64,000 bases of DNA, taken from Gammaproteobacteria bacterium. GTDB lineage: Bacteria > Pseudomonadota > Gammaproteobacteria > Xanthomonadales > Marinicellaceae. A program made the position numbers and the translations under genes. Each line of letters begins with the position of its first letter. The stretch's first letter is position 1. Location of the stretch: NCBI GenBank assembly GCA_024280395.1, contig JAJRQG010000001.1:1-64000 (forward strand), given 5' to 3'. Below the pieces are notes generated by a model. It was not told the DNA's origin. It saw only the letters and a program-made list of their open reading frames with translations, and did not search any database. This document shows, piece by piece, positions 1 to 64,000 of this stretch.

Positions 1-72
1 GGTTCAAAATTGACCAAGGCTGAAAAATTGGGGGTTGAGGTTAGGGATGAAGATTGGTTGTTGGGGTTGTGA
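1..72 (+). CDS. ligA: NAD-dependent DNA ligase, C-terminal end only (partial)
   Basis: Frame 1 is open from the first base and ends at the TGA at 70-72, giving 23 residues. The stretch GSKLTKAEKLGVEV followed by an acidic DEDW and a short Leu-rich end matches the last helix of the BRCT domain at the C-terminus of bacterial LigA, where GSKLxKAxxLG is typical. LigA seals nicks during replication and repair using NAD+. The rest of the gene lies to the left of the window. Another BRCT protein cannot be excluded from so short a piece. Confidence 0.7.
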   Translation, partial: GSKLTKAEKLGVEVRDEDWLLGL

Positions 73-159
73 ATGAATTGCTCGGTTACTGAACTTGGAA
101 CGACTAAAGTTACGATTCCGTATGCAATTTGAAGTCATTCCATTGTGTGGTTGCTATTT
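73..159. repeat. Degenerate copy of the dispersed repeat seen at 51.5 and 55.1 kb
   Basis: The spacer between ligA and zapE contains GGTTACTGAACTTGGAACGA, then CGATTCCGTATGC, then TCATTCCATTGTG. The same blocks in the same order occur in the repeat at 51495-51693 (CGATTCCGTATTGC, TCATTCCGCTGTG). Only the last third of the repeat is present and it is diverged, so this looks like an old fragment. Confidence 0.4.
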
Positions 160-1203
160 TTAGAAATCAAAGTTCTGCATTTCTGTTAAACGAGAAACGG
201 TTCTTTGCATTTCAAAGGACAGTTCATCACCTTGATAAATTTGAGAAAACTCAACGGTAGATAACACATAAAGTAGTGTATTGGTATCATATAAAACATC
301 AATCAGTGTGATGAATCGCCTAGCAGTATTTCTGTCATCAATTTCTATCTCGGCATTGATGACCATGAAAACTGATTGGTATTGTTCGCAAATCTTTAAA
401 AAATCGCTGGCATTTCTGGGCTGCATACATAAAGTTTCAAACTCGAACATGATGTGTTGCGAGCTTCTTTTAATGATGGGCAGTTGTCGTTTGTTTATTT
501 CTATTGGTGATAGATGTAGATTGCTAGACCCAACCCTTTGGCTAAATAAATGCTCAAAATCGTTGGTGTTTTTATCATTGATGGGTGCAAACCATTTTTT
601 GTTGGATTGTGATGATCGGACTCTGTAATCTAAATTACCATCCAGTTGCATGATTTTCATCTGTTCTTGCATCCATTGAATGGCAGGGATAAATTTTTTT
701 CTTTGTAAGCCACCTTGGTAAAGGTCAACGGGATTGACATTGGATGTGGTGACAAGGCTGATATTGTTTTCTTCCAGTGCAAATAGGATTTTTGCCAATA
801 GCATGGCATCAGTAATGTCATGTACTAAAAATTCATCTAAACATAAGATATTTATTTCTGAAGATAGGTGCTTAATCACCAAATCAACGGGGTTTTGTTG
901 GTTTTTTATACTTCTTAATTGTTGGTGGAACCACAACATAAAAGCGTGAAAATGCTGCCTACGGATTTGCTTTGGTTCAATTGTTTCAACAAACAAGTCC
1001 ATTAAAAATGTCTTTCCACGGCCAACTGAACCGAAAATATACAACCCATAAAACTTGGGTTTGGGGTTGAAAAACCAACTTTTCTTTGGATGGGTTAAAT
1101 CCTGATACAAATCTTCAAAAGCCAATACTACCTCATTTTGTAGGGTGTCTTGTTTGATATCCCCACTTTCAAGTTTTTTTGTATAAATTTGTAATGGAGT
1201 CAT
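160..1203 (-). CDS. zapE: ZapE/AFG1-type ATPase, cell division protein
   Basis: This 347-residue protein is an AFG1-like AAA-type ATPase. The Walker A motif GSVGRGKT is at residues 58-65 and the Walker B motif ILCLDEF at 119-125. A sensor-like TTSN follows near 152 and a YQGGLQR segment near 162, both usual for the family. In E. coli ZapE binds FtsZ and affects Z-ring stability, mainly under oxygen limitation; that role is taken from the family. The start abuts the stop of the upstream hydrolase gene with no gap, so the two are probably co-translated. Length is normal. Confidence 0.93.
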   Translation of the reverse strand: MTPLQIYTKKLESGDIKQDTLQNEVVLAFEDLYQDLTHPKKSWFFNPKPKFYGLYIFGSVGRGKTFLMDLFVETIEPKQIRRQHFHAFMLWFHQQLRSIKNQQNPVDLVIKHLSSEINILCLDEFLVHDITDAMLLAKILFALEENNISLVTTSNVNPVDLYQGGLQRKKFIPAIQWMQEQMKIMQLDGNLDYRVRSSQSNKKWFAPINDKNTNDFEHLFSQRVGSSNLHLSPIEINKRQLPIIKRSSQHIMFEFETLCMQPRNASDFLKICEQYQSVFMVINAEIEIDDRNTARRFITLIDVLYDTNTLLYVLSTVEFSQIYQGDELSFEMQRTVSRLTEMQNFDF

Positions 1204-1881
1204 CTATTCGTCGGTGGATTCTTCTGGTGCGGGAAGTTGGCGCAAGATGCCATTTTTTATTGCGCCTTTTAAATCAATCAAGCGTCGGTGGAAAAAATGC
1301 CCAGCCTTGAAAGTTACTAGTTGTGGCCTTGGATCCAAAGAATTTACGTAATCATAAACAGCTTTTGGAGTAACAACATCATCGTCTTCGCCTTGAATCA
1401 CTAACCAAGGGCATATTGGCAATTCTAAATCCAAATAATTATAGCGTTCAACTGGTGGTGCAACAGTTAAAAATTGTGAAGGCTGGATGTCATAACAAGC
1501 CCTCAAGGCTGTATATGAGCCAAATGAAAAACCAGCAAGCCAAAAATCATACCCTGGGAATATTTCTTTGGCCCATTGATGGATGGCAATTAAATCATCG
1601 GTTTCACCTATACCGTTGTCGTGTTCGCCCTCTGATTCACCTACTCCTCGAAAATTAAACCGAATAGTGTGACAGCCCAGTTCTCTAAATGATTTCTCAA
1701 TCATATGGGTGACTTTATTGGTCATGGTGCCACCAAATAGAGGGTGTGGGTGACATATAATGCCGACGGTTTTGCGGTCTTCAGTATCATTGGCTGGAGC
1801 ACCTGCAAGGCATTCAATTTTGCCAACGGCACCTTGAATAAAGAAAGTTTTGTCTGGAAATTGTTTGGGGTTTTCTATCAT
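1204..1881 (-). CDS. Alpha/beta hydrolase, dienelactone-hydrolase-like
   Basis: A 225-residue cytoplasmic protein with no signal peptide. An HPHPLFGGT segment (residues 44-52) forms the likely oxyanion-hole region. The nucleophile elbow GFSFGS puts the catalytic Ser at 119. The acid is probably within the D166-D168 cluster (GEDDD) and the base is His195 (AGHFFH). The fold resembles the YpfH/CC3485 group of small hydrolases found beside core genes in many proteobacteria. The substrate is unknown. It is directly followed by zapE with adjoining stop and start codons, suggesting one transcript. Confidence 0.8.
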   Translation of the reverse strand: MIENPKQFPDKTFFIQGAVGKIECLAGAPANDTEDRKTVGIICHPHPLFGGTMTNKVTHMIEKSFRELGCHTIRFNFRGVGESEGEHDNGIGETDDLIAIHQWAKEIFPGYDFWLAGFSFGSYTALRACYDIQPSQFLTVAPPVERYNYLDLELPICPWLVIQGEDDDVVTPKAVYDYVNSLDPRPQLVTFKAGHFFHRRLIDLKGAIKNGILRQLPAPEESTDE

Positions 1882-1914
1882 GGCGTTGTTTATAAATCAA
1901 ATATCTGAATTATA

Positions 1915-3147
1915 TCATTCTTTCCAGGGAGCGACATATAACAACAATAACATTCCTGGAATTGCCGCAGCGGTACAGATTAAAAAGAAATCTGTATATC
2001 CCACTTTTTCAATAATGTAGCCAGTGGTCGCATTAATAAAGGTTCTTGGAATGGCAGTGATGGCTGTGAATAATGCAATTTGAGAAGCAGCAAATGCCTT
2101 GCTACTCATCTTAAACATAAAGGATATCACTGCGACAGTGCCCATGCCTACTCCCAAGTACTCAAGACTAATGACCATAAATAATTGGGTTTTATTGGGT
2201 AATTCCACACTGGAAAGCCATGCAAAGCCTAAAATTGTGATCATTTGGAATAGGCCAAATACCCACAATGATTTGTTCAAAGATATTTTGCGCATAACAA
2301 ACCCTGCTATAAAAGCACCAGCCACCGACGACCACAATGCAGCTCCTTTGGCTACTGTACCTAGCACAGTTTTGCTAAATCCCAAGTCTAAGTAAAAGGG
2401 CGTTGACAATGCTGTTGCCATTGAGTCACCCAATTTATATAGCATTAAAAATATCAATAATAATATTCCGTGTCGAATTTCGAAACGGGCGAAATATTCT
2501 TTATAGGGTTCGATAATAGATTTTATGAGATGATTGTTGTTGATTTTAGGTTGAGTATTCTCTTTAATTAATATCGTTGTGACAAGACCAATTAACATGA
2601 AACTGGCAATAATAGGAAAAACATATTTCCATTCTATTTGGTCAGCCAAAATCAAACCCAAAGAACCAGGGATAAGTGTTGATGATCGCCAAGCGTTAAC
2701 AAACCAAGCATTTCCAGAGCCAAGTTCATTATCATCCAATAATTCTCGTCTATATCCATCAATAACAATATCTTGGGTTGCACTAAATAAGATCATTAAG
2801 AATGATAGAAGCACAAATATTGGGATATGGGTGACTGGATTAAATAAGCCTAATATGGATATAATAATAATTAATGATACTTGTGTTAGAAACATCCATC
2901 CACGTCGATGACCAAATATTGGAATTGTATATCGTTCCAATAATGGAGCCCACAAGAACTTAAGTGTATAGGGAATGCTGACTAAACCAAATGCCGCAAT
3001 GGTTGATAACTGCATCCCACTTTCTCTAAATAAAGCAGGCAGTGTGTTATAAAATACAAAATAAGGCATGCCCGAGCTAATTCCCAAAAGCGTAGCAATC
3101 AGCATTTTTTTATAAAAATTAAGTTTGTTTGTATCAATGTGAATCAT
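1915..3147 (-). CDS. ampG: AmpG-like muropeptide transporter (MFS)
   Basis: A membrane protein of about 410 residues with roughly 12 hydrophobic segments. The N-terminal stretch LLGISSGMPYFVFYNTLPA and the following GLVSIPYTLKFLWAPLLER are typical of AmpG, the inner-membrane permease that imports anhydro-muropeptides for cell wall recycling. I chose the ATG at 3145-3147; the reading frame also allows a GTG five codons earlier (3160-3162), and an ATG at the KKML position is a third option, because no clear Shine-Dalgarno sequence decides it. Function as a muropeptide importer is inferred from the family, since related MFS transporters share the same N-terminal pattern. Confidence 0.8.
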   Translation of the reverse strand: MIHIDTNKLNFYKKMLIATLLGISSGMPYFVFYNTLPALFRESGMQLSTIAAFGLVSIPYTLKFLWAPLLERYTIPIFGHRRGWMFLTQVSLIIIISILGLFNPVTHIPIFVLLSFLMILFSATQDIVIDGYRRELLDDNELGSGNAWFVNAWRSSTLIPGSLGLILADQIEWKYVFPIIASFMLIGLVTTILIKENTQPKINNNHLIKSIIEPYKEYFARFEIRHGILLLIFLMLYKLGDSMATALSTPFYLDLGFSKTVLGTVAKGAALWSSVAGAFIAGFVMRKISLNKSLWVFGLFQMITILGFAWLSSVELPNKTQLFMVISLEYLGVGMGTVAVISFMFKMSSKAFAASQIALFTAITAIPRTFINATTGYIIEKVGYTDFFLICTAAAIPGMLLLLYVAPWKE

Positions 3148-3288
3148 GTATTTTATTATCACATAAAATTACAATTTTTGTCTTTGTTAGTGTTGAGTTG
3201 AAGGCAATTTATTGAATTAAGATTTTGAATTAACATAAAACTATTGCTAGAATCCATAGAACTTTGATTTTGTTTGTTAATATGCTAT

Positions 3289-3303
3289 TGTTATAATGTA
3301 ACA
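3289..3303 (+). promoter_or_regulatory. Inverted repeat overlapping a consensus -10 element
   Basis: TGTTA-N5-TAACA spans the spacer upstream of the cyclic-nucleotide-binding gene. A perfect TATAAT lies inside it at 3292-3297, about 22 bases before the ATG. The match at -35 is weak (TTTGTT near 3269). A regulator binding the inverted repeat would cover the -10 element. This could be autoregulation by the downstream protein, but nothing in the sequence proves it. Confidence 0.4.
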
Positions 3304-3319
3304 TTAGGAATTGGAAGAT

Positions 3320-4375
3320 ATGATAACTGTAGAAGAATTAAAAAATTATTATCCTTTTAACAAGATGGAAGAAAAGTTTCTGCCATTGTTGCTGAATCAA
3401 TTCGAAGTAATGGACTTTGAGAAAGGCGATGATATTTTTGAAAACGATGACAATAAAATTAATGCCAAGTATGTGATTGATGGAGTGGTTGAAATATCAT
3501 ACCCTACAGGCAGACAAAAAGTACTCAAATCAACCTCGTTACAATCTTATTATCCAGTTGGTGAAGTTAATACTTCTAAAAAGCTATCCTCTGTTGTTCA
3601 ATCAAAAACAGCTAAAGTCATGATTATGAATAATATTTTCCTCGATCACTTTACAGTTTGGGATAATTTATTCAAAGAAACAGAACAAGACAGTCCGCTA
3701 AGAGGACATGAGTCATATCAATGGGTTGTTGGTTTGTTAAAATCTAAAGCCGTACAAATGTTGCCCAGAGGTCATGTTGATCAAATATTTAAAAACCTAG
3801 AGCCAGTTTATGTTAATGCAGGTGATGAAATCATTACCGAAGGTGATTCTGGTGATTATTGTTATATCATTGTTAAAGGTGTTTCTGAAGTTTATAAGTG
3901 TGTAGCAGATGGTGAAGAGATGGTTGCTACTTTAAATGAAGGTGTTTTATTTGGAGAGAATGCTCTTGTTTCAAAAGAACCAAGAACCGCATCAGTAAGA
4001 ATGAAAACCAATGGTGTTTTGATGAAAATGATCGGAGAAAAATTTTCATCATTGTTAAAATCTCATGTGGTTAGGTGGTTGACCACGGATGCTACTTATG
4101 AAATGGTATTAGACGGTGCTGTGTTATTGGATGTGCGTGAAACAGACGAAGTGGCCAATTTGAGTTTTCATGATTGTGTCAATATTCCTATGGATAAATT
4201 AAGAGACGACTGCGAAAGTAAATTAGACAAGTCTGTACCTGTTGTTACTTGCTCAAATACGGGAATGCGTTGTGCTTCTGCTGCTTTCTTGTTGGCAACT
4301 TTGGGTTATGATGTTTACAGTATGCAGGGTGGTGTGACGGGATTGCTTAAATTGATAGAAAAATTAGAAACATAA
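3320..4375 (+). CDS. Tandem cyclic-nucleotide-binding domains fused to a rhodanese domain
   Basis: A 351-residue soluble protein. A degenerate cyclic-nucleotide-binding fold occupies about residues 20-115. A better one lies at about 150-250, with GDSGDYCYIIVKG and the phosphate-binding cassette FGENALVSKEPRTASV. A rhodanese-like domain follows (about 260-350) with VLLDVRE and the catalytic-loop Cys in CSNTGMR. That loop is C-x5-R, one residue longer than the usual sulfurtransferase C-x4-R. I start at ATG 3320, with AGGA ten bases upstream; a TTG at 3311 is also possible. There is no DNA-binding domain, so it is a cNMP-responsive enzyme or adaptor, not a Crp-type regulator. Its ligand is unknown. 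It converges on pth with a 15-base gap. Confidence 0.8.
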   Translation: MITVEELKNYYPFNKMEEKFLPLLLNQFEVMDFEKGDDIFENDDNKINAKYVIDGVVEISYPTGRQKVLKSTSLQSYYPVGEVNTSKKLSSVVQSKTAKVMIMNNIFLDHFTVWDNLFKETEQDSPLRGHESYQWVVGLLKSKAVQMLPRGHVDQIFKNLEPVYVNAGDEIITEGDSGDYCYIIVKGVSEVYKCVADGEEMVATLNEGVLFGENALVSKEPRTASVRMKTNGVLMKMIGEKFSSLLKSHVVRWLTTDATYEMVLDGAVLLDVRETDEVANLSFHDCVNIPMDKLRDDCESKLDKSVPVVTCSNTGMRCASAAFLLATLGYDVYSMQGGVTGLLKLIEKLET

Positions 4376-4390
4376 AGTTTTTCTGAAACA

Positions 4391-4969
4391 TTAATCTTTG
4401 GTGTGCAGGTCTTTCATGGCTTTTTCTAAATGACCGCTCAATAAATCTTCGATGATATTGAGGCTTTTAGTGATAGCAAAATCAATGCTAATTTCTTCAT
4501 CTTGTGTTGCACGGTTCAAAACCCAAGAAACAACTTTGCTTTTGTGACCAGGGTGTCCGATACCCAACCTAATTCGATAAAATTCTCTTGAGCCAATCAT
4601 GGCAATAATATCACGTAGCCCATTGTGTCCGCCATGCCCACCGCCTTTTTTTATTTTAGCAGTGCCAACGGGTAAATCCAACTCATCATATATGACCAAA
4701 ATTTCTTCCGGTAAAATTTTATAAAAATTGGCCAAACTTGCAACAGCTTTACCAGAATGGTTCATAAAAGTTTCTGGTTTCAATAACCAAACATCTTGGT
4801 TGTTAATATTAACTTTGCCAGCAAATCCAAAGAACTTTTTATTTTCATTAATAGAGAGCCCATATTTATCACACAATGTATCAATAAACACAAAGCCGAC
4901 ATTGTGACGGGTCTGTGCATATTTCATGCCTGGATTACCAAGACCTACTATAAGTTTTATGGGTTTCAT
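4391..4969 (-). CDS. pth: Peptidyl-tRNA hydrolase
   Basis: A 192-residue enzyme that releases stalled peptides from peptidyl-tRNA. The N-terminal LIVGLGNPG, the catalytic His22 in TRHNVGF, the PETFMNHSG segment and the KGGGHGGHNGLRD loop are all intact. It is the last gene of the prs-rplY-pth block. A hairpin between rplY and pth could reduce read-through from rplY. ychF, which often follows pth, is replaced here by a convergent gene. Confidence 0.97.
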   Translation of the reverse strand: MKPIKLIVGLGNPGMKYAQTRHNVGFVFIDTLCDKYGLSINENKKFFGFAGKVNINNQDVWLLKPETFMNHSGKAVASLANFYKILPEEILVIYDELDLPVGTAKIKKGGGHGGHNGLRDIIAMIGSREFYRIRLGIGHPGHKSKVVSWVLNRATQDEEISIDFAITKSLNIIEDLLSGHLEKAMKDLHTKD

Positions 4970-5006
4970 ATCAGAGCTTCCTTAATGATTTTTCTTTCAA
5001 TAACGT

Positions 5007-5034
5007 AAACAGCCCCATAAAAATGAGGCTGTTT
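5007..5034 (-). terminator. Hairpin after rplY
   Basis: AAACAGCC and GGCTGTTT form an 8-bp stem around a 12-base AT-rich loop in the rplY-pth spacer. Because the stem ends in A/T runs on both sides it could act as a factor-independent terminator or attenuator for rplY transcripts. The U-tract after it is short. Confidence 0.6.
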
Positions 5035-5064
5035 AACAAAATAACAAGTAATTCTATGATCTAC

Positions 5065-5739
5065 TTATGATTCTTCTTCTGCATCATCCTGCTGGCTAGA
5101 TGGAACTTCAGTAGCAGTTGGTGCTTCAGTATCTTCGGTTTCTTCAGAAACTTCTTGTACATGAGAGGTCGCAACAACAATCTCATCATGTTCTTCAACG
5201 TCGCCGTGAGTAAATGCGGTTAAAGTAACACCTTTAGGTAATTTGATATTACTTAATCTAATGGCATCACCTTCTTTAAAGTCGACTAAATCTATTTCGA
5301 TAAATTCAGGTAAATCCGCAGGCAGACAAGAAATCTCTACATCAGTGATTTGATGAGAAACAATGATTCCTGAAGTTTTAGAAGCTTCGCATTCTTCTTC
5401 ATTTAAGAAGTGAAGAGGAATATTCATGGTTATTTCAACATCATCATCAATTCTTTGGAAATCCATGTGCATGATGATTGGCTTAGCAGGGTGACGTTGC
5501 ATATCACGCACTACCACGCTTTGGCGTTTACCGCCAGCTGCTTTAAGTTCAAGAATACTCGTAAAGAAAGCTTCATCTTCAATGAATTTCAATACTTTAT
5601 GGTGTTCAATTGAAATGGAACGTGGGTCTCTGCCTGATCCATACACAATACATGGTACCTTGTTTTCGCGACGTAGGCGGCGGCTCGCACCTTTCCCCAA
5701 ATCATCGCGCAATTCTGCATCTATTTTAAATGTTGACAT
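5065..5739 (-). CDS. rplY: 50S ribosomal protein L25/general stress protein Ctc
   Basis: A 224-residue two-domain L25 of the long TL5/CTC type. It binds 5S rRNA through the N-terminal domain (about residues 1-90, containing GKGASRRLRRENKVP and VVRDMQRHP). The C-terminal beta domain covers about 97-185, and an acidic tail rich in Glu, Thr and Asp ends the protein. The short E. coli form lacks the second domain. A good AGGAG lies seven bases before the ATG. Placement between prs and pth is the standard gammaproteobacterial order. Confidence 0.96.
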   Translation of the reverse strand: MSTFKIDAELRDDLGKGASRRLRRENKVPCIVYGSGRDPRSISIEHHKVLKFIEDEAFFTSILELKAAGGKRQSVVVRDMQRHPAKPIIMHMDFQRIDDDVEITMNIPLHFLNEEECEASKTSGIIVSHQITDVEISCLPADLPEFIEIDLVDFKEGDAIRLSNIKLPKGVTLTAFTHGDVEEHDEIVVATSHVQEVSEETEDTEAPTATEVPSSQQDDAEEES

Positions 5740-5820
5740 TTAAGTCTCCTAATCTTTATCTTTTAGAGGAAAATTCCTCTGTTAAATTAATTTCACTTTG
5801 CGACCAAGTGAAAGGCTTAG

Positions 5821-6777
5821 TTAGTCAACGTACATTTCACTGACTGACTCTTTATTGGCAATTCTTCTGATTGTTTCTGCAAGCATTTCTGCTACACTTA
5901 ATTGCCGAATTTTTTTACAGTTTAGGGCGTTTTCCCTAAGCGGTATAGTATCTGTTACGACCAGTTCCTTTAGCCCTGATTTTTCTATATTGTCAATTGC
6001 ATTACCCGATAATATAGGGTGGACACAATAGGCAATAACTTCTTTGGCATTGCGTTCCATCAATGCCGTTGATGCAGCGCATAAAGTACCGGCTGTATCA
6101 ATCATGTCATCTACTAATATGCAGATTTTCCCATCAATATCACCAATAATATTCATTACTTTGGCTTGATTGGCTTTAGGTCTTCTTTTATCTATAATGG
6201 CCAAATCAGCACCAATTCGTTTCGCAATCGCTCTGGCTCTGACTACTCCTCCAATATCTGGTGAAACAACCACTACGTCTTTTGCATCATAACGCAGCCA
6301 AATATCAGCCAGCGTTAATGGTGATGCGTAAACATTATCAACAGGAATATCAAAAAATCCCTGAATTTGATCAGCATGTAAATCGACTGTTAATACTCTA
6401 TCAATTCCAACTGTACCAATCATTTTGGCAGCTACTTTGGCAGTAATTGGCACTCTTGAAGATCGAGGTCTTCTGTCCTGCCTGGCATAGCCAAAATAGG
6501 GCATAACTGCCGTTACTGACTTGCATGATGCTCTTTTGCAAGCATCGACCATGACCAATAGCTCCATAAAATTATCGGCAGTTGGTATACAAGTAGGTTG
6601 GATGATATACACATCCAAGCCACGAACATTATCGATAATTTCAACAGCAACTTCACCATCGCTGAAACGTCCAACGTATGCCTTTCCAAGTGGCATCCCC
6701 AGATACTTAGCAATTTTTTGAGCTAATTTGGGGTTGGCATTACCAGTAAAAAGTTTAATACTACTGTCTACAATCAT
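5821..6777 (-). CDS. prs: Ribose-phosphate pyrophosphokinase
   Basis: A 318-residue class I PRPP synthetase, converting ribose 5-phosphate and ATP to PRPP for nucleotides, His and Trp. Seen here are the YARQDRR flexible loop, the [11 protein letters not shown] motif, VVSPDIGGV, and the PRPP-binding loop [12 protein letters not shown]. Length is exactly typical. It lies downstream of tRNA-Gln and ispE. Two small hairpins lie between prs and rplY (around 5766-5815) and may stabilise or attenuate the transcript. Confidence 0.98.
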
Positions 6778-6927
6778 GGTGCTTGCTCGTATTTGATTAT
6801 GCTTAAATTTTGCGACATTTTAATACTCATTGTCAATGAAGTAAATCATTGATTGGAGTATATGCAATATCAATACCGCTAATACAAATATGCCTACAAA
6901 AAGAAAACTTATTGTAGGCATGTAATA

Positions 6928-7002
6928 TGGCTGGGACGGCAGGGATCGAACCTGCGAATGCTAGAATCAAAATCTAGTGTCTTACCGCTTGACGACGTCC
7001 CA
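6928..7002 (-). tRNA. tRNA-Gln (TTG anticodon)
   Basis: On the minus strand a 75-base cloverleaf with encoded CCA can be folded. The acceptor arm is TGGGACG with CGTCCCA, the discriminator is G, and the D-arm contains AAGCGGTAA. The anticodon stem CTAGA/TCTAG encloses the loop TTTTGAT, giving anticodon TTG (CAA at 6968-6970 on the plus strand). The T-arm carries TTCGATC. A tRNA-Gln between ispE and prs is the usual arrangement in gammaproteobacteria. Confidence 0.97.
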
Positions 7003-7097
7003 ATATCTATTGAAGTTTTAATTAATTTAACGCTTCATCAAACAAGGTCGGGTATTATATACATGTTGATTATTAAATCAAAGCCTATTTTAGGTTT

Positions 7098-7907
7098 TTA
7101 TTGAATTATTTTAGACTGGCAAATTTGTGTCTTCCAATGTGTTGGGCATTGTTTAATAAATCGGAGTGCATTTTCCTGATCATCAAAACTAGAAAACAAA
7201 GTGGAACCAGTGCCTGACATGTAAATGGAAGAATACTTTGATGCGATGATATACATATTATTAACCTCAGGGAATTTTTCTAAAACCACATCCAAACAAG
7301 CATTTGTCCAATTATTTTGGTCGTTAATATTTTTAATGTCAATAGAGCTTTGATTCCTTATAAGGTGAATATCATTAAATACATCTGCTGTACTAATACT
7401 GGTTTCTGGAAAAATTAAAACAAAATAATATTGTTTGACAGAATAGGGAGTTAGCTTCTCACCTATCCCAGTTGCCATTGCTGAATGATTTAATACAAAA
7501 ATAGGTACATCTGCTCCCAGTTGTGTGGCCATTTCTTGTAATTTGGTCAGTGTTAAGTCACATTTCCACAGTGTGTTCAATATTCTTAACGTCGTACCTG
7601 CATTTGAACTGCCACCACCCAAACCGGATCCTTGCGGTATTTTCTTATCTACATGTATGCCAATTCCATGCTTCACATTTTTATAGGGCTGTAATAATTT
7701 CGCTGCTTGGTATATCAAGTTATCGATAACTGGTAAGCCATCAAAATTACCCACTATTTCAATTGTATCTTGCTCAGTTAATATAAATTCCATCTTATCG
7801 CCCCAATCCAACAACTGAAAATACGTCTGCAATAAATGATAAGCATCTTCTCGTTTGCCCAATATTCTTAGCATCAGGTTAATTTTGGCACGACTAAGAA
7901 CTTTCAT
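7098..7907 (-). CDS. ispE: 4-diphosphocytidyl-2-C-methyl-D-erythritol kinase
   Basis: A 269-residue GHMP-family kinase of the MEP isoprenoid pathway. It starts with the conserved AKINLMLRILGKR, where the Lys is catalytic. The ATP-binding Gly-rich loop PQGSGLGGGSSNAG is followed by the substrate-binding LGADVPIF. The C-terminal MSGTGSTLF is also present. The gene follows lolB with a one-base gap, so the two form one transcription unit. Confidence 0.96.
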   Translation of the reverse strand: MKVLSRAKINLMLRILGKREDAYHLLQTYFQLLDWGDKMEFILTEQDTIEIVGNFDGLPVIDNLIYQAAKLLQPYKNVKHGIGIHVDKKIPQGSGLGGGSSNAGTTLRILNTLWKCDLTLTKLQEMATQLGADVPIFVLNHSAMATGIGEKLTPYSVKQYYFVLIFPETSISTADVFNDIHLIRNQSSIDIKNINDQNNWTNACLDVVLEKFPEVNNMYIIASKYSSIYMSGTGSTLFSSFDDQENALRFIKQCPTHWKTQICQSKIIQ

Positions 7908-7908
7908 T

Positions 7909-8478
7909 TTAGTTTATGTCCCAGTTATAGATGATCAATTTAACAGAATAGTTATCTTTAGTGGCTTTAATTTTTTTAGGTAATATGCCTATTGGTGTTT
8001 TCATCCATTTTTGATAGATGATTGTCCAACCATTGTCAGTTATTGATTCGAGTAATGTTGAATGCTGTTCTAAATCTTGATTGGTTCTATAACCACGTAC
8101 CCAATATGCCAAACTCTGCCAAGGGAATTCCCAGCCCAGTTCATGTGTAATTAGAGCAGAAGCGTTATCACCTGTAATCTTCCCATTGTCTGATGATTCT
8201 AGTTTAGCACTATTTGCTGATTCTGTAATACTCCAACTGTGGCCCATGGCAGCTTTAAATTTCGCATTACTTGTGTCGTTATCAACGGTCCATAGTATTC
8301 GTCCTGATCCACTATTTTTCCCATCATTGATCGCCATTTTCCCATTAAAGGACCATGATTTAACTTGCTTCCATTGAAGAGGGTAGTCTATCGGTTTTAT
8401 CTGATTATTATGACACCCATTAAGAATGATGAAACAACACAAGACAAACGCAAACTTGTATAATGAATAGTGATTCAT
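7909..8478 (-). CDS. lolB: Outer membrane lipoprotein insertion factor LolB
   Basis: A 189-residue lipoprotein. A short hydrophobic signal ends in the lipobox LNGC, putting the lipidated Cys at 22. The beta-sheet fold segment WKQVKSWSFNGKMAI-ND and the later WELGW-like EFPWQSLAYWVRG match LolB, which receives lipoproteins from LolA and inserts them in the outer membrane. Context (lolB-ispE-tRNA-Gln-prs) supports the assignment. The usual divergent hemA upstream is missing from this window. Confidence 0.9.
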   Translation of the reverse strand: MNHYSLYKFAFVLCCFIILNGCHNNQIKPIDYPLQWKQVKSWSFNGKMAINDGKNSGSGRILWTVDNDTSNAKFKAAMGHSWSITESANSAKLESSDNGKITGDNASALITHELGWEFPWQSLAYWVRGYRTNQDLEQHSTLLESITDNGWTIIYQKWMKTPIGILPKKIKATKDNYSVKLIIYNWDIN

Positions 8479-9379
8479 AAAAATAAGTTCAAATATTTAA
8501 AGAATTATTATTCTACCGTTTTTAATTGGTTGACGCCAGTTCCAGCTAGAATCTTTAGGCAATCCCTTCGCGCATTTCAGCCTAATTGATTTATAGTATT
8601 TTTTAAGACTGTCAACACGGCCAATTGATTTGTATCACCATTTGTCAAACTACTCCATTTTATCCAGTCAAGTATTAGAACTTAGACCTATCCCTAACCG
8701 CATGAGAAATTCAGATAAACTATCAATGTTATAACGCTTGAAACCTACAATTACTGCTATGCCACTAAAATCGAATAGCTGTATATGATCACTTAACGAA
8801 TAGTCCTATGTCTAATGCTTTATTACCATAACACTTAAGTATTTTTTTTATCAATATTTTATTCTTGAATAGACCTACAATCTGAATCTTCTGACAATTA
8901 TTCTCTAATTGGATTATGTTCTTCATAGGCCATACGACTCAATTTGGCTTTTACATTTCGTAAAGCTTAAATTTTAAACCTGTCTGCCTAAAAAGCTCCA
9001 TTCCAATTGGCCTTGGCAAGTCATGCTATTGTTCTTTAACCCCTCTTTCAAACCAAGAATTATCCTTCAATCTTTCTCAGTACAATTCATTGCAACTTAT
9101 AAATTCATCGATTTTCATGTTTCAATAGTTAGATTATTTCATTAAATTATTTACCATCATACATTTGAAATTACCTTCTTCACAATAGAAGAGGAGCATC
9201 TATAATGTAACCATCTGATTTATCAGAGATTTTTGTGGTAGTTAGATTATATTCTCGTTTGTATTTGTATGTTTTTGTGCTTTTTTTTCTACATGCTTTA
9301 AACAACGGATATATTTAACTTTAAAAATCACCTTCTGTATTTATGTGAACTAGTTCGCATTTTCTAAAAAATATGATTT
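8479..9379. other. About 900 bases without an intact gene, probably decayed sequence
   Basis: No open frame of useful length, tRNA or clear repeat is seen. On the minus strand around 8890-9010 short pieces read as plausible protein (for example VKAKLSRMAYEEHNPIRE) but are cut by stops in every frame. This could be a dead gene whose identity cannot be read. Position where hemA normally sits suggests past rearrangement; none of the HemA motifs is visible. Confidence 0.4.
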
Positions 9380-9387
9380 TTGACATA

Positions 9388-9437
9388 CTGTTATTAATAT
9401 AACAGTGTATACTCAATAAATGTTATTAATATAACAT
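9388..9437 (+). promoter_or_regulatory. Pair of near-identical operator-like palindromes
   Basis: Two 18-base palindromes lie 32 bases apart, about three helical turns. They are CTGTTAT-TAAT-ATAACAG at 9388-9405 and ATGTTAT-TAAT-ATAACAT at 9420-9437. A TTGACA hexamer at 9380-9385 touches the first and TATACT at 9408-9413 lies between them, although that pair is 22 bases apart. The arrangement suggests a dimeric repressor controlling the FG-GAP gene that starts at 9503. A similar site precedes blaI (13082-13097). Confidence 0.6.
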
Positions 9438-9502
9438 TCTATAGTGAATTGGTGCTTTAAATCAAAGCAACATTTATGAATCTTAAACTTGAAAGAGGTT
9501 AT

Positions 9503-11077
9503 ATGATGAAAAAAAATAAGAATAAAATTTCTATAAAATTACATAATATTTTACTATGTACAGTATTAATGTTATTCCCCATTATTGGGAGTTCTCAATT
9601 TAATGCTGAAATTGATGTTAGCATGCTCAATGGTAACAATGGGTTTGTGATGAATGGAGCAATTCAAAGTGATTTTTTTGGTGGGTCTGTAGCTTATGGA
9701 GGTGATATAAATGGAGATGGAATTGATGACTTACTTGTTGGTGCAGTAGGATCAGATCCCAACGGGTTATTATCAGGGTCTACTTACCTGCTATTGGGCA
9801 GTGTTATTGGTTTTCCTACTCAGGTAAATACATCAAATACTATTGTTTTTAATGGTGCCGCAGTATTTGATAACTCAGGATATTCAGTTAATTATGCGGG
9901 AGATATTAATAATGATGGAATAGATGATTTCGTCATTGGTGCCATTGAATCAAGTTCAAATGGAAACTCATTAACAGGCAGAAGTTATGTGGTATTTGGA
10001 AAGCTTGTTAGGTTTGCAAGCAGTGTTGATTTATCAACACTAAATGGGGCTGATGGATTTGTATTAAATGGTGTTGAACAATTTGATTTATCGGGTGCAA
10101 CTGTTGGGTCGGCAGGTGATTTAAATAATGATGGAATAAGTGATTTGTTTATTGGGTCTATTAATGGTGGTTCCAATGATGAAGGTGAATGTTATATCAT
10201 TTATGGTAGCTCGAATACATTCCCAAGCTCTTTTAATTTATCAACATTAAATGGGAGTAATGGATTTACTATTAAAGGAATTAATCCAAACGATGAAGCT
10301 GGTAGATCAGTTTCTTCTGCTGGTGACTTTAATCATGATGGAATTGATGATTTAATAATTGGGGCTCCTGGCGCTAATACAGCCTATGTAGTATATGGTA
10401 CAAATAACTTATTTTCTCAAACTCTGAATCTATCAAGTATTAATGGCACTAATGGCATAGTCTTCAATGGAGTAACTTTTGATGATCAACTTGGAATTTC
10501 AGTCAGTAACGCTGGTGACATAAATGCAGATGGAATTGATGATATTGTTATCGGTGCTGATCTTGTAGATACAAGTTTTGGGGTAGATGCAGGTGCAAGT
10601 TATGTTGTATTCGGAAATGGAAGTAGTTTTCCAGCACCATTTAATTTATCTTCAATAAATGGCAATAATGGATTTGTTTTACAAGGGAATGGAACAAATG
10701 ATAACTCTGGAAATACAGTAAATAGCGCAGGGGATGTCAATTCAGATGGTATAGATGATATAATCATTGGAGCAAAAAAAGCGGATGCTAATGGAATAGA
10801 TTCTGGTGCAAGTTATGTCATATTTGGCAGTCAAACTCCATTTGATTCGCATATCAGTCTAACAAGCTTAGATGGAAACAATGGCTTTTCTATTTACGGA
10901 TTATCAGCAGGAGACATGCTAGGTTCCTCAGTAAGTTATGCTGGTGATATTAATGAAGATGGTCTTGATGACATTATAATTGGTGCAAATAATGATGATC
11001 CAAATGGCGCGGATTCAGGAGCTGCTTATATTATATACGGAAGAAAAGAATTGGTATTTTCAGATGGTTTCGAATAA
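9503..11077 (+). CDS. Secreted FG-GAP (integrin alpha-like beta-propeller) protein
   Basis: About 524 residues from ATG 9503, which has AGAGG four bases upstream; an in-frame ATG at 9476 lacks a ribosome binding site. A basic then hydrophobic N-terminus (ILLCTVLMLFPIIGSS) looks like a signal peptide. Seven FG-GAP repeats of roughly 60-70 residues follow. Each has a calcium-binding loop of the type GDINGDGIDDLLVGA and a repeated LNGxNGFxxxG segment, together predicting a seven-bladed propeller. The protein ends in FSDGFE, a C-terminal tail seen on many exported proteins of Marinicella and Xanthomonadales relatives. Surface adhesion or binding is plausible, but no ligand can be inferred. It converges with blaR1. 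Confidence 0.85.
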   Translation: MMKKNKNKISIKLHNILLCTVLMLFPIIGSSQFNAEIDVSMLNGNNGFVMNGAIQSDFFGGSVAYGGDINGDGIDDLLVGAVGSDPNGLLSGSTYLLLGSVIGFPTQVNTSNTIVFNGAAVFDNSGYSVNYAGDINNDGIDDFVIGAIESSSNGNSLTGRSYVVFGKLVRFASSVDLSTLNGADGFVLNGVEQFDLSGATVGSAGDLNNDGISDLFIGSINGGSNDEGECYIIYGSSNTFPSSFNLSTLNGSNGFTIKGINPNDEAGRSVSSAGDFNHDGIDDLIIGAPGANTAYVVYGTNNLFSQTLNLSSINGTNGIVFNGVTFDDQLGISVSNAGDINADGIDDIVIGADLVDTSFGVDAGASYVVFGNGSSFPAPFNLSSINGNNGFVLQGNGTNDNSGNTVNSAGDVNSDGIDDIIIGAKKADANGIDSGASYVIFGSQTPFDSHISLTSLDGNNGFSIYGLSAGDMLGSSVSYAGDINEDGLDDIIIGANNDDPNGADSGAAYIIYGRKELVFSDGFE

Positions 11078-11090
11078 TCAAGAATTGATA

Positions 11091-12614
11091 TTAATTTAAT
11101 GAATAGAGCCCATGTTTTAACAATTGAGCACCACACAAGAGCCTTTTTATCGAGCCATGGTTCTCTTTTGTTAATTGTGGAGTTAACTCAATGAATTTAT
11201 TATTTGATATGTCCAACGGCCATGCACAAAGAATATTTGAAACGCCCTGTTCCAAGGGTCCCGATGACTTATGGATAACAGTATTGATATTGGCATCAAC
11301 ATACACAATTCCAAGTGCAACACCATCAACTGAACCATCTGAAATAGAATTGGTTACTTTGTATCTTCCAGTCAATTCACCCTTTGTGGTTTTATATTGC
11401 CAAGTTTGTATTTGATGGTTGAATTTTTTCAAAGGCCCCAGTTTTAACCATGCTTTATTGTTGTTGTTTTTTGATTTAAACTCGAGTTCAACAAAAGTAT
11501 TTTGATTATCAAGCCCGTCATAAAAAGTAGCAATTTGGATAGATTGATTCCCAAGTTTTCCAGACCTCAATGAAGGTAAATCATAGGAAACAAACTCAAC
11601 AAAATCTTTGATTTTAGGTAAATCATTGTTATTGACACATCCAGATAATGATATTCCCGTTACAACCAAAAATAAAAAAGAAAGTTGGGACAACTTAAGT
11701 TTATGATAATCATCATTGACAATAGCTTTGATTCTTTGCTTTAACAGACTTTGTTTGCATGACATGAAAGGTACCAAAGATAATTCTTTGTCATTTTTGG
11801 GGAGAATCAATAAAGTGTTTGCATATGAACTTGCGTTGATACCTTCAGAAACAAGTTTTTTGTCACATGCCAATTCAATAAGGTATTTATGTTGCGTATA
11901 TAAATATTTCATTAGGGGATGAAACCAATACACAATTGAGGCCACAGAGGATAAATACAATAACCAATGGTCTTTTCTTCTATAGTGACATATTTCGTGT
12001 TTTGCAATATTTTGAATATCTTTTACTGCCCATTGGAGAACATGAGTTGGCATAACTATTTCAATAGATTTGATGCTCACAAATAAAAAGGGGACATTGA
12101 TTAAATTACTGATATTATAATTTATGGTTTTTCCTTTTAATGATTTTAATAAATAAGGTTTATGAAATACTTGAGAATGTTTAATAATTCTCTTTAACTC
12201 AAAAATCTGTTTGATATACCGAAAAACCTGAATAATCAAACCAAGCAACCAAACAAACAAAAACAAATATGATACAAAAATTTTAAAAAAAATATCAGAT
12301 TTAGGTGCTTCTTTTTCATTTTTCATTTTTTTTTGGGAACTGAGGTCAAGATGGTTATCTGCTATATTAGGACTTTGATAGAACTTTTGTGTCGGTGAAA
12401 TGATTTCAGAGTTTATAACTCCTGAAAAAACAGATCCAGCTTTATTAAGATTAAAAGAAAGGGGGGTATAAGACAATAAAGGAAAAAGTAAACTCACTAA
12501 AAAACCAAAAGCTAATATTTTATGCCTTAAATTTGGACTATTAAATCGAAATAAATACAATGCGCATAGACAAATAATAAGAATTATCGATGTTTTAATA
12601 AGTACAATTAACAT
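11091..12614 (-). CDS. BlaR1/MecR1-type M56 membrane metallopeptidase (sensor)
   Basis: A 507-residue membrane protein. Transmembrane segments near residues 2-20, 32-50 and 110-130 precede an M56 peptidase domain. The zinc motif HEICH is at 206-210, with the third ligand region ELACD at 247-251. A further hydrophobic segment lies near 310-327 (ending SGCV). The C-terminal 180 residues are predicted extracytoplasmic; they lack the penicillin-binding SxxK of true BlaR1, so the signal is probably not a beta-lactam. Known relatives cleave or trigger cleavage of a BlaI repressor. It follows blaI by five bases in the same operon. Confidence 0.85.
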   Translation of the reverse strand: MLIVLIKTSIILIICLCALYLFRFNSPNLRHKILAFGFLVSLLFPLLSYTPLSFNLNKAGSVFSGVINSEIISPTQKFYQSPNIADNHLDLSSQKKMKNEKEAPKSDIFFKIFVSYLFLFVWLLGLIIQVFRYIKQIFELKRIIKHSQVFHKPYLLKSLKGKTINYNISNLINVPFLFVSIKSIEIVMPTHVLQWAVKDIQNIAKHEICHYRRKDHWLLYLSSVASIVYWFHPLMKYLYTQHKYLIELACDKKLVSEGINASSYANTLLILPKNDKELSLVPFMSCKQSLLKQRIKAIVNDDYHKLKLSQLSFLFLVVTGISLSGCVNNNDLPKIKDFVEFVSYDLPSLRSGKLGNQSIQIATFYDGLDNQNTFVELEFKSKNNNNKAWLKLGPLKKFNHQIQTWQYKTTKGELTGRYKVTNSISDGSVDGVALGIVYVDANINTVIHKSSGPLEQGVSNILCAWPLDISNNKFIELTPQLTKENHGSIKRLLCGAQLLKHGLYSLN

Positions 12615-12619
12615 ACTCT

Positions 12620-13024
12620 TTATTTATCGCCTTTATTTTTAAAATTTTCAATCATTAAGGCCAATTCTTCAAGTTCTTTTTTATCAATATTCAATGAATC
12701 TTCATCTATAAAAGTTGCTACTGCATCAGTAACTGAGCCTGAAAAAAAGGTATTAATGAGTTTATTGAACATCTGACTAGCTGCAATTTCCTTTTTTATC
12801 AAAGGTTTATATATGAACTGATTGCCTTTAGTATTATGAACAGTATAGTTTTTTGATTCTAAAGTTCTGAGAATTGTCCTAACAGTGGCATTGTTTAAAT
12901 CTCCAGACATATACTTCTGTATTTCATTGGCACTGCATGATTCAAATCGATAAATGAGGTTCATTGCCTCTTCTTCTCTTTGTGTTAAACCATCCAAGCT
13001 GCCTTTTCTTCTTCCTCGTGACAT
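12620..13024 (-). CDS. BlaI/MecI/CopY-family transcriptional repressor
   Basis: A 134-residue winged-helix protein. LTQREEEAMNLIYRF, SANEIQKYM, and NATVRTILRTLESKNY form the DNA-binding domain typical of BlaI/MecI (Penicillinase_R). A short helical C-terminal dimerisation part follows. Family members bind palindromes as dimers and are removed by proteolysis through the BlaR1 partner, which is encoded next. A palindrome upstream (13082-13097) resembles the pair before the FG-GAP gene, so autoregulation and control of that gene are likely inferences. Confidence 0.9.
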   Translation of the reverse strand: MSRGRRKGSLDGLTQREEEAMNLIYRFESCSANEIQKYMSGDLNNATVRTILRTLESKNYTVHNTKGNQFIYKPLIKKEIAASQMFNKLINTFFSGSVTDAVATFIDEDSLNIDKKELEELALMIENFKNKGDK

Positions 13025-13081
13025 AAAAAATTAATAAATTAAAACTTTATTATGCTCTTTATAATAATAAATCACAACTAT

Positions 13082-13097
13082 CGTTATTAAATTAACA
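13082..13097 (-). promoter_or_regulatory. Candidate BlaI operator
   Basis: CGTTATTAAATTAACA matches the core TGTTATTAATATAACA of the two palindromes at 9388-9437 in 13 of 16 positions, about 58 bases before the blaI start. The spacer is very AT-rich, so chance similarity is possible. Confidence 0.4.
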
Positions 13098-13494
13098 CTA
13101 AAAAATAATGCTGAAATTTATATTAGTTGGCTAAATACAGTCTTTGAATCCATCAGAACGCATAAGTTTATTTTTCTTTGATTGACATGGCTTGCAACAA
13201 AACGAATAACACAAATTGTAAAGATATCAGTCAAGTGTCCAGAGATATGTGTGTAGTCCTAAGTCCTTTACATTGTTAAACGCCAAGCTAAATGAGGCAC
13301 TCATTGCGTCATTAGAAAACTCACCAAAATTACAGTTATCTCTATTTGCATCATACTTTTAAAAATCATCATTCGATAATTCATTGAATCATTGGGTTTT
13401 CGATGAATGCAAAACCCTATAAGAAATTTAATAACTAAAGTACACATTTGATGAATAGATACTGTTTTTGTGAAATTTAACTGCTTTTATGTAC
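13098..13494. other. About 400 bases with no gene seen
   Basis: This lies between the end of thrA and the blaI promoter region, both on the minus strand. I see no reading frame with coding character, no RNA gene and no clear terminator. The sequence is AT-rich with scattered stops in all frames. Confidence 0.4.
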
Positions 13495-15954
13495 TTAAAC
13501 AAAACTACTTTTTGCTGGGAGTATCTTCACCACATCAGAAAAAATCCCAGCTGCAGTTACATCTGCTCCCGCTCCATATCCACGCAGAACCATAGGAATG
13601 GGTTGGTAGTATTGACTAAAGAATGATATGGCATTTTCGCCGCACTTAACTGAGTATAGAGCTGATGTGTTGGCTACTTTTTCAATTTTAACCGTGCATT
13701 TACTATCTTCAACGGTACCGATATAGCGTAGCACGGCATTTTCTGATTGTGCTTGATTACATAAATTTTGGATTGAGTCATCAAGACTTGGTAGTTTCTG
13801 CATAAATTCATCAACGCTTTTGCATTCTTCTAATTCTTCGGTTAATAATGAGTCAATTTTTACATCCCTAAGCTCTAGATCTAGTCCTGCTTCACGCGCC
13901 ACGATTAATACCTTTCTAGCTATATCCATTCCAGAAAGGTCATCTCTTGGGTCGGGTTCGGTGAAGCCTTTGGATTTGGCGCGAATCACAGCTTCAGATA
14001 AAGGGAGTCCTTCGTCTAATTTGCCAAAGATATAGGACATGGAGCCCGACAAAATGCCTTCAAATTTAACCAAAGTATCGCCTGCACGAATCAAGTTTCT
14101 GAAGGTATCAATCACGGGCAAACCTGCACCCACATTGGTTTCATAATTAAATTGGCGATTGGTTTGAATAGCTTTGGTTTTTAATTTCTGATAGTATTGC
14201 ATGCTCAATGTATTGGCTTTTTTATTGGCGGCAACTATATGATAGCCAGCTTCAAAGAAACCTAAGTAAGCTTCTGCGATGCTTGTTGATGACGTACAAT
14301 CAACGATGATCGGGTTAATCATATTGGAGTGTTGTCGAAAGGCTTTTAGCTTTTCGTGGTTAAAACTTTCAAGTTCGGTAGACAATAGCTGCTGGTAGTT
14401 TTCAAGGTTGATGCCGTCTTCTTTGAGTAATGCACCTTTAGAATTAACAATACCGCAGACTTTAATGCTAATGTTTTGCTTTTCTAAGAATGATTGCTGT
14501 TTTTGTATTTGCTTTAAGAAGGCATCTCCCACCAGTCCACAACCAATTAAGATAATTTCTACTTGCTGTTTGGCATCAAAGAAAAGTTGGTGGCAACTTT
14601 TTAATCCGCGTTTGACTCTGTTTTCTTCAACTACAGCTGAAATAGACCGTTCATTTGAGCCTTGTGCGATGGCAATGATATTGACATTGGCAATGGCAAG
14701 TGCTTGGAAAAATTGCGCGGCTGTTCCGCGACGTTTTTTCATGTTATCAGAAATCAAAGTTATCACAGCCAAGCTATCTTTGAATACAATAGGTTCTAAC
14801 AATTCATTTTTTAATTCTAAGGAGAAGTTATCTTCTAAAGTGTCTTTTGCCAATTGTTTGGTTTCTGTATCGATACAAAAGCTGATGGAGTACTCTGAAG
14901 AAGATTGAGTAATCAAAACTATACTAATATTTTGCTTGCTTATGCAATCAAATACACGAGCAGCCATGCCAACCATACCTTTCATACCTGGGCCGCTAAC
15001 GGTTACCATTGACATATTGTGCATACTTGATATAGCAGTGGCAAAATTATTTGTGTTATACGAGCTGTGGCTGATGGTTGTGCCTTTGCTGTCTAAATTA
15101 AATGTATTGCGAATTACACAGGGAATATTAGCTTGCATCAAAGGAGTAATGGTTTTTGGGTGTAATACACTGGCACCAAAATATGATAGCTCCATAGCCT
15201 CGTAATAGCTTAATTGGGGCACCAAATACGCCGAACTGATGTCTCTTGGGTTGGCATTATAAACACCATCGACGTCTGTCCATATTTGACATGCATCAGC
15301 ATTTAAACTAATAGCACATAAGGCCGCAGTATAGTCAGAGCCGTTGCGCCCTAGGGTGGTGGCCTTACTGGTTGAACTGGATGAGGCAAAACCTGCCATT
15401 AATAATACCTGGCATTTATTGTTTTGATAGAGTGCGAAATTTTCTTTGGTTTTATCAATAGCTACATCACCGGTGAAGGGGGATTCAGTCGTGATGATAC
15501 AACTTCTTGAATCTATAATTTGTACCGTTAAACCCAATGATATTAACTGTGAATACATGATACACACGGATAATTGTTCGCCCAAAGTAATCAGCCATGC
15601 ATAAATATCATTTGGACACTGTTTTAACAATGCGACTCCTTGAAGTTTGGCGTGGGCCTCTTGAAACAAATAATTGATGTGCGTTTGTTGTTTTTGTGCT
15701 TCTAACAGGCAAGCACAGTTGAGTTTTTTTAGCGTTTCGTGGTGCTTGTCTTCTAGTGTGATTAGTAAACTTTGCCAATCATCGTCATTAATAGCAGTTT
15801 CAATGATGTTAATTAATTCATCAGTGACTTTACCCATGGCTGATAATATTACGGCTAATTTATTTGACTGGGCTGATTGAGCAATAATATTTGCAACGGA
15901 TTGAAGTTTTTCAGCTGAGGCTAGTGAGGTTCCACCAAATTTTTGTACTAACAT
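13495..15954 (-). CDS. thrA: Bifunctional aspartokinase/homoserine dehydrogenase I
   Basis: An 819-residue fusion enzyme catalysing the first and third steps of threonine and methionine synthesis. The aspartokinase part begins with VQKFGGTSLASAEKL. It includes the TTLGRNGSDYTA signature, and two ACT regulatory domains follow (about residues 315-460). The NAD(P)-binding LIGCGLVGDAF near 466 opens the homoserine dehydrogenase part. This part has AANKKANT, NYETNVGAGLPVI and the GFTEPDPRDDLSGMD active-site segment. Length equals that of E. coli ThrA. thrB and thrC do not follow, so the pathway genes are split. Confidence 0.97.
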   Translation of the reverse strand: MLVQKFGGTSLASAEKLQSVANIIAQSAQSNKLAVILSAMGKVTDELINIIETAINDDDWQSLLITLEDKHHETLKKLNCACLLEAQKQQTHINYLFQEAHAKLQGVALLKQCPNDIYAWLITLGEQLSVCIMYSQLISLGLTVQIIDSRSCIITTESPFTGDVAIDKTKENFALYQNNKCQVLLMAGFASSSSTSKATTLGRNGSDYTAALCAISLNADACQIWTDVDGVYNANPRDISSAYLVPQLSYYEAMELSYFGASVLHPKTITPLMQANIPCVIRNTFNLDSKGTTISHSSYNTNNFATAISSMHNMSMVTVSGPGMKGMVGMAARVFDCISKQNISIVLITQSSSEYSISFCIDTETKQLAKDTLEDNFSLELKNELLEPIVFKDSLAVITLISDNMKKRRGTAAQFFQALAIANVNIIAIAQGSNERSISAVVEENRVKRGLKSCHQLFFDAKQQVEIILIGCGLVGDAFLKQIQKQQSFLEKQNISIKVCGIVNSKGALLKEDGINLENYQQLLSTELESFNHEKLKAFRQHSNMINPIIVDCTSSTSIAEAYLGFFEAGYHIVAANKKANTLSMQYYQKLKTKAIQTNRQFNYETNVGAGLPVIDTFRNLIRAGDTLVKFEGILSGSMSYIFGKLDEGLPLSEAVIRAKSKGFTEPDPRDDLSGMDIARKVLIVAREAGLDLELRDVKIDSLLTEELEECKSVDEFMQKLPSLDDSIQNLCNQAQSENAVLRYIGTVEDSKCTVKIEKVANTSALYSVKCGENAISFFSQYYQPIPMVLRGYGAGADVTAAGIFSDVVKILPAKSSFV

Positions 15955-15962
15955 TATTAAAG

Positions 15963-15991
15963 GTTATAGTTGTGTAAAGCTGAACTATAAC
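15963..15991 (-). promoter_or_regulatory. Hairpin in the thrA leader
   Basis: GTTATAGTT and AACTATAAC form a perfect 9-bp stem with an 11-base loop ending nine bases before the thrA ATG. It overlaps the place expected for the ribosome binding site, which is otherwise weak. Just upstream on the minus strand GAGATTCCT occurs twice. No Thr/Ile-rich leader peptide is visible, so this is not a thrL-type attenuator. Confidence 0.35.
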
Positions 15992-16083
15992 AAATGATGG
16001 CGTAATCCTTAAGGAATCTCTGAAAAATAGAGGAATCTCAGTGAATAAAAATATTTAGAATTGTAAAATAAGTGGGTTGGAAT

Positions 16084-16866
16084 TTAGAGGTTATGTTGAA
16101 ACTTGATGTATTGAACATCGCCAGTTAAACCGTCTAGAGAGTTTGGCACATTGGATTGACTGTTTTTAATGCGTTGTTTAGATCCGAAAGAGATGGTGGT
16201 GTCATCTGAAAAATACCAGTCTAACTCGATCCCCAAACGTGTATTATCAATCATACCCACATTGTCCTCTAAATAAGTATCTGTGAGTAGTGACGCACCA
16301 AATCTGGCTTTTCTAAAGCCCAATGCAAATGAGCTGGTATTAACTTCAGGCGTGTTAAATCCAATCAGATTAGCATCAGCCAACAGGCCGTAGTTAAAAC
16401 CAATATTCAGCTCGGAATTATTTCCCATACCGAATTTTGATGAAATGCCAAAATTATAACCAGAAATATTGCGATTTGTGTCTAGTGATGGACTCTGGTA
16501 AGGTGTGGCATGCTTGGCGAAAGTTTTACTCAAGCTTTTACTGTATTTGAATGCTGTGTTGGTGGTTTTTGGAGTTGGCTCGGAGTTTAATCTGCTTTCA
16601 AATAAGTTAAGGTTGATAATAATTGAGTCTGAAAGATTCCATACAATCCCTATCTCATTGCCAAAATTAGTATTTTTGTTTGCTTTCAATGTAAAAACAG
16701 GTGTGTTTTTTTTGTGATTAGCACTAATCCAGTCATCATTCACGTTGAACTTATCAGTACTTGTGCCAAGTAACGAAAAAGAAATTTCTGAATCATTTTC
16801 CTTGGCGTGTAAGTTTGTGCCAAAAAGGGCAATAAGAATGAAAAACTTAAAATTTCTTATGTTCAC
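16084..16866 (-). CDS. Predicted outer-membrane beta-barrel protein, function unknown
   Basis: A 260-residue exported protein. A signal peptide of about 21 residues (FFILIALFGTNLHA) precedes a mature part made of alternating short amphipathic strands. Examples are FGNEIGIVWNLSDSIIINLN, LGIELDWYFSDDTTISFGSK and a C-terminal strand YIKFQHNL; the pattern is typical of small outer-membrane barrels. The last residue is Leu rather than Phe, which is acceptable but not ideal for BAM recognition. No specific family is recognised. It stands alone between thrA and lpxC. Confidence 0.6.
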   Translation of the reverse strand: MNIRNFKFFILIALFGTNLHAKENDSEISFSLLGTSTDKFNVNDDWISANHKKNTPVFTLKANKNTNFGNEIGIVWNLSDSIIINLNLFESRLNSEPTPKTTNTAFKYSKSLSKTFAKHATPYQSPSLDTNRNISGYNFGISSKFGMGNNSELNIGFNYGLLADANLIGFNTPEVNTSSFALGFRKARFGASLLTDTYLEDNVGMIDNTRLGIELDWYFSDDTTISFGSKQRIKNSQSNVPNSLDGLTGDVQYIKFQHNL

Positions 16867-17037
16867 TTATTTTCTAACCTTATAATCACTTATTTAACAG
16901 TTGCTTAGAGCAGATTATTCATGAGAAGTTCCACGAATAGTTTAATAGTAGCAATTATAATGGTTTTTTTCAATAAAAACGTGATGAGTTTCAAATATAA
17001 GAAAAATACTTCTTTTTAAGACATGGTAAATCTATAT

Positions 17038-17943
17038 TTATGCAAATAAAGGATACAATAGCTCTTCTTTGTGTTGTTGTGTTTCATAAGTAACAAGTTC
17101 CCAAGCATCGGTTTGCTTTAACAGGGTTCTTGCCAATTGATTATTTAGAGCATGTCCAGATTTATAACCATAAAATGAACCAATTATTGGGTGTCCTAAT
17201 TGAAAAATGTCGCCAATGGCATCAAGAATTTTGTGCTTTACAAATTCGTCTTCATAACGCAGACCATCTTGATTTAATACTCGGTAATCGTCGAGAACAA
17301 TGGCATTGTCCATACTTCCACCCATTGCTAGATTATTATCTCTTAACATTTCAATATCACGCATAAAACCGAAAGTTCTTGCACGTGAAATTTCTTTGAC
17401 GAAAGCATTTGTATTTATATTTATTTCTTTTGACTTTGTGTGGTCTGAGAAAGCAGGGTGGTTGAATTCAATTTCAAATTTAAGTTTGTAACCATTATAT
17501 GGTTCGAAACGTGCTATTTTGCCATCGTGATTTACTTCAACAGGTTTAGTGATTTTGATGAATTTTTTTGCTTTTTCTTGAAGTTTTATACCCGCAGATT
17601 GAATGAGAAATACAAATGGACCAGCACTTCCATCCATTATTGGAACCTCTGACGCACTTAATTCGACAATACAATTGTCGATACCCATTCCACTAAAAGC
17701 GGCCATCAAGTGCTCAACTGTAGAAACTCTAACACCATTTTTGATGAGTGTGGTCGACATACTCGTATCGCCTACGAGTTCAGCATTGGCTTTTAATTCA
17801 ACAGGTTGTGTAAAATCTGTTCTGGTAAATACTATGCCAGTATCAATTGAAGCCGGCTTTAAAGTAATATATACCTTCTGGCCTGTATGTATGCCAACTC
17901 CAGTCGCTCTTACTGTGTTTTTCAGGGTTCTTTGTTTTATCAT
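17038..17943 (-). CDS. lpxC: UDP-3-O-acyl-N-acetylglucosamine deacetylase
   Basis: A 301-residue zinc enzyme, the committed step of lipid A synthesis. Visible are the N-terminal [20 protein letters not shown], the zinc His in [11 protein letters not shown] (His78), the later zinc ligands in [12 protein letters not shown], and the general-base His in [10 protein letters not shown]. It is the last gene of the dcw cluster, the usual location in gammaproteobacteria, separated from ftsZ by 179 bases that hold inverted repeats. Presence shows the organism makes LPS. Confidence 0.97.
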
Positions 17944-18019
17944 TATTATTTTTTTAAATACTTTACAACTCTAAGATTTGCGAAGTTTATCACATTTCCC
18001 CCATTTTGACAAAAACACA

Positions 18020-18057
18020 GTTGTATTTATACAACCTATTGTTGGATTTATACAACA
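18020..18057. promoter_or_regulatory. Two inverted repeats upstream of lpxC
   Basis: GTTGTAT-TT-ATACAAC at 18020-18035 and TGTTGGAT-TT-ATACAACA at 18040-18057 (one mismatch) share the core TTGKATTTATACAAC. They start 21 bases apart, two helical turns. They lie 77-114 bases before the lpxC start, in a place where an lpxC promoter or operator is expected. On the minus strand each contains TATAAAT. Confidence 0.4.
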
Positions 18058-18062
18058 AATGC

Positions 18063-18094
18063 GTATTGTAACCTCGGAGGTGAAGTTACAATAC
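18063..18094 (-). terminator. Hairpin after ftsZ
   Basis: GTATTGTAAC and GTTACAATAC form a perfect 10-bp stem around a 12-base loop, 29 bases after the ftsZ stop. There is no long U-tract behind it, so it may be a partial terminator or a processing or stability element between ftsZ and lpxC. Confidence 0.5.
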
Positions 18095-18122
18095 TGTCCT
18101 AATTCGCACTCAGTAACTTTAT

Positions 18123-19292
18123 TTAGTCAGCTTGGTTTCTTAAAAAAGCTGGGATATCTAAATAGTCCTCTGACATCATTGGATCTTTGTCTGCTTTGAT
18201 AATTTCATTGTCCTGACTGGTGTTAATATGTTGTGCAACAGCAGCACTGCTGTTAATCCTTGGTTTCATGTATGAAGGTGAAATCTCTACTTTCTCTTGC
18301 GGTTGATTGGTCACCAATTTGACAGTACTTTCAGCTTTGCCATTGATTCCGGTGGCTACAACTGTTACTCGAATTTCTCCATCCATATCCATATCAATAG
18401 CAGTTCCAATGACCACTGTTGATGTGTCAGACGTGTATTCTTCAACCATTTCACCTATTTCTTGAATCTCACCAAGGGTTAAGTCCATACCTGCAGTAAT
18501 GTTAACCAAAATACCTTTAGCGCCGTGCATATCTATGTCTTCTAGTAATGGACTGTTAACTGCAAGCTCTGTTGCTACTGCCGCTCTATCATCGCCTCGA
18601 CCTATGCCTGTGCCCATCATTGCCATGCCCATTTCTGACATGACAGTTTTAACATCTGCAAAATCGACATTAATCATCCCTGGACAAGTAATTAAATCTG
18701 AAATACCTTGAACTGCACCATGTAATACATCATTGGATGCTTTAAAAGCACTGAGCAATGATACATCTCTGTCAAAATGTGACAGCAATTTGCTATTAGG
18801 AATGGTGATTAATGAATCAACATACTGCTCTAATTCTTCTATGCCTTTTTCGGCAACCATCATGCGTCTCTTGCCTTCAAAAGGAAAGGGTTTTGTGACA
18901 ACAGCAACAGTTAGAATATTCATTTCTTTTGCTATCTGGGCTACAACTGGCGCAGCACCTGTGCCAGTTCCTCCTCCCATACCAGCAGTAATAAAAACCA
19001 TGTCAGTACCGGTAAGTACTTCTTTGATTCTTTCTCTGTCTTCAAGAGCTGCTTGACGACCCACTTCTGGGTTAGCACCAGCACCCAAACCTTTTGTCAC
19101 ATTTTGCCCTATGCGAATGACATTTTTACAGTGTGTCTTGTCTAATGCCTGTACATCTGTGTTGGCACAAATGAACTCTACGCCTTGAATGTCTGCTTCA
19201 ACCATTTGTTGTACAGTGTTGCCACCGCCGCCGCCTAGTCCGATTACTTTGATTACAGCTCCGCAGCTGTCGGTTTCCATTATTTCAAACAT
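18123..19292 (-). CDS. ftsZ: Cell division protein FtsZ
   Basis: A 389-residue tubulin homologue that builds the Z ring. The GTP-binding GLGGGGGNTV near residue 19 and the tubulin signature GGGTGTG at 106-112 are intact. A variable linker follows, then the conserved C-terminal peptide DYLDIPAFLRNQ that binds FtsA and ZipA. It follows ftsA by 48 bases. Confidence 0.99.
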   Translation of the reverse strand: MFEIMETDSCGAVIKVIGLGGGGGNTVQQMVEADIQGVEFICANTDVQALDKTHCKNVIRIGQNVTKGLGAGANPEVGRQAALEDRERIKEVLTGTDMVFITAGMGGGTGTGAAPVVAQIAKEMNILTVAVVTKPFPFEGKRRMMVAEKGIEELEQYVDSLITIPNSKLLSHFDRDVSLLSAFKASNDVLHGAVQGISDLITCPGMINVDFADVKTVMSEMGMAMMGTGIGRGDDRAAVATELAVNSPLLEDIDMHGAKGILVNITAGMDLTLGEIQEIGEMVEEYTSDTSTVVIGTAIDMDMDGEIRVTVVATGINGKAESTVKLVTNQPQEKVEISPSYMKPRINSSAAVAQHINTSQDNEIIKADKDPMMSEDYLDIPAFLRNQAD

Positions 19293-19340
19293 TTTATTAC
19301 CTCCGAAAATGTTTTAGTTAAAAATATAATATGAGTTCTT

Positions 19341-20564
19341 TTAAAATTCAGAAAAGAACCATTTCTTAAATTTGCTAAACCAATTGTCTGTTTCATTGGA
19401 ATTGCTACCACTCTTTTCGTTTTTACTTCCATAAAGAAGTAAACCGACTCCGGTTGAATGTACAGGATTGTTTACTACTTCTTTTAATCCTGATATATTC
19501 TGTGGTGTACCGATTCTTACTGGTAGATGGAATATTTCTTCAGCCAATTCGACTGTTCCTTCCATTTTTGATGCCCCGCCAGTTAAAACTATTCCAGCGG
19601 CGACTAAGTCTGAATAGCCGCTTCTTTGTAATTCTGCTTGTACCAAGGTGAATAACTCTTCGTATCTTGGTTCGACTACTTCTGCTAAAGTTTGCCTGGC
19701 CAATCTTCTTGGTGCTCTATCTCCTACGCTAGGAACTGAGATGGTTTCTTCAGCTGATGCAAGTTGTCTTAAAGCACAGGCATATTTTAATTTTATTTCT
19801 TCTGCATATTGCGTAGGAGTTCGCATGGCAACCGCAATGTCGTTTGTCACTTGATCTCCAGCAATAGGTATGGCTGATGCGTGTCTGATTGCACCGTTGG
19901 TAAATACAGCAATGTCGGTTGTTCCTGCACCGATATCCACCAAGCAAACACCTAATTCTTTTTCGTCTTCAGTTAGTACAGATTCAGATGAGGCTAATTG
20001 TTCTACTATTAATTGATCAATGTCTAATCCGCACCTTGCTACACATTTTGATATATTTTGTGCTGCTGAATCAGAGCCAGTGATTAAATGAACACGTGCT
20101 TCTAATCGAACACCTGACATGCCAATTGGATGACGTATACCATCTTGACCATCAATGACAAACTCTTGTGGTAAAACGTGCAATACCCTTTGGTCTGCAG
20201 GAATCGCTACTGCTTTTGCAGCTTCTAGTACTTTTTCTACATCGCTGGCTGTGACTTCTTTGTCTTTAATGGCTACTATACCGTGCGAGTTAATGCCGCG
20301 AATATGGCTGCCTGCAATGCCCGCATAAACCGATTGAATTTCACAACCGGCCATTAGTTCTGCTTCTTCTATGGCGCGTCTAATCGATTGTACAGTTGAT
20401 TCTATATCAACCACTACACCGCGCTTTAAACCGCGCGATGGTGCCGAACCAATGCCAACCACTTCTAGGCTATCATCTTTGTGTTGTTCGCCAACGATGG
20501 CAACGATTTTTGATGTTCCAATATCTAAACCTACAACCAAGTTATTGTCTGATTTTTTAGCCAT
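19341..20564 (-). CDS. ftsA: Cell division protein FtsA
   Basis: A 407-residue actin-like ATPase that tethers FtsZ to the membrane. Motifs include VVGLDIGTSKIVAIVGE (phosphate 1), VDIGAGTTDIAVF (phosphate 2) and VLTGGASKMEG (adenosine). The C-terminal amphipathic helix WFSKFKKWFFSEF is the membrane anchor. I choose ATG 20564 (GGAA seven bases upstream), which overlaps the end of ftsQ by 8 bases; an upstream in-frame GTG at 20591 is unlikely. Confidence 0.97.
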   Translation of the reverse strand: MAKKSDNNLVVGLDIGTSKIVAIVGEQHKDDSLEVVGIGSAPSRGLKRGVVVDIESTVQSIRRAIEEAELMAGCEIQSVYAGIAGSHIRGINSHGIVAIKDKEVTASDVEKVLEAAKAVAIPADQRVLHVLPQEFVIDGQDGIRHPIGMSGVRLEARVHLITGSDSAAQNISKCVARCGLDIDQLIVEQLASSESVLTEDEKELGVCLVDIGAGTTDIAVFTNGAIRHASAIPIAGDQVTNDIAVAMRTPTQYAEEIKLKYACALRQLASAEETISVPSVGDRAPRRLARQTLAEVVEPRYEELFTLVQAELQRSGYSDLVAAGIVLTGGASKMEGTVELAEEIFHLPVRIGTPQNISGLKEVVNNPVHSTGVGLLLYGSKNEKSGSNSNETDNWFSKFKKWFFSEF

Positions 20565-21303
20565 TAGTATTTCCGTTCTCTCCGTTTTCACTGTTTAATG
20601 ATTCATTAATGTATTGTTTATTCCATTTGACTGCGTAGCCATTGGTGTATCTAAGGTCAATGTATTCGGGCATTTGTTCATGGATTCCTGAAAGCTTTGC
20701 CCATGTATCAATCAGTCTGACCAATCTTGCGTCAATCTGTTGCGAACCCAATTTAATATTTACCCCGTTGGATAAAAATATATCCCAACCACCGCGTTTG
20801 CTGACTGTTGTTTCGCTTATGTCGTAACCAGTTTGTTTAACAATTTCACTGTAGCGAATGTAATTATCCCAAATGGATTGTGATTGTGAGTCATAACCCG
20901 ATATCTTTGGCAATGCAGCCAAGTCATCTATGCTGTCAACATTAAAAATTTCACCTTTGTCGTTTAATAATTGGTTATCATTCCAAACGGCCACAGCCTT
21001 GTGTTCTATCAATTTAATAATTAGGCTATTGGGCCATTTTTTATTGACAGTGACTTTTTCAACCCAGGGGATGTTTTTCAATTTATTGCGAATTTCGTTG
21101 GCTTTAATCTTAAAAAACGAACGTTCAGGATACGCAGCTACCATTGATCTGATTTGTTCTGAAGTCACACGTTTAAATTCGGCACCCAATTCAATATTGG
21201 TCACTTTCCAATGGTCAGATTTTATTGTTCCTGACATTAAGGCAGCCATCAACAAAATGGTTAAGGAAATAATCAACAATGACAATTTAGCACCTTTAGT
21301 CAT
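20557..21303 (-). CDS. ftsQ: Cell division protein FtsQ
   Basis: A 248-residue bitopic membrane protein. A single transmembrane segment (about residues 8-25) precedes a POTRA domain, recognisable by VTNIELGAEFKRVTSEQI, ERSFFKIKANEIRNKL and PWVEKVTVNKKWPNSL. A beta domain follows. In the divisome it links FtsB/FtsL and FtsI. The start overlaps the ddl end by 8 bases, as does ftsA with ftsQ, indicating translational coupling. Confidence 0.94.
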   Translation of the reverse strand: MTKGAKLSLLIISLTILLMAALMSGTIKSDHWKVTNIELGAEFKRVTSEQIRSMVAAYPERSFFKIKANEIRNKLKNIPWVEKVTVNKKWPNSLIIKLIEHKAVAVWNDNQLLNDKGEIFNVDSIDDLAALPKISGYDSQSQSIWDNYIRYSEIVKQTGYDISETTVSKRGGWDIFLSNGVNIKLGSQQIDARLVRLIDTWAKLSGIHEQMPEYIDLRYTNGYAVKWNKQYINESLNSENGENGNTNG

Positions 21304-22228
21304 AAAGCTCTCCTTGGTCAGTCATAAATGCTGTTGACAATATTTGAACCACCAGTTGATCAAAACTCCAACCAATGGCTTTAGCAGCTTTAGGAACCAA
21401 ACTGGTTTCGGTCATTCCTGGAGTGGTATTGGCTTCTAGAAACCAATGTTTTCCTTGTTTATCAATCATGAAATCAATGCGCGCCCAACCTTTTAATCCC
21501 AATATTTTATAGGTAATAAGTGCATCTTTCTTTAATCTGTTTTCTAACTCTTCGGGGTATCCACTTGGGCAAAAATATCCAGTATTGCCACTTTCATATT
21601 TTGCCTTGTAGTCATAAAGGCCAACCTTGGGTTCTATCCTAATCACTGGTAAAGCTTTGCCTTTTATGATGCTGACTGTACATTCGCTGCCCTTGATGAA
21701 TTCTTCAACAAGCACAGAATCGACTTTTTCTAGGGCTAATTGGGTGTTTGTGTTAAGTTCTTGCTTGTCATTACAAAAGTACAAACCTACACTGGATCCT
21801 TCTTGGTTGGGTTTAACAATCCAAGGGCCATTGTCCTTTGTTTCTAATTCTTCAGCACTGTTTATTAATTGACTAAAGGGTGTGCTAATGCCACGGTTAG
21901 CTACCAATATTTTGGTCCAGTTTTTATTCCAGCTGACCACGGCACTTGGCATGTCGCAACCTGTGTATTTGACCCTCATGCTTGATAACAAACCAGCAAG
22001 TTCACCATTTTCACCCGCTTCGCCATGCAAAATATTGAATACCGCATCAAAACCACTTATTTTTTTGCTTAATAATTCTGTTACTCCATCTACAGCAGTG
22101 ACATTAACTCCATTGTTTCTTAGAGCTGATATTATTGCTTGGCCCGATCTAAGGGAAACTTCTCTCTCAGCTGAAGTACCACCCATAATGACGGCTATAT
22201 TTAAACCTTTTACTTTAAAATCAAGCAT
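21296..22228 (-). CDS. ddl: D-alanine--D-alanine ligase
   Basis: An ATP-grasp enzyme of about 310 residues that makes the D-Ala-D-Ala dipeptide. IAVIMGGTSAEREVSLRSG at the N-terminus, FNILHGEAGENG, VKPNQEGSSVGL, and the C-terminal LEANTTPGMTETSLVPKAA are the family hallmarks. ATG 22228 has GGAG eight bases upstream and overlaps the murC stop by 8 bases, so it is preferred over an ATG six codons earlier. D-Ala-D-Ala specificity is expected from this DdlB-type position in the cluster. Confidence 0.96.
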   Translation of the reverse strand: MLDFKVKGLNIAVIMGGTSAEREVSLRSGQAIISALRNNGVNVTAVDGVTELLSKKISGFDAVFNILHGEAGENGELAGLLSSMRVKYTGCDMPSAVVSWNKNWTKILVANRGISTPFSQLINSAEELETKDNGPWIVKPNQEGSSVGLYFCNDKQELNTNTQLALEKVDSVLVEEFIKGSECTVSIIKGKALPVIRIEPKVGLYDYKAKYESGNTGYFCPSGYPEELENRLKKDALITYKILGLKGWARIDFMIDKQGKHWFLEANTTPGMTETSLVPKAAKAIGWSFDQLVVQILSTAFMTDQGELYD

Positions 22229-23651
22229 CGTTGAACTCCAGTCCATTGTTGTTAACGATATTTTTTATCACTTGTCCAATACTGCCTGCTCCGGCAAATA
22301 ACACCAAATCACCATCTTGCAAGATGGCATTTAAGTCATTTGACAAGTGTTTAATTTCTCCAATATAAATTGGGTCAATTTTGCCTCGTGTTCTGATACT
22401 GCGAGATAAATCTCCTGAACTAAATCCAGAGATCGGCTCTTCACCGGCAGCAAATACATCGGTCAATACCAATACATCTGCTTGATTGAGTGTTTCAGTA
22501 AACTCATCGAATAAGTCTTTAGTTCTTGAATATCTGTGTGGTTGAAATACTACTACTAGGCGGTTGCCCCAACCTCCACGACAGGCATTGATAGCAGCTT
22601 TTAATTCAGTTGGGTGGTGAGCATAATCATCAACCAAGGTGAATTTTCCCGCCTTGCATTGTAAATTTTGAGTCAGGTTAAAGCGTCTGCCAATTCCTTC
22701 AAATGTCTCTAAACCAGATTTTATGTTGTCCATGCTTACGCCGAGTTCAATGGCTATAGCAATTGCTGCCAATGCATTTTGCACATTGTGTAAACCAGGT
22801 AAGTTGATAATCACATCTTTTGCAGTGGCCTTACCATCTTGCATTACATCAAATGACATGTTTTGTTTCTGGTGTTTTATATTTATTGCTCTAATCATGG
22901 CTTGTTCAGACAATCCATAAGTAATCGTAGGTCTAACTAAGCTGTGTGCCAACTCTGCAACATTTTCATCGTCTATACACAATACGGCAACACCATAAAA
23001 AGGCAAATGGTGTAAAAAGTTTTCAAAGGCTTTTTTGAGCAATGAAAATTTCCCATTATAAGTTTGCATGTGGTCGGCATCAATATTAGTCACGATAGCC
23101 AATATGGGTTGCAACAATAAAAATGAGCCATCACTTTCATCGGCTTCTGCGACTAGATATTGGCTGGTACCCAATGCTGCATTGGTACCAGCGGAATTTA
23201 AAAGTCCACCGATAACAAAGGTTGGATCCAAATTACCTGCAGCCAAAACACTGGCAACCAATGAGGTGGTGGTTGTTTTCCCATGGGTTCCTGCTACTGC
23301 AATACCTATTTTAAAGCGCATAAGCTCGGCCAACATTTCTGCGCGAGATAATATGGCTTTGTTTTGTTCTCTGGCGGCCACTAGTTCAGGGTTTTCATCT
23401 TGAATTGCTGATGAAATAACCACCACATTGGCCATTTTGATATTTTCTGCTTTGTGACCAATATTGATTTTAATGCCCATTTTGGTTAAACGGTTGGTTA
23501 CATCACCTTGCTGGATGTCTGAACCAGATACGTTGAACCCTAAATTGTGCAATACTTCTGCAATACCACTCATGCCACTGCCGCCTATGCCAATCATGTG
23601 GATATGCTTCATGCGATTGACAAATTTATTGTCTGGTGTCAAATAACTCAT
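22221..23651 (-). CDS. murC: UDP-N-acetylmuramate--L-alanine ligase
   Basis: A Mur ligase of about 476 residues adding L-Ala to UDP-MurNAc. The N-terminal Rossmann part has HMIGIGGSGMSGIAEVL. The ATP loop is GTHGKTTTTSL, and DDYAHHPTELKA and FQPHRYSRT follow in the C-terminal domain. The ATG at 23651 overlaps the murG stop as ATGA and has GGAG upstream; a TTG six codons earlier is less likely. Confidence 0.97.
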   Translation of the reverse strand: MSYLTPDNKFVNRMKHIHMIGIGGSGMSGIAEVLHNLGFNVSGSDIQQGDVTNRLTKMGIKINIGHKAENIKMANVVVISSAIQDENPELVAAREQNKAILSRAEMLAELMRFKIGIAVAGTHGKTTTTSLVASVLAAGNLDPTFVIGGLLNSAGTNAALGTSQYLVAEADESDGSFLLLQPILAIVTNIDADHMQTYNGKFSLLKKAFENFLHHLPFYGVAVLCIDDENVAELAHSLVRPTITYGLSEQAMIRAINIKHQKQNMSFDVMQDGKATAKDVIINLPGLHNVQNALAAIAIAIELGVSMDNIKSGLETFEGIGRRFNLTQNLQCKAGKFTLVDDYAHHPTELKAAINACRGGWGNRLVVVFQPHRYSRTKDLFDEFTETLNQADVLVLTDVFAAGEEPISGFSSGDLSRSIRTRGKIDPIYIGEIKHLSNDLNAILQDGDLVLFAGAGSIGQVIKNIVNNNGLEFNDA

Positions 23652-24712
23652 GCCACCATCTCCAAACAAATTTCGGCGACAGTTAATGCGGAATTAGTTT
23701 TGTGTAATGCTTTAGAGTTGACTGCCATTTCATTTCGCAATTGATTGTTTTCAATTAACTCCGAAATCATTTTTGATATTTCTTTTTCATCTTGGCTTTC
23801 TTGCCAAATATATCCAGCAAAATGATCAACGATATTCTTTGCATTCGAAGTTTGGTGGTCGTCAACGGCATAAGGATAAGGAACAAAAATGGCAGGTAAG
23901 CCAACTGCATTGATCTCTGCAATGGTTAATGCTCCGGCTCTGGCAATGACGAAATCGGCCCAACCATAAGCTTGGCTCATGTTGTTAATGAATTCATGAA
24001 CCTCTACGTTATCTTGATCGGTTTGTTGGTAGTTTTTAAAAGTTTTAGTGCTGTTGTTTTTCCCACATTGGTGCAACACAGAAATTTTTGTACTCTGTAA
24101 GTGTTCCTTTAATAATTTTGGAACAATGGTATTTAAGCTGTTGGCACCAAGAGAGCCACCAATAATTAGTACATTAATATTGTTTGACTGTTTTGCCTCT
24201 TTAACAGTGTTTTCAATTTCCTCACGTACTGGGTTTCCCACCCATTTTGAACCATATATTTTGTTTAAATCAAAGCCTGTTAATACTTTGCTTGCCCATT
24301 TTGATAAGTACTTATTGGTCATGCCGAATTTACTGTTTTGTTCATGCACCAATAAAGGAAGACCTTTAAATTTAGCCGCCAATCCGCCTGGCCCTGCAAC
24401 ATAACCACCCATACTGATAACGGCATCAACTTTTTCTTGTTTAAAATACTTGGTTGCATGTCTTGTTGCATTGATTAGTTTAAAAGGCATAGTAAGCAGA
24501 CCTTTTATGCCTTTACCGCGTAAGCCTTTGATAGCTAGTAATTTTAGAGGTATCTTGTGTAGTTTAACTAAATCTTCTTCCATGCCACCTATTGCACCTA
24601 GCCATACTACCTCAACATCCTTTTTTAATAGCTCTTTCGCTACTGCTAACCCTGGGAATATATGACCGCCAGTTCCACCAGCCATTATGGCTACTTTTAT
24701 ACCTGTTTTCAT
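23648..24712 (-). CDS. murG: UDP-GlcNAc:lipid I N-acetylglucosaminyltransferase MurG
   Basis: A 354-residue GT-B glycosyltransferase converting lipid I to lipid II at the inner membrane. MAGGTGGHIFPGLAVA is the N-terminal G loop. MGGYVAGPGG, IIGGSLGANSLN and VIARAGALTIAEINAVGLPAI form the rest of the active site. Overlaps of four bases at both ends (ATGA) couple it to ftsW and murC. Confidence 0.97.
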   Translation of the reverse strand: MKTGIKVAIMAGGTGGHIFPGLAVAKELLKKDVEVVWLGAIGGMEEDLVKLHKIPLKLLAIKGLRGKGIKGLLTMPFKLINATRHATKYFKQEKVDAVISMGGYVAGPGGLAAKFKGLPLLVHEQNSKFGMTNKYLSKWASKVLTGFDLNKIYGSKWVGNPVREEIENTVKEAKQSNNINVLIIGGSLGANSLNTIVPKLLKEHLQSTKISVLHQCGKNNSTKTFKNYQQTDQDNVEVHEFINNMSQAYGWADFVIARAGALTIAEINAVGLPAIFVPYPYAVDDHQTSNAKNIVDHFAGYIWQESQDEKEISKMISELIENNQLRNEMAVNSKALHKTNSALTVAEICLEMVA

Positions 24713-25899
24713 AGCATAGCCTCTTGATCGTGTCGGATGGCTTTAAGGTTGCTTCTTCGGTTCTCAAAAGAAACACGCATAACAATGGCAAGGCTCAATA
24801 AATTCATCATAATGGCAGATCCACCAGAGCTAATAAATGGCAGAGTCAGTCCTTTGGTTGGTAACAAGCCAAGATTTACACCCATACTTAAAAAAGCTTG
24901 CAGTGCTATCCAAACTCCTATGCCAGCACAAGCAAAAGAAGCAAACTCTTTGCCATTTTTTAAGGCTACTTTTGAAATAGCAAATATTCTTGTAATTAAG
25001 GTGACGTATAAAACAATTAACAATATTACCCCGATAAAACCGAGTTCTTCTGCATAAACTGAAAAGATGAAGTCGGTATGTGCTTCAGGTAGGTAAAATA
25101 ATTTTTGTACACTGCCACCGATACCATTACCAGAAATGTTCCCACTGCCAATAGCGATTAAGGCTTGAACCAGTTGAAAACCTCCGTCATAAGGGTCAGA
25201 CCATGGGTTTTGAAAACTAATAAGTCTTTGAACTCTATAAGGTTCTGCATAAGCCAATAGTGCCATGGATGATGCTGATAAAATACCTAATATTGATAAA
25301 TCTCTGTACCGCGCACCTGCGATATAAATCATGAAAAGTGTTATTGTCAATATCAATACTGCTGACCCGAAATCAGGTTGTAATAACAATAGAACGGCAA
25401 TAATCACAGCGGCAAATAAAGGTTTAATGACCCCAAAAAATTTATTTTGCAATCCTTGTTTGTGTCGGACAAAATAACCTGCCAAATAAACTATCATGGC
25501 CAATTTAACCGCTTCGACCACTTGAAAACGGGCAACACCTAGATTTAACCACCTTCTAGCGCCATTGATTTTTACTCCAATTCCAGGAAACAACACAAGG
25601 ATAAGTAGAATGATTGCAACAACCAAAAGAATGCGACTTAAATGCTCCATCCAATCGGTTTTCATGGCTAGAATGATAGTGCTCATGACAAAGCCAATAC
25701 TAATGTATAAAATGTGGCGTTTTAAATAATAAAAAGCATCGTGATTGTATTTTTCAGCAATGGCAAAAGAAGAAGAGGCAACCATAACTATACCAATTGC
25801 TATTAAGCACAATGCAGATATCATCAACCAAAAATCTACGCCCACAGTTAAGTAACTGTTGGATGACATTTTGTTTGCTTGTTTGCTAGAAATTATCAT
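24709..25899 (-). CDS. ftsW: Lipid II polymerase FtsW (SEDS family)
   Basis: A 396-residue protein with about ten transmembrane segments. It is the septal peptidoglycan glycosyltransferase partner of FtsI. The SEDS hallmarks are RRWLNLGVARFQVVEAVKLA, LLQPDFGSAVL, PEAHTDFIFSVYAEELGFIG and the C-terminal GLTLPFISSGGSA. Its start abuts the stop of mraY. In most gammaproteobacteria murD lies between mraY and ftsW; it is absent here. Confidence 0.96.
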   Translation of the reverse strand: MIISSKQANKMSSNSYLTVGVDFWLMISALCLIAIGIVMVASSSFAIAEKYNHDAFYYLKRHILYISIGFVMSTIILAMKTDWMEHLSRILLVVAIILLILVLFPGIGVKINGARRWLNLGVARFQVVEAVKLAMIVYLAGYFVRHKQGLQNKFFGVIKPLFAAVIIAVLLLLQPDFGSAVLILTITLFMIYIAGARYRDLSILGILSASSMALLAYAEPYRVQRLISFQNPWSDPYDGGFQLVQALIAIGSGNISGNGIGGSVQKLFYLPEAHTDFIFSVYAEELGFIGVILLIVLYVTLITRIFAISKVALKNGKEFASFACAGIGVWIALQAFLSMGVNLGLLPTKGLTLPFISSGGSAIMMNLLSLAIVMRVSFENRRSNLKAIRHDQEAML

Positions 25900-26982
25900 T
25901 TATCTAATTTTTAAAGTCGCCAGTCCAATTAAGACCATGATTAATGCCAAAATCCAAAAACGCACTACTACTTTTGGCTCTGGCCATCCTTTTAATTCAA
26001 AATGGTGATGAATCGGTGCCATTTTGAAGATTCTTTTGCCGCGAAGTTTAAATGATCCTACTTGTAAAATCACAGAAACAGTCTCCATGACAAATACGCC
26101 GCTCATAATAAAGAATACCAATTCTTGTCTGGTGATTATTGCTACGATGCCCAATGCTGCGCCCAAAGATAAAGCGCCAACATCTCCCATAAACATTTCT
26201 GCAGGATAGGCGTTAAACCACAAGAAGCCCAAACCAGAGCCGATGATTGCAGCACAAAAGATACTAAGTTCCCCAGCATTTTGAATGAATGGAATAAACA
26301 AGTAATGCGAAAATACTGCATGCCCAGATAAATAAGCGATAACACCTAAAGCAGCTGCTACCAATATCACCGGCATAATGGCCAATCCATCAAGCCCATC
26401 TGTCAGGTTGACCGCATTTGAAGACCCCACCATTACAAAATACCCCAAAGGGATGACCATCCATTCCAATGACCAATCCAAATCTTTTACAAAAGGAATA
26501 ACCATTTGGGTTTTTAAACTGTCATCTCCGTAATAATATAGGTACAAAACTGCAGTGATGCCAAATAACGATTGCAATAAATATTTCCAACGTGCTGCTA
26601 GTCCAGCAGAATCTTTTAAAACTAATTTTCTGTAGTCATCTAACCAGCCAATTAAGCCAAATCCAAACAATACATACATGCATACCCAAATATAATTAAT
26701 GGATAAATCAGACCACAATAAACAAGCTACCAATATTGAAAAAATGATTAAAGCACCACCCATTGTCGGTGTTCCTTGTTTGGACAAATGTGATTGAGGT
26801 CCAAGGTCTCTTACCTGCTGTCCAATTTGTTTTTCTTGTAGTTTGCGAATAAAAGCAGGGCCCAGAAAAACAGATAACATCAATGCTGTCAATGCCGCCA
26901 TAATGGCTCGGAAGGATTGATAAGAAAATAAATTCAACCAACTGTATTGCTCTTGAAATTGTTGGGCAATCCACAGAATCAT
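25900..26982 (-). CDS. mraY: Phospho-N-acetylmuramoyl-pentapeptide transferase
   Basis: A 360-residue, ten-helix membrane enzyme that makes lipid I from UDP-MurNAc-pentapeptide and undecaprenyl phosphate. The magnesium site segments GWLDDYRK (first Asp pair), [13 protein letters not shown], and [18 protein letters not shown] are intact, as is [23 protein letters not shown] near the C-terminus. It overlaps murF by 4 bases. Confidence 0.98.
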
Positions 26983-28280
26983 GCGGCTTTCTCCGAATTA
27001 ACTAATCCCTCAACTAATTGTTCTAAATGCATGCTTCTTGATCCTTTGATTAATAGAGTGCCCAATTGATTCCAGCTTTCTATTAGTTGGTTTTTTAATG
27101 AATCGATATTGTCATAATGGTTTATTTTATTTGAAAATGCCAAACTGGTATTTTTAGAATCTTCACCTATTGTGAATAGGTTCGTGATATTTTTTTCAGA
27201 GGCATATATACCAATTTCTTTGTGTAACTGTTTGGAATTTTCGCCCAGTTCTGCCATGTCGCCTAAAATTAAAGTGGTTTTTGTATCAGCCTCTGCCAGG
27301 ACATCTATGGCAGCTTTAACCGATTGAGGGTTGGCGTTGTAACTGTCATTAATGATGGTGTTGCCATTAATTTTACCGAGGTTTTCTAGGCGGCCTGACT
27401 CAGGAATAAAGACCTCTAGCCCTTGTTTGATGTCAGCAACACTGATGTCACATGATTGTGCAATCGCAGCAGCACATGCGGCATTGATTTGGTTATGTTT
27501 TCCTGCCACAGGCAGTTGAATATGCTTGATTGAATCGGTTGTTATGTCTGATTGTAAACTTTCACCAAAACTCAATATCTTGCTAATTGTCTTTACTTTC
27601 CACATGGCGTAGTGGTCGTCATCTATAGGCAAGATGGCAAAGTCATTTTCACCTAAAGTTGTAATAATTTGCCCTTTTTCACTGACAATGTTTTCAAATG
27701 AACCGAAACGTCCTATGTGAGCGGCAGAAACATTGGTAATGGCAGCTGTATGAATACTGACCAAAGAGACTAACCATGAAATGTCACCCAATTTAGCTGC
27801 GCCCATTTCTATTACTGCAAAATTATCATTCGTGTTGATATTGCACAAAGTTAAAGGCACACCAACTTCGTTGTTTAAATTACCTATTGTAGAGGAGCAT
27901 TGGTTAGAAATAGATAGGATTGAATGTACCATATTTTTTACGGTTGTTTTACCATTGGATCCAGTGATTGCAATGATTTTTGTTTTACACTGTTTGGCCC
28001 AATTTTTGGCCAATACCGATAGAGCTGTTAAGGTGTTCTCGCAAATTAATTGAGGAATATTTAAGTCGATTGAATGCGACACCAATACCCCGATTGCACC
28101 ATTGTCTATGGCCTGTTGACAATAATCTTCTCCATTGAAATTTTCACCAGATAAAGCGACAAATAAACGCCCGCTGCAATCTTTTCTGGAATCGGTACAA
28201 ATCCCACGAAATAAAAGGGGTTTTCCTATTAGAGTTCCACCAGTTATGGATGAAGCTTGGTGGAGATTCATGCCAATCAT
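26979..28280 (-). CDS. murF: UDP-MurNAc-tripeptide--D-Ala-D-Ala ligase
   Basis: A Mur ligase of about 433 residues adding D-Ala-D-Ala to the UDP-MurNAc tripeptide. The ATP loop is [23 protein letters not shown], the [10 protein letters not shown] segment and [15 protein letters not shown] are typical for MurF. The ATG at 28280 overlaps murE as ATGA with GGAG eight bases upstream; an ATG two codons earlier is too close to that site. Confidence 0.96.
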
Positions 28281-29767
28281 GCACATTTCTCCTTTTTGTT
28301 GTCTAACAATTGAGCAGCAACAACTCGATCGTCAAAATCATGATACTGCCCGTTGATAAGTTGATAAGGTTCGTGACCTTTGCCGGCAATTAAAATTAAA
28401 TCGTTACTGTGCGCATGATTAATGGCATGTGTTATTGCTAGTTTTCTGTCATGAATGACAGTTGGTTTCGTGTTCATGCCCATCAAAACATCCTGAATAA
28501 TTTGTTGGCTGTCTTCATAGCGCGGGTTGTCATCTGTAACAATGACACAATCAGCAAGACTTTCTGCAATGTGGCCCATCTGTGGTCTTTTGCCCTTGTC
28601 GCGGTTGCCACCACAACCAAAAACACACCAAATTTTTCTTGCATTGTGTTCTTTTAAGGCCATTAATACTTGTTTTAAAGCATCGGGAGTGTGAGCATAA
28701 TCAACAATGATTAATGGTTGGTTTTTGTCAGCATCGACACAATTCATTCTTCCTGGTACGGGTTTTAATTCGGGTACAATTGCGGTAATGTCTTCTATTT
28801 TATAACCTTGTTTAATCAATGTTGCCATCACCATTAATAAATTATCAATGTTAAACTTTCCCAATAAATGGGTATGCAAAGCAAATTCTTGGTCTTTCCA
28901 AGTCAGAGTAAAGTCAATACCTGCGGGTGTTAGCAATAAATTTTTCGCACTGAATTCACATTCGTTTGACTCAGTACCATAACTGACGACCTTAGATTGA
29001 ATTTCGTTTATCCATTGTTTGCCATAATAATCATTGGCATTAATGACAGAAAAATCTAAATCAAAGTCAGTGAACAATAATTTTTTTGCATTAGAGTACT
29101 GCTCCATGGTTTCATGAAAATCCAAGTGATCTCTGCTTATATTGGTTAGTCCTGCACCTTTAAATAGGGTGTTATTGACTCTGCCTAAGCTTAAACCGTG
29201 AGATGAAACTTCAAGGCTGACATGTGTAATGCCCAGCGTTACAAAATTTGCAAGTATTTTTTGTAGTTCTAGTGCTGTTGGAGTGGTGTTAGGTAAATCA
29301 TTCATTTGTTGTAATGTTCCATACCCTAAAGTTCCAATATACGCACCTTTGACTCCTAATTTATCCCATGCTTGTAACATTATCCAAGCACATGATGTCT
29401 TGCCATTGGTGCCGGTAATGCCAATAATCTCCAGTTTGCTAGAAGGATTACCGTAGAAATTGGATGTCAGCATGCCCAGTTTGTCTGTTAGGTTTTCTAC
29501 CTCAACAACAGGAATGTCAATGGGTTGCTGCCTGCCTTTGGGCATTGCTTTTCCTTTGGAAAGTGATTCAGCAATAATCGCAACCGCGCCACCTCTATGT
29601 ACTTGATAAGCAAAATCAATTCCGTGATTGTCAAACCCACTCAGTGCAATAAATACATCTCCTTGGGTGATTTTCCGACTATCAAGACATATTCCAGATA
29701 CCTCGATATCTAAAAATTTAGAATCAATATCTAGCCAATTCAATAATTCACTTAAATCAATTGACAT
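28277..29767 (-). CDS. murE: UDP-MurNAc-Ala-Glu--meso-diaminopimelate ligase
   Basis: A 496-residue Mur ligase adding the third stem residue. The ATP loop GITGTNGKTSCAWI, the carbamylated-Lys region, VDYAHTPDALKQVL and FGCGGNRDKGKRPQMG are seen. The DNPR motif (VTDDNPRYED) marks meso-diaminopimelate rather than lysine specificity, as expected for a Gram-negative wall. It overlaps the ftsI end by 11 bases. Confidence 0.97.
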   Translation of the reverse strand: MSIDLSELLNWLDIDSKFLDIEVSGICLDSRKITQGDVFIALSGFDNHGIDFAYQVHRGGAVAIIAESLSKGKAMPKGRQQPIDIPVVEVENLTDKLGMLTSNFYGNPSSKLEIIGITGTNGKTSCAWIMLQAWDKLGVKGAYIGTLGYGTLQQMNDLPNTTPTALELQKILANFVTLGITHVSLEVSSHGLSLGRVNNTLFKGAGLTNISRDHLDFHETMEQYSNAKKLLFTDFDLDFSVINANDYYGKQWINEIQSKVVSYGTESNECEFSAKNLLLTPAGIDFTLTWKDQEFALHTHLLGKFNIDNLLMVMATLIKQGYKIEDITAIVPELKPVPGRMNCVDADKNQPLIIVDYAHTPDALKQVLMALKEHNARKIWCVFGCGGNRDKGKRPQMGHIAESLADCVIVTDDNPRYEDSQQIIQDVLMGMNTKPTVIHDRKLAITHAINHAHSNDLILIAGKGHEPYQLINGQYHDFDDRVVAAQLLDNKKEKCA

Positions 29768-31475
29768 GAGCTAGCTCCAATTGAGTGATTGGTTTAGTTG
29801 GTGAAATATTCAATATTCTTAAACTGTCTTGCATGATACTTTTAAAAACAGGAGCTGCGACTACGCCACCTTGATAATCATCACCTGCAGGATCAGTAAT
29901 ACTGACTGCAACCACCAATTTTGGGTTCATTGCTGGAGCGTAGCCTACAAAACTTGCAATATATTTGTCTGAGTACCCACCCTTAGCGGCCATTTTTGCA
30001 GTGCCTGTTTTACCTGCTACTTGATAACCTTCAATAATGGCTCTCTTGCCAGTGTTGTCTTTACGTACCACATTAATTAACATGCTATTAATCATATTGG
30101 CAATTTTAGGGTCAATCACAGCTTTGTCTTCGTTTACTACACCTTTGATATAAGTTGGAGAGCGCCAACGACCATTGTTGGCAATGGCTGCATAAGCTGT
30201 TGCTAATTGTAGGGTTGTTACCTGTAATCCATAGCCATAAGCAATGTTGGCTTGGCGAGAGCGGCTCCAGCTATTGGAGTTGGGCAAATGGCCTGATGAT
30301 TCTCCCATGATTCCAGAATCTGTGCTTGATCCTAGGCCAAATAAATTAAAGGTATCCCACAAGTGGTTTTTACTCAAGCTTAATGCGATTTTTGCAGAGC
30401 CCACATTGCTTGACTTGGTTAGAATGGTTTCTAAGTCGATTTCGCCATAATTTCTGGCATCATGTATTTTAAATCCATCCACTGTAAAAGTGCCAGGATT
30501 GGTGTCGATGATGGAGCTTTGATCGTATTCACCGCTTAACATTCCTGCAATTACTGTAAAAGGTTTTATAACAGAGCCAGGTTCATAAATATCTTGCAAA
30601 GCTCGGTTGCGCATACCCGAGATGGATTCATTTGTCTTGTTATTGGGGTTGTAAGAAGGTTGTGAAACCATTGCCAATACTTCACCGGTTGTCACGTCCA
30701 TGATGATGGCCGCACCTTTTTTTGCTTTGTATTTATAGGTGGCTGTTTTTAATGCTTTGTAAGCAATATATTGCAATCTTCTATCAATACTTAAGTGTAT
30801 ATCTTTACCAGGTTCGGCTGCAGTGACTTCTTTGATGTCTTTAATAATATGGCCAAATCTGTCTTTCATGACTTTTTTGCGTCCAGATGTGCCGGATAAC
30901 CACTCGTCATAAGTGCTTTCTATGCCTTCCTTTCCTGTATCTTCAGCATCTGTAAATCCTATCAATTGAGGAATGATTTCACCAGCAGGATAGAATCTTT
31001 TGTATTCGTCTCTGTATTCAACACCTTTAATATTTAAAGCGCGAACAGTATCAGCAATATAAGGAGCAATCCTTCTTTTGATGTAAATGAACTTCTTGTT
31101 TTTTCTATCAATGATTAGGTTTTTGAGTTTCTCTGGATCTAAATCCAAGGCCTCAGCAAGTTGTTCAACCCTTGAAATTTCTTCAATCAAGATGCTCGGT
31201 TGGATACCAATAGAAGTCATCGGCGTGCTAATAGCCAGTGGCTCACCATTGCGATCAAAAATAGTTCCTCTGGGAACATCTAAATCTATTTCTCGAATTT
31301 GGCGTATATCACCCTGTTTTGTATAAAATTCTTTGCCTTTAACTTGTATTGCAAATGCTCGGGCCATGATGACCATAAAACAGATAAGCAAAAATGAAAC
31401 AACAATAGACATGCGCATATTTACGTTCACGTCGTTATCCTTTTTGTTATTCATTGATGTTGTCTTTTTTGTCAT
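29757..31475 (-). CDS. ftsI: Septal transpeptidase FtsI (PBP3)
   Basis: A 572-residue class B penicillin-binding protein. One N-terminal membrane segment (about residues 22-40) is followed by the pedestal domain starting VPRGTIFDRNGEPLA. The transpeptidase motifs are SVIK at 301-304 (catalytic Ser301), SSN at 355-357 and KTG at 489-491. It cross-links septal peptidoglycan with FtsW. The start overlaps the ftsL stop by 4 bases. Confidence 0.97.
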   Translation of the reverse strand: MTKKTTSMNNKKDNDVNVNMRMSIVVSFLLICFMVIMARAFAIQVKGKEFYTKQGDIRQIREIDLDVPRGTIFDRNGEPLAISTPMTSIGIQPSILIEEISRVEQLAEALDLDPEKLKNLIIDRKNKKFIYIKRRIAPYIADTVRALNIKGVEYRDEYKRFYPAGEIIPQLIGFTDAEDTGKEGIESTYDEWLSGTSGRKKVMKDRFGHIIKDIKEVTAAEPGKDIHLSIDRRLQYIAYKALKTATYKYKAKKGAAIIMDVTTGEVLAMVSQPSYNPNNKTNESISGMRNRALQDIYEPGSVIKPFTVIAGMLSGEYDQSSIIDTNPGTFTVDGFKIHDARNYGEIDLETILTKSSNVGSAKIALSLSKNHLWDTFNLFGLGSSTDSGIMGESSGHLPNSNSWSRSRQANIAYGYGLQVTTLQLATAYAAIANNGRWRSPTYIKGVVNEDKAVIDPKIANMINSMLINVVRKDNTGKRAIIEGYQVAGKTGTAKMAAKGGYSDKYIASFVGYAPAMNPKLVVAVSITDPAGDDYQGGVVAAPVFKSIMQDSLRILNISPTKPITQLELAHVN

Positions 31476-31744
31476 CGTTTTATGCTTAATATATGTTGGT
31501 TTTCTGGCAATTTCATGTCAAGTTGTTGTTTTGCTTTTATTTCAATGTGACTGTTGTTAACTAAAGTTGAATGTTCAATCTGTAATCTTCCCCAGTCTGC
31601 ATTTAAATTCTGTTCTATTTCAATTAGTTCCTGTAGTTCGACAAACTTATTTCTGGTCTTGTGTTGTAAATAAACGTAGTCAACAATAACCACCAAGTTA
31701 AGCAATATTAAAGCTGAGGTGAATATGAGGTTTTTAAACTTCAC
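31472..31744 (-). CDS. ftsL: Cell division protein FtsL
   Basis: A 90-residue bitopic protein. A hydrophobic helix (about residues 8-26) is followed by a coiled coil with leucine and isoleucine heptads (FVELQELIEIEQNLNADW). The size, topology and position between rsmH and ftsI identify it; FtsL sequences are poorly conserved. It forms the FtsQLB complex with FtsQ and FtsB. It overlaps both neighbours by 4 bases. Confidence 0.92.
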   Translation of the reverse strand: MKFKNLIFTSALILLNLVVIVDYVYLQHKTRNKFVELQELIEIEQNLNADWGRLQIEHSTLVNNSHIEIKAKQQLDMKLPENQHILSIKR

Positions 31745-32658
31745 AACTTCTCTGCTATCCGCATAATTGCACTTCTTGCCCTTGGGTTGTTATTTAGTTC
31801 CTTTCCTGATGCTTTAACCGGTTTTCCAATGATTTTTAAAACTGCGGTATCAGCAGGAGCAATGGGCATTCTTTTGTCGTACTTGCCGGCTGTTGATTGT
31901 TTCTTGAAAAAACGTTTCACAATTCTATCTTCCAAAGAATGAAAGCTGATAACCACAAGCCTTCCTCCTTTTTTCAAGCTCTTAACAGCGGCTGGTAATA
32001 CATTTTCTACCTGTTCGAGTTCTCTGTTAATATGAATTCTAATGGCCTGAAAAGAACGGGTTGCGGGGTGTTTTTTGCTGTACCTGTTGATTTTTTCAAT
32101 AATACCAACCAGCTCACCAGTTGTTTCAAGTGGTTTAACTTCTTCTCTGTAAATTACAATTTCTTTGGCGATGATAGTTGCTTTCTTCTCTTCTCCATAA
32201 CGCCAAAGCACCTTCGATATTTCTTTCCAGTCTGCCTTGTTTAGCCATTGTGCAGCTGTTTCTCCTTGACTGGTGTCCATGCGCATATCTAGTGGCCCAT
32301 CTTTGTTAAAGCTAAATCCACGTTCGGCTTGATCTATTTGAGGTGAGGATATACCTAGGTCAAACAATATTCCATCCGCTTTACCTTTAAAATTTTCGCT
32401 TATCATTTGTTCAAGCATTTCGAACGCCCCATGTTCAATCAATACGTTATCATTGTTTTTTGTCAGTTCGTTGGCCACTTCTATCGCTTCAAGATCGCGG
32501 TCTATAACCAATAACTTCCCGTTTCCTTCCATGTGCTTTAATATATTTCTGCTATGACCACCCCTGCCAAATGTCGCATCTACATAGTGTCCATCTTTTT
32601 TAACACCAAGAGCGACTACCGCCTCATCTAATAATACGGTTTCATGTAATCCTTTCAT
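31741..32658 (-). CDS. rsmH: 16S rRNA (cytosine1402-N4)-methyltransferase
   Basis: A 305-residue SAM-dependent methyltransferase (formerly MraW). HETVLLDEAVVAL at the start, the SAM-binding VDATFGRGGHSRNIL, the FDLGISSPQID motif, and the C-terminal VISFHSLEDRIVKRFFK plus NPRARSAIMRIAEK are diagnostic. It follows mraZ by five bases. Confidence 0.98.
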   Translation of the reverse strand: MKGLHETVLLDEAVVALGVKKDGHYVDATFGRGGHSRNILKHMEGNGKLLVIDRDLEAIEVANELTKNNDNVLIEHGAFEMLEQMISENFKGKADGILFDLGISSPQIDQAERGFSFNKDGPLDMRMDTSQGETAAQWLNKADWKEISKVLWRYGEEKKATIIAKEIVIYREEVKPLETTGELVGIIEKINRYSKKHPATRSFQAIRIHINRELEQVENVLPAAVKSLKKGGRLVVISFHSLEDRIVKRFFKKQSTAGKYDKRMPIAPADTAVLKIIGKPVKASGKELNNNPRARSAIMRIAEKL

Positions 32659-32663
32659 CGGCC

Positions 32664-33113
32664 CTAAAGTACCAGCGACTTCATCGCATCAGAAACACCT
32701 TCACTTAAGTCTGGTACTTGAAGTCTTTGTTTCATTAGAGCTTCTTCATTCCAGATTTCGAATTTATCACCCATGCCCAATAGAATGACTTTCTTATCCA
32801 TAGAAGCCACTTGGCGCATATTTACTGGCAGTTGGATTCTTGAGCCTTTATCGGGCTCAGTAAAAAAAGCGCTACCAATTATTTTTTGTTGTAAATTTCT
32901 GTGATTGGGATCAAATGTACTTAAAGGCTTGACAGAATCATGCACTCTCTGCCATTCTTGTTTGGTGTATAACCAAAGAGATGAAATTTCGAAAGGATTG
33001 TAGGTAAGGACCAGTTCATTTTGGCAGACGTTAGCAAGCATTTCTCGGTGTTTAACCGGAATAGTTAAACGACCTTTTGCGTCTAAATTGATTGCTGATT
33101 CACCAAAAAACAT
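32664..33113 (-). CDS. mraZ: Transcriptional regulator MraZ
   Basis: A 149-residue protein with two AbrB-like halves. The first has INLDAKGRLTIPVKHRE and the second EPDKGSRIQLPVNMRQVAS, followed by VILLGMGDKFEIWNEE. MraZ forms a ring and binds tandem short repeats before its own gene to repress the dcw operon. Four such repeats are visible just upstream (33131-33170), so autoregulation is well supported. Confidence 0.97.
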   Translation of the reverse strand: MFFGESAINLDAKGRLTIPVKHREMLANVCQNELVLTYNPFEISSLWLYTKQEWQRVHDSVKPLSTFDPNHRNLQQKIIGSAFFTEPDKGSRIQLPVNMRQVASMDKKVILLGMGDKFEIWNEEALMKQRLQVPDLSEGVSDAMKSLVL

Positions 33114-33130
33114 TGTTATTTACCTAAAAA

Positions 33131-33170
33131 CTCCACTTAAATGCACTTTATACCACTTAATTGCACTTTA
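33131..33170 (-). promoter_or_regulatory. Four MraZ boxes with 10-base period
   Basis: On the minus strand AAAGTGC, TAAGTGG, AAAGTGC and TAAGTGG recur every 10 bases (plus-strand units at 33163, 33153, 33143 and 33133). MraZ sites are tandem 10-base-spaced repeats, TGGG-type in E. coli and AAAGTG-type in mollicutes; these match the latter form more closely. The most upstream unit overlaps the proposed -10 element, so binding would block the promoter. Confidence 0.8.
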
Positions 33171-33193
33171 TCGTTATTTTGAGTGGGTGTCAA
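33165..33193 (-). promoter_or_regulatory. Sigma-70 promoter of the dcw operon
   Basis: A consensus -35 TTGACA (33188-33193, minus strand) is followed by a 17-base spacer and TAAAGT (33165-33170) as -10. It is about 50-80 bases before the mraZ ATG and overlaps the first MraZ box. Confidence 0.7.
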
Positions 33194-33325
33194 CAGGTGA
33201 TTAAAAAAAAACCAATGAAATCAATGACTTGTCTTACAAATTAGATTAGCTTTTTAATGTAACTATTTGAATTAAAAGAAAAATATCTAGCATTTGATAT
33301 AAGTGTGTTTTTCAATCACTAAGGA

Positions 33326-34186
33326 TCAAGGAATACTATAAAAAGTAATGAAGAACAAAAGAGCACGATAAATAATTATAGAGTAGTAAAATGCTACCAC
33401 TAGAACTAAGGATTGAAGGATGTTTATGGAAATTGACCCATGAAAAATTCGCCGAATAGAAAAAAATAAATAGACCAATAACCAGCCAAGAATAGAACCA
33501 GAAAAAACAGAATCATTTGAAAATATTTGAATTGGGAAATTCTCAAAAAAATAATAAAATACCAAGGAAAGTAGGTACATAATTATTGTAACAACAATCA
33601 TGATTGCCAGAGCTATGCTAAGAAAGTGAGTTGCATAGATTATACTTTTTATACCTATATATTTGTGGCGATAAAAAATGATCAAAACTAACATTGAAAA
33701 AATCGGTATCATGGTAAAAATGAGAATTTTTGAATAACTTTCAATTCTCTTGTCAAATTTGAAAGTATAGTCCTCGAAACTCTCACTTGTCAGTAGTAAA
33801 CGATCATTAATTAAAGATTTTGCAATGTCAACATGGATGAAATTTTCAGCTTTAAGGTGTACAGCTAATGGAGTTGAAAATGTATTTTGTTGTGTAAATG
33901 ATACCAATAAAAAGTACAGAATATTAATATAGATAAAAAGCTGAAAAGGATACAATCTGTATTTTCGAACGCCAGTGAGGTAGTCAAGGGTTAGTTGGCC
34001 AGGTTTTAAAAAAAGTAATTTGAAGCTGGTAAAAACTTTACCATCAATGTCTGTTATTGAAATAAATATATGCCTGATAAGCGCAATAATTGATAAGTTA
34101 TGTATATCAAATTTTTTTTCTCCACAATTTTTACAATATGGTGAGGTGATTTTCGAGCCACAATTTTGACAACCAATAGTTTTCAA
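33326..34186 (-). CDS. DUF3667 zinc-ribbon membrane protein
   Basis: A 286-residue protein. A four-Cys zinc ribbon at the N-terminus (CQNC-x8-CKNCGEK) is followed by the family's core TDIDGKVFTSFKLLFLKPGQ and LTGVRKYRLYPFQLFIYIN, then several membrane helices. DUF3667 proteins are widespread and have no established function. The gene stands alone between mraZ and metF with its own spacer. It is more AT-rich than the dcw genes. Confidence 0.8.
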   Translation of the reverse strand: MKTIGCQNCGSKITSPYCKNCGEKKFDIHNLSIIALIRHIFISITDIDGKVFTSFKLLFLKPGQLTLDYLTGVRKYRLYPFQLFIYINILYFLLVSFTQQNTFSTPLAVHLKAENFIHVDIAKSLINDRLLLTSESFEDYTFKFDKRIESYSKILIFTMIPIFSMLVLIIFYRHKYIGIKSIIYATHFLSIALAIMIVVTIIMYLLSLVFYYFFENFPIQIFSNDSVFSGSILGWLLVYLFFSIRRIFHGSISINILQSLVLVVAFYYSIIIYRALLFFITFYSIP

Positions 34187-34223
34187 ATGATATGAATTAG
34201 TTTTCGTTAATTATATGATACTC

Positions 34224-35054
34224 TTAGCTTAGGTTTGAAACAATATCCAAAGTGGCTTTAGAGCGATTTAGTGTATAAAAGTGCAAGCTTGGTGCCCCGC
34301 CTTCAAGCAACTGTTCACAAAGTTTTGTAATAAACTCAGTGCCATACTGCTGAATTGACTTGCGGTCATCGCCATAACTTTGTAACTTGTACTTTAACCA
34401 ACGGGGCATTTCTGCACCACAAAAGCCGCAAAAGCGATTAATGTTGCTAAAGTTGGTGATGGGCATGATGCCTGGAATGATGGGTATATCTATGCCTTTT
34501 TTCTGACATTCATCAAGATAAGCAAAGTAGGCATCGGCATTGAAAAAAAATTGAGTAATGGCTTGGTCTGCGCCGGTTTCAACTTTTTGTTTGAAGTATT
34601 TTAATTCAATTTCTTTGCTGTCAGATTCGGGGTGGATTTCTGGATAACAGCCCACGGTAATATTAAACTGATCATTGAATTCGGTTTTGATAAATTCAAC
34701 CAATTCATTGGCATGTCGGAAATAACCTACAGAGCCCATTCCTGATGGAACATCTCCACGTAAGGCAAGAATGTGGTTAATGTCATTATCCAAATATTTT
34801 TGTAACAAAACCTTGATTGAGTCAGGAGTTCCGCCCATGCAAGATAGGTGGGGAATAACCAGAGGGGTTTTAAGTTTCTTTAATTCTAAAACGGTTTCAG
34901 CCGTTGCCTCAACGGTAGATCCACCAGCACCAAAAGTGACTGAGAAAAATTCAGGATCAAGTTTGCGCAGTTTTTCCTGTGTATTTTGTAAGATGATTTT
35001 TTGCTCATCGGTGCGAGCTGGGAAAAATTCGAAACTAAGTTTTGCTTTTTTCAT
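34224..35054 (-). CDS. metF: 5,10-methylenetetrahydrofolate reductase
   Basis: A flavoprotein of about 276 residues supplying 5-methyl-THF for methionine. KLSFEFFPARTDEQ at the start, SVTFGAGGST, HLSCMGGTPDSI, ILALRGDVPSG and QFFFNADAYFAYLDEC are family motifs. I start at ATG 35054 (MKKAKLSFEF); the frame is open upstream to a GTG at 35102 but that region is a hairpin. It follows ahcY, giving metK-ahcY-metF on one strand. Confidence 0.95.
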   Translation of the reverse strand: MKKAKLSFEFFPARTDEQKIILQNTQEKLRKLDPEFFSVTFGAGGSTVEATAETVLELKKLKTPLVIPHLSCMGGTPDSIKVLLQKYLDNDINHILALRGDVPSGMGSVGYFRHANELVEFIKTEFNDQFNITVGCYPEIHPESDSKEIELKYFKQKVETGADQAITQFFFNADAYFAYLDECQKKGIDIPIIPGIMPITNFSNINRFCGFCGAEMPRWLKYKLQSYGDDRKSIQQYGTEFITKLCEQLLEGGAPSLHFYTLNRSKATLDIVSNLS

Positions 35055-35090
35055 GTTATCTCTATTGTCTCTATATTTAGCCTGATCAAA

Positions 35091-35120
35091 ACGGGAGCAC
35101 ACATGGGTGCTCCCCTACGG
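35091..35120 (-). terminator. Hairpin after ahcY, member of a dispersed family
   Basis: GGGAGCAC and GTGCTCCC form a perfect 8-bp stem with a 6-base loop, followed on the minus strand by GTTTTG. It begins ten bases after the ahcY stop. Its frame TAGGG-stem-ATG-GTG-stem-CCCGTTTT is shared with the hairpin after trxB (40572-40602), with different stem bases, so it is either a terminator type favoured here or a REP-like repeat. Confidence 0.55.
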
Positions 35121-35129
35121 AGTATTATA

Positions 35130-36536
35130 TTAGTATCTGTAGTGTTCTGGCTTATAAGGTCCATCAGGAGTCACACCAATATACGCTGCTTGTTTTTCAG
35201 TTAAGCGGGTTAACTTAACTCCAACGCGATCTAAATGTAACCGAGCCACTTTTTCATCCAATATTTTTGGCAATACATAAACATCGTTGCCATATTTGTC
35301 GCCATCACAAAATAATTCAATTTGTGCCAATACTTGATTGGTGAAAGAATTAGACATTACAAAACTAGGGTGGCCAGTGCCACAACCTAAATTAATTAAA
35401 CGCCCACGAGCCAGAAGAATGATTCTTTTTCCATCTTCAAATATTACATGGTCCACTTGGTCTTTAATATTGTCCCACTCACATTTTTCTTCCAATCCCG
35501 CAACATCAATTTCATTGTCAAAATGACCAATATTACAAACGATGGTTTGGTTTTTCATTTTTTTCATGTGCTCATAAGTCACAATGTTGTAATTGCCTGT
35601 AGCAGTTACAACGATATCTACTTGATCGCAAACATCATCAAGTGTCACTACGCGATAACCTTCCATTGAGGCTTGTAATGCACAAATGGGATCAACTTCA
35701 GTTACAAGCACTGAAGCGCCTAAACCACGTAAAGATTGTGCACAACCTTTGCCCACATCACCAAAGCCACATACCACAGCGACTTTACCAGCAATCATCA
35801 CATCAGTTGCACGTTTGATTCCATCTACCAAAGACTCGCGACAACCATATAAATTATCGAATTTAGATTTGGTTACTGAATCATTAACATTAATCGCTGG
35901 GAAGGGCAGCTCATTTGCTTTGGCTAACTCATATAAACGGTGTACGCCTGTTGTTGTTTCTTCTGTAACTCCTTTAATACCTGCAAGGGCTTTAGTATAC
36001 CAACCATTGCTTGTTGGTAATCTTTTCTTGATGGAATTGAACAGGCAAATTTCTTCCTCAGATTCAGGGTTATCCAAAACTGAAGAATCTTTTTCTGCTT
36101 TTGAACCCAACATTAATAGCATGGTTGCATCGCCACCATCATCTAAAATCATGTTAGGCGTGCCACCATCTGACCATTCCATTATGCGATGTGTGTATTC
36201 CCAGTATTCGTCCAGTGTTTCGCCTTTGATAGCAAATACAGGAATACCTTGATCGGCAATAGCAGCAGCTGCGTGATCTTGGGTAGAATATATATTACAA
36301 CTGGCCCAGCGCACATCGGCACCTAGGGCAATTAATGTTTCAATTAAGATGGCTGTTTGAACGGTCATGTGTAATGAACCAGCAATACGAGCACCTTTTA
36401 AAGGTTGTGAATCTTTGTATTCATCACGAATAGTCATCAAGCCTGGCATTTCAGTTTCTGCGATGCGGAACTCTTTGTGTCCCCATTCGGCCAAGCTGAT
36501 GTCTTTAATGATGTAATCTTTATTTTTATCTGTCAT
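35130..36536 (-). CDS. ahcY: S-adenosylhomocysteine hydrolase
   Basis: A 468-residue NAD-dependent enzyme that splits S-adenosylhomocysteine to homocysteine and adenosine. Visible are [26 protein letters not shown], the catalytic [13 protein letters not shown], the NAD-binding [17 protein letters not shown], and the C-terminal [10 protein letters not shown]. With metK upstream and metF downstream it completes the methyl cycle. Confidence 0.98.
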
Positions 36537-36580
36537 TTTTTAATCTCTATGTGTTTTGTATAATTTATGTGTTTTTTAAT

Positions 36581-36644
36581 CGGGTAGTTGGCTTTAGTCA
36601 ACATAGTTTAGAAGGGTTGACTAAAGCCAACTACCCGATATGAG
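36581..36644. repeat. REP-like inverted repeat between metK and ahcY
   Basis: A perfect 22-base inverted repeat starts CGGGTAGTTGGCTTTAG and ends CTAAAGCCAACTACCCG, around a 13-base loop, followed by ATATGAGCTTTCT. The same arms and the same ATATGAG flank occur at 63827-63903 with a different loop. This resembles mobile REP palindromes; it could also act as a terminator for metK. Confidence 0.75.
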
Positions 36645-36652
36645 CTTTCTAT

Positions 36653-37810
36653 TTATAATCCAGCAGCGTCTTTCAACAATGCTGCTTTGTCTGTTTTTTC
36701 CCAAGTAAAATCTGCATCTTCACGTCCCATGTGTCCATAGGCTGCTGTTTTTTGATAAATGGGGCGTACCAAATCTAATCCTGTAATGATTCCATACGGT
36801 GTTAAATCAAAATGTTGACGAACCAATTCTTCGATACGCGCTTCAGGAATTTTGTTGGTGCCAAAAGTTGTTACACTGATTGAAGTCGGTTCTGCTACGC
36901 CAATCGCATAAGAGACCTGAACTTCGCAACGGTCTGCAAGGCCTGCAGCGACAATATTTTTGGCTACATAACGTGTTGCATATGCGGCAGAACGGTCTAC
37001 TTTTGAAGGATCTTTGCCTGAAAAGGCACCGCCGCCATGACGTGCCATGCCACCATAAGTATCAACAATAATTTTACGACCGGTTAAACCACAATCCCCA
37101 ACAGGTCCTCCAATAACGAATTTCCCAGTTGGATTGATGTGATATTTGGTATTAGCATCCAGCCATTCACTTGGTAAAACAGGCTTAATGATTTCTTCCA
37201 TTACTGCTTCACGTAGGTCTTTTAATGAGATGTCTTCATCATGCTGAGTGGACAAAACTACAGCGTCAATGGCCACAGGCTTATTATCAACATATCTAAA
37301 TGTTAATTGACTCTTTGCATCAGGACGTAACCACGCCAATTTGCCAGTTCTACGTACATAGGCTTGACGCTCGACTAACCTGTGTGAATAGGTGATAGGA
37401 GCAGGCATTAAGACATCTGTTTCATTCGAAGCATAGCCAAACATCAATCCTTGATCCCCAGCCCCTTGCTCTTTTGCAGTGTTTCTATCTACGCCTTGGT
37501 TAATATCAACTGATTGTTTGCCAATTAAAGACATTACAGCACAAGTGCTGCCATCAAAACCCACATCTGAGTTGTCATAACCCACATCAGTAATGACTTT
37601 TCGAACCACTTCATCAAGGTCCACCCAGGCAGAAGTTGTGATTTCACCCGCAATAATCGCTGTGCCAGTTTTAACCATCGTTTCACAGGCAACGCGAGCA
37701 GATTTGTCTTGTTCTAAAATGGCATCTAATACTGCATCAGAAATTTGGTCAGCCAGTTTGTCGGGATGGCCCTCGGATACAGATTCTGATGTAAAAAGAT
37801 AGTTGCTCAT
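36653..37810 (-). CDS. metK: S-adenosylmethionine synthetase
   Basis: About 385 residues. [32 protein letters not shown], the flexible-loop region, and [18 protein letters not shown] are diagnostic of MetK, which makes SAM from methionine and ATP. The start at ATG 37810 ([10 protein letters not shown]) is preferred over the 16-residue upstream extension. No SAM riboswitch was recognised before it; only a small ATCTCT/AGAGAT hairpin is seen. Confidence 0.97.
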
Positions 37811-37973
37811 ATTTGATATATCTCTATATTTGAATAAAGAGATGTATTCTATCCTCAAGCACCATGAATGTATAATAATTTATTAAAACTTATGCAAATA
37901 TATATAAATTATTGGTGAAAACTGAGTAGAAACTAGATAAAATAATCAAACTTAATAAATTCTATCAAACTAC

Positions 37974-38840
37974 ATGGCTCAATTCAAAGGAACAGTATTT
38001 TTAATTTTACTAATGATTAACACCGTATTTTGGGTGCCCATATTGTTGTTTTTTTCATTGTTGAAGTTTATCTTGCCAATCAAGATTATCCAAAACGCAT
38101 TGTCAAAGCTATTGATATGGATAGCAAACAACTGGATATGGTTAAATGCCACATCCCATTCATTGTTACACGGCAATAAAACTCAGGTTAATGGATTGCA
38201 AAATCTATCCATGGAAGATTGGTATCTGGTGGTTAGCAACCATTGTTCGGCCGCAGACATTCCTATTTTGCAAAGTGTGTTTAAACATAGAATCCCTTTT
38301 TTGAAATTCTTTTTAAAAAAAGAGCTAATATATATACCATTGCTGGGGCTAGCTTGGTGGGCGCTAGATTTCCCTTTTATGCGGAGATTTTCAGCGGATT
38401 ATTTGGCTAAAAATCCAAACATGAAGGGCAAAGACTTAGAAGTGACAAAGAAAGCCTGTGAAAAATTTAAAGACTATCCGATCTCGGTGATTAACTTTGT
38501 TGAAGGAACACGTTTTACAGAAGCAAAACACGAGAAACAACATTCGAAATACAAGCATTTGTTAAAGCCCAAATCCGGTGGAGTAGGGTTTGTATTGGGT
38601 TCAATGGGAGAGCAAATGACTTACCTCATATTGGTTAGCATTAAATATTTGCCCAAAGCCCCCAATGCATGGCAGTATATGTCAGGAAAATATGATAAAG
38701 TGCAGATTAATATTAACAAGGTAATGATACCTGATGGCTTAAAAGGTAAAAATTATATTACCGATATGCCATTTCGTAAAGACTTGCAGGCATGGTTGAA
38801 TGACCTCTGGTTACAAGAAGATCAGAAACTAGAAGATTGA
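37974..38840 (+). CDS. 1-acyl-glycerol-3-phosphate acyltransferase family protein (YihG-like)
   Basis: A 288-residue membrane-associated acyltransferase. An N-terminal hydrophobic stretch (residues 7-30) precedes the acyltransferase block NHCSAAD with catalytic His90 and Asp95, and the second motif FVEGTRFT near 175-182. The spacing and the long LPFMRR-type segment (FPFMRRFSADYLAKNP) match YihG-like members of the PlsC superfamily. The exact lipid substrate is unknown. It is divergent from metK and 10 bases ahead of the next gene. Confidence 0.85.
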   Translation: MAQFKGTVFLILLMINTVFWVPILLFFSLLKFILPIKIIQNALSKLLIWIANNWIWLNATSHSLLHGNKTQVNGLQNLSMEDWYLVVSNHCSAADIPILQSVFKHRIPFLKFFLKKELIYIPLLGLAWWALDFPFMRRFSADYLAKNPNMKGKDLEVTKKACEKFKDYPISVINFVEGTRFTEAKHEKQHSKYKHLLKPKSGGVGFVLGSMGEQMTYLILVSIKYLPKAPNAWQYMSGKYDKVQININKVMIPDGLKGKNYITDMPFRKDLQAWLNDLWLQEDQKLED

Positions 38841-38850
38841 GGCGATTTGT

Positions 38851-39504
38851 ATGAGTGAAGCATTATTTGATATCGTATTTAAAGGAAAATTTGTTAGGCA
38901 GATTGATCAAACAAAGGCCGTACTGCATTTTTCTAAATTGTTTAAAATGTCAATCGAAAAAGCCCAAATGTTTTTTGATGGAAAAGCCCGACCATTAAAG
39001 AAATCATTGACTCTAGAAAAAGCCAGTCATTTTCGTGCGGCTCTTAAAAAAGCAGGTCTAAGGGTATCGATGGTGAAGCAAGAGCCTGAGGAATCTACTG
39101 CAAAAGAATCAATAACCCTATCAGAAGTGGGCGCTGTTTTTGCCAATAAGCCTTTTATACAGCCCAAACATTACGATACATCGCAGTTCTCTTTGGATGA
39201 ATTGGGTGTAGAAATTACTCATAAAAAAGCCATTGAAAAGCCAGAGTTTGATTTGCACGAATATCAGATGGATGAGGTTGGAGTAGCATTCGCTCAGAAA
39301 CAAGAGGTCCCTGAATTGGATATTGATATATCAGAGTTAAGCATGGATGAGGTGGGTGCGATTTTTGCCGAAAAGCAAATAATCGCAGAACCTGAACTGG
39401 ATATAAGCTCTATATCTATGGAAGAGGTGGGTGCGATATTCGCTGAAAAAAAGAAAATCCCAGAACCTGAAATTAACATTGATGACATAGAAATGATTGA
39501 TTGA
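38851..39504 (+). CDS. Repeat protein with a small N-terminal domain, function unknown
   Basis: 217 residues, no signal peptide. The first 75 residues (FDIVFKGKFVRQIDQTKAVL, FFDGKARPLKKSLTLEKA, FRAALKKAGLRVSM) form a compact domain. It resembles one found fused to various proteins in Xanthomonadales-like bacteria. The rest is five imperfect acidic repeats of 25-27 residues with the pattern SMDEVGAIFAEKQxIxEPEL. Such a modular tail suggests a scaffold or binding role. It follows the acyltransferase gene with a 10-base gap and may be co-transcribed. Confidence 0.6.
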   Translation: MSEALFDIVFKGKFVRQIDQTKAVLHFSKLFKMSIEKAQMFFDGKARPLKKSLTLEKASHFRAALKKAGLRVSMVKQEPEESTAKESITLSEVGAVFANKPFIQPKHYDTSQFSLDELGVEITHKKAIEKPEFDLHEYQMDEVGVAFAQKQEVPELDIDISELSMDEVGAIFAEKQIIAEPELDISSISMEEVGAIFAEKKKIPEPEINIDDIEMID

Positions 39505-39554
39505 TTCAATAAATCGAATAAAACAATCAATATTCCCTAATGGCAAACGATTGA

Positions 39555-40559
<1,005 letters not shown>

Positions 40560-40571
40560 ATAAGATATGTA

Positions 40572-40602
40572 TAGGGTGCGGATATGAGTGTCCGCCCGTT
40601 TT
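40572..40602 (+). terminator. Hairpin after trxB, same family as at 35.1 kb
   Basis: TAGGG then TGCGGA, a short loop with ATGAGTG, and TCCGCCC form a stem with one bulge, followed by GTTTTCC, 13 bases after the trxB stop. Layout and flanks match the hairpin at 35091-35120. Confidence 0.5.
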
Positions 40603-40611
40603 CCTGTTTAA

Positions 40612-41277
40612 ATGAAATTTTATCTACCAACAATGGATGGGAAAATTGACTTTCCTCCGATTGAAGAGGCCTTGAATGAACCCAATGGTCTATTGGCTTT
40701 TGGAGGCGATTTAGAGCCACAAACTTTGATTAAAGCCTATTCGCAAGGAATTTTCCCATGGTTTTCTGATCAAGAACCGATTTTGTGGTGGTCACCAAAC
40801 CCGCGCATGGTGTTGTTTCCTGATAAATTTCATATCTCACGGTCGTTTAAGCGGGCATTAAAAAAGGCACAATATACCGTTCACTTCGACCGTGATTTTG
40901 AAACAGTGATTAATCATTGTGCCAAAACCAGAAAAGACGGTTTGGGCACATGGATTACCCAAAGCATGAAAGATGCGTACATTGAATTACACAAACAAGG
41001 CATTGCACATTGCCTTGAAATTGATGTCAATGGTGAGTTAATCGGTGGAATATATGGATTGGCTTTGGATAATATATTTTATGGGGAATCCATGTTCAGC
41101 CTGCAAACCAACGGCTCTAAATTTGCTTTATTTGAATTGTGCAAGTATTTAATTAAACACGATTACCGAATTTTAGATTGCCAAGCCCACAGCGAGCACC
41201 TAGAGTCTTTGGGTGCTGAGATGATTTCGATAAGGAAGTTTAAAGGGTATTTGCCCTTGAAGATTAATCTTAAGTAA
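40612..41277 (+). CDS. aat: Leucyl/phenylalanyl-tRNA--protein transferase
   Basis: A 221-residue enzyme that adds Leu or Phe to N-terminal Lys or Arg, creating N-degrons for ClpS-ClpAP. FPPIEEALNEPNGLLAFGGDL, AYSQGIFPWFSDQEPILWWSP and NPRMVLFP are signature segments, as is GGIYGLALDNIFYGESMFS. ClpS and ClpA are encoded 8 kb away beyond an inserted cassette and infA; in relatives these genes are close. Confidence 0.97.
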   Translation: MKFYLPTMDGKIDFPPIEEALNEPNGLLAFGGDLEPQTLIKAYSQGIFPWFSDQEPILWWSPNPRMVLFPDKFHISRSFKRALKKAQYTVHFDRDFETVINHCAKTRKDGLGTWITQSMKDAYIELHKQGIAHCLEIDVNGELIGGIYGLALDNIFYGESMFSLQTNGSKFALFELCKYLIKHDYRILDCQAHSEHLESLGAEMISIRKFKGYLPLKINLK

Positions 41278-41280
41278 TTT

Positions 41281-41314
41281 AAAATATTTCTTGTGCGAAA
41301 ATATTTCTTGTGCC
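41281..41314. repeat. 17-base tandem duplication
   Basis: AAAATATTTCTTGTGCG is followed directly by AAAATATTTCTTGTGCC, a one-mismatch tandem pair just after aat. It marks the left edge of the AT-rich insert and may be a slippage product. Confidence 0.6.
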
Positions 41315-41435
41315 AACGATTTTGTTTGCATATAACCTGTTAAAAGATGGAAATAATTTGACCAAATTTGCAAGTATCAATTGCTTTATTTAATCATTCT
41401 ATTTCAACAGTCTTTTTCTATTTTGGAGTACTCTC

Positions 41436-41618
41436 ATGAAGAAATATTTATTAAGTCTTACCATTATGTTAACTGCAATTTCTGCAACTTTGTTACCGAA
41501 CAATGCTTACGCGTTATCTGGAGGTACATGTATTGGAAATAGCTATGTAGTTATCCTTGCGAATGGTAGTTACATTATTTATCATAATGCGGCTCAGTGC
41601 ATAAACAAGAGAAAATAG
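41436..41618 (+). CDS. Small secreted peptide with two cysteines
   Basis: 60 residues with a strong GGAG seven bases before the ATG. A Sec signal peptide (MKKYLLSLTIMLTAISATLL) ends at a good AYA site, residues 24-26. It leaves a mature peptide of about 34 residues with Cys32 and Cys55, which could form one disulfide, and a basic end NKRK. I recognise no family. A 14-bp hairpin follows the stop and genes for an ABC-type exporter come next, so it may be a cargo or a signal of that system. It could equally be a small structural or inhibitory protein unrelated to the transporter. Confidence 0.65.
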   Translation: MKKYLLSLTIMLTAISATLLPNNAYALSGGTCIGNSYVVILANGSYIIYHNAAQCINKRK

Positions 41619-41626
41619 TTGGTTTG

Positions 41627-41658
41627 TATATAGTGCATATGAAAATATGCACTATATA
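41627..41658 (+). terminator. Strong 14-bp hairpin with GAAA loop
   Basis: TATATAGTGCATAT and ATATGCACTATATA pair perfectly around a GAAA tetraloop, eight bases after the peptide stop. There is no U-tract, so it is better read as an mRNA-stabilising or attenuating hairpin than as a full terminator. It would favour excess peptide mRNA over the downstream transporter mRNA. Confidence 0.65.
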
Positions 41659-41683
41659 AAAGTATCACTTTTCAGGAATATAT

Positions 41684-42085
41684 ATGATTGTAATGATAAG
41701 ATTGTCTTTGTTTTTTATGCTTTTTTCAGTTTCTCCTCTTTGGGGAAAGAAATATATTAATGTAAGTTATGAAGGAATTGACAGCTATTGGACTTTAGAT
41801 CAAAGTCGAATGTCTAGTCAAGCTCCACTAGAGATGATACAACTACTACAATTGGCAACATCAAGAAATGGGGAAACTTGGTATGAATTTGAGTTTGTCA
41901 TTAATAAGAATGGTGTGCCTAAAGATTTTTTATTCTTTATTGCAAACCCAGTAGAAGGAAATAAAGATAAAGAGTTGTTAAAAAAATACATTCTGTTTAA
42001 TCGATATAAGCCCACAAAAAAAAATCAATATTTACAAGAAATTAAAATCAAAGCTAATCTGAGAATTGGTAATTCTTATAACTAA
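41684..42085 (+). CDS. Small exported protein with TonB-C-like domain
   Basis: 133 residues; AGGA lies six bases before the ATG. A signal peptide (LSLFFMLFSVSPLWG) precedes a mature domain. In it the run WYEFEFVINKNGVPKDFLFF followed by ELLKKYILFNRYKP resembles the TonB C-terminal fold, where a FxVxxdGxxxdxxv strand pair is followed by a helix ending in xYKP. No proline-rich spacer or membrane anchor of true TonB is present. A periplasmic partner of the following transporter is possible. The gene ends 15 bases before the permease gene. Confidence 0.55.
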   Translation: MIVMIRLSLFFMLFSVSPLWGKKYINVSYEGIDSYWTLDQSRMSSQAPLEMIQLLQLATSRNGETWYEFEFVINKNGVPKDFLFFIANPVEGNKDKELLKKYILFNRYKPTKKNQYLQEIKIKANLRIGNSYN

Positions 42086-42100
42086 AAATTTAAAAATACA

Positions 42101-44461
42101 ATGATTTTATATCTTTATAGGCTATTTTCTAGGCGGCTAATTGGTTTTTTCATTTCTGTGACAGCACTTTCAATCTCTATTGCTGGCTTAATAGCATGTT
42201 TGGTTATTTTAGAGAACTTGGAGAATGGTAGGCCCAAAGGAGTGAATTATCAAGGCAAGTTTATTAGTATTTTTAGTTATATTAGTTCAAAAAATTTAAC
42301 TTGGTATTTAACCCCTCAAAAGATACTCAGTTTACAAGAAGAATTAGATGATCAAACACAAATAATAGCAGTTAATGAGGGAGATAATTTTGAAACTGTA
42401 AACATCAATGAAAAAACATTAATATCATCAATCAGTTTTGTTTCAGATAATTTCTTTGATGTATTAAAAATTAAAATAAATGAAGGTAATAGACAAGATT
42501 TCTATAAAACAGTAGAAACAGTATGTCTAGTCTCTAAGTCATTCATCAAAAACAACAACCTATCAAGTGCCCCAACTTCATTGTTGATAGATAATAAACA
42601 ATATAAAATCATAGGAGTTGTGCCAGAATATAAGGGTTTGTTCCCTGAAAGTTTTTCTGATGTTGACATATGGATTCCTTGGCAACACGCTCATCATATT
42701 CTGTCAAGAAAAATTAATAATAAGAATCCGTTTGGGGGTGGAGAATATTGGGCTATATTAACTTCTACAAATATCAATCTAGATAGCTTAGAAAGTAATT
42801 TAAGTCAATTAGAGTCAAGAACGGATTTGTTGAAACCTCCTGAAGACAGCTTCAAAAGTATAAAAGGGCTTGTAAATCAAGTAAATTTGAGGAGTGATGC
42901 TGAAGAAAGTACTATGCTTTATTTATATATTTCTCTTGTTATGTTCATAATAGCGGTTATAAATTTATCAACATGGGTGGCTTTAACAAGGTTGTCAAAA
43001 ATTAACAATGAAAGAATATTTCTCAAGTTAGGTATTGGCCGATATAGATTTTTTTCATTGAATATTTTAGCCGTTATTGCTCCAATTATATTCGCATTTA
43101 TTCTTGCTATACCTTTATATAAAGGTTATTTGTATTTAATACTACAAGAAACTACCTTAGAAAAATTATTTACAGAAGAAAGTTTATTTCATGTGTTAAT
43201 TCCATGGAAAGAAATTATGTTTATGATACTAGTTACAGTATTAGTAATCTATATTTTAACTATGATAATTGCGAAACTTTCCAATGTTGCTTATAACAAA
43301 CATTCATTATCAAGTGATAATAAAACTGGATATGTTTTTCATTCATTATTTTTTATTACAGTGACACTGACTACTGTTAGTTTGATTTTTTCAATTTTCA
43401 TTATGCAATATGCATTATTGACAAAAAATAAATTTAGCAATCAAAACTTCAACAATGTTTACTCAATAATTCCGTTTTTTGAAAACTTTCTAGACAATAA
43501 AAAGAAAGTGAATTTAATAATAGATAGTTTGCAAAATAACATCGAAAATATAACTAAAATTGGTATTTCTTCAAAAGTACCCTATTCTGATAACCAAACT
43601 CAAAATTTTTCTTTAAATAAATATGAGCCAACGGATATAAAAATATTAGTAAATAAAGTTGATAAAGTTGCATTGTCAATATTAGGAGTAAATATGATAG
43701 TTGGAGAAAATATTGTGGTAGGAAGAAATCAATTAATAGTTGATACAAAAACTGAGTCTAAATTGAAAAAGTTAACCCATTTAGATTCTATTTTAAATCT
43801 TACCCTATATGATATGGCCCAAGAGGAATATCAAATAGTTGGCATTAGTTCGTTTTTGAATTATTCTTCAGACCCTACTGTTGATATAAATATTGGATAT
43901 ACCAGTTTTAAAGATCAAGATCCTGTTAGAATAATCCTTTTAAAAGGAAATATTGATTTTGAAAATTTGATAAATATGACTGAAAAATTGAGAACAGAAT
44001 ACTCCTTAAAGCTATTTGTGGTTAATTCATTAGAAGAAAGGAAGACTTCTTTAAGTATTCCGTTATATTCTAGAATTATTTTATGTCTTACAGCCGCTGT
44101 TATGTCTGTAATAATATCAATGTTAACTATAGTTTCAATAATTAGTATTAATGTATCTGAAAAAAATAAGGCTTTGGCAATATATTCATCACTGGGGTTA
44201 ACGCCATTTAAACTATGGCTTTATTCATATAAAGTCACATTGATTGTTACAGTTTTGGGTTTTGGAGTTGGTACTTTCCTGTATTGGAAAATCAACCAAA
44301 TGCCGTTTATGTTAATAATTTCAAGAGGGAGCAGTTTTAACACAAGTATTTTTGTTGCATCAATAATATTAATGATTTTGGCACTGGCTAGTATGACCAT
44401 TGTATTTTTCAGACTCTTTTACAAACACTCAATTTTTGATTATTTACGAAACAACGATTAA
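42101..44461 (+). CDS. MacB/FtsX-type ABC transporter permease
   Basis: A 786-residue inner-membrane protein with two homologous halves. Each has a periplasmic MacB-core-like region and an FtsX-type four-helix unit. An N-terminal helix at about 14-38 is followed by a large periplasmic part (to about 265) with VSDNFFDVLKIKINEG and IIGVVPEYKGLFP. Helices near 270-300, 320-350 and 375-395 come next, then a second periplasmic region with KVALSILGVNMIVGENIVVG and three C-terminal helices. Such permeases work by mechanotransmission with a separate ATPase and a periplasmic adaptor, both encoded next. The region is markedly AT-rich. Confidence 0.85.
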   Translation: MILYLYRLFSRRLIGFFISVTALSISIAGLIACLVILENLENGRPKGVNYQGKFISIFSYISSKNLTWYLTPQKILSLQEELDDQTQIIAVNEGDNFETVNINEKTLISSISFVSDNFFDVLKIKINEGNRQDFYKTVETVCLVSKSFIKNNNLSSAPTSLLIDNKQYKIIGVVPEYKGLFPESFSDVDIWIPWQHAHHILSRKINNKNPFGGGEYWAILTSTNINLDSLESNLSQLESRTDLLKPPEDSFKSIKGLVNQVNLRSDAEESTMLYLYISLVMFIIAVINLSTWVALTRLSKINNERIFLKLGIGRYRFFSLNILAVIAPIIFAFILAIPLYKGYLYLILQETTLEKLFTEESLFHVLIPWKEIMFMILVTVLVIYILTMIIAKLSNVAYNKHSLSSDNKTGYVFHSLFFITVTLTTVSLIFSIFIMQYALLTKNKFSNQNFNNVYSIIPFFENFLDNKKKVNLIIDSLQNNIENITKIGISSKVPYSDNQTQNFSLNKYEPTDIKILVNKVDKVALSILGVNMIVGENIVVGRNQLIVDTKTESKLKKLTHLDSILNLTLYDMAQEEYQIVGISSFLNYSSDPTVDINIGYTSFKDQDPVRIILLKGNIDFENLINMTEKLRTEYSLKLFVVNSLEERKTSLSIPLYSRIILCLTAAVMSVIISMLTIVSIISINVSEKNKALAIYSSLGLTPFKLWLYSYKVTLIVTVLGFGVGTFLYWKINQMPFMLIISRGSSFNTSIFVASIILMILALASMTIVFFRLFYKHSIFDYLRNND

Positions 44462-44467
44462 TAGATT

Positions 44468-45691
44468 ATGGATATTGAAATAAAACCCACTAAAAAAAAT
44501 CACATACTTATAACGTTGATTGTTTTGACTATATTAGCTGTAATAATTTATTTAGCTAGCGTACCTAAACCTATTGAAAAAAAATATTTACATATTGAAA
44601 AAGTCAAATTTGGGAGTGTAAATAGCTCTATAATATCATCTGGTCAATTAATACCTAAAACCAACCAAATAATTAGTTCTTTAACATCAGGAATTCTCAG
44701 TAAAATTATTACAGAAGTTGGTACAGAAGTAAGGAGTGATTCGGTTATTATGCAATTATCGAATCCAATACTAATTTCAGAGAAAAAATCAGCGTTATCG
44801 AATTTAAAAATTGCTAAAGCTGAATTTTTATCAAAAAAATTAATGTTAAAGAATCAATTGTTGGATCAAGAAAGCAAGTTAATTGAATTGAATTCTAATT
44901 TGAACCTTATGCATCAAAAATTGCTAGCAAAGGAACAGCTATTCAAAAGTGGGATAATTTCTAAATTAGATTTTTTTCAAGCACAGTTAGAAGTAAAGCA
45001 ATTAAAAGCTAAAATTATAGTAGAGGATAAGCGTAATAATTTTTTCATTGAGACATCTCAGGCTCAATATGAAGCTGGTAATGCGAAAATTGATGAACTG
45101 ATTTCGCAACTAGAGCTAAAGACATTGCAGGTTGAAAATTTGAATATTAAAGCCAATATTAGTGGAGTAGTTCAAACTATTGATGTGGATATTGGTAATA
45201 GTATTTCTTATGGTCAAGAGTTGGCGTTGGTTTCCAAGCCATATCCATTGATTGCATTACTTGATGTAAATCAAGGAGCGAGTAAGTATATAAAAATTAA
45301 TATGCCGGCTAAGATTTCTGTTGCAAATGAGGAATATAAAGGGAGAATTACTCACATTGCACCCCAAGTAAATAATGGATTGGTTCAAGTGAAGCTTGAA
45401 TTTGTGGAGCCACTGCCTAAAATTCTTAAACCTTTGCTTGGTATTTCAGCAGTTATTGAATTGTCAAATTTAAAAGCAGTTATGTGGTTGCCGCGTCCAA
45501 ATAATGTAGTTAGAGGCATTAATTATTTTTACAGAATTGATTATGATACGAATATTGCTATACGTACTAAAGTTGAAGTGGGGAAAATAACCAATAGCCA
45601 AATTGAAATCTTAACTGGATTAAATATTGGTGATGCGGTTATTTTAGATGATACTAATAGTTGGAAAAAAATGGAAGTTAAATTAAACTAA
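44468..45691 (+). CDS. Membrane-fusion (HlyD/MacA-like) periplasmic adaptor
   Basis: 407 residues. One N-terminal membrane helix (about 12-31) is followed by SSGQLIPKTNQIISSLTSGI (lipoyl half), a coiled-coil hairpin of about 100-215, the other lipoyl half (NIKANISGVVQTIDVDIGNS) and a beta-barrel domain. This is the adaptor that bridges an inner-membrane transporter to an outer-membrane channel. No TolC-like gene is in the cassette, so a chromosomal TolC would be needed. Its stop overlaps the ATPase start by one base. Confidence 0.87.
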   Translation: MDIEIKPTKKNHILITLIVLTILAVIIYLASVPKPIEKKYLHIEKVKFGSVNSSIISSGQLIPKTNQIISSLTSGILSKIITEVGTEVRSDSVIMQLSNPILISEKKSALSNLKIAKAEFLSKKLMLKNQLLDQESKLIELNSNLNLMHQKLLAKEQLFKSGIISKLDFFQAQLEVKQLKAKIIVEDKRNNFFIETSQAQYEAGNAKIDELISQLELKTLQVENLNIKANISGVVQTIDVDIGNSISYGQELALVSKPYPLIALLDVNQGASKYIKINMPAKISVANEEYKGRITHIAPQVNNGLVQVKLEFVEPLPKILKPLLGISAVIELSNLKAVMWLPRPNNVVRGINYFYRIDYDTNIAIRTKVEVGKITNSQIEILTGLNIGDAVILDDTNSWKKMEVKLN

Positions 45692-46362
45692 TGAAGAAGC
45701 CAGTAATTACATTAAAAAATATTTGCAAAGTTTATAAAACAAAACACGTTATTACTAAGGCATTAGATAATATAAATATAGAAATTTTTGAAGGTGAATT
45801 TGTTACTTTAACAGGTTCTTCTGGCTGTGGGAAGTCAACCTTATTATCAATCATTGGGCTGTTGAATGATTCTAGCTCTGGAAGTTATTATCTTGCAGAA
45901 CATAATATAAAGATGTTTTCAGCAAATCAACTAGCAAGAATAAGAAATAAGCACTTAGGCTTTATTTTCCAATCATTTAATTTAATAGATGAATTAAACG
46001 TGTTGGAGAATGCCTCCTTACCTTTAAAATTTCAAGGTTTAAGCAAGATGGTCTGTCAACAAGAGGCAATGAAATTATTGATTAAATTAGGACTTGAAAA
46101 AAGAGCTACACATTATCCAAACCAATTATCGGGAGGACAACAACAAAGAGTGGCCATTGCACGAGCATTAATTTGTAAGCCTGATATCATTTTAGCGGAC
46201 GAACCAACTGGCAATTTAGATTCCGACACAGGTAAAGTAATTATGAAAATTTTATGTGATCTACATAAAAATGGTCAAACTATTTTGATGGTGACTCATG
46301 AGTTGGAACATACTCAGTTATCAACTAGGAGCATTGTTCTAAAAGATGGTAAAATTAATTAA
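45691..46362 (+). CDS. ABC transporter ATP-binding protein (MacB/LolD type)
   Basis: A 223-residue ATPase. Walker A is GSSGCGKST, the signature is [15 protein letters not shown] and Walker B is [14 protein letters not shown]; the switch His is in VTHE. Sequence style matches the MacB/LolD/FtsE group that pairs with FtsX-fold permeases. Coupled to the adaptor gene, it completes a tripartite export pump. It is the last gene of the AT-rich cassette. Confidence 0.92.
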
Positions 46363-46428
46363 ATAGAAAATTATGAACAGAATCATTAATAAAACAATGA
46401 TTTTTAATAGAAAGTAATGGTTAGTTTG

Positions 46429-46442
46429 TTACATTAATGTAA
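46429..46442. promoter_or_regulatory. Perfect palindrome before infA
   Basis: TTACATTAATGTAA is a perfect 14-base palindrome 54 bases before the infA start, in the spacer that should hold the infA promoter. It may be an operator; AT-rich chance occurrence is possible. Confidence 0.3.
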
Positions 46443-46496
46443 TATTCAGCTTGTTCTGTTAATATACGCAACGATTTTATAACACATAGAAAATTT

Positions 46497-46715
46497 ATGG
46501 CAAAAGAAGAAGTAATCGAGATGGAAGGTGTAGTTACCGAAACTCTCCCAAATACCATGTTTAGAGTAGAACTAGAAGGTGGTCATATCGTGACAGCACA
46601 TATTTCTGGTCGCATGCGCAAACATTATATTCGCATTTTAACGGGTGATTCCGTTACTGTTGAGTTGACTCCTTATGATTTGACCAAGGGTCGTATCACT
46701 TTCCGAAAAAAATAA
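46497..46715 (+). CDS. infA: Translation initiation factor IF-1
   Basis: 72 residues, the usual length. [40 protein letters not shown] and the C-terminal KGRITFRKK are near-universal IF-1 sequence. The stop codon TAA forms the first base pairs of the tandem repeat that follows. Confidence 0.99.
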
Positions 46716-47148
46716 CTTCAAGTACTTATCTTTTTCCCAATTTCTGCGGTGTTTCCGTACTCGAACTGATTACATAGGCGACTATGCTCACAGTTCTGTG
46801 CTCGAAAACACCTTGACCTAGGAAAAAATCTAAGCACTTGAAGCTATTTTTGCAAAATAACTTCAAGCACTTATCTTTTTCCCAATTTCTGCGGTGTTTC
46901 CGTACTCGAACTGATTACATAGGCGACTATGCTCATAGTTCTGTGCTCGAAAACACCTTGACCTAGGAAAAAATCTAATCGCTTGAAGTCATTTTTGCAA
47001 AATAACTTCAAGTACTTATCTTTTTCCCAATTTCTGCGGTGTTTCCGTACTTGAACTGATTACATAGGCGACTATGCTCACAGTTCTGTGCTCGAAAACA
47101 CCTTGACCTAGGAAAAAATCTAATCACGTGAAGTTATTTTCATAAAAT
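46714..47148. repeat. Three tandem copies of a 145-base palindromic element
   Basis: Units start at 46714, 46859 and 47004, exactly 145 bases apart, and differ by only a few substitutions. Each opens AACTTCAAGTACTTATC and closes with its near-complement GCACTTGAAG. It is centred on CATAGGCGACTATG, so every unit is one large imperfect hairpin with arms of about 65-70 bases. Inner arm pairs include GGTGTTTCCGTACTCGAACTG against GTTCTGTGCTCGAAAACACC. No protein is encoded. The array fills the gap between convergent infA and clpA and may serve as a bidirectional terminator. Confidence 0.9.
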
Positions 47149-47191
47149 AAAACCCTGTTTTTGATTCGTAGGGTCAAGTTTTTCTTGTCTG

Positions 47192-49474
47192 CTACGATTT
47201 CTCAAACTCTTCAGTTTCTTCAGTTTCATTGTTGTCATTTGACAACAATGGCATGTCGCTTTTAATAACGAATGCCAGTTGTTTATTGATTATATCGATA
47301 TGAACTACTCCACCATTGGTTAATTTCCCAAATAAAATATCATCGATGATGGGTTTTTTGATGTGCTTTTCAATGGCACGATGCATTGGGCGTGCGCCCA
47401 TGTTTTTGTCATAACCTTTTTCTACTAGCCATTGTTTGGCCGTGTTGCTGAGTTTAAATCGAATAGATTTATCACTCATTTGTGCTTCTAATTCAATGAT
47501 GATTTTGTCCACGATTTTCAATACATGCGATGTATCCAAATGCTTGAACTGAATGGTTGAATCTAAACGGTTCCTAAACTCAGGAGAGAATAGGCGTTTA
47601 ATGGCTTCGGCTGAATCTGTTGAATTGTCTTGTTCGGTAAAGCCCATTGAATCACGTGATTGAGCTGCGGCACCAGCATTGGTGGTCATGATCAACAAGA
47701 CATTTCTAAAATCAGTTTCTCTGCCGTTTGAATCGGTTAACATGCCTCTATCCATGACTTGTAATAAAATATTGAAGATGTCAGGATGGGCTTTTTCTAT
47801 CTCATCCAATAACACAATAGAATGAGGGTTTTGATGCACCTTATCGGTTAACAATCCACCATCTTCGTGACCAACATAACCTGGAGGAGAGCCTATTAAG
47901 CGTGATACACTGTGTGATTCCATGTATTCTGACATATCAAATCGCAACAGTTTTAAACCCAATATATGTGACAATTGTTTAACCACTTCGGTTTTACCCA
48001 CACCTGTTGGTCCTGCAAACAATAAATTGGCAATTGGCTTGTCGGCTTTGGCCATGCCTGCGCGTGACATTTTTATAGCCGTGGTCAGTGTATTGATGGC
48101 TTCATCCTGTCCAAATATGACCATTTTTAAATTGCGTTCAATAGACTGTAAGCGTTGAATGTCATCGCCATTTAAGTCGTTAAGTGGAACTTTGGCCATA
48201 GAAGCAACCACTCTGCGAATATCTGATGCGGTAATTGTGGTCTCGCCTTTTTCTTGAATGCGTTGCCAGGAACCCGCTTCGTCAATGGCATCAATTGCCT
48301 TGTCTGGGAGGAACTTTTCATTGAGGTAACGAGAAGTTAATTTAACCGCTTCTGTGATGGATTCTTTGCTGTATTTGACACTGTGGTGTTTTTCAAATTC
48401 AGGTTTTAAACCTTGTAAGATTTCTATGGTTTCAGCAATGCTAGGTTCTACAATGTCTACTTTTTGAAAACGTCTTGCCAGTGCTCGATCTTTGTCGAAA
48501 ACCGTTCGGGCTTCTTGTGCCGTTGTAGCACCTATACATCTTAAGTCACCACCGCTTAAAGCAGGTTTTAGCATGTTGGATGCATCCATGGTTCCACCTG
48601 AAACTGACCCTGCACCAATAATGGTGTGAATTTCATCGATAAATAATATGGAATGTTCGATGTTTTTAACGTATTTGATGACTTTTTTCATGCGTTTTTC
48701 AAAATCACCACGGTATTTTGTTCCAGCCAATAAATTACCCAAATCTAGAGAAAATACCACTGATTCTTGTATCAATTCTGGAACTTCTTTATCAACGATT
48801 CGTTTGGCTAGCCCTTCGGCAACAGCAGTTTTACCCACACCTGGTTCACCGACCAATAGCGGATTGTTTTTGCTTCGGCGCAATAATATTTGGATCACTC
48901 TTTCTAATTCTTTGTGTCTTCCTATTAAAGGGTCAATTTTGCCTTCTTCTGCTTTTTTATTGAGATTGATTAAATAATCTTCGACAGGGTCTTGTTGATT
49001 TTCTTCATCATCTAAATCATCATTGGCATCGTATTCTTCCAGTGATGAGTCGCTGCCATGGGCAACATAACTAACAATTTCAAAGCGTTCTATGCCTTGT
49101 TTGGCTAATAAATAAACCACAAAACATTCAGGTTCTTCAAAAAATGCCACAAGGACTCTATCTCCTGTGACCATGGGTACTTCGGATGATTGGGCAGAAT
49201 ATATGGCGCGTTGCATGACCCGCTGAAAAGCAGTAGTTGGCTGTGGCGAAAATTCGATGTTCTCGGGAACACATTCAATGTATTGTGCAATGTGTTGTTC
49301 TAGCTCTGTTTTTAATAAATCAATGTCGCAATCCACAGCTTTTAATACATGGTTGACTTGGGTGTTTTTTAACAAGCCTAGCATTAAATGTTCCATAGTT
49401 AGGAACTCATGGCGTTCAAAAATGGCCAACTGATAGATTTTACTGATACAATCGTCTAATTCTTTGTCTAACAT
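47192..49474 (-). CDS. clpA: ATP-dependent Clp protease ATP-binding subunit ClpA
   Basis: A 760-residue Hsp100 unfoldase. The N-domain (about 1-145) binds ClpS. The first AAA+ module has GEPGVGKTAVAEGLA and VLFIDEIH-type Walker B (ILFIDEIHTI). The second has FAGPTGVGKTEVVK and VLLDEIEKAHPDIF. The IGL-type loop for ClpP docking should lie near residues 610-630 but I could not pinpoint it. It directly follows clpS. Together with aat it forms the N-degron pathway. Confidence 0.97.
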   Translation of the reverse strand: MLDKELDDCISKIYQLAIFERHEFLTMEHLMLGLLKNTQVNHVLKAVDCDIDLLKTELEQHIAQYIECVPENIEFSPQPTTAFQRVMQRAIYSAQSSEVPMVTGDRVLVAFFEEPECFVVYLLAKQGIERFEIVSYVAHGSDSSLEEYDANDDLDDEENQQDPVEDYLINLNKKAEEGKIDPLIGRHKELERVIQILLRRSKNNPLLVGEPGVGKTAVAEGLAKRIVDKEVPELIQESVVFSLDLGNLLAGTKYRGDFEKRMKKVIKYVKNIEHSILFIDEIHTIIGAGSVSGGTMDASNMLKPALSGGDLRCIGATTAQEARTVFDKDRALARRFQKVDIVEPSIAETIEILQGLKPEFEKHHSVKYSKESITEAVKLTSRYLNEKFLPDKAIDAIDEAGSWQRIQEKGETTITASDIRRVVASMAKVPLNDLNGDDIQRLQSIERNLKMVIFGQDEAINTLTTAIKMSRAGMAKADKPIANLLFAGPTGVGKTEVVKQLSHILGLKLLRFDMSEYMESHSVSRLIGSPPGYVGHEDGGLLTDKVHQNPHSIVLLDEIEKAHPDIFNILLQVMDRGMLTDSNGRETDFRNVLLIMTTNAGAAAQSRDSMGFTEQDNSTDSAEAIKRLFSPEFRNRLDSTIQFKHLDTSHVLKIVDKIIIELEAQMSDKSIRFKLSNTAKQWLVEKGYDKNMGARPMHRAIEKHIKKPIIDDILFGKLTNGGVVHIDIINKQLAFVIKSDMPLLSNDNNETEETEEFEKS

Positions 49475-49795
49475 TTATACTGACTCCATAACACACAATA
49501 GAGGGTGTGAATTTTCTTTGGCATACTGATTGGCAAGTAGCATTTTAGTCTCGGCAATTTCATGTGTAAAGATTCCGCACAAACCTTTGCCGCGGGTATG
49601 CACATGCATCATTACTTGGGTGGCTCTTTCCTGATCCATTCGAAAGAAACGTGACAGCACATCAATCACGAAATCCATCGGTGTGAAATCATCATTGATA
49701 ATCAAAACCTTATACATGGAAGGTTCTTTTATTTGTTGTTCTGTTTCTTCGAAAACCAGTGTTTGGTTATCCCAAGATAAATCTTTTTCTGACAT
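49475..49795 (-). CDS. clpS: ATP-dependent Clp protease adaptor ClpS
   Basis: 106 residues from ATG 49795, equal to E. coli ClpS; a longer frame from 49885 would add 30 residues without a better ribosome site. PSMYKVLIINDDFTPMDFVIDVLSRFF contains the N-degron pocket residues, and HTRGKGLCGIFTHEIAETK follows. It delivers substrates with Leu, Phe, Tyr or Trp N-termini to ClpAP. The stop abuts the clpA start. Confidence 0.96.
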   Translation of the reverse strand: MSEKDLSWDNQTLVFEETEQQIKEPSMYKVLIINDDFTPMDFVIDVLSRFFRMDQERATQVMMHVHTRGKGLCGIFTHEIAETKMLLANQYAKENSHPLLCVMESV

Positions 49796-49997
49796 GATTA
49801 CTGCGCAATAGTGATTAAGTATCAATTTTGGACTGTTTTTGCAAAATATCAAGGCATATTTTGAATTTTTTAAAGGTATATTCATTGTTGCTAATTTATA
49901 AATGGCTAATATTTATCTAAATTGTTTACAAACAATACAATTTAAGATAACCTTTAACGCAATCTTAACTTTAAACTTAATCAAGGGGATTAATTGA

Positions 49998-51434
49998 ATG
50001 AAAATTTTTAACAAAAAATCATTAGTGGCAGCAGCAATAACAGCTACACTAACTATGGCAGGCTCTGCTTCTGCTACAAATGGTTATTTTGCTTATGCAT
50101 ACTCACAAAGCGAAGCTGGTTTAGCAGGTGCAGGTGTTGCTAAAGTAAAAAACATTGATTCATTGGCCGGTTCAACCAATCCAGCCAACATGGTATTTGC
50201 TGGTGATCGTTGGGATGTTGGTTTGAATCTATTTAATCCTGATAGAGCTTATAAGGTTGAAGGGTCTCCTGCTTTGCCTAGTGGTTTTGCACCAATTGGT
50301 ATGATTCCAAGTTGTAACGCTCCTGGTGTTGCTCCTTGTCAATTGCCATTTTCACTTGGAGAACAAAACATTAAATCTGAAAATCAAGTATTTCCAGTGC
50401 CCAGTTTTGGTTGGAACAAGATGTTGTCAGATCGTTCATCTTTTGGTGTAATGGTTTATGGCAATGGTGGAATGAACACAGAATATCAAGGTGGCAGTGC
50501 CAATATTTTTAATCCAGGTACAGGTACAATAGTTACAGCACCTGGAACATTTGGTGGTGGAACTTTGGGCATTGATTTGATGCAATTGTTTGTGGCACCA
50601 ACCTATTCTATGAAAGTAGGTGATAATTCTTCAATCGGTTTTAGCCTTATTGGAGTTTTCCAAAGATTTGAGGCCAAAGGTTTGGGTGCTTTTGCAGGTG
50701 TAACGAACTTCCCAAATAACTTAACTAACAATGGATATTCTACTTCTTATGGTGCAGGATTTAAGTTCGGTTTTAACAGTCAATTATCTGACGGTATCCG
50801 ATTTGGCGCTTCGTATCAATCAAAAATGAGAATGGGTGAATTTGATGAATACAAAGGATTATTCGCTGAAGGTGGTGATTTTGATATTCCAGAAACTTGG
50901 ACTTTTGGTATCTCTGCAGATGTTGGCGAAAAAGGAGTGTTCGTAGCAGATATTCAGCGCATCAATTACAGCGATATTGCAGCGATTGGTAATGATTTGA
51001 CACCATTGACTGGCGGTCAGTGTTTTGACGCCTTAAATGCATTTTTATTTACTGGATCACTTGCGGCATCAGGCCCTGGTTGTGGTGGCGGAAGCAATGG
51101 TTTTGGTTTTGGTTACAATGACATGACTGTTGTAAAAGCAGGGTATGAGTGGGAATACAACGATGGATTGATCTTTAGAGCTGGTTATAGTGTTACTGAT
51201 CAACCTATTGAGTCACAAGATGTATTATTTAATATCTTGGCTCCAGCAGTAAGTAAAAGTCACTTAACTGCAGGGTTCACCAAAGAGCTATCAAGTGGCG
51301 CAGCAATTACCATGTCATTCATGTATGCAGCAGGTGATGAAGTAAGAGGTCCTAATCCTTTTGACCCAGGCCAAACTATCTCAATAGATATGGATCAATA
51401 TCAAATTGGATTTACTTATTCTTCTAAGAAGTAA
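49998..51434 (+). CDS. OmpP1/FadL-family outer-membrane transporter
   Basis: 478 residues. A signal peptide ends ASA-TNGYFAYAYS; the N-terminal plug with GLAGAGVAKVKNIDSLAGST-NPA is the classic FadL NPA motif. Strands such as SSFGVMVYGNGGMNTEY, GIDLMQLFVAPTYSMKVG and the C-terminal MDQYQIGFTYSSKK complete a 14-strand barrel. Family members admit long-chain fatty acids or other hydrophobic molecules. Two Cys-rich loops (CNAPGVAPCQ; CGGG) are unusual. It is a single gene closed by a clear terminator. Confidence 0.88.
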   Translation: MKIFNKKSLVAAAITATLTMAGSASATNGYFAYAYSQSEAGLAGAGVAKVKNIDSLAGSTNPANMVFAGDRWDVGLNLFNPDRAYKVEGSPALPSGFAPIGMIPSCNAPGVAPCQLPFSLGEQNIKSENQVFPVPSFGWNKMLSDRSSFGVMVYGNGGMNTEYQGGSANIFNPGTGTIVTAPGTFGGGTLGIDLMQLFVAPTYSMKVGDNSSIGFSLIGVFQRFEAKGLGAFAGVTNFPNNLTNNGYSTSYGAGFKFGFNSQLSDGIRFGASYQSKMRMGEFDEYKGLFAEGGDFDIPETWTFGISADVGEKGVFVADIQRINYSDIAAIGNDLTPLTGGQCFDALNAFLFTGSLAASGPGCGGGSNGFGFGYNDMTVVKAGYEWEYNDGLIFRAGYSVTDQPIESQDVLFNILAPAVSKSHLTAGFTKELSSGAAITMSFMYAAGDEVRGPNPFDPGQTISIDMDQYQIGFTYSSKK

Positions 51435-51454
51435 GTTTATTTAAAAAATGTAAT

Positions 51455-51483
51455 GAAAAAGCCTCACTTGATGAGGCTTTTTT
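51455..51483 (+). terminator. Factor-independent terminator of the FadL-type gene
   Basis: AAAAAGCCTCA and TGAGGCTTTTT form an 11-bp stem with a short loop, followed by a run of T. It is 20 bases after the stop codon and is a textbook intrinsic terminator. Confidence 0.92.
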
Positions 51484-51494
51484 TATGTTATTCA

Positions 51495-51720
51495 CGTTGA
51501 CAATTGAAAACGGCTGGGTAATTCGGAACCGCTGCTTTAGCTGCGCCTATATTCAGAACTCTTAAGACCCGTCATTATGGTTGTTTATACTAGTAGTGTA
51601 AACCGATGTTTTGGTTTAGTTCGAGTTGCAGGACTGAAGTCCCGATTCCGTATTGCTTTATCATTCCGCTGTGGTCTTTGTGAGCGTTGTGCGAAAACAG
51701 CTTTTGATTTTTAATTGAAA
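51495..51720. repeat. Dispersed repeat, intact copy A
   Basis: About 200 bases from TTGACAATTGAAAACGG to GTGCGAAAACAGCTTTTGAT. Shared blocks with copy B (55085 onward) include CGCTGCTTTAGCTGCGC and GATGTTTTGGTTTAGTTCGAG, then GCAGGACTGAAGTCCCGATT, in the same order. The element holds small palindromes (GGGACTTCAGTCC type; GCTTTAGC) but no reading frame. A diverged tail copy lies at 73-159. Confidence 0.8.
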
Positions 51721-52214
51721 CAAACCACCATTAAAGCCAAAAGAATCGTTGCTTCAGCCCTGTATACTCGAATTTAAAGTAAAATAAATAAACTAAGTCA
51801 AGAAATAACAATCAATTACATTAGAGAAATCTTATATAAAATCAATTTCAAAAAAATAGTTGACTTAAATTTTCAATGGTGACAATATACGTCAAGTAAC
51901 CTGTTCGGATATGATAACTTTTGACCAAAGTTTGACTTGAAATTGACCAAGATTTGACCAAATCTAAAACAATTCATAAAATCCTGTTGAGTAAAATTGA
52001 CCCAATCCAAATAGTGTTGCATTTTTATTAACAAATCGGATTATATATGACAATACTCGGTGGGAGTGGCGTATAAATTGTTTCTTTTTACTTTTAAAAC
52101 TTACTCAATATGAAAAACTATTGAACTTCATTTTAAAAACAAAAATAAATCAATTTATCTATCCATCCCATCCAACCATTGGCAGATATATTCCTCAAAA
52201 AGGAAAAAAATAAA
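51721..52214. other. Non-coding stretch upstream of the phase-variable gene
   Basis: About 490 AT-rich bases with no reading frame. Apart from the phased TTGAC repeats at 51921-51964 it holds only the probable promoter region. A ribosome site AAGGA ends ten bases before the ATG at 52215. TTCC and GGAA around it could form a small hairpin masking that site. Confidence 0.5.
51921..51964 (+). promoter_or_regulatory. Four phased 11-base TTGAC repeats
   Basis: TTGACCAAAGT, TTGACTTGAAA, TTGACCAAGAT and TTGACCAAATC start at 51921, 51932, 51943 and 51954, exactly 11 bases apart; a further TTGACCCAA is at 51997. Direct repeats with 11-base spacing are the site type of OmpR/PhoB-family regulators. A single TTTGACCAAA also lies before the small peptide gene (41358). 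Confidence 0.6.
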
Positions 52215-53083
52215 ATGAAACAAAATAAAATTTTAACCGCGCTCGGCCTCGCCTGCACAGCACAGCACAGCACAGCACAGCACAGCACAGCACATTTAGA
52301 CAACTCACTAAACGCATAGTTCATGTTACCGCTTTTACTGTCTCTTGTTTGGTGGTGTTGCCGAGTTTTGCTCAAAGTGGTTGTGGTTGGGATGCATCTA
52401 CTGGAACTATAACATGCCCTTCTCCTAGTCCACCTCAAAATCCACCAGGTTGTGATTATTTAGGAGATCCTGATTGTGATGATGGAGATGATGGTGGAAG
52501 CAGTGGGGGTGGAGGTAATGATCCAGACCCTGATGCTCTAGCTTGTACGCAGCATTATCAATTTAAAGATGAGGAGTGTCTTATTGACCCTGAAGATCAA
52601 TATAAATTCAACTGGAACCCATTTGGTACAGATTTCAGCCTGTTGTATAGCAGCTGGGCAGGTTTAAACGGATTGCCATCTGGTTTTTTTCCAGATTATG
52701 GGGCTCCAGTTCAAGTCTATCAAAATATTATTCGAGATGTCGCTCAAGCCTATTGGACAAACCAAACCTCACAAGCGATAAGTAGTGCTTATTGGTCAGC
52801 TGTAAACGTTTTTTGTATTGGTTTTCCTGAAGAAGCTATTTTTACTGCAGATAGGGCTGATTGTTATGAAGATGCATACTCTGTTTCACTTCGGCTAATA
52901 CCATCTTTTTCTGATCACGCATTCACCATTAGTCAAGTTGAGGGTTATGGGGTCACTATTCAACACTTAACATCAAATAATCCCTTTGCCAATTGGGCTG
53001 CTCAGTTCTTAACTGAGATTAATGATGTTAAAGAATGTAAAATATGGTTTGATGGAAAAGATCAAATCCCAGGTTGTGAATAA
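52215..53083 (+). CDS. Secreted acidic protein, apparently phase-variable and out of frame here
   Basis: From ATG 52215 the frame reads MKQNKILTALGLACTAQHST and enters a (GCACA)8 tract. With eight units it stops at 52317-52319 after 34 codons. The frame after the tract is open to 53083 and lacks an ATG; its first start is a TTG at 52349. Loss of one unit, or gain of two, joins both parts into about 287 or 292 residues. That joined protein has RQLTKRIVHVTAFTVSCLVV LPSFAQS, a good signal peptide, then a Pro- and Gly/Asp-rich segment and a C-terminal domain with several Cys and aromatic residues. No family is recognised. The next gene is 13 bases downstream. A sequencing error in the tract is the main alternative. 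Confidence 0.65.
52255..52294 (+). repeat. Pentanucleotide tract (GCACA)8
   Basis: Eight perfect GCACA units in 40 bases, inside the start of a coding region. Units of five bases change the reading frame when copy number changes, the hallmark of contingency loci. The tract and the preceding CGCGCTCGGCCTCGCC are far richer in GC than the surroundings. Confidence 0.95.
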
Positions 53084-53096
53084 ATAGGAGAACAAT

Positions 53097-53885
53097 ATGA
53101 AATACAATAAAATAGTTATATTATTAATAATCATGAGCATAATTTATTTTGGGAGCAGACATAACAGTGTTGACTCTGAAAATACAAAGCCACTCAAGAT
53201 AGTAAAGACTAAAGTGGTAGAGAATATTTATCATAAAAATAATCCTGTAAAATCAAGGAGTAATAATAAAATAAGAACTAAAAGCTCTCAAGAAATAAGT
53301 GAGATATTACAGATTTTACAAAATCCAAGTGATGAGGAACTAAGTTATATCTGGGAAGAAGAGTATTCTTGTTATTATAGTCAAGCAGGGCAATGTCGAT
53401 ACAGCTTACTTAATGCAAAATCACTAGAAGAAGCAAAATGGATGAGAAATAATGGCTATCCGACAAGAAGTATGTTGGATCTGATGAATGATGATAGCCG
53501 TGCACAAGAGTTAATGGAATTAGTTAAGGATAAGTATCCTGCTGCTTTAACTGTTGCATCTATAAGTGCTATGGAAAGAGGTGACTTCAAGGAAGCGTCG
53601 CAATTAGCACTACTAAACTTAACATACTCTGATGAAGCAAAAACATATCCTCATTTGCTCTATGGAGAAGCAATGGTACTTAATAATATGTTACCTCTTG
53701 CATTGCCACAAATTTATGTGGCAGGATTGTTGGGCGACTCTAACGCTCAAGGAAGAGCTACATCGTTATCTGCCGATGTATATGTTTCTACTAGTGCATT
53801 AAATAGCGCACATGGTTATTTAAGGAGAGTATTTGGAGGGTCGGTACCAAAAGATCAAAGGCCTAAAAATAACGGCGGAGGATAA
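53097..53885 (+). CDS. Membrane-anchored or secreted helical protein, function unknown
   Basis: 262 residues; AGGAG six bases before the ATG. An N-terminal hydrophobic segment (residues 5-20, IVILLIIMSIIYFG) is a signal anchor or uncleaved signal. A basic linker precedes a helical region. It has SLEEAKWMRNNGYPTRSM and AALTVASISAMERGDFKEASQLALLNLT, then YGEAMVLNNMLPLALPQIYVAG, which look like TPR/Sel1-type helix pairs. It follows the phase-variable gene by 13 bases, so their products may act together; if that gene is off, translation here still has its own ribosome site. Confidence 0.6.
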   Translation: MKYNKIVILLIIMSIIYFGSRHNSVDSENTKPLKIVKTKVVENIYHKNNPVKSRSNNKIRTKSSQEISEILQILQNPSDEELSYIWEEEYSCYYSQAGQCRYSLLNAKSLEEAKWMRNNGYPTRSMLDLMNDDSRAQELMELVKDKYPAALTVASISAMERGDFKEASQLALLNLTYSDEAKTYPHLLYGEAMVLNNMLPLALPQIYVAGLLGDSNAQGRATSLSADVYVSTSALNSAHGYLRRVFGGSVPKDQRPKNNGGG

Positions 53886-53979
53886 AATTATCAATGATTT
53901 AAACTTGAAGTCATTATATTTACTATGAATAGGATCTATCTTTATGTTGGTGATATTGATAATAATGTGATGCAAAGTA

Positions 53980-55035
53980 TTGGAAAACAAACAAGTGAAG
54001 AATGAAAATATAAAATCAGGGCAACTTTATGAGTCAAACATTGAAAACTGTCCTGTTTTTATTCCAGAAAAATTATCTTTGTTTAAGTTTGAATTTTCAT
54101 TACAAAAATTAAAACGAATTAAAGGAAGTTTTCTATATTTTGAAAGTCAGTTTGAACTCTATTTTTATAAGTTTTTATCAGGAGGAAAGTCTCTTACTAA
54201 TGACTTTGTAGATGTCATTGTACAAGATTTATATCTTTGGAAATCAGCAAATGTTGCGAGGAGTGTTTATGTTAAAGAAGTTGTAAACGCCGCAATAAAA
54301 TATGAAAAAGTAGTTAATATTTTGATTCGAAATAAAAAGTTGACTAAATCTGTTTTATTAAAACAGAATAAATTGCTACGCCCAAGAGGTAAATTGTTCG
54401 GTATTCGAGAAACCCCAATGCGGGCAGGTGATCCAAAAACAAACAAATATGCATTTTATTGTGCCCCACATGAATGCATTAATGAATTATTTGTTGATTT
54501 AATTCAGTATATTGAATCTGACAACTCATCTGTGTTGAATAAATCATTGATTGGTATGATACAATTTATTTTTATCCATCCATATAAGGATGGAAATGGC
54601 CGTACTTCGCGTGCATTGTTTTTGTCACAAATGCAACCAAAATATGGGCTATCATCTTCGTCTTTATTTCTTATCTACTTGAAAAATATTAACCCTGAGG
54701 AATATTATGCTGCTATGCATGGTTTTCGGAATAGTAACTTTGAAAAATTGAAATTATTTTATATGCAGGCAATCGTATGGGTGAATCAGTCACTAGATGA
54801 ATTGCAAGATTTATTTGATGGTTATGTCAGTAAAATAGGTAAGAATAAATTTAAAGTAGAATATTCACAAATAGTTATAAAGGTTGATTTGAATCAGAGA
54901 GTGGATGAAAGTGTATTCCAATTTCACAGCAAAAAAGCAGGGAAGAATATCTATATCAATACGGCATTACTCAATGTCTTGAACCAATTTGATTATTATT
55001 TGAGGTATGAATTGAGGAAACACCAGAGCAATTGA
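53980..55035 (+). CDS. Fic-domain protein (probable AMP transferase)
   Basis: About 351 residues. The Fic motif HPYKDGNGRTSR is complete at 200-211, with catalytic His200. An N-terminal helical region with SGGKSLTNDFVDVIVQDLYL and RPRGKLFGIRETPMRAGD (the flap) precedes it. Family members transfer AMP or other phosphate groups to protein hydroxyls. No ATG begins the frame: a stop at 53968-53970 is followed only by TTG at 53980 or GTG at 53995. A 26-codon frame starting ATG 53925 overlaps it, which could reflect a frameshift or coupling. I see no clear inhibitory motif or antitoxin partner. Confidence 0.8.
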   Translation: MENKQVKNENIKSGQLYESNIENCPVFIPEKLSLFKFEFSLQKLKRIKGSFLYFESQFELYFYKFLSGGKSLTNDFVDVIVQDLYLWKSANVARSVYVKEVVNAAIKYEKVVNILIRNKKLTKSVLLKQNKLLRPRGKLFGIRETPMRAGDPKTNKYAFYCAPHECINELFVDLIQYIESDNSSVLNKSLIGMIQFIFIHPYKDGNGRTSRALFLSQMQPKYGLSSSSLFLIYLKNINPEEYYAAMHGFRNSNFEKLKLFYMQAIVWVNQSLDELQDLFDGYVSKIGKNKFKVEYSQIVIKVDLNQRVDESVFQFHSKKAGKNIYINTALLNVLNQFDYYLRYELRKHQSN

Positions 55036-55480
55036 CAATTAACAATGGATAATTGACAATTTAAAACTTAATTAATTGAAAATAGAAAGTTGAAAACGGT
55101 TGGATATTCGGAATCGCTGCTTTAGCTGCGCATAATTTAGGTCTCTTAAAACCAGCCATTATGGTGTTTATACTAGAAGTGTAAACTGATGTTTTGGTTT
55201 AGTTCGAGTTGCAGGACTGAAGTCCCGATTCCTAAATGCTTTATAATTTCTCTGTGGCCTTTGTGAGCGCTGTGAGTTTATGAAATAACTAACGGATGCG
55301 AGACTTCAGTCTTGCCGTTCTCGATTTTCTAAAAAACTCTAAATCATCAAACTACCATATAGCTAAGTTAATTGAAATTATACATCTTAATGCCATTGAG
55401 TAAGGCAAGGTTAAAACCTCGCATCCGAATAATTTTGAGTTATTCTACAGTCTCTGTGCGAAAACTGCTTTTGATCTTTT
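55036..55480. repeat. Dispersed repeat copy B, interrupted by a small element
   Basis: After a short AATTGAC-rich tract (55032-55080) copy B runs from 55085 to about 55274. It ends at GCGCTGTG, where copy A at 51495 would continue GTGCGAAAAC. That continuation is found at 55455-55475 (GTGCGAAAACTGCTTTTGAT). The 180 bases between them carry an inverted-repeat element (55275-55458). No gene is present in this gap. Confidence 0.75.
55275..55458. mobile_element. MITE-like insert with inverted repeats, 5-base duplication
   Basis: CGGATGCGAGACTTCAGTCT at 55293 faces its near-complement ending CCTCGCATCCG at 55427. The arms are 24 bases with several mismatches, and each contains its own small palindrome (GACTTCAGTC; GGTTTTAACC). 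CTGTG occurs on both sides (55270-55274; 55454-55458), which would be a target duplication. No transposase is encoded, so it would move in trans if at all. Confidence 0.55.
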
Positions 55481-56479
55481 CTATGGTTTCTTTTTGTAAA
55501 TAAACACTTGAGTATCAGATGACTCGGTTTTAAAACCTCGGTACATACCTGCAGTATTAAAGGTCATCACTGGGTTTCCTTTATTATCTAAACCAACAAT
55601 TCCACCATCTCCACCAGCATTTTTTAATTCATGTTGAATAACCTCATCAGCCGATTGTTCAAGAGAAATCTTCTTATACAATACTCTGGCACATATATCA
55701 TGAGCGACTGCATAACGGATAAAATACTCGCCATGTCCTGTGGCAGAAATTCCACAAGAGCGGTTATCGGCATAAGTACCAGCTCCAATAATGGGTGAAT
55801 CCCCAATGCGTCCGAAGGCTTTATTGGTCATGCCGCCAGTTGAGGTGCCTGCTGCAATGGTGCCATTTTTATCTATGGCAACCGCACCAACCGTTCCAAA
55901 TTTGTGGTCTGTTTTCAGCAAGTCTTCGGACAATGATACGTCTTTTTTGTGTTGAATGGCTTGCCATTGTTGATAACGATAATCGGTATCAAAATAATTG
56001 TTATCAACGGTTTCCAATCCTTGCTGCTTGGCAAATTTATCAGCACCTTGGTTTGAGAGCATGACATGTGGAGAGTTCAGCATTACCTCCTTGGCTGCAT
56101 TAATTGGATTTTTGACATGTTTAACTCCAGCTACTGCACCTGCTTGTAAATCGCTGCCGCGCATAATAGAAGCATCCAGTTCGTGTTTTCCTTCTTTGGT
56201 ATATACAGCTCCAATACCCGAATTAAACAGTGGTGAATTCTCCATTACATTAATCGCAGCAATTACAGCATCTGTAGATTCACCCCCTTTTTCTAATACG
56301 GCATACCCTGCATTAATGGCCTCAGTAAGTTTGGCTTTTATCGCCGCTTCTTTCTCATCACTGAGGTTTTTCTTCAAAATGGTGCCAGCACCACCATGTA
56401 TAACGATAGCAAGTTGGTGATCTTTAGCCACAATTAATCCTGAGACTGTAAACAATAATATCAGTAGAATGGTTTTCAT
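55481..56479 (-). CDS. Isoaspartyl peptidase/L-asparaginase, exported
   Basis: 332 residues, Ntn-hydrolase family (plant-type asparaginase, IaaA-like). A signal peptide (LLILLFTVSGLIVA) is followed by LAIVIHGGAGTI. The self-cleavage site lies before Thr196 (HKFG-TVGAVAIDKNG), which becomes the nucleophile. TSTGGMTNKAFGRIGDSPI and GAGTYADN form the substrate site. It degrades isoaspartyl dipeptides or asparagine in the periplasm. Its end overlaps the edge of the dispersed repeat. The esterase gene lies 29 bases upstream on the same strand. Confidence 0.93.
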   Translation of the reverse strand: MKTILLILLFTVSGLIVAKDHQLAIVIHGGAGTILKKNLSDEKEAAIKAKLTEAINAGYAVLEKGGESTDAVIAAINVMENSPLFNSGIGAVYTKEGKHELDASIMRGSDLQAGAVAGVKHVKNPINAAKEVMLNSPHVMLSNQGADKFAKQQGLETVDNNYFDTDYRYQQWQAIQHKKDVSLSEDLLKTDHKFGTVGAVAIDKNGTIAAGTSTGGMTNKAFGRIGDSPIIGAGTYADNRSCGISATGHGEYFIRYAVAHDICARVLYKKISLEQSADEVIQHELKNAGGDGGIVGLDNKGNPVMTFNTAGMYRGFKTESSDTQVFIYKKKP

Positions 56480-56508
56480 AAAGTTGTTTCCTATTTTTCA
56501 TTTTTAAT

Positions 56509-57366
56509 TTAGTTTAACGATTGATTGCATAATTTATCCCAAGCCTTTTCGGGTAAGATAATGTCCAATTGATGCCCGCCATTGAATTCGTCTAGCCAAT
56601 AGTTTTGTCCATCTACCCAGCCAGCATTGTTGAAAATTGTATGATTACTTCTGCTTAAGCTCAATAAATTTGGTCCTGTTGTATCTTGCAATCCGATAGA
56701 AATAAATACTGGGATTTTTCTTGCTGCATCAGCAGGTGCATCCAATCCTGCAAAACCTTCGAGAGCTCCTGCACTGATAGCATAGGCGGCAAATGTTTCA
56801 GAATAGACTAACATAATCGCATGCATGATATGCCCGCCAGCTGAAAAGCCATGGCCGTAGATTCGGTTATTTTCAATATTGTAATAGCGTTGCATGTCTT
56901 TTATGATTTCAAAAAGAATGGGAACATCCACCCCTGGAACCCAACCACCACCTGTTTGCCCAGTCGCGGTTTGGGCCACAACAATAAAACCATTATCATC
57001 AGCAGTGGCTTGCCAAAAATCGCGGGTTGCTTTGGCATTGGATGGAGCCGTGCCAGCACCTGCTGCTCCATGCCAAGATATCAGCATGGGTGAGGCCACT
57101 CTTGACTGATAATTTTGGGGAATGGCGATATAGTAGGTATAAATTTCACCGTTATAAACCACATGACGATCAAATGAACCTGGATAAGGGCCACGGTTAC
57201 CATTGCTGGGATTGGATGATTGTTGAAATTTGGTTTTAAATATGGTGTCATTGCAGGTTGCAAAACCTTGAAAAGAATAGGGCAGTGAAAAAATTAGAAC
57301 AGTCAGCATCATTCCTATGTTGTTTGGAATGGTAAATAGTTTAAATAGGCGTGTTTTCAAACTCAT
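56509..57366 (-). CDS. Secreted PHB-depolymerase/LpqC-type esterase
   Basis: 285 residues with an N-terminal hydrophobic segment (about 15-35, ending FQGFA) that is probably a signal peptide. The core begins FDRHVVYNGEIYTYYIAIP. The oxyanion segment is SWHGAAGAG and the nucleophile Ser175 lies in GHGFSAGGH. An ISIGLQDTTGP acid region and the GGHQLD His follow. The layout matches poly(3-hydroxybutyrate) depolymerase-like and feruloyl-esterase-like hydrolases; the true substrate is unknown. Probably co-transcribed with the isoaspartyl peptidase gene. Confidence 0.8.
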   Translation of the reverse strand: MSLKTRLFKLFTIPNNIGMMLTVLIFSLPYSFQGFATCNDTIFKTKFQQSSNPSNGNRGPYPGSFDRHVVYNGEIYTYYIAIPQNYQSRVASPMLISWHGAAGAGTAPSNAKATRDFWQATADDNGFIVVAQTATGQTGGGWVPGVDVPILFEIIKDMQRYYNIENNRIYGHGFSAGGHIMHAIMLVYSETFAAYAISAGALEGFAGLDAPADAARKIPVFISIGLQDTTGPNLLSLSRSNHTIFNNAGWVDGQNYWLDEFNGGHQLDIILPEKAWDKLCNQSLN

Positions 57367-57487
57367 GAATGTTTCTTAAATCTTTGATAAATCTAGGGTA
57401 ATCAATAGAGTAACACATTTATTACAAAGGATTAAGTATTCATACTATAATTCACCTATGAACACATGGCTTATAAGGATAGATTGA

Positions 57488-58018
57488 GTGAGAAATAAGA
57501 TTATAAAAGAAATACAAGCTATCCAACCATTGGATAAGCTTGAATCTGAAACAATTAATGAAGTGTTGCACTGGTTTGAGTCAGGTGTTGAAATTTGCCG
57601 AATAGAAAAACCAGATGTGCCGAACAAACACCTTGTTTCTTATTTTGTATTGGTCGATGGTGACTACATTTTACTTGTCGATCATATTAATGCACAATTG
57701 TGGTTGCCAACAGGTGGGCATGTAGAACCGAATGAACATCCACGTTTTACTGCTTTACGTGAAGCATCCGAGGAACTCTCCATTCAAGGCGATTTTCTGC
57801 AAGATGGTCCATTGTTTATCACATGTACTGTTACTGTTGGCAAAACAGCGGGTCACACGGATGTTTCCTTGTGGTACGTATTGAAGGGCAAACGAGATAT
57901 GAAGCTTGTTTTTGATCAATCAGAATTTCATGGTGTTAAGTGGTTTCATAAAGACGAAGTGCCACTTAACCGAACAGATCCAGAGCTGGGGCGTTTTTTG
58001 GAAAAACTATACAGATAG
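57488..58018 (+). CDS. Nudix hydrolase
   Basis: 176 residues from a GTG with AAGGA eight bases upstream. The Nudix box runs from Gly77 to Ile99: GHVEPNE, then seven residues, then REASEELSI, with the usual Gly near the end replaced by Ser. The N-terminal part (VPNKHLVSYFVLVDGDYILL) is the fold's first sheet. These enzymes hydrolyse nucleoside diphosphates linked to other groups; the substrate cannot be told. It converges on parC. Confidence 0.9.
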   Translation: MRNKIIKEIQAIQPLDKLESETINEVLHWFESGVEICRIEKPDVPNKHLVSYFVLVDGDYILLVDHINAQLWLPTGGHVEPNEHPRFTALREASEELSIQGDFLQDGPLFITCTVTVGKTAGHTDVSLWYVLKGKRDMKLVFDQSEFHGVKWFHKDEVPLNRTDPELGRFLEKLYR

Positions 58019-58085
58019 AGACATTTGCAAAACCCTACTGTGCTCATATCGTTTTCAACTTTCAATTGTCAATTTTCAATTAATT

Positions 58086-60323
58086 TCACTCTTTTTCCAG
58101 TTTACTTACATTTCGGTAAGCCTTGGGCAATAAACTGCCACGCTTGGCTCGATAACCCAAGAAGTTCTGCAAGTCATTCCACTTGATGCGGATGTATTTT
58201 TTACCAACCCAAACCAAGAAAGACTCATTTTCACTGACCACCAACATGTCTACCATCGTCTCTTCGCCTGCTTTGAGCAATTTTGGTGGAATATTGATCA
58301 TCTTATTGCCTTTGCCTTTAGCCAGTTGTGGTAATTCATGTACTGGGAAGGCCAATAAATGCCCAACTGATGTGGCACAAACAATAAAATCTTCATCTAC
58401 ATTGTTAATTACTTTAGGTGGTAAGGTTGTAAAATTTCCTTTGGGTACTGAAATGGCGTGTTTTCCTGCTTTGACTTTGGAGTATAGATTCTCCATTTCG
58501 GTAATAAAGCCATAACCAGCGGAACTAGCCATCAATAACATTGTACTGGGTTTTTCACAGATGGTTGCTACAAATTGTGAGTCTTCTGGCAGTTTGAATT
58601 TCGTCGTTAACGCTTCACCTTGACCCCGTGCTGAGGGCAGGGAATGGGACAACAATGAAAAAGCACGCCCATAATTGCTTAGGAATACAGCATTTAAATT
58701 TGAACGTCCATAAGCATGATGCGCGTATTCATCGCCTGATTTAAAATTCAACTTGGCAATATCAATGTCATGACCCTTGGCTGCGCGTACCCATCCTGCT
58801 TTGGACAAAATAATGGTGTTAGGCTCATTCGGAACAAGGCTGGTTTCATCAAAAACTTTGGCAACTTCACGATCGACAATCATGCTTCTTCTATCATCGC
58901 CATGCAGTTCTGTGTCTTCCATGATTTCGGTTTTGATTAATTTCTTTAATTTGGCCCGTGACATCAAAATGCCTGATAATTTATCGCGTTCAGCCAACAA
59001 TTCCATTTGCTCGGTGCGGATCTTCATTTCTTCCAAAAGAGCAAGATTTCTTAATCGGGTGTCTAAAATAGCTTCAGCTTGTATTTCTGATAATTTAAAT
59101 CGAGCGATCAAGGATTCTTTGGGATGTTCTTCTTCTCGAATAATGCGTATCACTTCATCCAAGTCTAGATAGGCAATCAATAAGCCTTCCAAGATATGTA
59201 ACCTGGCTTCAACTTTGTCTAGTCTAGTTTGCAATCTTCGTCTTACAGTTTCGGTTCTAAAAGTTAACCATTCGTGTAAAATCATCTTGAGATTTTTAAC
59301 TTGCGGACGTTTGTCCAAGCCAATCATATTGAGGTTGACCCTGAATGATTTTTCTAAATCTGTAGTCGCATACAAATGACTCATTAAACCGTCATAATCA
59401 ATGCGGTTTGAACGGGTAATAATCACCAATCTAAATGGATTTTCATGATCGGATTCATCGCGTAAATCTTCAACCATGGGTAATTTTTTTGCGCGCATTT
59501 GATTGGCAATTTGTTCTAGAATTTTGGCTGGACTTGCTTGATGTGGTAATGCAGTGATTACAATGTTTTTGTCTTCGCGTTGATGCACACAACGCATACG
59601 AATACTGCCCTTGCCATTGGCGTACATCTCAACAATGTCTTTGCGTGGTGTGATGATTTCTGCATAAGTCGGATAATCAGGGCCTTGAATGTGTTGGCAC
59701 AAATCTTCGATACTTGAATCTGGGTGATCTAACAATTGAAACAAAGCAGCTGAAACTTCACGCAAATTATGTGGTGGAACATCGGTTGCCATTCCTACAG
59801 CTATACCTGAACCACCATTGAGTAAAATATTGGGCAAACGGGCAGGCAAAAATACCGGTTCTTCTAAAGTTCCATCAAAATTGGGCTGCCAATCTACTGT
59901 TCCAAGAGGCACCTCATGCAACAAACTTTTCGAGTAAGCAGTCAAGCGTGATTCTGTATAACGCATGGCAGCAAAAGACTTGGGGTCATCAGGTGAACCA
60001 AAATTACCTTGTCCATCGACCAAGGGATAACGGTATGAAAACGGTTGTGCCATCAATACCATCGCTTCATAACTGGCAGAATCGCCATGTGGATGATACT
60101 TACCTATTACATCACCAATGGTACGTGCTGATTTCTTGTGCTTGGATTTTGCTGACAAACCCAATTCGCTCATGGCAAATACAATGCGACGTTGAACGGG
60201 TTTTAAACCATCGCCAACAAAGGGCAATGCGCGATCTAACACCACATACATGGAATAATCCAAATAGGCTTTTTCTGCATATTCGCCCATTGGCATGATT
60301 TCATAGTTTAAGATTTTTGACAT
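58086..60323 (-). CDS. parC: DNA topoisomerase IV subunit A
   Basis: 745 residues. [20 protein letters not shown] at the start and the catalytic Tyr122 in [10 protein letters not shown] identify a type IIA subunit. The quinolone region [12 protein letters not shown] keeps Ser82 and Glu86 (E. coli ParC Ser80 and Glu84), the usual susceptible residues. The C-terminal beta-pinwheel is short and lacks a full GyrA box, favouring ParC over GyrA. parE is not adjacent. Confidence 0.96.
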
Positions 60324-60429
60324 GAATAATCTAGATGAATAAATAAAAAAGCTATTTTACACGCTGAATCAAAAGAGTGACAATAAAATTTAATTATCAT
60401 CCACTTTTAAATGATGGTAGAATTAATCT

Positions 60430-60948
60430 ATGGAAATAAATAAATCCAGCAATCTTGATGATAAAATTTATCATGAGCTTAAAGTCATTGCCAATAAGTT
60501 GATGCGGCATGAACGTGATAACCATACTTTGTCACCTACTGATTTGGTGCATGAGGCATTTTTGAAATTCTCAAAATCGGATGAAAAATTTTACAAAGAT
60601 AAACATTATGTGTTTGTTCTTGCTAGACAAATGCGACGTTTATTGGTTGATTATGGTAGACACAAGTCTGCTGTAAAAAATGGTTCACAACTTAATAGGG
60701 TGTTATATACCGATGCATTGGGTATCAATAATGGAGAAAAAATTGATTTTGATTTAATCAACCAAGCCATTGACGAATTGGATTCTGTCAGTCATCGCTG
60801 TGCTCAAATTATTGAATTGTATTATTTCACAGGAATTTCTCGCGAACAAGTAGCGCAAACTTTTGATGTTTCATTTTCAACATTGGCCAGAGACATACAT
60901 TTTGCAAAGGCTTTTATTGGCAATTATCTGGTTGACAACAGTTTATGA
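60430..60948 (+). CDS. ECF-type RNA polymerase sigma factor
   Basis: 172 residues. Region 2 covers LSPTDLVHEAFLKF and HYVFVLARQMRRLLVDYGRH; region 4 covers RCAQIIELYYFTGISREQVA and VSFSTLARDIHFAKAF. This matches the ECF subfamily often encoded next to a serine/threonine kinase in Xanthomonadales-like bacteria. It overlaps the kinase start by 4 bases. There is no anti-sigma gene, so the kinase is the likely regulator, as shown for similar EcfP/PknT pairs in Vibrio. Confidence 0.92.
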   Translation: MEINKSSNLDDKIYHELKVIANKLMRHERDNHTLSPTDLVHEAFLKFSKSDEKFYKDKHYVFVLARQMRRLLVDYGRHKSAVKNGSQLNRVLYTDALGINNGEKIDFDLINQAIDELDSVSHRCAQIIELYYFTGISREQVAQTFDVSFSTLARDIHFAKAFIGNYLVDNSL

Positions 60949-63668
60949 AAGGCGTTAACCATGATTTAAAAAAGTTATTTGATTTGTGTTATCAAAAATC
61001 CATTGATGAACAAAATGAAATAATAAATAACAGTGGTTTTAGGCAAGAGATAAAAGAAAAGGTTAGGAAGTTATTAACCATGGATATTGAAAATATCGAA
61101 CTGACTTCGAGTGTGATGGAAAACGTACAGTTAAGCTTAAATATTAATCCAATCTATACAGGCATGAAAGTTGATTCTTATATTCTTCAGAGTCCATTGG
61201 GTAAAGGTGGTCAAGGAGAAGTGTGGTTGGCCAAACGTGATTCAGGTGATTTTCAGCATCAAGTGGCGATTAAATTTTTAAAACCCGTTCACAACATAAA
61301 AGAACTAGATCGATTTAACAATGAACGTGAGTTATTGGCCCAATTAAAGCACAACAATATTGCTCAATTATTGGGTGGTGGTCAATTAACTGACAAACGT
61401 CCTTATATGATTTTGGAGTTGGTTGAAGGCTTACCATTATTAGATTATTGTAAGCAGCAAAACTTTTCATTGAAACAATACCTCAACTGTTTCCTACAAA
61501 TCTGTGATGCCATCAGTTATGCCCATTCACACTTGGTGATACACAGAGACATTAAACCTTCTAATATATTCATCAACAATGATGGCGTGGTGAAATTATT
61601 AGATTTTGGTATTGCTAAAAATATCGACAACACAGGCATCAACAAATCCAACACCCAAACCATCCCAATAATGACTTTGGCCTATTCCAGCCCAGAACAA
61701 GTCACTGGGGCCAGTATATCTACCGCTACTGATATCTACACATTGGGTTTAGTCTTGTACGAAATGCTAACAGGGCAAAGAGCTCAAGCGGTTAATACTG
61801 ATTCTGCATTAGATTTGTTGCATGAAATAACAGATAAGACCCCGACCCATCCCAGTCAAGTTGAAGTATTATTAAAACTCAACAGAAACTACTCAAATAA
61901 ACATTTACAAGGTGACATTGACAATCTTATTTTAATGGCCGTTCGCAAAGAACCATTACGAAGGTATTCAACGGTTTCTGCCATGGCACAAGATGTTAAA
62001 AATTACCTCGAAGGCAAACCTCTGTTTGCCACAGGTGATAGTTGGTGGTACAAGAGTAAAAAATTGATCACCAGAAATCCTAGCATTTCAGCCTTAAGTT
62101 TATTGACCATTGGTTTCTTAATTGTTTTACCGATTATCCTCTATAACAGCCAACAACAAATCCAACAACAAAGAGACTTGGAAGTAATCGCACGAAAACA
62201 AGCCGAAGAACAAACACAAATTGCTAATGATCAAAAATTATTGGCCAAAAGGACCACTGATTTTTTATTTAACATACTGGAATCAGCATCGCCACTGGCA
62301 TCAAAAGGCAAGGACATATCTCTAGCTGATGTATTGGCAACAGCAGAAAGACAATTGGTAAATGGCTTAGAAAACCAGGGTGAATTAAAAGCCAATTTAT
62401 TTATTAAATTGGCCAATATCCAGCATAACCTTGGTGACAATTCAAAGGCGATTGATTATTATCAACAAGTCTTAAAACTCTATACCACTAGCGAAAATAA
62501 ACAACAACAATTAAAAGTATTGGGACAATTGGCATTGACCTATTTTTTTCAAGGAGATACACAACTAAGCCTTGAATACAGTGACAAAGCGACGCAATTG
62601 AGTCACAAAACTTTAAGTCCATTTGCACTTGGATGGCATACAGCTCGTATGGCAACCCTGCAAAATTACTTGCATAAAAAACCAGAAGCGCGTGAATTAA
62701 TTTTAAAATCACTTTCCATTTTATCTGACAATAACATCACTGATGCTGAACTTTTGGGGCGACTTTACAATGAGCTAGGTATTGCCTTTAAAAATTTCGA
62801 TAATGAAAAATCACTTGAATATTTCTCTCAAGCATTGTCATACACTGAATCACTACACGGGAAAATGTATCCAAAGTACCAAAATCGACTCCTGAATAAG
62901 GCAGTGGCTTTAATCCGACTTGAGCGATATCAAGAAGCAGAGGTCATTCTTATACAAGCACGCCATGGTGCAAAACTACTGTTTACCGAAATGCACCCAC
63001 AGTATTCTAAAGTCATAGCAGAACTTGCTATCTTGTACCACGATAAGGGCCAATTCAATAAAGCCGAAGAAATCTATCTGCAAGCCAAAGACATCAGCGA
63101 AAAAACAGAAGGAAAAACCAGTATATCTTATGTCGTACAAACCAATAATTTAGGGTATTTGTATGAAGACATGGGCAAATATGAATTGTCACAAAAATAT
63201 TACAATGAATCATTGCGTATTCGGCAAACAAGTTATGCCAATGACAGCTACAGAATTGCCAGCAGTATGAGTAATTTGGCACGTTTATTAGCAAAAATGG
63301 GAAAAACAAGAAAGGCCCAAAGTTACCTCGACCAAGTAAAACCTGTATATATACTTAACAACAAATCAAATTTATCCAATAATATTGTGCAATTGTCCAT
63401 TAGCTCATCAGATAAAAGCGCTTGCACGGCCATACAAAAACCAATCAAAGGATTAATGACAGAAGTAAATAAATTATCAGATAAAAGTTGGCGGCGCATG
63501 TATTATGAACTGTGGTTGGGGCAAATTGCATTCTCATGTGAAGACAATGATTTAGCTCAATCATTGTTAAATTTAGCCCAACAAAAGTCACTCACAATCT
63601 ACAAAAAAGACTCAGTTGGGCAACAGCGCATTCAACAAATCACTCATGATATTTTAAATAAATTGTAA
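60945..63668 (+). CDS. Serine/threonine protein kinase with TPR sensor part
   Basis: 907 residues. The kinase domain spans about 75-360, with Gly-rich loop LGKGGQGEV (85-93), Lys110 in VAIK, HRDIKPSN (His200 to Asp202) and DFG at 220-222. A single membrane helix lies near 380-400. A coiled coil with many Gln (QQQIQQQRDLEV) is followed by about eight TPR units, such as LGDNSKAIDYYQQVLKLY and YEDMGKYELSQKYYNESL, predicted outside the inner membrane. It is translationally coupled to the ECF sigma gene. All catalytic residues are present. Confidence 0.93.
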   Translation: MKGVNHDLKKLFDLCYQKSIDEQNEIINNSGFRQEIKEKVRKLLTMDIENIELTSSVMENVQLSLNINPIYTGMKVDSYILQSPLGKGGQGEVWLAKRDSGDFQHQVAIKFLKPVHNIKELDRFNNERELLAQLKHNNIAQLLGGGQLTDKRPYMILELVEGLPLLDYCKQQNFSLKQYLNCFLQICDAISYAHSHLVIHRDIKPSNIFINNDGVVKLLDFGIAKNIDNTGINKSNTQTIPIMTLAYSSPEQVTGASISTATDIYTLGLVLYEMLTGQRAQAVNTDSALDLLHEITDKTPTHPSQVEVLLKLNRNYSNKHLQGDIDNLILMAVRKEPLRRYSTVSAMAQDVKNYLEGKPLFATGDSWWYKSKKLITRNPSISALSLLTIGFLIVLPIILYNSQQQIQQQRDLEVIARKQAEEQTQIANDQKLLAKRTTDFLFNILESASPLASKGKDISLADVLATAERQLVNGLENQGELKANLFIKLANIQHNLGDNSKAIDYYQQVLKLYTTSENKQQQLKVLGQLALTYFFQGDTQLSLEYSDKATQLSHKTLSPFALGWHTARMATLQNYLHKKPEARELILKSLSILSDNNITDAELLGRLYNELGIAFKNFDNEKSLEYFSQALSYTESLHGKMYPKYQNRLLNKAVALIRLERYQEAEVILIQARHGAKLLFTEMHPQYSKVIAELAILYHDKGQFNKAEEIYLQAKDISEKTEGKTSISYVVQTNNLGYLYEDMGKYELSQKYYNESLRIRQTSYANDSYRIASSMSNLARLLAKMGKTRKAQSYLDQVKPVYILNNKSNLSNNIVQLSISSSDKSACTAIQKPIKGLMTEVNKLSDKSWRRMYYELWLGQIAFSCEDNDLAQSLLNLAQQKSLTIYKKDSVGQQRIQQITHDILNKL

Positions 63669-63733
63669 AATTGATTTTTTCTCCATCCTATTATTTACAT
63701 GAAGTCACACCTGTATCAAATTGAAATTGTAAG

Positions 63734-64000
63734 GTGGGGTCTGCCCAAATGGCACTTATTTAAGATGATTTAACAGCTTATGCTATTGAAATATAACGCA
63801 AATTTTCAAGGTAACCGAAGAGCCTTCGGGTAGTTGGCTTTAGCCAACACGTTTTTAAACCTGCGGTTTTATTTGTTGACTAAAGCCAACTACCCGATAT
63901 GAGTTCTTTTCATTTAACAACCTGCTTTCAAGCTGGTCAAATATTTTTAGATATTTCAACAAATTACCTCTTAAGTAAGTGCCATTCGGGTTCTACCCAC
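63734..64000. mobile_element. Inverted-repeat element at the window edge
   Basis: GTGGGGTCTGCCC followed by AATGGCACTTATTTAAGA (63734-63766) faces TCTTAAGTAAGTGCCATT followed by CGGGTTCTACCCAC (63969-64000). The arms of about 32 bases match except for a central block. The 200 bases inside encode no protein but carry the REP-like repeat at 63827-63903. The right end may continue past the window. It could be a MITE or a deleted insertion sequence. Confidence 0.55.
63827..63903. repeat. REP-like inverted repeat, second copy
   Basis: CGGGTAGTTGGCTTTAGCC and GACTAAAGCCAACTACCCG pair over 22 bases with one mismatch around a 26-base loop, followed by ATATGAGTTCTTT. Arms and the ATATGAG flank equal those at 36581-36644, while the loop differs. 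This one is nested in the larger inverted-repeat element. Confidence 0.75.

Follow-up and report, generated by a model that had tools for sequence, protein, structure and literature searches.

Repeat loci that switch a reading frame have been described chiefly in host-adapted bacteria. The locus examined here, from a gammaproteobacterium, raises the question of whether a pentanucleotide tract close to a start codon turns an exported protein on and off, as the initial annotation had proposed, or whether it marks a broken gene, a faulty assembly or a passive linker. The window, that is, the whole stretch of DNA analysed (64,000 nucleotides), contains the following features.

52215..52254, plus strand: start codon and leader MKQNKILTALGLA, with AAGGA upstream (sequence reading)
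52255..52294, plus strand: perfect pentanucleotide tract, (GCACA)8 (repeat search and sequence)
52317..52319, plus strand: TAG closing the frame as read, 34 aa (translation)
52295..53083, plus strand: post-tract frame with n-region, hydrophobic segment IVHVTAFTVSCLVVL, P/G/D-rich linker and Cys-containing domain, without Met (translation, alignment, model)
53097..53885, plus strand: partner gene with a predicted N-terminal helix at 4-20 (putative membrane anchor), a disordered linker and a putative TPR-like alpha-solenoid (model, Foldseek)
53980..55035, plus strand: Fic-domain protein, motif HPYKDGNGR (Pfam, alignment, PADLOC)

Most of what had been claimed for the tract gene from the sequence holds on re-reading. 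The tract does consist of eight perfect GCACA units and begins 40 nt from the A of the ATG at 52215, which has AAGGA upstream as a Shine-Dalgarno (SD)-like site. As read, the frame from this ATG stops at codon 35, giving an ORF of 34 aa. The open frame beyond the tract runs for 262 codons (52295-53080, stop at 53081-53083) and, as stated earlier, has no ATG of its own, since Met is missing throughout. The length of 245 codons previously given for it fits the ORF started at a TTG (244 aa, 52349-53083) and falls short of the full open stretch. Frame reading also bore out that the ATG is joined to the post-tract frame at 7 or 10 units (-1 or +2); the gene is OFF as assembled and would be ON at either of these counts. 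Because any pentamer restores any frame at some count, the restorable frame is not used here as evidence. The tract encodes the pentapeptide STAQH in all three frames, and therefore slippage never creates a stop inside it. The post-tract frame opens with a basic stretch followed by the hydrophobic segment (15 residues, mean hydropathy 2.32), and the product is probably a surface or secreted protein, a label that rests on this export-signal-like segment and on conserved cysteines. ORF callers can misjudge repeat-switched genes of this kind, the main frame here being one without an ATG. Upstream of the tract gene, at 51920-51962, lie 11-bp imperfect repeats containing TTGACC (3.9 copies, 65% matches), possible sites for a regulator.

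The tract stands far above the background of its genome. Pentamers of at least 3 units are absent from 228,509 bases of that genome (20 sampled contigs), against 8 units in the window, and a single repeat with a unit of 4-9 bases reaches 4 copies there (GATTTA x4.5). In first-order Markov versions of the window (n=40) the maximum was 3.4 pentamer units. As in contingency loci, the tract is tandem and perfect, its unit is not a multiple of three, it lies in the 5' coding region and it is much longer than the background. Searching the whole genome for GCACAx3 recovered one further site (3 units, C153:1916), which follows the ATG of a gene resembling those for secreted proteins, here with a second type of leader. 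Among 33 genomes of the taxonomic family, GCACAx4 occurs in five, namely this genome and four others of the same genus, and the reversed pattern used as control in none of the 33. Other repeats in the window comprise a 145-bp unit in three tandem copies just outside a clpA-like gene (46709-47140, 95% matches) and a 75-bp imperfect duplication at 39328-39471 (1.9 copies, 77% matches).

The window locus is one of a family. Fourteen tract sites with related leaders, of 3 to 20 units, were found in 5 of the 11 genomes of the genus, the window's own (G000) included, with 2 to 4 sites per genome and AGCAC, AGAAC, AGCAC+AGTAC or CACAA as the unit. All 14 stand behind an ATG that has an SD-like, purine-rich stretch; all 13 with downstream sequence precede a long frame. 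The leader MKxNKILSALG is common to seven genus sites besides the window's, with near variants at G003:C82 and G006:C26. The counts below are taken from metagenome assemblies.

G000:C53 (window): 8 units, out of frame
G000:C153: 3 units, out of frame
G010:C87: 20 units, out of frame
G010:C64: 7 units, in frame
G010:C77: 11 units, out of frame
G010:C12: 12 units, out of frame
G003:C82: 11 units, out of frame
G003:C160: about 4.6 units, out of frame
G004:C197: 6 units, out of frame
G004:C54: 5 units, contig ends in tract
G004:C143: AGCAC then AGTAC, 63 bases in all (12.6 units), out of frame
G006:C74: AGAAC x10, in frame
G006:C123: 7 units, out of frame
G006:C26: CACAA x10, out of frame

With G004:C54 excluded from the ON/OFF count, as its contig ends in the tract, the SD-preceded ATG shares its frame with the post-tract sequence at two of 13 sites. 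These are G010:C64 and G006:C74, at the very counts, 7 and 10, that the initial annotation had asked of relatives with an intact frame, the latter with AGAAC as unit. The leader sets which count is in frame: G006:C123, also with 7 units, has one base more in its leader and is out of frame, as is G006:C26, where 10 units of CACAA stand behind a different leader offset. Eleven OFF sites out of 13 fit the expectation of one ON in three (P(<=2 ON) = 0.139) and are also compatible with genes that are mostly shut off. Other starts occur at some sites. In the long-ORF frame G006:C26 has a second ATG, which lacks an SD, and G006:C123 has a TTG; at G010:C12, G004:C143, G006:C26 and G000:C153 the long frame has an ATG inside the hydrophobic segment. 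G003:C160 carries its own ATG and a signal-like segment beyond the tract, and is perhaps not switched at all. Leader-DNA matches in G005, G001 and G002 were short and A/T-rich, had neither leader nor tract, and were dropped. G008:C314 covers about 10 bases of the leader gene before the contig ends, with no tract within that stretch. A protein search with the post-tract frame matched 8 of 61 genomes of relatives, in 2 genera; in a wider sample of 321 Gammaproteobacteria, taken to look beyond the family, the window's own genome alone had the body. Going by isolate names, some of the relatives are presumably from hydrothermal-vent samples.

The prevalence of out-of-frame lengths, at the window gene and at 11 of 13 sites overall, together with the second site of the same genome (C153), which has 3 units only and is likewise out of frame, could point to dead genes, frameshifted at the repeat and never switching back. 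We regard this as quite improbable. The window frame has kept 262 codons free of stops, two relatives are at in-frame counts, and dN/dS is about 0.17 against a relative that is itself out of frame. This relative, the body at G010:C87 (20 units), is 70% identical to that of the window, and differences at codon positions 1, 2 and 3 amount to 0.242, 0.187 and 0.488. By the NG86 method dN is 0.252 and dS 1.508, giving a dN/dS of 0.167 for 252 codons of this one pair, with dS so near saturation that only the direction of the result is safe; for the partner and Fic genes the ratios are 0.233 and 0.212. The post-tract frame thus appears to be under purifying selection though OFF in both assemblies. 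As in contingency loci, the downstream frame has been kept while OFF, in a single pair with dS near saturation and with an OFF state that is possibly recent in both.

The way in which the tracts differ points to slippage. Tract genes lie beside clpA, clpS and fadL in G000 and at G010:C64, G004:C54, G003:C82 and G006:C74, where the first two neighbours are what we take to be clpA and clpS and fadL is assigned through Pfam Toluene_X. G010:C64, in frame with 7 units, and G004:C197, out of frame with 6, are probably the same site: over about 650 columns of their alignment the sole internal indel is one 5-base unit, the next gap being of 3 bases at column 660. Identity over the 822 aligned columns in total is 77% because the sequences diverge in the second gene. 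G004:C54 runs out in the tract, G004:C197 starts 74 bases before it, and the two ends overlap by exactly 99 bases; therefore these contigs probably represent a single locus at which the assembly broke. At G004:C143 about seven AGTAC copies stand behind AGCAC units, as if the mutated unit had itself been amplified, and the tracts of G006:C74 and G006:C26 consist wholly of AGAAC and CACAA, respectively. Mismatch repair acts little on pentamer loops, and the window's own genome encodes a MutS-type gene. Repeat tracts mutate at 100 to 10,000 times the basal rate, according to a published account (PMC11868660).

Assemblies are error-prone at repeats, and the two broken G004 contigs illustrate this, so that one might suspect an assembly error concealing a tract of fixed, in-frame length. 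We give this slightly less weight still than gene death. Counts differ among genomes of separate records and 11 of 13 sites have out-of-frame lengths, short reads are usually longer than the 40-base tract, and a wrong count at the window would leave the family pattern standing.

A second secreted-protein gene provides clues on the origin of the tract. At the four loci examined (G010:C64, G003:C82, G006:C123 and G004:C197) the long frame of the tract gene overlaps this gene by ATGA, and the second gene has the same signal segment, with a fixed linker, MKxSxILKxLG...LLKKTMQxTAFTFSCLV, where the tract would be. Homologues in the sister genus (G018 and G031) have no tract in the sequence upstream; two further homologues, in G014, were excluded from this comparison because each lies on a contig that breaks off 4 bases ahead of the aligned signal segment. 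Given the fixed linker and the tractless homologues, the tract looks like an element added to an N-terminal linker. The protein might alternatively be made without any change in the tract, with translation starting at a non-ATG codon inside the frame or with the ribosome shifting frame, and with the tract as a passive linker, as TTG and GTG codons in the post-tract frame and the linker tolerated at the same place by the tandem second gene would allow, but this is about as improbable as an assembly error: the first TTG (52349) falls within the hydrophobic segment, so a start there would cut the signal, the 262 codons hold no Met, and a passive linker is not expected to remain a perfect pentamer with frame-breaking lengths.

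For the protein that would be switched, fold and family searches gave no informative match. An AlphaFold model of the body is helical and of low confidence (pLDDT 63); with this model Foldseek returned no PDB match at E < 0.001, and VIA-align no Z of 5 or more. A Pfam scan gave Penaeidin alone, below the cut-off (E 0.18), and neither NCBIfam nor PADLOC offered a family for the body or for the partner. A mobile origin was also considered, and set aside: a plasmid collection gave no match to the tract protein of G010:C64, and of 15 candidate stretches from viral contigs not one codes for a protein related to the body.

The genes downstream correspond to the earlier description of a co-oriented partner followed by a Fic gene. 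The partner ORF starts at 53097, 13 bases past the stop of the tract gene. Its model (pLDDT 77) has TPR proteins in the top rows of Foldseek (probabilities up to 1.00, best E 0.053), and a Pfam scan gave DUF2606 alone, below the cut-off (E 0.028). The Fic gene matches Pfam Fic with 42.2 bits (cut-off 24). Fic domains carry a motif of the HPFx[D/E]GNGR type, and HPYKDGNGR conforms to it. Across the 33 family genomes this protein has 10 matches with E < 1e-69, 9 of them on tract-locus contigs (the exception is G004:C199); by sequence it belongs to a tight subfamily. The best PADLOC match is SoFic (E 3.4e-21), a resemblance that does not bear on whether the protein acts in defence. Fic, body and partner-like genes adjoin without a tract on two contigs of the sister genus (G018:C7 and G031:C156), the partner-like gene being assigned by eye from a W-E-x-x-Y-G-C motif and the G018 Fic match crossing one stop.

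The module shows further variation. The Fic protein at G010:C87 (L134:5315-6418) has HPFYDANGR, against HP[FY]xDGNGR in the other five aligned, perhaps a weakened active site. G006:C123 (L062, 10000-21000) combines one full Fic gene with two partner-like genes and two N-terminal Fic fragments, at 12554-12820 (with a stop) and 13802-13918, an arrangement suggestive of module stacking through recombination at the start of fic. In the window a 188-bp repeat (51504-51691 and 55090-55274, 88% identical) flanks the tract gene, partner and Fic module, and is possibly an interspersed element marking its borders.

Slipped-strand phase variation at a simple-sequence contingency locus is, very probably, the explanation of the window tract; the switching itself we infer. 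The contingency-locus reading put forward initially gains support from unit counts that differ among relatives, some of them in frame, in a comparison between genomes of different species. Slipped-strand mispairing would alter the number of GCACA units, and every third count alone would join the ATG to the frame of export signal and secreted protein, so cells would be either ON or OFF. The window locus belongs to a genus-wide family whose leaders are related and whose bodies differ. Given the ATGA overlap with the next secreted-protein gene at four related loci, the switch would probably affect downstream translation there too. Expression, export and role are likewise conjectural; a likely role would be bet-hedging in an exported protein acting with a Fic protein and with a partner that is putatively membrane-anchored and TPR-like. 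With low confidence, we suggest that the exported protein is used in encounters with phages, predators, competitors or a host that has escaped notice.

The same unit also turns up elsewhere in the class. Of 369 sampled Gammaproteobacteria, four contain GCACAx4, the window's genome included, and none contains the reversed control. The three remaining genomes, all of other families, have 4 GCACA sites of 6 to 11 units (L184, L185, L186, L187). At G127:C64 the tract comes 10 bases after the A of an ATG and out of frame with a 384-codon frame that has no Pfam match and is hydrophobic by eye. At G291:C307 it follows at 2 bases, out of frame with a 638-codon caspase-domain frame, and at G291:C410 at 5 bases, in frame with an 84-aa ORF. 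The unit thus reappears close to the starts of genes in three or more unrelated places. At G175:C222 the tract is in frame with a formyltransferase domain; here the contig ends in the tract and the match begins at profile position 70, so the tract may or may not lie at a gene start.

More broadly, this uncultured lineage, which is without a known host and has several members apparently from hydrothermal vents, might possess an Opa-like, multi-locus repertoire of exported proteins that are switched. Loci would flip independently, bodies and partners would have been swapped behind a shared leader, and the start-proximal AGCAC switch would have re-arisen in unrelated genes of other Gammaproteobacteria (one for a caspase-domain protein, another for a probable membrane protein). 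We offer this tentatively, as a scenario falling a little short of an even chance. We know of no host for the tract-bearing lineage. If the scenario is true, it would imply either that the lineage has a host not yet recognised or that bet-hedging of the antigenic-variation type operates against phages, predators or competitors. A family of such loci in uncultured, apparently vent-associated bacteria would make it possible to ask of existing metagenome reads, with no other data, what selects phase variation outside a classical host.

The mechanism is known, and as far as searched the protein family and the organism are new to it: no title or abstract retrieved describes this family, in a literature search with thin coverage of subscription journals. 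In Bartonella simple repeats act as contingency loci (PMC11466379), a likeness in the type of locus; Bartonella is a host-adapted bacterium. The modS gene of Streptococcus suis has a GAGCA tract, with one of three consecutive lengths ON by Western blot (PMC8125046). Here too a pentamer lies near the 5' end, whereas unit, gene and organism are different and modS switching is experimentally proven. A type III mod gene of Pasteurella haemolytica is listed with a CACAG tract (Ryan and Lo 1999, as cited in PMC5149525), a rotation of GCACA/AGCAC, which controls a DNA methyltransferase and not, as proposed here, an exported protein. The neisserial opa genes contain CTCTT repeats within the coding sequence of the leader peptide (PMC3745409). 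They differ from the tract family, where the unit is AGCAC, placed ahead of the hydrophobic segment, and a putatively TPR-like and a Fic partner are present, and where the window body has no outer-membrane-barrel homology (Pfam scan; all-helical model, pLDDT 63). Nevertheless, in both a pentamer tract lies in the leader region of exported (here putatively exported) proteins that form a family encoded at multiple loci, with the unit count setting the frame, and by this analogy opa is the closest working analogue of the tract family.
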